Source of the DNA: Candidatus Aminicenantota bacterium
Lineage (GTDB): Bacteria; Acidobacteriota; Aminicenantia; Aminicenantales; UBA4085
Assembly (NCBI GenBank): GCA_016931595.1
Contig: JAFGEN010000196.1
Coordinates: 1 to 33,253 of the forward strand
Length of the DNA: 33,253 nucleotides
Direction of reading: 5' to 3'
Below the pieces are notes generated by a model that saw only the letters and a list, made by a program, of their open reading frames with translations, had not been told where the DNA came from and did not search any database. This document shows positions 1-33,253 of this stretch, one piece after another. The position numbers and the translations under genes are program-made. Every line of letters starts with the position of its first letter. Position 1 is the first letter of the stretch.

Positions 1-1
1 C

Positions 2-910
2 AACGAAGAGCTGCAGTCCACAAACGAAGAATTGGAGACGTCAAAGGAAGAGCTTCAGTCCGTCAACGAGGAGTTGGCGACCGTCAACGCCGAACTGCAG
101 GCCAAGGTCGCCGATTTATCCCGGGCCAACAACGACATGAACAATTTGCTGTCCGGCACGGGAATCGGCACCATTTTCGTCGACCTCCAATTGCGCATTT
201 TGCGATTCACTCCCGGAGCGGCCCGGATCATCAACCTCATCCCGGCCGACGCGGGGCGGCCCCTGGGCCACATCGTCTCCAACCTGGCGGATTACGACGG
301 CCTCATTGCGGATACGCGAGAGGCCCTCGACACTCTGATACCCAAAGAGCTGGAGGTCCGGTCGCGCTCGGGCGAATGGTACGCCATGCGCATCATGCCG
401 TACCGGACCCTCGACAACGTCATCGAAGGCGCCGTGATCACATTTGTCGACATCACCAAGATGAAGACCGCGGCGGACGCGTTGCGGGAAGCCGAAACCC
501 TGCGACGGCTTGCGGTCGTGGTGAGCGACGCTCATGACGCCATCACCATGCAGGATCTTGAGGGCCGCATTCTGGCCTGGAACCCGGCCGCCGTGCGGAT
601 GTACGGCTGGTCGGAAAGCGAAGCCCTGGCCATGAACGCCCGCGACCGGATCCCGGAGGATGAACGCGAAAGCGAGACGGCCGTCGTCCGGAGGCTGAGC
701 CGGGCCGGAAGTCTGCAGCCGTACCGTGCGCGCCGGATCGGAAAAGACGGCCGGGTCATAAGCGTCTGGCTGACTGCGACCGCATTGGTCGATCAAGCCG
801 GCCGCGTTTATGCCATCGCGACCACGGAACGGGCCCAGGACCCGCCCGGCGGAGGCCTTGCCCCGGGACCATCGAGAGGAGACCGAGACCATGTCAAAGA
901 AAAAACATGA
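2..910 (+). CDS. CheR/CheB-type chemotaxis methyltransferase-associated PAS domain protein, C-terminal part (5' truncated by window edge)
   Basis: Frame 2 is open from the window start; coiled-coil linker NEELQSTNEELETSKEELQSVNEELATVNAEL typical of CheB-CheR-PAS fusions, followed by two PAS domains. Confidence 0.8.
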   Translation, partial: NEELQSTNEELETSKEELQSVNEELATVNAELQAKVADLSRANNDMNNLLSGTGIGTIFVDLQLRILRFTPGAARIINLIPADAGRPLGHIVSNLADYDGLIADTREALDTLIPKELEVRSRSGEWYAMRIMPYRTLDNVIEGAVITFVDITKMKTAADALREAETLRRLAVVVSDAHDAITMQDLEGRILAWNPAAVRMYGWSESEALAMNARDRIPEDERESETAVVRRLSRAGSLQPYRARRIGKDGRVISVWLTATALVDQAGRVYAIATTERAQDPPGGGLAPGPSRGDRDHVKEKT

Positions 911-2897
911 TCCAGCCCCCCGCAATCCACTCGATCAGATCCACCCGGGCGCCCGGGAATTGCGCCGGAAGGCGGAAACGCAGGCGAGCGAAGGACGCCG
1001 CCTGGAATCCCGGTCTTCCGGGGAGATGCGGGAACCGCTTCATGAGCTTCGGGTCCACCAGATCGAGCTCGAGATGCAGAACGAGGAATTGCGCCGGACG
1101 CAAGCGGAACTGGAAGCCATGCGGGAGAAGTATTTCGACCTGTACGACCTGGCCCCCGTAGGATACCTCGTTCTCAACGAACAAAACCTGGTTCTGGAGG
1201 CCAACCTGACGGCCGCAACCCTCCTGGGAGAGAATAAAGGATCGCTGGTCAACAAACCGATCACCCGCTTCCTCTTTCCCGAGGACCAGGATGTTTATTT
1301 CCGGCACCACAAGCATCTTTATGAAACGAATGCGCCCCAGGATTGCGAGTTGAGGATGATCCGCAAAGACGGGTCCGTATTCTGGGCGCAAATCGAGGCC
1401 ACTGCGGCCCAGGCCGCCGACGGCAAGCCGACATGCCGTGCCGTGATAAACGACATTTCCGACCGCAAACAGGCGGAAGAAGAACTGCACGAGGCCGAGC
1501 TGAGATACCGGACACTCGCGGACTCCGGCCGGGCTTTGATCTGGACTTCCGGCCCGGACAAGAAGTGCGATTATTTCAACCTGCCCTGGCTGATGTTCAC
1601 CGGAAAAACGTTCGAGCAGGAACTGGGGGACGGTTGGACCGAAGGCGTCCATCCGGACGACCTGGAACGCTGCGTGGAAATTTACAGTGTCGCGTTCGAC
1701 CGGCGCGAGCCGTTCAGCATGGAATACCGCTTGCGCCATCGCGACGGCTCTTTCCATTGGCTCCAGGACGACGGCTCTCCGCGCTACGACCGAAAAGGCC
1801 TCTTCCTGGGCTATATCGGCCATTGCCTGGACGTCACCGCTCATAAACAGGCGGAAGCCGCCCTCCAATCGTCCGAAGCCCGGCACCGGCTCCTCGTGGA
1901 AAACGCCCAGGAAGCCATCGTTGTCGCCCAGGACGGAATTCTCAAATTTGTGAATCCAATGGCCCTCCGCCTCTCCGGATATTCGGAGGCGGCACTCCTC
2001 TCCCTGCCCTTCCTCGAACTCATCCATCCGGACGACCGGAACATGGTCGCCGAACGCCACCGGACGCGGCTCTCCGGAGAGACCGATCAGCCCCGGTACG
2101 CCTTCCGTTTGCTGACGCATGGCGGAGACGTCAGGTGGGTCGAAATCAGCGCCGTTCAAATCGACTGGAACGGCCGCCCGGCCACGTTGAATTTCCTCAC
2201 CGACATCACCGACCGCCGGAAAGCGGAAGACACCATCCAGGCCGATTTAAGGGAAAAGGAAGTCTTGCTCCGGGAAATTCATCACCGGGTCAAGAACAAC
2301 ATGCAGGTCATTTCCAGCCTCTTGAATCTTCAAGCCGAAGCCGTCGCCGATGGAAGCGCCCGCTTGATTCTCAAGGAAGGCCAATTGCGCATCCGGGCGA
2401 TGGCCCTTGTTCACGAAAAGCTCTACCGGTCGCGGGACCTATCCCGGATCGACTTCGCCGAATATCTTCAAAGCCTGACGAATCACCTCTTTCATTTCTT
2501 TGCGGTCGGATCCGGCCGGGTCCGCTTCAAGGCAGAGATGGAGCCGATCGACCTGGACATCAACACGGCCGTTCCCTGCGGCTTGATCTTCCACGAGCTG
2601 GCCTCGAACGCTTTGAAGCACGCCTTCCCAAACGGGCGGGAAGGGATTATCGAAGTCGGCCTGGGGAGGAAGAAGGATGGAACCATCCGGCTCCGGGTCG
2701 CGGATAACGGGGTTGGATTTCCCGCGGACTTGGACTTCACTCTTACGAAAAGCTTCGGCCTTCAGATCGCCAACCTGCTTGCCGGGCAAATCGATGGAAC
2801 GATCGCCCTCGACCGGTCGAAGGGGACGTCGTTCACCCTGTCCTTTCGCGAAATGGAGAAAAAAAGAGACCTCGAACCCGGGCGCGGACTCCCATGA
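891..2897 (+). CDS. multi-PAS sensor histidine kinase, HisKA_2/HWE-like
   Basis: ATG at 891 (overlaps end of upstream CDS); several PAS/PAC modules; LREIHHRVKNNMQVISSLLNLQ H-box of the HisKA_2 type and HATPase motif (HELASNALKHAF, VADNGVGFP). Confidence 0.88.
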   Translation: MSKKKHDPAPRNPLDQIHPGARELRRKAETQASEGRRLESRSSGEMREPLHELRVHQIELEMQNEELRRTQAELEAMREKYFDLYDLAPVGYLVLNEQNLVLEANLTAATLLGENKGSLVNKPITRFLFPEDQDVYFRHHKHLYETNAPQDCELRMIRKDGSVFWAQIEATAAQAADGKPTCRAVINDISDRKQAEEELHEAELRYRTLADSGRALIWTSGPDKKCDYFNLPWLMFTGKTFEQELGDGWTEGVHPDDLERCVEIYSVAFDRREPFSMEYRLRHRDGSFHWLQDDGSPRYDRKGLFLGYIGHCLDVTAHKQAEAALQSSEARHRLLVENAQEAIVVAQDGILKFVNPMALRLSGYSEAALLSLPFLELIHPDDRNMVAERHRTRLSGETDQPRYAFRLLTHGGDVRWVEISAVQIDWNGRPATLNFLTDITDRRKAEDTIQADLREKEVLLREIHHRVKNNMQVISSLLNLQAEAVADGSARLILKEGQLRIRAMALVHEKLYRSRDLSRIDFAEYLQSLTNHLFHFFAVGSGRVRFKAEMEPIDLDINTAVPCGLIFHELASNALKHAFPNGREGIIEVGLGRKKDGTIRLRVADNGVGFPADLDFTLTKSFGLQIANLLAGQIDGTIALDRSKGTSFTLSFREMEKKRDLEPGRGLP

Positions 2898-2914
2898 GGA
2901 AGGGGCTTCATTCG

Positions 2915-2943
2915 TTGACAAACCCCCGTTTTTCCTTTATTTT
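2915..2943 (+). promoter_or_regulatory. putative sigma70-type promoter TTGACA-N17-TATTTT, 9 nt before the ATG at 2953
   Basis: TTGACA 2915-2920, TATTTT 2938-2943. Confidence 0.5.
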
Positions 2944-2952
2944 GTCCCTGCC

Positions 2953-3327
2953 ATGACCCTCACCCTCAACCAGGCGTTGTTTCTCATTCTCACGATCGCC
3001 TTCGTCGCGGCCGTCGTGGTTCTCATCCGCCTGTTTTCCCAGCTGCGGAAAACAGCGGAGGAGGGGGAGAAAACCCTGGCCGAGTTCGCCGATTTGGCCC
3101 GGCACCTGAAGGAGCTCGACCTCGTGGTCAAGGACCAGGTGGAAGCGCTGGCCGAGACGATCGCCGCCTCCAAAAAGACCGCCGTCAACGTCGCCGAGGC
3201 TTCCTCGCTGATCACCTGGAAGGTCTTTCGTCCTTCATCCCGATATCTTCCCCTGCTCATCCCGGCCGCCCGGTTTCTCTGGCGGCTGGTCGTCAAAAGA
3301 AAAAAGGAGAGAGCCCATGTCAAATGA
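2953..3327 (+). CDS. DUF948-like single-TM small protein
   Basis: MTLTLNQALFLILTIAFVAAVVVLIRLF TM helix followed by a helical region; ATG 2953 in frame with ORF 2677..3327. Confidence 0.65.
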   Translation: MTLTLNQALFLILTIAFVAAVVVLIRLFSQLRKTAEEGEKTLAEFADLARHLKELDLVVKDQVEALAETIAASKKTAVNVAEASSLITWKVFRPSSRYLPLLIPAARFLWRLVVKRKKERAHVK

Positions 3328-3607
3328 AGGAAAAAGCTGCGTCGTTGAAACCGCCGTATCCTTTCTGATCGGAGCCGCGGCGGGTTTCATCGCCGGAATC
3401 CTGCTGGCCCCGGCCGCGGGCAAGGAAACGCGGAAAAAAATCGGCGATGAAATCAACAAGGGAACGGAAAAAGCAAAGGAAGGCGTGGAAAAGCTGGCCC
3501 ATGAAGCCGAGAAAGGCTTCCGCACCGTCCGCGAAAAAACCCACGAAGGCATCGAGGCCGTCAAAGACTTCGTCGAAAAGAAGAAAGGCGTCCCGGCCAA
3601 AGAGTAG
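3317..3607 (+). CDS. YtxH-like domain protein
   Basis: FLIGAAAGFIAGILLAPAAGKETRKKIGDEINKG is the YtxH signature (GxxxGxxxGLLLAPxxGxxxR); SD AAGGAGAG. Confidence 0.8.
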   Translation: MSNEGKSCVVETAVSFLIGAAAGFIAGILLAPAAGKETRKKIGDEINKGTEKAKEGVEKLAHEAEKGFRTVREKTHEGIEAVKDFVEKKKGVPAKE

Positions 3608-5447
<1,840 letters not shown>

Positions 5448-5726
5448 GATCTTTTCTTCATTCCAAGACTAACAGAGCGCCCGACATCATTCAATCCTCT
5501 TCGAAAAAATCGGAAAAACGCGCGGAATATTCGGACCGTCCGGTTGACTCGCAGCCGAAATAAATCATTCTTTCGACACCAACGAATAATGACATACCGG
5601 AATCAACCCAAAGACGACCATGCTTAATCGACAAGACCGGATCGGGAGTCGGGAGATTGAGAAAATTTCGGCTATAGCGAACATCCTAATGATCTTCCAA
5701 CAACCGAAAGCTCCCCCTTGCGTACA

Positions 5727-5966
5727 GGTGACGCGGAGTGCCCTGACTCCCAAGAGTCGCGTAGGACTTGCCTCGGCTCACAGGACGAGCAAGGCATCGC
5801 CCACCCGGGGCGTCAGGGGTTCCCCAGACTCCCTTGAGAGGGAACCCTCTTTTGGGTTCCCTCTCAACAGTCGCTTCGCTCCCTGCTCACCCTCCAAGGT
5901 GACCTTACGCCATGACTTATCCTATACTTCGGGGGGGATTGGTGACGCGAGGATGGGCACTCCGCG
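5727..5966. other. noncoding inverted-repeat-rich element: candidate structured RNA or MITE-like repeat
   Basis: Perfect 12-bp inverted repeat CGCGGAGTGCCC (5732-5743) / GGGCACTCCGCG (5955-5966); internal hairpins incl. a 14-bp perfect stem 5834-5847/5854-5867; no convincing ORF. Confidence 0.5.
5834..5867. repeat. perfect 14-bp inverted repeat/hairpin TTGAGAGGGAACCC-TCTTTT-GGGTTCCCTCTCAA
   Basis: Read directly from sequence. Confidence 0.9.
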
Positions 5967-6050
5967 GCAGGACCCATAGCGGGGGAACGAAAATACCAGG
6001 GGGAAAAGGCCGAAATTTGACAATCCTTCCCCCGGAGGTTAAGATGAGAC

Positions 6051-7367
6051 GTGGTTTTGCGCACGATTTTTCCGACACTAACTCTTTTATTTGCATTCCT
6101 TTGCCCCTCAGCGGGCTTCTCCGTTGACGACAAGAAGATTGCGACCGAAATCGACCGGGAAGTCGAAAAAATCCGGATGGAAATGGTCAAAATCCGGCGG
6201 CTGATCCATATGGACCCCCAACTTCCGGGCCGTGAGCAGGAAACGGCTAAAATCGTCGCCTCCCGGTTGAGCGCCCTCGGCCTGGAGGTGAAAACCAATA
6301 TTGCCGGGAGCGGCGTGACCGGCCTTCTTCGAGGCGCCCAGCCCGGTCCTGTGATCGGCCTTCGTGCTGAAATGGATGCCATGCCGATCCAGGAGATGGC
6401 CGACGTGCCTTTTAAATCGGTCAACGGCGGGGTGATGCACGCCCACGGCCATGACCTTCACGTTGCCATCGCCTTGGGAACGGCCTACGTTCTGAACGGC
6501 CTCCGGAACCAAATGAAGGGCGCAGTCATCTTCATCTTCCAGCCGGGAACCGACCCGGCCGATCCAGCCAGGGAAAGCGGCGCATCCCGGATGATCAAAG
6601 AGGGGGTTCTCGACTCTCCTCCGGTCAATATCATCCTGGGTTTTCATGTCTGGCCGGAAGCGCTCGGGCAGGTCTATTCAGCCTCCGGCCCGATCCTGGC
6701 CGCCTCCGATTCGTTTGAAATCGACATTAAGGGAAGGCCGGCCCAGGCCTCCCAGCCTCAGGAGGGAGTTGATGCGATCGTCCTGGCCGCCCAGGTCATC
6801 AACGCCCTCCAGACGATCGTCAGCCGGTCCGTCGAACCGACCGATCCGGCCTCGCTGACGATCGGCCGGATTGCGGGCGGAACGAAGGCGGACCTCGTCT
6901 CGGACCGGGTTTGGATGGACGGCATCCTTCGGACGATGAACGACGCGACCCGCCGAAAGGTTCAGCGGTTGATGGAGGCCGCGGTGAAGGGGACGACCCA
7001 GGCCTTCGGCGGCGATTATTCCCTGACCTTCAGGCAGTCCGTCCCGGCCGTATCCAACCACCCCGAGCTTTTCGCCTCTCTCTTGCCGGCGCTCAACGCC
7101 GCCTCCGGAGACCGGACGGTGCAGACGCTCGGTCCGCAGATGATGTCCGACGATTTCTCTTTCTACGGGCGAAAGATCCCGGGCCTTTTCTTCTTCCTCG
7201 GAACGAAGAACTCCCGGACTGCCCCGGCCCCCCTGGACAGTCCGTATTTCAACCCGGACGAACGCAGCATCCCCATCGGCATCAAGATCCTCAGCCACGT
7301 CATCCTCGACTGCCTGGAACAGCAAAGCCGTCTTACCGACAGCGCCGGGATCAAACTGGATAAGTAG
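6051..7367 (+). CDS. M20 family metallopeptidase/amidohydrolase with signal peptide
   Basis: GLRAEMDAMPIQE, MHAHGHDLHVAIALGTA (M20 metal-ligand motifs); hydrophobic N-terminus; GTG start with GGAGG at 6034. Confidence 0.9.
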   Translation: MVLRTIFPTLTLLFAFLCPSAGFSVDDKKIATEIDREVEKIRMEMVKIRRLIHMDPQLPGREQETAKIVASRLSALGLEVKTNIAGSGVTGLLRGAQPGPVIGLRAEMDAMPIQEMADVPFKSVNGGVMHAHGHDLHVAIALGTAYVLNGLRNQMKGAVIFIFQPGTDPADPARESGASRMIKEGVLDSPPVNIILGFHVWPEALGQVYSASGPILAASDSFEIDIKGRPAQASQPQEGVDAIVLAAQVINALQTIVSRSVEPTDPASLTIGRIAGGTKADLVSDRVWMDGILRTMNDATRRKVQRLMEAAVKGTTQAFGGDYSLTFRQSVPAVSNHPELFASLLPALNAASGDRTVQTLGPQMMSDDFSFYGRKIPGLFFFLGTKNSRTAPAPLDSPYFNPDERSIPIGIKILSHVILDCLEQQSRLTDSAGIKLDK

Positions 7368-7374
7368 GGGGCCG

Positions 7375-9747
7375 ATGGCCTATCCGCTCCTCTTCCCGAC
7401 GATCGCTTTTATCGCCGGCCTCGCCGCCGCGGCCGAATTATCCCCCTCCCCGGCCGCAGTCCTCGGACCCGCCGTCTTCGCCCTGGCCGCAGCCTGGTTT
7501 TGCTACAGCCGCCGCTGGACACGCATTGCGTTCCTCTGCCTCCTGGCCGCTTCGGCCGCCGCCGGGGCCGGGGCCCTGGCGTCCTTCGACCGGGCCTATG
7601 AGCAAAACCCCCTCCGCCATCTCCCCCGGGGCGAATACTTCGACTGGACCGGGACCGCTTTCCGCTCGCCCGAACCCGGCCTGGACAATGACTTCATCTA
7701 CATTCAGGCGGAATCCGTCGAAGCCCGGGGCGAAATCCATGCGGTCTCGGGCCGGCTCCGCATTTCGGTCGGCCGCTCTGACCAAGGCGCCCATCTCCCC
7801 GAGATCGTCGCCGGAGACCGCCTTCGGATTTCCGCTCAAATCGTCCCGCCGGCCGAATACCGGAATTTCCGCAAATCCTTCACCCCGGCCTACCTGAAAT
7901 CGAGGAAGATCCACGCCCTGGCCTCGGCCAAAAGCCCTCTTCTCGTCCAGCGCCTCGGACCCGGGCGGATATTCCCTCCGCTCCGCTGGATTTCCCGGCT
8001 GCGGCGAACCTGCCTCAGCCGGATCGATGCCCTCTTCGCCATCCCAGGCCGTCCGGGAGGGCTTTCTTCGGTTGGCGCCGTCATTTCCGCCCTCGTCCTC
8101 GGCGAGCGCTCGCGGATGGATCCGGAGACGACCCGGACACTCCAGAAATCCGGTCTTTATCATCTCTTCGCCATTTCCGGGGCCCATATCGCCCTCATCT
8201 CGGCGCTCCTTTTCGGCCTGTTTCGGACTCTTCGCCTCAAGGAGCGGCCGTCCTATCTCCTCCTTCTTCTCGTTCTCGTTTTTTTCGGCTTTTTCGTCGA
8301 AGGACGGGCATCCGTCGTCCGGGCCGTGATCATGGCCGTCGCGTTCATCGCCGGAAAGCTGCTCTGGCGGGACGTCCATCTCCTCAATACGATCGCCGCC
8401 TCCGCCCTGGCCATCCTGCTTGTCCGTCCAACCCAGGCCTTGGAGGCCGGCTTCCAGCTGACCTTCGTCGCGACTCTGGGCCTGATCCTTTTTTTCAGAC
8501 CGGTCAGGAATAGGCTGCCCCCGCTCCCCTCCAGGATCGGAGATCTTTTGGCCCTCTCGATCGCCGCCCAGGCGGCGGTGATGCCGATCATGGCCGCCGT
8601 TTTTCACCGGGTGATTTTCTCCGGTCTCATCCTCAACTTCATCGGCGTTCCCCTCGTGATCGCGATCATGGCCGCGGGGTATGTCGTTCTGCCGGCCGTA
8701 TTCCTTTTCCCGTTCCTGGCCCAGGCAGCTGCCGCGGCCCTTTCGGTTCCGATCCGCCTGCTTCTCTCCTCGGCCGGCTGGCTGGACGGCCTTCCCTTCC
8801 TTTCCTATCGCATCCCGACGCCGCCTTGGCCGGTCATCGCCGCTTACTACGGCTTCCTTCTTCTCCTTCTCCTTCCCAAGCGATTCGTTCTGCCCCGCCG
8901 AATCGGCGGAGCCGGTTTCGCCGCGGCCCTGGTCGCACTCTCGATTTATCCCTTCCCGGCCCGGGTCAAGGACTTGACGGTCACGGTCCTCGACGTCGGG
9001 CAGGGGGAAGCGATCCTCGTCGAGTTTCCCGGAAAGGAGAAGATGCTCATCGACGCCGGCGGCCTTCCGACGGATGCGTTCGATACGGGCGAGAACGTGG
9101 TCTCCCCTGTTCTTTGGGACAAGGGAATCAAAAAAATCGACGTCCTCGTCCTGAGCCACGCCCACCCGGACCACCTCAACGGTCTTCCGACAATGGCCCG
9201 AAATTTTCGGGTCGGCGAATTCTGGGAGGGCACGCCGGCCCCGGAGAATCCGCGTTACCTGGACCTCCTGAAGGCCCTCGGCCCGGCTCCCCGATTCCGG
9301 GTCCTCCGCGGCTTTCGAAGAACCGTCGGCGGCGTGGAGATCCTCGCGGTTGCGCCGGCCGCCTCGATCGCATCCGGGGAATCGGACAACGATTCCTCCG
9401 TCGTCCTTCGGCTCGTCCACGGCACGACGGCCGCGCTCCTAACCGGCGATATCGGCCGAACCGTGGAAGCGGACATTCTGGCCTCGGGAGAGGACATCCG
9501 GTCGCAGGTTCTCAAAGCTCCCCATCACGGAAGCAACTCCTCCAGCTCCGAGGAGTTTCTGGCCGCCGTCGGTCCGGAGAATGCCGTCATTTCAGCCGGC
9601 CGGGGAAACCATTACGGGCTTCCCCATCCCGATGTCCTATCCCGGTACGAGCGGCTTGGGGCTCGGATCTTCCGGACGGACCTTCACGGGGCCGTCGAAT
9701 TCCGAAGCGACGGACGCCGGTGGGCCGTCCGGACTTCCGTTCGGTGA
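7375..9747 (+). CDS. comEC: DNA internalization-related competence protein ComEC/Rec2
   Basis: Competence domain (ALVLGERSRM...LYHLFAISGAHIALIS) plus C-terminal MBL domain (LDVGQGEAILVEFPG, LSHAHPDHLNGL, KAPHHGSNSSSSEEFL). Confidence 0.95.
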   Translation: MAYPLLFPTIAFIAGLAAAAELSPSPAAVLGPAVFALAAAWFCYSRRWTRIAFLCLLAASAAAGAGALASFDRAYEQNPLRHLPRGEYFDWTGTAFRSPEPGLDNDFIYIQAESVEARGEIHAVSGRLRISVGRSDQGAHLPEIVAGDRLRISAQIVPPAEYRNFRKSFTPAYLKSRKIHALASAKSPLLVQRLGPGRIFPPLRWISRLRRTCLSRIDALFAIPGRPGGLSSVGAVISALVLGERSRMDPETTRTLQKSGLYHLFAISGAHIALISALLFGLFRTLRLKERPSYLLLLLVLVFFGFFVEGRASVVRAVIMAVAFIAGKLLWRDVHLLNTIAASALAILLVRPTQALEAGFQLTFVATLGLILFFRPVRNRLPPLPSRIGDLLALSIAAQAAVMPIMAAVFHRVIFSGLILNFIGVPLVIAIMAAGYVVLPAVFLFPFLAQAAAAALSVPIRLLLSSAGWLDGLPFLSYRIPTPPWPVIAAYYGFLLLLLLPKRFVLPRRIGGAGFAAALVALSIYPFPARVKDLTVTVLDVGQGEAILVEFPGKEKMLIDAGGLPTDAFDTGENVVSPVLWDKGIKKIDVLVLSHAHPDHLNGLPTMARNFRVGEFWEGTPAPENPRYLDLLKALGPAPRFRVLRGFRRTVGGVEILAVAPAASIASGESDNDSSVVLRLVHGTTAALLTGDIGRTVEADILASGEDIRSQVLKAPHHGSNSSSSEEFLAAVGPENAVISAGRGNHYGLPHPDVLSRYERLGARIFRTDLHGAVEFRSDGRRWAVRTSVR

Positions 9748-9776
9748 ATTCCGTCCGGCAAACGGAACCTTCACAT

Positions 9777-9805
9777 TTGACAGGAGTTGCAACGAGCGTT
9801 ATTAT
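9777..9805 (+). promoter_or_regulatory. putative sigma70-type promoter TTGACA-N17-TATTAT, -10 ends 12 nt before ATG 9818
   Basis: TTGACA 9777-9782, TATTAT 9800-9805 (an alternative TATAAT lies at 9805-9810). Confidence 0.55.
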
Positions 9806-9817
9806 ATAATCAGCAAA

Positions 9818-10396
9818 ATGAGATTAAGACGACTGGTTGCCGCGGTTTTATCCTTGGGTCTGGCCGTCTGCCTCTCCGGACAGGATTTGGCCGGCGCAGC
9901 CAAGAAAGAAAAAGAGCGGCGGGAAAAATTAAAAAACAAGGCGGCCACCGTCGTGACCAACAGCGACCTGGCCAAGATTAAAAAGAAAGCCGCAGTCGAA
10001 AATGCGGCCCAGCCTCGAACCGAAATGCAAACCGAGGGACAGGCCCCTCCGGACGGAGAAGAAGGGTCCCCGCCCGAGCCGGCGAAAAAACCAACGGCCG
10101 TCGGCGCAGAGCCGGGAAAAGGACTCCGAGTCGCCGAAGCGGAAGCCGACGCCGAAATCAGACGGGCCGAACTTCAGGAGAAATTCGACCGGGCCAAGGA
10201 GCGGGTGGAGTTCCTCACCCTGAAAATGAGGGCCCTCCAGCAGCAATTTTTTTCCTTCAACACCATGCAATCGAAGGAACAGGTCCAGAAGGAAATCGTC
10301 GAGACGAACCTCAAGCTTCAGGCGGCCACGGCCGAAGAGGCCGCCTTGAAAAAAGAGTTTGACGAATTTTCAGCAAAAAATCCCATCAAGAAATAG
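9818..10396 (+). CDS. hypothetical exported coiled-coil protein
   Basis: MRLRRLVAAVLSLGLAVCLSGQDLAGA signal peptide, then K/E/A-rich helical region; ATG 9818 in frame with ORF 9581..10396. Confidence 0.65.
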   Translation: MRLRRLVAAVLSLGLAVCLSGQDLAGAAKKEKERREKLKNKAATVVTNSDLAKIKKKAAVENAAQPRTEMQTEGQAPPDGEEGSPPEPAKKPTAVGAEPGKGLRVAEAEADAEIRRAELQEKFDRAKERVEFLTLKMRALQQQFFSFNTMQSKEQVQKEIVETNLKLQAATAEEAALKKEFDEFSAKNPIKK

Positions 10397-10423
10397 CGGG
10401 CCCCGCCTCGCCGCACCCTCCCT

Positions 10424-11290
10424 TTACCGGAAATAGATGAAGGACACCTGCAGGCCGAGTTCCCGGTCGTCTTGGGAGGAAGGGTTGATCTTGGACGGAA
10501 TGAAGGACTCGCTCACCCCGATCGAAAGGGTGAACTCGTCCTTGTCGCCCAGCATCTCCTTCTGGATCTCGTAGGATTTCTCGAACAGCCCTTCGTTCGG
10601 GACGAACTCGTCGAAGGCCAGGCCGTTGATCTTCAGAATAATCTTCGGGTCCTTGACATCGGAAATGTTGGCTCCGCCCTTGATGACCAGGAGGGCGTCC
10701 CTCCTGGGATTATCGATGATGCACTTGGCTTCCTTGGCCGTCCAGCGCCACTGCTTGAGGGGATTGTTCTGGTCGACCTCCAGGTCGTACCAGCCGCTCT
10801 CGTAAATGACCTCGGGCGTTCCGATCGGCGGGGGGAGAACCTTGAGCTTGCGGGTCATGACCTCGCGCGGGGCATCGCCGCTCCGGTCATAAGGATTGAC
10901 CAGGCCGACGACCAGCCGAAGGCTCTCCTCCCCCTTGAACTGAGGGTCGAATTCGTCGATGAACTTGGGGATATAGATCCGCCTTGTGATCGTATAGGCC
11001 TTGTCCTTCTCCCACTCGGCGGTCGCCGGGTCCGGAGCGTGATCATCCTGGAAGATCAGGTTTTCGTTGTGCCAGAAATGGACGAACACATGGTATTCGC
11101 GGTCGAACTTCAGGAAATCGCTCCCGGTTTTCCAGGTATACGTGATGTCGGTGATCAGGTTGTCCGAAAGGACGGGCTCGGCGAAGGCGACGTCCAGCGA
11201 AACGCCCTGGATCTGGGTCTTTTTTTGACAACCGGCGGCGGCCAGGGCCGCGGCGACGATGAGGATCCCCAAGCGAACCGTCCGTTTCAT
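10424..11290 (-). CDS. hypothetical lipoprotein
   Basis: MKRTVRLGILIVAAALAAAGCQKK lipobox LAAAGC; no family recognised. Confidence 0.75.
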   Translation of the reverse strand: MKRTVRLGILIVAAALAAAGCQKKTQIQGVSLDVAFAEPVLSDNLITDITYTWKTGSDFLKFDREYHVFVHFWHNENLIFQDDHAPDPATAEWEKDKAYTITRRIYIPKFIDEFDPQFKGEESLRLVVGLVNPYDRSGDAPREVMTRKLKVLPPPIGTPEVIYESGWYDLEVDQNNPLKQWRWTAKEAKCIIDNPRRDALLVIKGGANISDVKDPKIILKINGLAFDEFVPNEGLFEKSYEIQKEMLGDKDEFTLSIGVSESFIPSKINPSSQDDRELGLQVSFIYFR

Positions 11291-11409
11291 GAAAAGCCTC
11301 CTCCGAGCGAAAATGGCACGGCTGAATTATAGAAGAAGCCGCCCGTCAAGTAAATCGGCCCGCGGAAATTCGGCAATTTTTCAGCATCTGTGATATATTT
11401 TTATCAAAG

Positions 11410-12420
11410 ATGAAGGCCCTGCTCCTGAACGCCTATTCCCTGATCTCGGCCCCGGTTTGCGCCCGGAAAGCGGCGGCATTCGCGAAGGGAAGGAAAAAGG
11501 CTTTTCTGGCCCCTCTTCCGGTCATCTCGGTCGGGAATCTGGCCCTGGGAGGCACGGGGAAAACGCCGGTCGCGGCCGAGCTGATCGGCCGTTTTCTCGA
11601 CCGGGGATATCATCCCGCCCTTGTCACCCGGGGCTACGGAGGCGTCTGGGAAAAAATCGGGGGCGTCCTGTCCGACGGCCGGAGCATCTTCGGCGGCGTG
11701 CGGGAAGCGGGGGATGAGCCTGTCTGGTTCGCCCGCCGGTTTCCCGCCGCGGGAGTCTTTGTCGGCCGGGACAGGGTCCTCTCCTGTCTCAAAGCCGAGG
11801 CCCTCGGATTCGACCTGTGTCTATTGGACGACGGCTTCCAGCACCTCCGCCTGGCCCGCGACCTCGACATCGTCCTTCATCATCCCTCGGCCGGACTGCC
11901 GCTCCGAGAGGGGGAAAGGGCTCTCTCCCGGGCTCATATCCTTCTTCTCCCCAGGGAATCCGCCGGAAAAGCGGCCGAGCATTTCCGTCGGCGCTTCCCC
12001 CGGCTCGACGTTTTCGAGTACGAGGTTGTGGCTGGGAACATCGAGGGAAGACCGTCCGAACCCGTCCTTCCTCTTTCATTCCTCCAGGGACGAAGGATTC
12101 TGGCCTTTGCCGGAATCGCCCGGCCGGGCCGTTTTTTCGACCTTCTGGAAAGCGCCGGAGCCTCGCTTGTCGGGCGTTTGATTTTCCCCGATCATTATCC
12201 TTACCCGCAGGCCGGAATCTCCCGGGTCGTCTCGGCCGTCGTCCGCCTCGAGCCTGACCTGGTTTTAACCACGGAAAAGGACGCCGTCAAATGGAGGCCG
12301 AAGGATCGAACAATCGCCGGCCGACCGCTTCACGTTTTGAGGATCGGGATCGACCTGCCGGAGACATTTTTTGAACGGGTCTGGGCCGCCCTCCCGGCCG
12401 TAAAGGCCGGCCGTGTCTGA
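11410..12420 (+). CDS. lpxK: tetraacyldisaccharide 4'-kinase
   Basis: SVGNLALGGTGKTPVAAELIGRFL, GYHPALVTRGYGG, LLDDGFQHLRLARDLDIVL. Confidence 0.95.
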   Translation: MKALLLNAYSLISAPVCARKAAAFAKGRKKAFLAPLPVISVGNLALGGTGKTPVAAELIGRFLDRGYHPALVTRGYGGVWEKIGGVLSDGRSIFGGVREAGDEPVWFARRFPAAGVFVGRDRVLSCLKAEALGFDLCLLDDGFQHLRLARDLDIVLHHPSAGLPLREGERALSRAHILLLPRESAGKAAEHFRRRFPRLDVFEYEVVAGNIEGRPSEPVLPLSFLQGRRILAFAGIARPGRFFDLLESAGASLVGRLIFPDHYPYPQAGISRVVSAVVRLEPDLVLTTEKDAVKWRPKDRTIAGRPLHVLRIGIDLPETFFERVWAALPAVKAGRV

Positions 12421-13333
12421 AAAAACGGCCAACCAGCCATCCGCCGGGACGGTTGCGGCCTATTTGCTCTACAAGGTTTTCTCCCTATTTGTCGCCATCC
12501 TGCCCCGAGGACTGGTCCTTCTCTGGGGACAAGCGGTCGGTTGGATCGCCTATCACCTGGACTCAAGACATCGGGCGATCGCCCGGGCCAATCTGGTTCA
12601 AGCCTTTGGACCGTCCCTTCGGCCGGCCGAACGATCGAGGATCGCCCTTCGTTCCTACATGAATTTCGTCCGGACGCTTTTTGACGGCCTGAAAACCGCC
12701 CCCTGGTCCCAGGCTCGCCTGATGAGGCTGTTCGACGTCGAGGGCGGAGACCATTTCGACCGGGCCGCCGCCTCCGGCCGGGGCGTTCTCCTGTTCACCG
12801 CCCATTTCGGCAACTGGGAGATGATCATTCCCCCGATCGCCGACCGGATGAAATTTCTCATCATTGCCCGAGCCCTGGACAACCCGCTCATCGACCGGGA
12901 CGTGGAAAAGGCCCGGGAGCGGAGAGGAGCGACCATCATCGACAAGTTCGGGGCGGGACGCCGAGTGCTTCGGGCCTTGGCTCGGAAAGAGGCCGTCGGC
13001 ATCCTGATCGACCAGAATGTCCTCCGCCGGGAGGCCGTTTTCGTCGATTTTTTCGGGAAGCCGGCGGCGACAACTCCGGCCCTGGCCTTTTTCCACCTCC
13101 GGACGGGAGCCCCGGTCGTTCCCATGTATTGCGTCCCCTCCCCGGGAAACCGGTACAGGTTTCGGTTCGAGCCGCAGGTTGAAATCAGCCTCTCGGGAAT
13201 CGAGGGGGAGGACGTGTTGAAAATTACGGCCGTCTGCACTAAGATGATCGAAGAAACCATCCGCCGGCATCCGGAGCTCTGGCTGTGGATTCACAAACGC
13301 TGGCAATCGAGGCCCCTGAATGAAACAACCTGA
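12413..13333 (+). CDS. lysophospholipid/lipid A acyltransferase (LpxL/HtrB-like)
   Basis: GTG start overlapping lpxK by 8 nt; FTAHFGNWEM catalytic motif, HPELWLWIHKRWQSRP C-terminal motif. Confidence 0.92.
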   Translation: MSEKTANQPSAGTVAAYLLYKVFSLFVAILPRGLVLLWGQAVGWIAYHLDSRHRAIARANLVQAFGPSLRPAERSRIALRSYMNFVRTLFDGLKTAPWSQARLMRLFDVEGGDHFDRAAASGRGVLLFTAHFGNWEMIIPPIADRMKFLIIARALDNPLIDRDVEKARERRGATIIDKFGAGRRVLRALARKEAVGILIDQNVLRREAVFVDFFGKPAATTPALAFFHLRTGAPVVPMYCVPSPGNRYRFRFEPQVEISLSGIEGEDVLKITAVCTKMIEETIRRHPELWLWIHKRWQSRPLNETT

Positions 13334-14093
13334 AAACCGGCGGACCGGCCGCTCCGGGGGACGGACTCCCGAGGCCCTCCGGCCGGTCAAAATCACCCCC
13401 GACTTCATCGAAATCGCCGACGGTTCGGCCTTGATCGAGATGGGCCGGACCCGGGTCGTGGCCACGGCCACGATCGAGGAGAAGGTCCCGCCGTTTCTCA
13501 AGGGGACGGGCCAAGGCTGGGTCACGGCCGAATACGCCATGCTTCCCCGGGCCACGGATAAGAGAACACCCCGGGAGCGGCAGATGGGCTATCCCTCGGG
13601 CCGAAGCCAGGAGATTCAGCGCCTGATCGGACGATCGCTTCGGGCCGTGACCGACCTTCGAGCCCTGGGCGACCGGCAGATCATCCTCGATTGCGACGTC
13701 CTCCAAGCCGACGGAGGGACGCGCGTCGCGTCGATCAACGCCGCCTGTATCGCCCTGGCCTTGGCCTTGAAAAAGCTCCTGGATGCGAACATTCTCAAGA
13801 TCCTTCCACTCCGACACCTTGTCGGGGCGATTTCCGTCGGCCTGGTCGACGGCGAAGCCCTCTGCGACCTGGACTATGGGGAGGACTCCCGGGCCGAGAC
13901 CGATATGAACGTCGTTGAAACCGACCGGGGCCAGCTTTTAGAGGTCCAGGCCACGGCCGAACGGACGCCCTTTTCCAGAAACCAGCTCGATACGCTTCTC
14001 AAACTGGCCGACGCCGGGATCGCCGAGGTCGTCCAGGCTCAAAAAGACGTCCTCAAGAAAAAAAGCCTGATGTTCATGGCCTATGGTCGGTAG
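13320..14093 (+). CDS. rph: ribonuclease PH
   Basis: GTGQGWVTAEYAMLPRATDKRTPRERQMGYPSGRSQEIQRLIGRSLRAV, DCDVLQADGGTR. Confidence 0.96.
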   Translation: MKQPENRRTGRSGGRTPEALRPVKITPDFIEIADGSALIEMGRTRVVATATIEEKVPPFLKGTGQGWVTAEYAMLPRATDKRTPRERQMGYPSGRSQEIQRLIGRSLRAVTDLRALGDRQIILDCDVLQADGGTRVASINAACIALALALKKLLDANILKILPLRHLVGAISVGLVDGEALCDLDYGEDSRAETDMNVVETDRGQLLEVQATAERTPFSRNQLDTLLKLADAGIAEVVQAQKDVLKKKSLMFMAYGR

Positions 14094-14103
14094 GCGGGCG
14101 TCC

Positions 14104-14132
14104 TTGACAAGGCCGGACGCCCCTTTTAATAT
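14104..14132 (+). promoter_or_regulatory. putative strong sigma70-type promoter TTGACA-N17-TAATAT
   Basis: TTGACA 14104-14109, TAATAT 14127-14132; SD-led ATG at 14197. Confidence 0.65.
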
Positions 14133-14196
14133 GGGTATTTCCATTTCCAGATGGAAGAAACGGACCTCTTGACCGAAGCCGCATAGGGAGGTTTTT

Positions 14197-15600
14197 ATGA
14201 ATCTCGTCACCGTCCTGATCGTCATCGGAGCCGTTCTCGTCCTGGCCGTCGGCCTGGGCTTTCTTTTCGCCAAACAATTCCGGAAAGTCGGGCCGAATGA
14301 AGCCCTGATCATCTCCGGCCGCAAGCGCAGCCTGACCCTTCCCGACGGCACGGTTAAAAAGGTCGGATACCGGGTCCGGATCGGCGGCGGCACATTCGTC
14401 CATCCCTTCACCGAGAAAGTCGATCTCCTTCCGATGGATGTCCTTTCGATGACCATCCGCACCCCCGAGGTCCTGACCCGGGGCGGCGTGCCGATCGTGG
14501 CCGACGCGGCCGCCCAGGTGAAGATCGATTCCTCGGAGGCGGCCATCTCCATGGCCGCCGAACAGTTCCTCGGCATGGGCCGGGATGGGATCAAGGAAGT
14601 AGCCGTCAACGTCCTCGAGGGCAAGATGAGGGAAGTCATCGGGACGATGACTGTCGAGGAAATCTACCGGGGACGGGCCGATTTCAACCAGAAGGTCGCC
14701 GAAACCGTCAGGGAGGATTTCGGAAAGATGGGATTGGCTCTTCTCTCCTACGCCCTCAAGGAATTCAGCGACACCCAGGGATACATCGACGCCCTCTCCA
14801 AGCCGCTGATTTCAGCGGCCAAACGCGATGCCGCCGTGGCTGAGGCCGAGACCGAAAAAGAAGCGATTATCCGGTCGTCCCAGGCCCGCAAGGAAGGCGA
14901 GGTAGCCCGTCTCCAGGCCGAGGCTCAGATCGCCAAGGCCCAGTGGGAAAACGAAGCGAAAAAATCCGAGTCCCTGACCTCGGTCAACCAGAAAAAGGCC
15001 CAGGCCGACTTCTCCTACGAGCTCGAGCGGTATCGCCTCTCGCAGGAATTGAAGCGGGAGGAAAGCAAGGTTCTGATGGTCGAAAAGGAACAGGCGATCC
15101 AGATCGAGGACCTCGAAATCAAGCGCCGGGAAAAAGAGCTCGAATCCAACGTTTTAAAGCCGGCCGATGCCCGGAAATACCAGATCCGGGCCGAAGCCGA
15201 AGCCGAGGAATTCCGCATCCAGGCCGAAGCCCGCGGCAAGGCCGAGGCGGTCAAGCTCGAAGGCCAGGCTGAAGCCGGCCGAATCAAGGACAAAGGGGCG
15301 GCCGACGCCGAAGCCATGACCAAGCGTGCTCAGGCGATGAGCCTCTACAAAGACGCCTCGGTCTTGGAGATGTATATGAAGGTCCTTCCGGAAGTGGTCA
15401 AGAGCGTCTCCGAACCGCTGTCGAAAATCGACAAGATCGTCCTTGTCAACAGCGACAAGGACCTCGGCTTGAACAAAATCTCGGGACAGACGGCCCAGAT
15501 CCTGGCCCAGATTCCCGACATCGTCCAGACGCTGACCGGGGCCGATTTGAAGAAATTCCTCCGGGAGAAGCTATCGGTCGAACCCAAGAGCGAGAAATAA
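14197..15600 (+). CDS. flotillin-like SPFH/band-7 domain protein
   Basis: N-terminal TM, SPFH region, long A/E/K-rich coiled coil (AEAEAEEFRIQAEARGKAEAVKLEGQAEAGRIKDKGAADAEAM). Confidence 0.9.
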   Translation: MNLVTVLIVIGAVLVLAVGLGFLFAKQFRKVGPNEALIISGRKRSLTLPDGTVKKVGYRVRIGGGTFVHPFTEKVDLLPMDVLSMTIRTPEVLTRGGVPIVADAAAQVKIDSSEAAISMAAEQFLGMGRDGIKEVAVNVLEGKMREVIGTMTVEEIYRGRADFNQKVAETVREDFGKMGLALLSYALKEFSDTQGYIDALSKPLISAAKRDAAVAEAETEKEAIIRSSQARKEGEVARLQAEAQIAKAQWENEAKKSESLTSVNQKKAQADFSYELERYRLSQELKREESKVLMVEKEQAIQIEDLEIKRREKELESNVLKPADARKYQIRAEAEAEEFRIQAEARGKAEAVKLEGQAEAGRIKDKGAADAEAMTKRAQAMSLYKDASVLEMYMKVLPEVVKSVSEPLSKIDKIVLVNSDKDLGLNKISGQTAQILAQIPDIVQTLTGADLKKFLREKLSVEPKSEK

Positions 15601-15630
15601 CCCCCGCATTCATCCGGGAAAGGGGACGTC

Positions 15631-17961
15631 ATGATCTCCGATAAAGCCAACCGCATCGGCGCCTCGCCGACATTCAAGGTCGCGGCCAAGGCCAAGGCGA
15701 TGAAGGCCGAAGGCATCGACGTCGTCGACCTGAGCATCGGCGAGCCCGATTTTCCGACCCCGGAAACCGTCAAGGCGGCCGGGATCAAAGCCATCCAGGA
15801 CAATTACACCAAGTACACCGAAAACGACGGCTCGCCCGCCCTCAAGAAGGCCATCATCGGCCGGCTGAAGGAGGATTACGGGCTGACGTATGCGCCGAAC
15901 GAGGTCATCGTCAACTGCGGGGCCAAAAGCTCGTTGTTCCACGCCTTCCAGTCGCTGATCAACGACGATGAGGAAGTCATCATCCCGGCCCCGTACTGGG
16001 TTTCCTATCCCCATCTCGTCCATCTGGCCAAGGGAAAATCCGTCTTTGTTCCGACGAAAGAGGAGAACGGCTTCATCCTGACGGCCGAGGAGCTCAAGGC
16101 CCACATCACACCGGCGACGAAAGCTCTCCTTCTCAATTCTCCGTCGAATCCGACGGGAGCGGCCTACACGGCCGAACAGCTGGACGCTCTGGCCGAAGTC
16201 ATCCGAGGGGAGGACATTTACGTCATTTCCGACGAAATCTACTCCTGCCTTGTCTACGACGGATTCAAGTACCGGAGCATCGCCTCCCTGGGCGAAGACC
16301 TGAGAAAGAAAACCGTGTTGATCAACGGCGTGTCCAAGGCCTACGCCATGACGGGCTGGCGGATCGGCTATGCGGCCGGCCCGGCGCCGTTGATTGCGGC
16401 CATGAGCCGCATCCAAAGCCACACGACCTCCCATCCCGCCTCCATCTCCCAGCGGGCCAGCATCGAAGCCCTGGCCGGTTCCCAAGCGGATGTCTCACGC
16501 ATGCGCGCCGAATTCGAACGCCGCCGGAATTACTCCCTGATGAAGCTTCGAACCATTCCCGGGCTCTCCTGCTTCGAGCCCCCGGGAGCCTTCTACCTGT
16601 TTCCCAACATCCGCTCGTTTTTCGACCTGGAATTCAACGGAACCCCCATCCGCAATTCCTACGGAATGGCCTATTACCTCCTGAGGGAGGCCCGGGTGGC
16701 AGTCGTCCCCGGAGACGCCTTCGGCGCCGACGACTACATGCGCCTGTCGTACGCCACCTCGATGGAGAACCTGGAAAAGGGACTCAACCGGATCGCCCAG
16801 GCCCTGGCCCGGCTCAAGCCGGCCAAGCGGGCCAAGCGGGTCGCCTTGAGCAACGTCGTCACCCGGCAGCGCGGGCCGGTCCCGGTCGAGGACCGGCTGG
16901 CAGTCGCCCTTCGGGACGGACTTGTCGCCGAGGCAGAGGCGCGCCTGGCCTCAGACGTCGTGTTCGAATGGAACGCCAATATCGCCGGGGTGATCGTCCG
17001 CCTGCGGACCAACGTCCGTCATATTTATGAAATGTGGACGGAAAACTGGACCCCGGCGCCTCCTGATTCGGGCCTCGAGCCGCACGGCCATCTCTACGCC
17101 GTCGACGGGATCGCCGGACGGGAACCCCGGGCCTTCTTCAACACCGAGACCAAAACCGGAGTCGTCGTCAATGTCGACGCGTATGCCCCGGTCCGAAGCC
17201 TGGCCCTCGGACTGGCCGGGGATGTCGCCGGACGCAGGTTTGGGGCCAACCTGGTCCGGGGCATGTCGGTCGATACCGAAGGCCTCGGTCTGCTCCTCGT
17301 CGGCCCGGCCGGGACGAAAAAAACGGAACTGTTCTTCAGCCTTCTCCGCGATCCCCGGTTCCGGTTCCATTCCGGGGACATCGTCCTGGTCCGGCCGGCC
17401 GGAACGGCCGCCCAGGCCGAGGCATTCGAACGGAAGGCCTTCCTCCCGACCAACACCGTTGAGTTGTTCGGCCGCCTGGCTCCGCTTTTCGACCGGAGCA
17501 AGTGCGAGAACGTCGTCATCCGGAAAGAGGACTGCCAGAACGTCGAATGCCTGCGGACGGAAGACTGCCGGCTGGACCGCGGCGGCCCGTTCTGTTATAA
17601 AGCGGCCAAGGACGCTTGCGCCCTCCTCGACCCGGAATGGCTTGGCCCGTCGGCCGCCCCGCGCCGGACGGCCCTGCGCTGGATCTTCCTCCTCCGCAAC
17701 GATTCCGTTTCCCAGGCCGTGGAAGAAGTATCCCTGGACGAGGCCCTTCGAATCCTGGAGCGCGGCGAAACCCCCGGCTTGAAGAAGTCCGCCGCCGCCC
17801 GGCCTCAGCCGTTTTTCAACCCCTTCTTTCTCGAATCCACAGACGACCGGGTCGAGCTCGAAAAAGACTTCTATCGCCGGCTGTTGCCCAACGTCCGGAC
17901 GTTTTTATTCAATTCCGGAACGGCCGGAATCGACCAAATCAAGGAAGCGATCGGCCTTTAA
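15631..17961 (+). CDS. class I/II aminotransferase (AspC-like) fused to a C-terminal PEPCK/HprK-like P-loop domain
   Basis: N-term: LSIGEPDFPTPE, NSPSNPTGAAY, SDEIYSCLVYDG, GVSKAYAMTGWRIGYAAGP (PLP Lys present). C-term from about aa 400: FFNTETKTGVVVNVDAYAPVRSLALGLAGD...GLLLVGPAGTKKTELFFSLL...RFHSGDIVLVR. One uninterrupted 776-aa ORF. Confidence 0.88.
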   Translation: MISDKANRIGASPTFKVAAKAKAMKAEGIDVVDLSIGEPDFPTPETVKAAGIKAIQDNYTKYTENDGSPALKKAIIGRLKEDYGLTYAPNEVIVNCGAKSSLFHAFQSLINDDEEVIIPAPYWVSYPHLVHLAKGKSVFVPTKEENGFILTAEELKAHITPATKALLLNSPSNPTGAAYTAEQLDALAEVIRGEDIYVISDEIYSCLVYDGFKYRSIASLGEDLRKKTVLINGVSKAYAMTGWRIGYAAGPAPLIAAMSRIQSHTTSHPASISQRASIEALAGSQADVSRMRAEFERRRNYSLMKLRTIPGLSCFEPPGAFYLFPNIRSFFDLEFNGTPIRNSYGMAYYLLREARVAVVPGDAFGADDYMRLSYATSMENLEKGLNRIAQALARLKPAKRAKRVALSNVVTRQRGPVPVEDRLAVALRDGLVAEAEARLASDVVFEWNANIAGVIVRLRTNVRHIYEMWTENWTPAPPDSGLEPHGHLYAVDGIAGREPRAFFNTETKTGVVVNVDAYAPVRSLALGLAGDVAGRRFGANLVRGMSVDTEGLGLLLVGPAGTKKTELFFSLLRDPRFRFHSGDIVLVRPAGTAAQAEAFERKAFLPTNTVELFGRLAPLFDRSKCENVVIRKEDCQNVECLRTEDCRLDRGGPFCYKAAKDACALLDPEWLGPSAAPRRTALRWIFLLRNDSVSQAVEEVSLDEALRILERGETPGLKKSAAARPQPFFNPFFLESTDDRVELEKDFYRRLLPNVRTFLFNSGTAGIDQIKEAIGL

Positions 17962-17980
17962 ACCGGGACGGCGCAACGGG

Positions 17981-18571
17981 TCAGTGTCCCGGGAACATCA
18001 GCTCCTCGATATCTCCGGCCAGGAGATGAAGCAGGAACAGATGAATTTCCTGGATGCGGGGGGTTTCCGAAGAGGGGACGTCAAGCAGGATGTCGGCCAG
18101 CGGCGCACTCTTTCCCCCGCTCCATCCGGTGAGAACGATCGTCACCAGGCCCTGCTCTTTGGCCGTCTTCAGGGCTTCAAGGACGTTGGGGGAATTGCCG
18201 CTCGTCGTCAAGCCGAGGGCGATGTCCCCCACGTCGCCGAGAGCCTCGATTTGGCGGCTGAAGACCGCGTCGTATGAAATGTCGTTTCCGATGCAGGTTA
18301 AAACCGAGGTATCCGTGGAAAGGGTCACAGCCCGAAGAGCCGGCCGGGGCTTGAGAAACTTATTGACCAGCTCGGCGACGAAATGCTGGGCCTCGGCCGC
18401 GCTGCCGCCGTTTCCAAAGGCCAGGATTTTCCGCCCGCTCCTCAGGGCCCCGAGGCAGGCTTCGACGGCCCGGCCGTAGGCTTCCCCCCGGGTGGCGAAA
18501 AATTCATCCAGAAGACGGCTCCATTCCTTGGCGATGAGTCGGTGATCCATGATTCCTTCCTCCTTCCTCAT
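17981..18571 (-). CDS. gmhA: phosphoheptose isomerase-like SIS domain protein
   Basis: FGNGGSAAEAQHFVAELVNKF, LTTSGNSPNVLEALKTAKEQG. Confidence 0.88.
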   Translation of the reverse strand: MRKEEGIMDHRLIAKEWSRLLDEFFATRGEAYGRAVEACLGALRSGRKILAFGNGGSAAEAQHFVAELVNKFLKPRPALRAVTLSTDTSVLTCIGNDISYDAVFSRQIEALGDVGDIALGLTTSGNSPNVLEALKTAKEQGLVTIVLTGWSGGKSAPLADILLDVPSSETPRIQEIHLFLLHLLAGDIEELMFPGH

Positions 18572-19269
18572 TCCGGGACGAGGGCAATCCGTTCCCGGAC
18601 GGCGTTCATCCAGGCCGTTAGGTCCGCCGTCTTTTCGTCAGGAGCGGGGACCGTCGGATGGAAAACGACCCGGATCCTTCCCCTTCGGGGGATCAGACAG
18701 CCTTTCGGCATCAACTCGAACGACCCCCGTATCGATATCGGAACGATTGGAACACCGGCTTCCCGGGCCAGGAAAAATCCTCCACGGCGGAAAGGCCCAA
18801 GCGTCCCGGTCCGGCTGCGGGTTCCCTCCGGAAAAATCAGAAATGAATATCCCCGCGTCCTGATCATCCTCGCCGCTTCGGCGATCGCGGTCCGGCCGCC
18901 GTTGGTTCCCTTCCGGTCCACCGGAACGAACCCCGTATGCCTCATTCCCAAACCCGCCACAGGGATGCGAAAAATGGATTTTTTCATGATGACCCGGACG
19001 GGACGGCGGATGGCCAGAAAGAGGGCCGGACCGTCGAGCAGGCTCAGATGGTTGGACATGAAAACGCACGGCCCGGCCTCTTCTTCGCCGCCGTCCCCTT
19101 CGACTTCGAGCCGGAGTCCGAGAATCGTCCGGCTCGCCTTCATCGTCCATTTCCCGACCCCGAGAAGCGGCTCGCGAAAACGGAACAATACGGCCAGAAA
19201 AACGACTGGAATGGCGCAGACGATGACCGCGGCATAAAGCAGAAGCACGACCGCCGTTCGAAGGATCAT
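18568..19269 (-). CDS. plsC: 1-acyl-sn-glycerol-3-phosphate acyltransferase
   Basis: SNHLSLLDGPALFLAI (NHxxxxD) and FPEGTRSRTG; start taken at MILRTAVVLLLY rather than the longer ORF. Confidence 0.9.
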   Translation of the reverse strand: MILRTAVVLLLYAAVIVCAIPVVFLAVLFRFREPLLGVGKWTMKASRTILGLRLEVEGDGGEEEAGPCVFMSNHLSLLDGPALFLAIRRPVRVIMKKSIFRIPVAGLGMRHTGFVPVDRKGTNGGRTAIAEAARMIRTRGYSFLIFPEGTRSRTGTLGPFRRGGFFLAREAGVPIVPISIRGSFELMPKGCLIPRRGRIRVVFHPTVPAPDEKTADLTAWMNAVRERIALVPE

Positions 19270-19317
19270 CGGGCGGATTATACCCCATTCGGCGGGAAGG
19301 GGATAACCATGGCGCAA

Positions 19318-19347
19318 GGCGGCGCGGGGGAGGGACCCCGCGCCGCC
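19318..19347 (-). terminator. 12-bp perfect hairpin after the distal pilin; terminator-like but lacking a good T tract
   Basis: GGCGGCGCGGGG-GAGGGA-CCCCGCGCCGCC. Confidence 0.5.
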
Positions 19348-19372
19348 TGCTTCCGAAGCGAGGAAGAGAACG

Positions 19373-19903
19373 TTATGTTCCCGTCGATCCGGCCCGCGGG
19401 CCTCGAATGAAGCCTCCGTTGAAATTGATGATATCCTTGTCGAAATCGCCCGTCGAAGAGATCGAATAAAGCCCGCCTCCGGGCAAGGCGGAGTTATAAG
19501 TCCAGGTCTCGACCGATTTGTCCCGGCCGTAGGAAGCGACCAGGAAATCGTCCATGCCGGACCCCGAGATCCCGTACTGCCCGTCGCAGTTGGAGCCCGT
19601 AAAAATCATGAACGGCTGGCCCCACTGGTCGGACGTGGGAATCGCTTTCAGGTAAAGCGGGGACAAGGCCGCGATCAAGGTTCCGGTCAAGGCCCCGTTT
19701 GAGACGGGAGGAGTCGCTTTCTCGCTGATATAGCCGGCGATGGCCGAGGCGATCACGTTGATATCCTTCTGGGTTCCCCGGATCTTCGCCTTCTGCAGGG
19801 CCGTCATCGCGTTGGGGATGAGAAGCGCGGCCAGGATGCCGATGATCGCGACGACGATGAGAAGCTCGATCAAGCTGAAACCGTTTTCTTTCTTTATGAC
19901 CAT
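19373..19903 (-). CDS. pilA: type IV pilin (PilA paralogue 1)
   Basis: MVIKKENGFSLIELLIVVAIIGILAALLIPNAM prepilin signal with G/F cleavage site and Glu5. Confidence 0.93.
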   Translation of the reverse strand: MVIKKENGFSLIELLIVVAIIGILAALLIPNAMTALQKAKIRGTQKDINVIASAIAGYISEKATPPVSNGALTGTLIAALSPLYLKAIPTSDQWGQPFMIFTGSNCDGQYGISGSGMDDFLVASYGRDKSVETWTYNSALPGGGLYSISSTGDFDKDIINFNGGFIRGPRAGSTGT

Positions 19904-19944
19904 TGTACCCTCGCCGTGTTGGTTTTTCACCCGGAGATAGTCAG

Positions 19945-19960
19945 TGCAAAAAACATGCCA
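19945..19960 (-). promoter_or_regulatory. sigma-54 (-24/-12) promoter of pilA paralogue 1
   Basis: Minus strand TGGCAT-GTTTT-TTGCA: exact GG-N10-GC spacing; ~42 bp upstream of ATG 19903. Confidence 0.78.
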
Positions 19961-20052
19961 GAACAAGAAGGTCTCATTCTTGTAACATATAGTAGATATT
20001 GGAAATAACGATCAATAATTTTCAATCAGACCGGCGCCTGCCCTTACGATTT

Positions 20053-20065
20053 GACAGTATTTGTC
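20053..20065. promoter_or_regulatory. candidate PilR-type enhancer site GAC-N7-GTC upstream of pilA paralogue 1
   Basis: GACAGTATTTGTC, ~93-105 bp upstream of the -24 box. Confidence 0.4.
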
Positions 20066-20133
20066 GTTGCCTGATTCTTTGGGAACCGATTCCCCGTCTC
20101 CGGCAACCGGTTCAACAAACCCGGATGATGCAC

Positions 20134-20169
20134 AAAAAAAAGCGGCGCGGGGAAACCCCGCGCCGCTTT
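20134..20169 (-). terminator. rho-independent terminator of pilA paralogue 2
   Basis: 14-bp perfect stem AAAGCGGCGCGGGG-type with T tract on the minus strand (plus-strand AAAAAAA 20134-20140). Confidence 0.85.
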
Positions 20170-20189
20170 GGAACTGCGGTTAACTCAGA

Positions 20190-20714
20190 TCAGGAACCGG
20201 TGGCGCCCGCCCGCGGTCCGCGGATGAACACGCCGTTATAGTTGATCAAATCTTTGTCGAAATCGGCCGTGGCTCCGATCGAATAAAGACCGGCGTCCGG
20301 ATTGGTCGCGCTATAGGTCCAGCTTTCAACCGTTTTGTTCCGCCCGTAGGATGAGACCAGATAGTCATCCGAGGCGGCTCCGGTGATTCCATACACGGTG
20401 ACGTTGGCGCCGGTGTAGACCATGAACGGCTGACCCCACTGATCGGACGTCGGGAGGACCTTCATGTAAAGCGGGGACAGGGCCGCCTTGACGGTATTGT
20501 CGACCGCTCCATTGGCTACAAAGGGCACGGACTTGTCCGCGATGTAGTCGGTGATCCCGGTGGCGATCGAATTGATGTCCTTCTGCGTTCCCCGGATCTT
20601 GGCCTTCTGCAAGGCCGTCATCGCGTTGGGGATGAGCAGGGCCGCCAGGATCCCGATGATCGCCACAACGATCAGCAGCTCGATCAGGCTGAACCCTTTA
20701 CGATTCTTAAGCAT
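20190..20714 (-). CDS. pilA: type IV pilin (PilA paralogue 2)
   Basis: MLKNRKGFSLIELLIVVAIIGILAALLIPNAM; SD GGAGG; C-terminus similar to paralogue 1. Confidence 0.93.
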   Translation of the reverse strand: MLKNRKGFSLIELLIVVAIIGILAALLIPNAMTALQKAKIRGTQKDINSIATGITDYIADKSVPFVANGAVDNTVKAALSPLYMKVLPTSDQWGQPFMVYTGANVTVYGITGAASDDYLVSSYGRNKTVESWTYSATNPDAGLYSIGATADFDKDLINYNGVFIRGPRAGATGS

Positions 20715-20786
20715 TTGAACCTCCTGCTTCCTGGCGGTTTGCTTCAACCGTCGGAGCGATTTTAATTTCTCGGACGATTATATATT

Positions 20787-20802
20787 AGCAAAATGCATGC
20801 CA
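20787..20802 (-). promoter_or_regulatory. sigma-54 (-24/-12) promoter of pilA paralogue 2
   Basis: Minus strand TGGCAT-GCATT-TTGCT: exact spacing; ~73 bp upstream of ATG 20714. Confidence 0.8.
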
Positions 20803-20877
20803 ACACATATCTTGATTTAACTTATTGAATATAAAGAAAATAATTAATAATGAGATTGGTTATAGAGAGAATAAAGT

Positions 20878-20910
20878 GACGCATATTGTCTATATGCGAC
20901 GCATTTTGTC
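20878..20910. promoter_or_regulatory. two direct copies of GACGCATWTTGTC, 20 bp apart: candidate PilR upstream activating sequence
   Basis: GACGCATATTGTC 20878-20890 and GACGCATTTTGTC 20898-20910, 76-108 bp upstream of the -24 box. Confidence 0.6.
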
Positions 20911-22336
20911 ACAGCTCTGTCGGTTCAGGGGGCAAATCCCTACTATCGCCCCTTGGCTCGACTCCCCGGACTGGTTTGATCTCATATTTTTTGATCAGGT
21001 AACGCAAGGACCGGTAGCTCACCCCGAGGAGTTCAGCCATTCGGCGCATATTGCCAGCGGCCGCCCCCGCGGCTTCCTGGATATAGGCTTTGGCTACCTT
21101 GTCCAAATGGGTTTCAAGATTGAAGCCCGGAATCAGGGCCGGACTTCCCATGGCCGGAAGAGCCCCGGCGTTGACGATATCGGAAGGGAGGCTCCCCATG
21201 GTGATCGTCTCCCGTTCCTCCACTGCGCACATTCTCTCGACGACGTTCTCCAGTTCCCGGACATTGCCTGGCCAGGAATAGTTCATCAGGGCCGAGACGA
21301 CATCGGGCGTCATCCGCTTGACCTTGCGGCCCATTTTTTCGCAGTGTTTCCGGAGGAAGTGCTGGACCAGGACCGGAATGTCCTCCGTCCGCTTCCGCAA
21401 GGCCGGCATATCGACCGAGATGACGTTCAGCCGGTAGAACAGCTCCTCGCGGAACTTGCCCTCCTCGATCCGCTTGCGGAGGTTCTGGTTGGTCGCGGCG
21501 ATGACGCGCACGTCCACGGCGATTTCCTCGTTGCCCCCGACCCGGCGGATCGTCCTCTCCTGAAGAACCCGGAAGAGCTTCACCTGGGTCCAGGGCGACG
21601 TTTCCCCGACTTCGTCCAGAAAGATCGTCCCGGCCGAGGCCGTTTCGAACATGCCCTTTTTATCCGACACGGCCCCCGTAAACGACCCCTTCATGTGTCC
21701 GAACAGCTCGCTTTCCAGGAGGTTCTCCGGGAGGGCGGCGCAATTGATGGAAACGAAGGCCCGCTCCTTCCGCCGGCTGTTGGCATGGATCGCCCGGGCG
21801 GCCAGCTCCTTTCCGGTCCCGCTTTCCCCGGTGATCAGGACGGTGGAGTCCGTCGAGGCCACCTTCTCGATGAGTCCGTACACCTCCCGCATCGCCCGGC
21901 TCTTTCCGATCATGTTCTCGAAGCTGGATTCCTCGCGGAAGGTCTGCTTGAGAATCCGGTTTTCCTCGAGCAGCCGACGGTGTTCGAGACCGTTGGCCAC
22001 CAGGATCTTCAGCTCATCGATGTCGAACGGCTTGGTCAGGTAATCCAGGGCGCCCAGGCGAAGGGCCTCGACGGCCTGCTTGACGCTGGCATAGGCGGTG
22101 ATCATAATCGCCGGGACGGTCGGCTTGGCCTCCTTGAGACGCCGGAGCACGTCCATTCCGTCGACTTGGGGCATTTTGATGTCGCAGATCAGGAGGTCGA
22201 TGTCTTTCTGTTCGATGTCCTCGAATACGCTCGGAGCGCCCGGGTTGGACAGGACGGCGTATCCTTCCTTCTTCAGGACGACGGTCAACAGCTCGACGAT
22301 CGACCGTTCGTCGTCGACGATCAGAACCGTGTTCAT
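20909..22336 (-). CDS. pilR: sigma-54-dependent response regulator (PilR)
   Basis: Receiver domain (LLICDIKMPQVDGMDVL), AAA+ GESGTGKELAARAIHANS and ELFGHMKGSFTGAVSDKKGMFE (GAFTGA variant GSFTGA), Fis-type HTH at C-terminus. Confidence 0.93.
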   Translation of the reverse strand: MNTVLIVDDERSIVELLTVVLKKEGYAVLSNPGAPSVFEDIEQKDIDLLICDIKMPQVDGMDVLRRLKEAKPTVPAIMITAYASVKQAVEALRLGALDYLTKPFDIDELKILVANGLEHRRLLEENRILKQTFREESSFENMIGKSRAMREVYGLIEKVASTDSTVLITGESGTGKELAARAIHANSRRKERAFVSINCAALPENLLESELFGHMKGSFTGAVSDKKGMFETASAGTIFLDEVGETSPWTQVKLFRVLQERTIRRVGGNEEIAVDVRVIAATNQNLRKRIEEGKFREELFYRLNVISVDMPALRKRTEDIPVLVQHFLRKHCEKMGRKVKRMTPDVVSALMNYSWPGNVRELENVVERMCAVEERETITMGSLPSDIVNAGALPAMGSPALIPGFNLETHLDKVAKAYIQEAAGAAAGNMRRMAELLGVSYRSLRYLIKKYEIKPVRGVEPRGDSRDLPPEPTEL

Positions 22337-23628
22337 CGGCTTCCGGCCTCCCTTCCTTCGCCCCCGGACGGGGGGAATTCCCTGTACGGCAGGGTGATCA
22401 GGACTTCGGTTCCGACATGCGGCTCGGATTGAACCGCGATGTTCCCCGCGTAGCTGTCGAGGATCTGCCGGACCACGGCCATGCCCAGGCCGCGGCCTCC
22501 GTCGAACCGGGTATAGAACGGCTCAAATATTCGGGCTTTCTCCTCGGCCGTCATTCCCCGGCCCGTGTCGATAATTCGAATGGAGAGATCGTTTTTTTTC
22601 GGGCGGCCGAAATCGACTGAAAGTTCGCCCCCCTCGGGCATCGCCTTCAGGGCGTTCCCGATCAGGTTCCAGAAGACCTGCTTGAACTGCCCGGGGCTCC
22701 CGAAATACGTGATGTCGGCCGAGGAATAATTGCCCTTGATCTTGACCAGGTCGGTCAGTTCGCCGCTCATCCGGAGCATCGTCAGCGTTTCGGAGACCGG
22801 CTCGGCCAGTTTGAAGGCGGAATAGGTCTGCTTGCCCGGTCCGGCCATGCTGAGGAACTGCTCGATGGACAGGGAGACCCGCCGTGACTCCTTGACGACG
22901 ATGGCCATCAGGCGGGACTGCTCCTCGTCCAGGGACAGGTCGCCCTGGAGGACCTGGACGGCGCCGGAGATCGCGGCCAGGGGGTTTCGAATCTCGTGTG
23001 CGACAAAGGCCGAAGCCCGGCCGGCGGCCGCTTCCCGCTCCCGAGCCTCGATTGCCTTTTGAGCCGCCGCCAGGGCCGCCCTGGTTTTTCGGAGGCTCGA
23101 GGACAGCTGGGCGACCAGGACCGCGATCACGAAGAAAAGCCCCCAGGCGGTGAAGACTGTATACAGGGTGAACCCGATTCCCGTATCCGGCGCCTGGTCC
23201 GGACGGAAATAAGGAATCCAGCCATAGGCCAGGCTGTCGGCCAGAACCCCGAAGAGAATCGAGGAGAGGGCCGCGGTCAGGAACGCCGCCCGACCTTCCA
23301 GGACAAGGCCGGCGGCGATGATGGAAAAGACGTAAAGAAAATGAAGCTGGCCGCTGATCCCGCCGGAAATATACACCAGGCCGGAGATGACCGCCAGGTC
23401 GACCAGGATCTGGGCGTAGGCCTGGGCCCGGTAATGGGTGTCGAAGAGGAGGAGCAGTAAAAAACCGGCCCCGCTGATAAATTCCGAAATGATCAGGAAA
23501 TAGAACGGAGCCAGGGGAAGAAACGACGACGTGGCCAGTTGGATCACCACGGCCGCGACGAACAGCGAGCTGACGACGACCAGCCGCCCGAGGAGCAGCC
23601 AGCGGACGTTTCGCTTCAGGATCAACAT
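22333..23628 (-). CDS. pilS: membrane sensor histidine kinase (PilS)
   Basis: Multi-TM N-terminus, FVAHEIRNPLAAISGAVQVL H-box, HATPase; overlaps pilR start (ATGA). Confidence 0.92.
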   Translation of the reverse strand: MLILKRNVRWLLLGRLVVVSSLFVAAVVIQLATSSFLPLAPFYFLIISEFISGAGFLLLLLFDTHYRAQAYAQILVDLAVISGLVYISGGISGQLHFLYVFSIIAAGLVLEGRAAFLTAALSSILFGVLADSLAYGWIPYFRPDQAPDTGIGFTLYTVFTAWGLFFVIAVLVAQLSSSLRKTRAALAAAQKAIEAREREAAAGRASAFVAHEIRNPLAAISGAVQVLQGDLSLDEEQSRLMAIVVKESRRVSLSIEQFLSMAGPGKQTYSAFKLAEPVSETLTMLRMSGELTDLVKIKGNYSSADITYFGSPGQFKQVFWNLIGNALKAMPEGGELSVDFGRPKKNDLSIRIIDTGRGMTAEEKARIFEPFYTRFDGGRGLGMAVVRQILDSYAGNIAVQSEPHVGTEVLITLPYREFPPSGGEGREAGSR

Positions 23629-23632
23629 CAGA

Positions 23633-24838
23633 TCATTGGATCTGGCCGATCAGGCTGAAGATCGGAAGGTACATGGAGATGACGAGGGTGCCGACGAGGC
23701 CGCCGATGAAGATCATCATGAACGGCTCCATAATGGACAGCAACGACCCGACGGTGGAATCGATTTCGTCGTCGTAGAAGTCCGCCAGCTTGTTGAGCAT
23801 CTTGTCCAGGGTCCCCGTGGCCTCGCCGACGCTGACCATCTGGACCAGCATGAAGGGAAACCTTCCGGTGCTCTTCATCGAGTCGGTCATGCTCCGGCCT
23901 TCGGTCACCTGCTTGCGGACATCCATGACCGTCTTTTCCAGGATGACGTTGCCGGCCGTCGTCGATGTGATCTTGATGGCTTCCAGCATCGAGACGCCGC
24001 CCCCGAGAAGAGTGGCCAGCGTCCGGGTCACCCGGGAAAAGGCGACCTTGGTCATCAACGGGCCGAACAGCGGCAGCTTGAGGATGATGTTGTCGGTCGT
24101 CCACCGCCCGCCTTGGGTTTTCCGGTAATAGCGGAACAAGAAAATCGCCGCGACCACGCCCAGGGCCAGAAAGAGCATGTATTTCTGGACAAAACCGGAC
24201 AGGCTGATCACGCCCGCCGTCAACGAGGGCAGCCGCGCCCCCAGGTCGACGAAGATCTGGGCGAAGATCGGGATGATTTTCCAGAGCATGAAGACGGCGA
24301 TAATGATGGCGAAGACGAAAATGGCGACCGGGTAGGTCATGGCCTGCTTGACCCGGGCTTTCAGCTTGACCGTGTTCTCGGTGTAATCGGCCAGCCGGTT
24401 GAGCATGGTGTCCAGGGTTCCGCTCTGCTCGCCCGAGGCGATCAGGTTGCAGAACAGGTCGTCGAACACCTTGGGGAATTTCCGCAGGCCTTGGTCCAGG
24501 CTCGAACCGGCCTCGACGTCGGAACGAACCTGGGTGATGACCCGCTTGAAATACGGATTACGGGTCTGCTCGGCCATGATATTGAGGCCCTGGATGAGGG
24601 GCAGCTCGGCGTCGATCAAGACGGACATCTGCCGGGAAAACACGGCCAGCTCCTTCGTCTTGACCTTCTCCCGCTTGAGAAACGGAATATTGAGACCGCC
24701 CCGGACCGGAGAGACACTGTCGACCTTGATCTGCTCCCGCTGGAGCAGCCGGGTCAATTCCTCGGCGCTGGCCGCAACCCGTTGGCCGTCGACCATATCG
24801 CCGAATTTGTTGGTGCCCTTCCAAGAATAGACCGGCAT
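23633..24838 (-). CDS. pilC: type IV pilus inner-membrane platform protein PilC
   Basis: FSRQMSVLIDAELPLIQGLNIMAEQ and C-terminal LLSIMEPFMMIFIGGLVGTLVISMYLPIFSLIGQIQ. Confidence 0.95.
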   Translation of the reverse strand: MPVYSWKGTNKFGDMVDGQRVAASAEELTRLLQREQIKVDSVSPVRGGLNIPFLKREKVKTKELAVFSRQMSVLIDAELPLIQGLNIMAEQTRNPYFKRVITQVRSDVEAGSSLDQGLRKFPKVFDDLFCNLIASGEQSGTLDTMLNRLADYTENTVKLKARVKQAMTYPVAIFVFAIIIAVFMLWKIIPIFAQIFVDLGARLPSLTAGVISLSGFVQKYMLFLALGVVAAIFLFRYYRKTQGGRWTTDNIILKLPLFGPLMTKVAFSRVTRTLATLLGGGVSMLEAIKITSTTAGNVILEKTVMDVRKQVTEGRSMTDSMKSTGRFPFMLVQMVSVGEATGTLDKMLNKLADFYDDEIDSTVGSLLSIMEPFMMIFIGGLVGTLVISMYLPIFSLIGQIQ

Positions 24839-24856
24839 GGGAACGCTCCTTCAGGT

Positions 24857-25954
24857 TCAGCGCTTGACGGTCGTGGCCACCCCGGCCCCCCGGCGCTGGA
24901 TGAGGTCGGTCAGCTCTTCCGGGTTGGACGTGGCCATCATAGCCGTATCGAGGGTGATCATCTTGCGGTAGTAGAGGTCGCAGAGGTTCTGGTTGAACGT
25001 CAGCATCCCAAACTTCTCCTGGCCAAGCTGCATCTGGGAGTAGATCTGGTGGATCTTGTTCTCCCGGATCAGGTTGCGAACGGCCGGATTCGGGATCAGA
25101 ATCTCCATGGCCAGGACCCGGCCTTTGCCGTCGGCCCGGGGCAGGAGCGACTGGCAGAGAACGCCCTCCAGGGACATCGAGAGCATGACCCGGGCCTGGG
25201 CCTGGTACTGGGGGGGGAAGATATCGATGATCCGGGAAATCGTTTCGGGAGCCGAATTCGTGTGGAGCGTGGAAAAGGTCAAATGCCCCGTCTCGGCCAC
25301 CCGGAGCGTCATCTCGACCGTCTCCTGGTCGCGCATCTCGCCGACCAGGACAACGTCGGGGTCTTCCCGGAGGACGGAACGGAGGGCGTTGTTGTAGGAC
25401 AGGGTGTCGGCGTGGAGCTCGCGCTGGTTGATCAGGGCCTTCTTGGGAGTGAAGAAATATTCGATCGGGTCTTCGATGGTGACGATATGAACAGGCCGCT
25501 CGGTATTGACATGATCGATCATGCAGGCCAGGGTCGTCGATTTGCCGCTCCCGGTGGGGCCGGTCACCAGGATCAATCCGCGCGGCAGGAAGCAGAGTTG
25601 GGCGATCCGGGCCGGGATCCCCAGCCGCTGGAAGCTCCACATCGAGGGGAGGAAACGCCGGATGGCCGCGGCCACTCCGCCTTTCTGCATGAACACATTG
25701 GCCCGGAACCGTCCGAGGTCTTTGACCCCGAAGGAGAGGTCGAGCTCGAGTTTCTCCTCGAAGAGCTTTTTCTGCTTATCGGTCAGGATGCTGTAGATGA
25801 GGTGCTTGGTCTCGGTCGGAGACAGGGGCGGATGGTCGATCGACTTCAACTCTCCATAGATCCGAATCCGCGGGGGGATGTAGGTCGACAAATGGAGATC
25901 ACTGGCGTCGGAGTCGACCGCCAGCCTCAACAGCTCGTGCATCGTCATGGGCAT
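24857..25954 (-). CDS. pilT: type IV pilus retraction ATPase PilT
   Basis: GPTGSGKSTTLA, AIRRFLPSMWSFQRLGIP, GEMRDQETVEMTLRVAETGHLTFSTLHTNSA. Confidence 0.95.
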   Translation of the reverse strand: MPMTMHELLRLAVDSDASDLHLSTYIPPRIRIYGELKSIDHPPLSPTETKHLIYSILTDKQKKLFEEKLELDLSFGVKDLGRFRANVFMQKGGVAAAIRRFLPSMWSFQRLGIPARIAQLCFLPRGLILVTGPTGSGKSTTLACMIDHVNTERPVHIVTIEDPIEYFFTPKKALINQRELHADTLSYNNALRSVLREDPDVVLVGEMRDQETVEMTLRVAETGHLTFSTLHTNSAPETISRIIDIFPPQYQAQARVMLSMSLEGVLCQSLLPRADGKGRVLAMEILIPNPAVRNLIRENKIHQIYSQMQLGQEKFGMLTFNQNLCDLYYRKMITLDTAMMATSNPEELTDLIQRRGAGVATTVKR

Positions 25955-25971
25955 GTCTCTTCTCCAGGAAT

Positions 25972-27705
25972 TTAATCCTTGACGGTTTCACGCAGGACCT
26001 CTTCGGGAGTCGTGATCCCGGCCATGATCTTGATCAGGCCGCTGCGCCGCATGGTGATCATGCCGCTTTCGACGGCTTTTTTCTTGATGTCTTTGGACTG
26101 GGCCCGAAGCAGAATCATCTCCCGGATCTCCGCATTGAGTTCCATGACCTCGAAAAGGGCGGTCCGGCCTTTATACCCCGTGTTGTGGCAGATCTCGCAA
26201 CCGCGCCCTTGCATGATTGTCACCGTTTCGGCTTCCTCCGGAGAAAATCCCATATCGATCAACGATTTGACCGGAAGCTTCGTCGGGGCGCCGCATTTCT
26301 TGCAGACCCGGCGGATCAGGCGCTGGGCCAGGACCAGGGCCAGGGAGTCGGCGATGAGAAACGGCTCGATGTTCATGTTGATCAGGCGGTGGATCGTCGC
26401 CGCTGAATCGTTTGTGTGGATGGTGGAGAAGACGAGGTGGCCGGTCAGGGCGGCCTTGATGGCGATATCGACGGTCTCCTGGTCGCGCATCTCCCCGATC
26501 AGCATGATATCCGGGTCCTGGCGAAGGAAGGCCCGAAGGGCGGCGGCGAACGTCAGGTTGATCTCGTCCCGGATGTTGACCTGGTTGACGCCGGGGACAT
26601 AGAACTCGACCGGGTCCTCGGCAGTCATGATATTCTTCTCCATTCCGTTGAGTGTCGAAATGGCCGAGTACAAGGTGTTGGTCTTCCCGCTTCCGGTCGG
26701 ACCGGAGACCAGGATGATGCCCCAGGGCCGGGCGATGGCCCGTTGGAACGTGGTCAGGGATTCCTGTTCGAAGCCGAGCTTGTTGAGGTCGATGTTGAGG
26801 TTGTCCTTGTCCAGGAGCCGGGCGACGATCTTTTCGCCGAAGATCGTCGGCAGACAGGAGATGCGCATATCGACTTCTTTTTTCAACCCCTTTTCCATCC
26901 TGGCCCGCATTTTGATCCGGCCGTCCTGGGGCAAGCGCTTCTCGGCAATGTCCATATTGGACATGATCTTGACCCGCGAGGTCAGCGGATTTTTAAATTT
27001 CATCGGAAGGTTCATCGTCTCGTACAGGACGCCGTCGATCCGGTACCGAATGCGGAAGGATTTCTCGTAGGGCTCGAAATGAACGTCGCTGGCCCCTTTC
27101 TTGATGGCCTCGACGAAGATGTTGTTGACCAAGGTGATGATCGGGGCCTCGTCAGGGACGTCTTCGTCGACCTCCGTATCCTCGTCTTCCTCGACTTTCT
27201 CGAGCTGCTCGATGACCGAGATCTTCGTGTCATCGGCCAACTCGATTTCTTCGATGTTCTTCTTGACCTTGAGGCCATGGCCGGCCCCGTAGTACTTGTT
27301 GATGGCGTTGACGATCCCGGCCTCCGAGGCGATGACCGGCTGGATACTCAGGCCCGTCCGGAACCGAATGTCCTCGATGATATCCAGGTCGGTCGGGTCG
27401 ACCATGGCCAGGGTCAGGAACGACCGGATGCGATGGATCGGCATGACCAGGGATTTTTTGGCTGAATCGGCGGTGATCAGGCTGATGACATCGGGATAAA
27501 CCTCGAATTGGTCGAGGTCGATATACGGATACCCCAACTGCCGGCTGAGGCCCTGGGCCATTTCTTCACCCGAAAGAAAATTCAGGGATACGATGGCCGA
27601 GCCCAGGGGGACGTCGTGTTTTTTCTGGAATTCCTGGGCGGCTCTCAGCTGTTCAGGAGTGAGGATCTTTTCCTTCAGAAGAACTTCGCCCAGTGTTGAA
27701 CCCAT
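25972..27705 (-). CDS. pilB: type IV pilus extension ATPase PilB
   Basis: MshEN-like N-terminus, GPTGSGKTNTLYSA, GEMRDQETVDIAIKAALTGHLVFSTIHTNDSA, CKKC...CEIC zinc tetrad. Confidence 0.96.
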   Translation of the reverse strand: MGSTLGEVLLKEKILTPEQLRAAQEFQKKHDVPLGSAIVSLNFLSGEEMAQGLSRQLGYPYIDLDQFEVYPDVISLITADSAKKSLVMPIHRIRSFLTLAMVDPTDLDIIEDIRFRTGLSIQPVIASEAGIVNAINKYYGAGHGLKVKKNIEEIELADDTKISVIEQLEKVEEDEDTEVDEDVPDEAPIITLVNNIFVEAIKKGASDVHFEPYEKSFRIRYRIDGVLYETMNLPMKFKNPLTSRVKIMSNMDIAEKRLPQDGRIKMRARMEKGLKKEVDMRISCLPTIFGEKIVARLLDKDNLNIDLNKLGFEQESLTTFQRAIARPWGIILVSGPTGSGKTNTLYSAISTLNGMEKNIMTAEDPVEFYVPGVNQVNIRDEINLTFAAALRAFLRQDPDIMLIGEMRDQETVDIAIKAALTGHLVFSTIHTNDSAATIHRLINMNIEPFLIADSLALVLAQRLIRRVCKKCGAPTKLPVKSLIDMGFSPEEAETVTIMQGRGCEICHNTGYKGRTALFEVMELNAEIREMILLRAQSKDIKKKAVESGMITMRRSGLIKIMAGITTPEEVLRETVKD

Positions 27706-27734
27706 CTTAACCCTAGTTTAGCACGTTCGTGTCC

Positions 27735-27753
27735 ATTGACAAATAGTGTCAAT
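27735..27753. promoter_or_regulatory. perfect palindrome ATTGACA-AATAG-TGTCAAT containing GAC-N7-GTC, ~30 bp upstream of pilB
   Basis: Read directly; overlaps a possible -35 for pilB. Confidence 0.5.
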
Positions 27754-27998
27754 AGAAAGACTCCAATCGCCTGAAAAATTATCACTCTCCCGAGAAACAA
27801 GGTCAATCACCGGCCAGGGTTAACCCCAGGGTGATCTTTTCTCCCCCAGGGTCCCCTCAAAGGGTGAGACGATACAGGGCGAAAAAGGCGCCATTGCCAA
27901 AAATTGTTCTTTACTTGACTATTTTTTTTCATTACAATCGAGTGGAATTAAGCGTTGACGGCGCCTCGATTTCGAAAGAGACATACAAAGGCGGAGGA

Positions 27999-28136
27999 AT
28001 GCACGGCGCGGTAGAAGACAAGAATGTCCAATCCGCCGGCGCGGTTCTCCGCGGTCATATTCCCAGCCTAGAGAGAAATCGCCCGGACGCAGTCGCCGCT
28101 TTCATCGATTCCATTTTCCGGAAGGAGGCCCGATGA
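27999..28136 (+). CDS. possible 45-aa small protein translationally coupled to the downstream AOS-like gene
   Basis: MHGAVEDKNVQSAGAVLRGHIPSLERNRPDAVAAFIDSIFRKEAR, stop overlaps ATG 28133 (ATGA). Confidence 0.35.
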   Translation: MHGAVEDKNVQSAGAVLRGHIPSLERNRPDAVAAFIDSIFRKEAR

Positions 28137-29440
28137 GAGAAGAGAATCCCGCCGAAAACCGGTCGAACAAGGACCGCCGAGGGAGCGACCGCCGGAGCGC
28201 CGGCGAACCCAAATCCGATTCCGAGCGCCGGGTCGGCGACCGCCGCAAGCATGAGAGGCGGATTTATCAAAATCCCAAGCAATTGAATTTCATCCGTTTT
28301 TTGAAGGAAAAGGGCCTTTATCCCTATGAAAAGGCCTATGACCAGCCCGACGGCCCCGAGGTGATCTTCGAGGGAAAGAACATCATCAACCTGGCCTCGG
28401 TCGATTATTTCAATTTCGCCCAAAACAGCGAGATTAAAAAGGCCGCCTGTGCGGCCGTTAAGAAATACGGGGCCGGCGGCTTCTCCTCCCGATACTCCAT
28501 GGGGAACCTGAGAATCCACATGGACCTGGAGGAGAAGCTGGCCGAGTTTATGGGCAAGGAAAGCATCCTGATTTTCAATTCCGGATACCTGGCCAACCTC
28601 GCGGTCATCACCTCGATCATGCCCAAGAACGCGACGATTTTTCTCGACCAGAAATGCCACTTGAGCATCCATCACGCCTGCCTGCTTTCCGGGAAGAAAT
28701 ACCATCGGTTCGGGAACAACGACATGGCCGCCCTGGAACGCATGCTCCAGGCGCACCGCGACGACCCGGAAAAATGGATCGTCACCCTGGGCGTCTTCAG
28801 CTCCAACGGCATCCTCGGGAAACTGGATGAGATCGCCGTCCTGGCCCGCAAGTACAAAGCCCGGATCTTCATCGACGACGCCCACGGCGTGGGCGTTTAC
28901 GGGGACCGCCTGCGCGGCGCGGCCGAGCATTTCGGCGTCCTGGACGAGGTCGACCTGATCATGTGTCCGTTCCAGATGGCCTTCGGGAACATCGGCGCTT
29001 TTCTCGTCGGCAAGCGTTATCTTCTCCAGCCGGCCCACACCGAGACCTGGCCGTACATCTTCACCTACAACATCCCCCCGGTCTGCGCCGTGAGCATCAG
29101 AAAAGCTCTCGAGATCCTCGACCGAAAAGGGGCTTCCCTGCAGAAAAAGCTCCGGCGGAACGTGGCCGCTCTCCGCGATCGTTTGAAGGCCATGGGTTAC
29201 GAGATCCTCAACCCCGAGGGCCATATCATCCCCATTCTAATCGGCGATGAAGTGCTGGTCTGCCGGTTCGCCCATTTCCTGTTCGAGCGCGGCGTCTGGG
29301 TCCAGCCGTTTTTCTACCCGGCCGTCCCCAAGGGAAAGGCAATGGTCCGAGTGACCTGCACCATCGGCCATACGTTCCAGGAGTTGGAGAGGGCGGCCGG
29401 GATTTTCGCCGAAGCCCGCAAGAACCTCGGCCTGGAGTAA
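28133..29440 (+). CDS. alpha-oxoamine synthase (KBL/BioF/SPT) family protein lacking the PLP Schiff-base lysine
   Basis: KBL-like landmarks: DQKCHLSIHHACLLSGKKYHRFGNNDMAALE, IFIDDAHGVGVYG; but MCPFQMAFGNIGAF where GTLGKALGGASGG is expected. Confidence 0.88.
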   Translation: MREENPAENRSNKDRRGSDRRSAGEPKSDSERRVGDRRKHERRIYQNPKQLNFIRFLKEKGLYPYEKAYDQPDGPEVIFEGKNIINLASVDYFNFAQNSEIKKAACAAVKKYGAGGFSSRYSMGNLRIHMDLEEKLAEFMGKESILIFNSGYLANLAVITSIMPKNATIFLDQKCHLSIHHACLLSGKKYHRFGNNDMAALERMLQAHRDDPEKWIVTLGVFSSNGILGKLDEIAVLARKYKARIFIDDAHGVGVYGDRLRGAAEHFGVLDEVDLIMCPFQMAFGNIGAFLVGKRYLLQPAHTETWPYIFTYNIPPVCAVSIRKALEILDRKGASLQKKLRRNVAALRDRLKAMGYEILNPEGHIIPILIGDEVLVCRFAHFLFERGVWVQPFFYPAVPKGKAMVRVTCTIGHTFQELERAAGIFAEARKNLGLE

Positions 29441-29448
29441 GACAGGGC

Positions 29449-31398
29449 ATGCCGTATGTCTCGTTATCCGCCGCGTCGCTGTGCCTCCTCGTCGGCTTTT
29501 TTGTTTTTACCAAGGGCCCGGGCAAGCCGGTCAACCGCTATTTCTTCCTCTATAACATCCTCATTTTCATCTGGAACAGCGGAGATTTCGTCATTCCGCA
29601 ACTGGGGGGCAACCCCTCGGCGGCGCTGGCCTACGACCGTTTTTCCCAGGTCGGAGGCATTCTCATCCCTCCCCTGTTCATCGTCTTCTACCTAACCCTG
29701 ACCGGGCATTCGTTCAAGGAGATTTCCCGGCTCCCGGCCTTTCGCTTGTTCGCCGCCCTGGCCGTCGTCCTGCTGTGTTTCATCCCGACCCCCCTGCTGA
29801 TCAAGAGCGTGGAGGTCCATCCGTTCAAGGAGATTCCGGGCAGCCTCCTGGTCTTGGAAATCGCCGTCTTCGTGGCCAGCATCTTCTTCTGCCTGGGCCA
29901 TTTATACAAAGCCCGTAAAATGTCCAGTCCGGCCCAGCGATCCCGCCTGACATTCTTCGGCTTCGCCATCCTCGTCGGGATCTTCAGCGCCGTCGCCTGG
30001 TTCGTGGCCATTTCCTTCTTCCCCGGCCTCTCGACGAATTTCATCTACGTCTTTGAAGTCACCTATGTGCTCCTGACCGCGGTGGCGATTCTCCGCCACC
30101 ACTTGATGAACATCGACGTCATCGTCAAAAAGACCGTGGTCTATACGGTCCTGAGCACCTTCGTCATCGGAATCTACGTGGCGATCATCCTGGTTTTCGA
30201 AACCATCTTCCGTTCGATCACCGGCGAAGTCTCCCTGGTCGAAAAGATCATCGCCGCCGTCATCATCACCGTGACCTTTCAGCCGGTCCGTCTCCTCATT
30301 GAAAAATTCATCGACCGGCTGTTCTTCAGGGACAAGTACGACTACCAGGACGCCCTGGCCCAATTCACCCGGTCCCTCGGCTCCGTCCTGGACCTCCGGG
30401 AGCTGGTCAACCTGATCGTTTCCATCTCGGGGATCATGCGGGCCAAGAGCCTGGCCGTCCTCCTCCGGGACGAAGAACTGGGGCGGTTCAAGCCCATCGC
30501 CTCGACCGGCCTTCCGCCCGAGATCCATGCCGTCGGCTACGACGATTTCAGCGATATCGTCCGGAAATTGAATACGGTCAAGAACGTCTTCACCGCCGAT
30601 GAAATCGAACGGGCGGCGGCCGAAGGCGGTTATCCCTCGCTTGTCCGGGAGACCGCCTCCCTCGGGGCCGAGGTCGTCATCCCGGTTTTCGTCAAGGGCG
30701 AGCTTCAGGGCATTTTATTCCTGGGGCCGAAGCTGTCCGAGGAAGGCTATGATAGAAGCGACCTCAACCTTCTTCGGACTCTGGCCGACGAAGCCGGGAT
30801 CGCCTTCGAGAACGCCAAGCTGTACGGGGACGTCAAGCGGACCTATTTCGAGACTGTCCAGGCCCTGGCCCAGGCGATCGAAGCCAGCGACGAGTACACC
30901 CGCGGCCATTCCGACCGGGTCACGAAAATCGCCGTGGAAATCGCCAAGCGGCTCCAGTTGAGCCGGGACAAGATCGACACCCTGAAATTCGCCGGGATCC
31001 TCCACGACATCGGCAAAATCGGCGTCATCAAGGAAGTGCTCCATAAGCCCGGCAAGCTCAGCGACCTCGAATTCTCCCTCATCAAGCTGCATCCGAAGCT
31101 GGGCGAGGAGATCATAAAACCGGTGGCGTTCCTGGACAAGATCCGGCCCATCATCCGCCACCATCACGAGCGGTTCGACGGGCAAGGATATCCCGACGGC
31201 CTTGCGGGTGAGGACATTCCCCTGATGTCCCGGATCATCGCCGTCGCCGATACCTTCGACGCCATGACCAGCCATCGGCCCTACAGAAGCGCCCTGAGCC
31301 GTGAAGTCGCTCTGGCCGAAATTAAGAAATGCTCCGGAACCCAACTCGATCCCAAGGTCGTCGTAGCGTTCCTGGACCTCCAGGACGTCGCGCCCTGA
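29449..31398 (+). CDS. multi-TM GAF HD-GYP domain protein (probable c-di-GMP phosphodiesterase)
   Basis: N-terminal 7-8 TM segments, GAF region, then GHSDRVTKIAVEIA, LHDIGKIGV, HHERFDGQGYPDGLAGEDIP, ADTFDAMTSHRPYR. Confidence 0.92.
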   Translation: MPYVSLSAASLCLLVGFFVFTKGPGKPVNRYFFLYNILIFIWNSGDFVIPQLGGNPSAALAYDRFSQVGGILIPPLFIVFYLTLTGHSFKEISRLPAFRLFAALAVVLLCFIPTPLLIKSVEVHPFKEIPGSLLVLEIAVFVASIFFCLGHLYKARKMSSPAQRSRLTFFGFAILVGIFSAVAWFVAISFFPGLSTNFIYVFEVTYVLLTAVAILRHHLMNIDVIVKKTVVYTVLSTFVIGIYVAIILVFETIFRSITGEVSLVEKIIAAVIITVTFQPVRLLIEKFIDRLFFRDKYDYQDALAQFTRSLGSVLDLRELVNLIVSISGIMRAKSLAVLLRDEELGRFKPIASTGLPPEIHAVGYDDFSDIVRKLNTVKNVFTADEIERAAAEGGYPSLVRETASLGAEVVIPVFVKGELQGILFLGPKLSEEGYDRSDLNLLRTLADEAGIAFENAKLYGDVKRTYFETVQALAQAIEASDEYTRGHSDRVTKIAVEIAKRLQLSRDKIDTLKFAGILHDIGKIGVIKEVLHKPGKLSDLEFSLIKLHPKLGEEIIKPVAFLDKIRPIIRHHHERFDGQGYPDGLAGEDIPLMSRIIAVADTFDAMTSHRPYRSALSREVALAEIKKCSGTQLDPKVVVAFLDLQDVAP

Positions 31399-31426
31399 AC
31401 CCGGACCGAAAGGGCCCGCAGGCGCT

Positions 31427-31801
31427 TCAGCCCTGGGCGCCCTCGGGAGCTTTCTTTTTCTCGGGCTTGGCCTTCTTCTCCTTGCCCGCATCCTGGCCCT
31501 TTTCGGCCTTCCGGTCCTTCCCGGGTTGTTTGTCCTTGACCGGGGGCGCCGCCTCGCGGGGAGCGGCCGCCCGTTCGGCCTTGATTTTGGCCATGTCTTC
31601 GTTTTGCTTCTCCAACTCGGCCAACCGCTTCAACCTGTTTCCGACGGCCTTGACCTCCGCGCGCCATTTCCTGACGAGCGGATCCCGGCCGGTCTGGGCG
31701 GGGGTTTTCCCCTTTCCGGCCAAGAAGGCCAATCGATCCTCGAGCGTCTTTTCGAAACGGGCTTTCTGCCGCAGAGAGTGTGATTTCTTCATGGATTCCA
31801 T
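31427..31801 (-). CDS. hypothetical highly charged small protein (Lys/Glu/Ala-rich tail)
   Basis: MESMKKSHSLRQKARFEKTLEDRLAFLAGKGK...; SD GAGGAGG before ATG 31801. Confidence 0.6.
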   Translation of the reverse strand: MESMKKSHSLRQKARFEKTLEDRLAFLAGKGKTPAQTGRDPLVRKWRAEVKAVGNRLKRLAELEKQNEDMAKIKAERAAAPREAAPPVKDKQPGKDRKAEKGQDAGKEKKAKPEKKKAPEGAQG

Positions 31802-31975
31802 ATCGTCCTCCTCTTCGATTTTTTCAACGGTTCGGGCGGACAGGCCTCCGCCCAGCCCGTATGTATACCAGGGTTTTCGGCAAAAAGCCATTGCCGATTG
31901 ACACATCTGCAATTCCCGGGGGATAATCCGGCCTGGTAGAGAGGCCGAATGTTCGAAGGCCAAAGGAGAGGCGCC

Positions 31976-33253
31976 GTGGCGAGGATCAAGACAATTCGGC
32001 CTGTTGGTCTATTCATCGTCCTGTCCTTGCTCTTCGCCGGCCGGGATGTTGCCGCTCCGGCGGTTTCCGCCCGGACGGCCGGCCGCTTGAAAGTCGCCCT
32101 CATCTTCGACCTCGGCGGCCGCGGCGACGGAGGATTCAACGACTCGGCCTATCGCGGCCTGGACCGGGCGGTCAAGGAGCTCGGCATCGAAGCGGTTCTC
32201 CGGGAACCTCGCCGGAACCTCGAGCGGGAGATGTCTTTGAACGAAGCGGCCGCTTCCGACGCCGGCTTGATCATCGGCGTCGGCTTCAACTTCTCCGACC
32301 GGATGAGCGACCTGGCCGCCAGATTCCCCGGAAAGAAATTCGTCTGCGTGGACTACGGCCGGAAATACGACTTGTCCGGACGTCCCGTTCCGCTTCCGGC
32401 CAACCTGGCCGGCCTGCGCTTCAAGGAAGAGGAGGGGTCCTATCTCGTCGGGTTGATCGCCGCCCTGAAAAGCCGGACGGGCAGGATCGGTTTTCTCGGG
32501 GGAATGGACGGACCGATCATCCGCAAATTCGAGGCCGGTTACGCGGCCGGGGCAAGGTCCGTCCGGCCCCGGATCGTCATCTTATCCCGGTTCGCCGGTA
32601 TCACCGCCCGGGCGTTCAACGACCCGGCCAAGGGATACGAAATCGCCACGGCCATGTTCAAGGAGAACGCCGACGTCGTCTATCACGCCGCCGGGGCTAC
32701 GGGCGCCGGCCTCTTCCGGGCGGCCAGGGAAGCGAAACGCTGGGCGATCGGAGTCGACGTCGATCAGTCGGCTCAGGCCCCGGGCCTGGTCCTCACGAGC
32801 ATGACGAAAAACGTCGACGTGGCCGTCTTTGAAACCATCAAAGCCGCGGCTCAGGGCCGCTTTTCGGGCGGATTGCATACGTTCGGCTTGAAGGAAGACG
32901 GCGTCGGCTTCATCCTGAACGACCTGAACAGGGGGCTCATTCCGGCCGAAGCTCAGGCCGAAGCCCGGTCGGCCCGGGAAAGGATCATCACCGGGAAAAT
33001 CTCCGTTCCAACCGCGGGGGCGGAGAAGCCGAGGCTCGAGCAGCGCGAGCTTCAAGCGGTCCTTTTCGGGCTGAAGGTCGAAATCGCCTCGGTCATCGAC
33101 CTGCTCGACGCGGAGCTTCGGCGCGGCGCCGAAGCCCTGTCCGTCTCGGGTCTGGTAGGGGTTCGGGCTCGGGACGTGCTGAGGCGGCTGTATGAAACCC
33201 AGCCGTATATCATCGATTGCGAGGCGGCCAGCGACCGCGGCATCATGCTGACC
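31976..33253 (+). CDS. BMP/PnrA-like periplasmic binding protein with C-terminal extension (3' truncated by window edge)
   Basis: GTG with SD AAAGGAGA; signal-like N-terminus; LKVALIFDLGGRGDGGFNDSAYRGLDRAVKELGIE, EEGSYLVGLIAAL, GRIGFLGGMDGPIIRKFEAGYAAGA; frame open to window end and absent from the ORF track. Confidence 0.85.
   Translation, partial: MARIKTIRPVGLFIVLSLLFAGRDVAAPAVSARTAGRLKVALIFDLGGRGDGGFNDSAYRGLDRAVKELGIEAVLREPRRNLEREMSLNEAAASDAGLIIGVGFNFSDRMSDLAARFPGKKFVCVDYGRKYDLSGRPVPLPANLAGLRFKEEEGSYLVGLIAALKSRTGRIGFLGGMDGPIIRKFEAGYAAGARSVRPRIVILSRFAGITARAFNDPAKGYEIATAMFKENADVVYHAAGATGAGLFRAAREAKRWAIGVDVDQSAQAPGLVLTSMTKNVDVAVFETIKAAAQGRFSGGLHTFGLKEDGVGFILNDLNRGLIPAEAQAEARSARERIITGKISVPTAGAEKPRLEQRELQAVLFGLKVEIASVIDLLDAELRRGAEALSVSGLVGVRARDVLRRLYETQPYIIDCEAASDRGIMLT

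Follow-up and report, generated by a model that had tools for sequence, protein, structure and literature searches.

Aspartate aminotransferase (AspAT) converts aspartate to oxaloacetate, which PEPCK normally uses next, and PEPCK and HPr kinase (HprK) have a common P-loop ancestry. Two reports describe the bacterial flotillin FloT as a scaffold in functional membrane microdomains (PMC5718613, PMC4409396). The window analyzed here, a stretch of 33,253 nucleotides from contig JAFGEN010000196.1 of a Candidatus Aminicenantota bacterium (order Aminicenantales, phylum Acidobacteriota; assembly GCA_016931595.1), contains a gene in which an AspAT is fused to a C-terminal domain with a predicted PEPCK fold, directly downstream of a flotillin-type gene. 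The host genome comprises 2.93 Mb in 373 contigs and is about 87% complete. A literature search, in which subscription journals were thinly covered, returned no description of the fusion, of the operon, or of the PEPCK residues and lineage discussed below, and no earlier description was found of the fusion and flotillin as a putative membrane-anchored metabolic unit.

The fusion gene and its distribution

The fusion gene (15631 to 17961, + strand) is one frame of 776 amino acids, free of internal stops and frameshifts. Its N-terminal half (amino acids 1 to 390; 15631 to 16800, +) has the fold type I architecture of class I AspATs, with an Aminotran_1_2 (PF00155) match at amino acids 30 to 388 (E 1.9e-70, profile positions 2 to 361 of 361) and the AspAT B structure 6f35 as the nearest solved structure (E 1.8e-105). 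The PLP lysine, K236 (16336 to 16338, +), lies in GVSKAYAMTGWRIGY, and we take SKxxxxTGWRxG to be the family motif around it. K236, N173 or N169, D201, Y204, R244, and R371, presumably the PLP lysine and cofactor-site residues of the class I AspAT family, are invariant in 47 full-length homologues. The domain passes no equivalog cut-off, though the closest models and structures are AspATs, and it is predicted from these matches to be a class I AspAT with aspartate/oxaloacetate specificity. The initial annotation had described an uninterrupted AspC-like aminotransferase, complete with its PLP lysine, fused to a domain of ~370 amino acids, and the open frame, the PF00155 match, and K236 bear this out. 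A second aminotransferase class I/II gene, unfused, is located at 28133 to 29437 of the window (PF00155, E 1.5e-35).

The two halves are joined by a low-confidence linker at about amino acids 391 to 425 (16801 to 16905, +), most of which has a pLDDT of <65 in both models. The model of the full-length fusion reached a pTM of only 0.52, too low for a reading of the interdomain geometry. Third-position G+C contents are similar in the flotillin gene (0.79), the aminotransferase half (0.82), and the C-terminal domain (0.80).

Of 59 order-level relatives, 52 have the fused architecture of ~780 amino acids, which also occurs in other classes of the Acidobacteriota. In the 52 relatives, the C-terminal domain shares 49% to 82% identity with that of the window and the frames are without stops; nearly all of the frames carrying it are 738 to 854 amino acids long and include the aminotransferase, with those of G027 and G050 shortened by contig ends. 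A sample of 396 genomes from the phylum yielded 43 with clear matches to the C-terminal domain, including 18 from outside the order. With few exceptions, the fusion frames in this sample, those of other classes among them, are 774 to 799 amino acids long. Two further matches in the sample were marginal (E 5e-4 and 8e-4) and fell in short proteins; the marginal match of G108 overlaps a genuine HprK gene. An exact-peptide scan of a separate contig collection, the single survey that reached beyond the Acidobacteriota, recovered 37 fusion loci, which belong to Aminicenantes or Acidobacteria where named. Both halves are conserved, with a mean column identity of 72% in a 47-row full-length alignment. 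The fusion of AspAT to the C-terminal domain is real and lineage-wide, and is found in many Acidobacteriota. The two-domain architecture that the initial annotation had called nonstandard, and for which it had proposed a search, thus recurs across relatives, and the frameshift or assembly join it had considered near positions 16800 to 16850 is absent, the frame being free of stops in independent assemblies.

Fold and catalytic positions of the C-terminal domain

The C-terminal domain (about amino acids 426 to 776, ~370 amino acids; 16906 to 17958, +) was delimited with an AlphaFold (AF2) model and Foldseek. It has no Pfam match even at an E value of 1, no NCBIfam model covers it, and neither PEPCK family model, PF01293 or TIGR00224, matches it up to that value; phmmer and hmmsearch searches against PDB sequences returned chance-level matches only. 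The AF2 model, built from a 48-row alignment, has a mean pLDDT of 82 and a pTM of 0.82. Foldseek comparison with the PDB gave the ATP-PEPCK structure 1oen as the best match (E 1.2e-15, TM score 0.65 by query, 399 columns). The 50 matches listed were PEPCKs without exception, with no HprK among them. The ATP-PEPCK alignments spanned 350 to 399 columns against a modeled domain of 386 amino acids, and the best match in a library of viral structures was the ATP-PEPCK of Catovirus (E 1.9e-13). Profile alignment was collinear with PEPCK across 331 columns (E 2.4e-4). The hhalign scores (41 for PEPCK, 41 for HprK, and 36 for a T2SSE control) separate PEPCK from neither HprK nor the control; therefore, the fold comparison carries the PEPCK assignment. 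The HPr kinase model matched weakly and locally around the P-loop (E 0.027), with matches in 9 of 48 members (best E 0.0065), and TIGR00679 scored 13.7 bits against a cut-off of 240. According to the structural model, the domain is an ATP-PEPCK fold over almost its full length. The proposal of a PEPCK/HprK-type P-loop domain was accordingly right about the superfamily and about the P-loop-type fold expected of the C-terminal half, but not about an HprK type.

Catalytic positions were compared in E. coli PEPCK numbering, mapped by profile alignment and motif inspection, in 56 Aminicenantales C-terminal domains and 15 homologues from other classes. We take K213, H232, and D269 to be the PEPCK Mn2+ ligands, R65 and R333 to be substrate residues, and K254 to be the Walker A lysine. 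The N-terminal ~80 residues of PEPCK, including R65, have no counterpart in the domain. The Y207 position is tyrosine in 55 of the 56 Aminicenantales sequences, and the K213 position is leucine in all 56 and a residue other than lysine in the 15 other-class sequences. The H232 position, with a register uncertain by one residue (G544 according to hhalign, R543 according to the other-class motif AHCAALD), is arginine in 56 of 56 Aminicenantales sequences and histidine in 14 of 15 from other classes. The R333 position is mostly histidine, glutamine, or tyrosine in Aminicenantales and is arginine in all 15 of the others. A single acid stands where PEPCK has D268 and D269 and HprK has an Asp pair. 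The ligand and substrate set K213, H232, D269, R65, and R333, with a register set partly by motif inspection, is not retained. The catalytic residues lost differ between lineages, which argues against conserved PEPCK chemistry, and for this reason the domain is read as a pseudo-PEPCK that is probably catalytically dead.

The Walker-A-like motif GPAGTKKT (amino acids 558 to 565; 17302 to 17325, +) is a conserved element of the domain. Its lysine, K564, occupies the K254 position and is lysine in 56 of 56 Aminicenantales sequences and arginine in 15 of 15 from other classes, and T565 is present in all 56. The invariant lysine and threonine hint that nucleotide binding, or even catalysis, may be retained in Aminicenantales. 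Another conserved element is a stretch of five cysteines, C625, C635, C640, C646, and C655 (17503 to 17595, +), all present in the 56 Aminicenantales sequences, with C635, C646, and C655 in the 15 other-class sequences; it sits where model confidence is low.

Flotillin coupling and separate PEPCKs

The stop codon of the upstream gene (14197 to 15600, +) lies 30 nt before the ATG of the fusion. This gene encodes a flotillin-type SPFH protein, with matches above cut-off to the SPFH (PF01145, E 3.7e-26) and flotillin C-terminal (PF15975) domains and a match to the FloT model NF058507 (E 4e-107) that is nevertheless below the equivalog cut-off. A flotillin gene lies directly upstream on the same strand in each of the 55 distinct loci whose upstream sequence is long enough, ending no more than 97 nt from the fusion frame, and the two genes are probably cotranscribed. 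An RNase PH-family gene (13320 to 14093, +) is a conserved upstream neighbor, and a convergent SIS-domain protein gene downstream (17981 to 18571, -; PF13580, E 6e-26) is shared by several families of the order. Enolase, which makes or uses PEP, is encoded at 3656 to 4951, some 9 kb upstream of the flotillin and fusion genes. A type IV pilus-like cluster at 20909 to 27705 (-) comprises an NtrC-type regulator, a PilS-like sensor kinase, T2SSF, and two T2SSE ATPases.

Within the order, the C-terminal domain and the flotillin are both present or both absent in 58 of the 59 genomes (52 with both and 6 with neither), and the sole discrepancy comes from G048, where the 3,001-base contig terminates within the flotillin. 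Neither was found in G004, G024, G030, G035, G039, and G047, of which G024, G039, and G047 are 70% to 82% complete, making their absences weak. In the 396-genome sample, a close flotillin homologue (E <= 1e-98) was present in 43 of the 43 genomes with the C-terminal domain versus 14 of the 353 others (Fisher 1e-45, with genomes counted without regard to relatedness). A tree of 58 aminotransferase domains requires three label changes and is readable as one fusion followed by two later losses of the C-terminal domain, in G004, which is nested next to G008, a member of its own genus, and in G118, which is nested among fused lineages. A stand-alone aminotransferase persists in each (74% and 60% identical, respectively), and in neither was there a flotillin match or, near the locus, a remnant of the C-terminal domain; the order of RNase PH, aminotransferase, and SIS genes is retained in G004. 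These two genomes indicate that the C-terminal domain is dispensable to the aminotransferase and was not kept without the flotillin. The copresence could also result from joint loss of the operon and not from physical contact.

Some related flotillins, 43% to 47% identical, lie beside other genes without the fusion. In the Acidobacteriota family f22 (L241, 5092 to 7967; L242, 1841 to 4719), the frame of a related flotillin, 43% to 44% identical, overlaps that of a gene for glutamine synthetase (PF00120, E values of 1e-139 or lower) in place of the fusion, which suggests that the subfamily may serve other nitrogen enzymes. Two other flotillin genes of the same subfamily (L244, 8338 to 9627; L247, 8199 to 9593) have an MFS transporter gene downstream in the same orientation.

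A PEPCK relative of ~620 amino acids is adjacent or close to the fusion in 26 of the 55 loci, 17 on the same strand and 9 on the opposite strand. It matches PF01293 (E 1e-24 to 1e-28) and scores well under the TIGR00224 and NF006821 cut-offs. Its Y/K/K, H, Walker, and Asp-pair motifs are present in 29 of 29 copies, and the NGR motif, as the pattern was written here, is present in 18. A GTP-PEPCK is lacking in 39 of the 41 genomes tested, which belong to lineages with the ~620-amino-acid relative or close to them, and a PF01293 match is present in all 18 genomes outside the order that carry the C-terminal domain, in most cases no stronger than that of this relative. The relative (for example, L198, 615 to 2510; L200, 4504 to 6441; L106, 1227 to 3059; L112, 3351 to 5219) may be the sole PEPCK in many Acidobacteriota without a GTP-PEPCK. 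The relative is absent from the family of the window, whose own genome encodes a separate GTP-PEPCK (G000:C15); the fusion was accordingly rejected as the PEPCK of the cell. In G030 (L206, 2623 to 5498), the frame of a 408-amino-acid aminotransferase and that of a canonical ATP-PEPCK share about 25 nt. This pair occupies the same RNase PH-SIS site with a different aminotransferase, the fusion and flotillin being absent, and comparison with the fusion loci indicates that the association of aminotransferase and PEPCK at the locus arose by two routes.

Proposed role and comparison with known systems

The coupling to flotillin and the separate PEPCK relative are the strongest clue to function and go beyond what the initial annotation had considered. 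The C-terminal domain comes and goes with an upstream membrane-scaffold protein, a pattern suggestive of a metabolic unit anchored at the membrane. In the reading we prefer, to which we assign a probability of about one-half, an active AspAT is placed on a flotillin scaffold by a noncatalytic PEPCK-fold domain. The aminotransferase half would produce oxaloacetate, and the C-terminal domain, its PEPCK catalysis lost, would serve mainly to position the aminotransferase by binding, directly or indirectly, the membrane scaffold of the neighboring flotillin, so that oxaloacetate would be produced at a fixed membrane site. Oxaloacetate would then be converted to PEP by the ~620-amino-acid relative where this is in the cluster, and elsewhere by a GTP-PEPCK encoded at another locus. 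The domain may in addition bind nucleotide or oxaloacetate and relay information on energy or carbon status to the aminotransferase. The metabolic logic of docking comes from the 26 of 55 loci that adjoin a motif-intact PEPCK relative and the 39 of 41 genomes without GTP-PEPCK, and also from the aminotransferase-PEPCK pair at the G030 site. A more specific and only tentative version envisages a flotillin-anchored aspartate-to-PEP assembly: the pseudo-PEPCK domain would be an obligate subunit that docks the AspAT and pairs with the motif-intact relative as a heteromer channeling oxaloacetate, this partner having later been replaced by GTP-PEPCK in Aminicenantales families such as that of the window.

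Alternatively, the domain may be a nucleotide-binding regulator in which the ATP or GTP level shifts the conformation and tunes transamination, with flotillin docking not being its main role. The invariance of K564 and T565 in Aminicenantales agrees with this, as does nucleotide binding by the solved relatives, among them several entries with bound ATP, ADP, or GTP. However, K564 is replaced by arginine in every other-class homologue, and loss of the domain alongside flotillin while the aminotransferase stays is left unexplained, which makes such a regulator possible but unlikely. The nucleotide-controlled transamination or kinase activity suggested by the initial annotation is unsupported as written, given this arginine and the single acid in place of the Asp pair. 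The cysteine stretch, conserved yet poorly modeled, raises the idea of a switch that acts on the aminotransferase through metal binding (zinc or iron-sulfur) or redox state, but C625 is leucine in other classes, C640 is missing in 6 of the 15 homologues, and L102 lacks both C635 and C640, so that we consider it improbable. A bifunctional enzyme, whose C-terminal domain would convert the oxaloacetate from the AspAT to PEP on one polypeptide, would fit the PEPCK fold, the metabolite common to the two enzymes, and the PEPCK relative beside the gene in other lineages. It is very improbable, since the substrate-binding N-terminal segment is gone, the K213 position and either the H232 or the K254 position are lost depending on the lineage, and a separate GTP-PEPCK or an intact relative is encoded by the own genome and by other carriers, respectively. 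An HprK-like kinase or phosphorylase that targets the aminotransferase or flotillin could account for the weak HPr kinase matches (E 0.027 and 0.0065) through shared P-loop ancestry, but is more doubtful still because the fold matches listed are all PEPCKs over the full domain, one acid replaces the two Asp residues of HprK, and the genome carries a genuine HprK gene at another locus (G000:C127); membership in the HprK family was rejected on the TIGR00679 score and the reduced Asp pair. A frameshift, misassembly, or chance read-through is ruled out by conservation of the identical fused frame across dozens of independent assemblies, with nothing found in its favor.

Bacterial flotillins are known as scaffolds, but identifying the specific clients of each is difficult. 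Here, comparison of genomes singles out a candidate client together with a domain that tracks the scaffold, for which a direct binding test is simple. The fusion of two oxaloacetate-node enzymes, the second decayed to a probably noncatalytic domain, also offers a clear case for pseudoenzyme research, and the ~620-amino-acid relative matters in its own right as what may be the only PEPCK in many Acidobacteriota.

Compared with class I AspATs (6f35 and 1bjw), the window protein has the same full catalytic domain, but those solved relatives stand alone, at roughly 370 to 475 amino acids. With HprK (PF07475) it has a weak similarity in the P-loop region, but neither a full-length match nor the Asp pair, and HprK is missing from the 50 fold matches listed. 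The upstream gene product resembles FloT as an SPFH/flotillin protein, but it scores under the FloT equivalog cut-off, and no published operon pairing such a protein with an aminotransferase::PEPCK fusion was found. ATP-PEPCK (PckA, PF01293) has in common with the C-terminal domain the predicted fold, the tyrosine at the Y207 position, and the Walker A site, the lysine of which is arginine in the 15 other-class homologues, whereas the domain differs in having no Pfam match, no N-terminal segment, and none of the Mn2+ ligand and substrate positions as a set, and in carrying a cysteine stretch and being fused to an AspAT.
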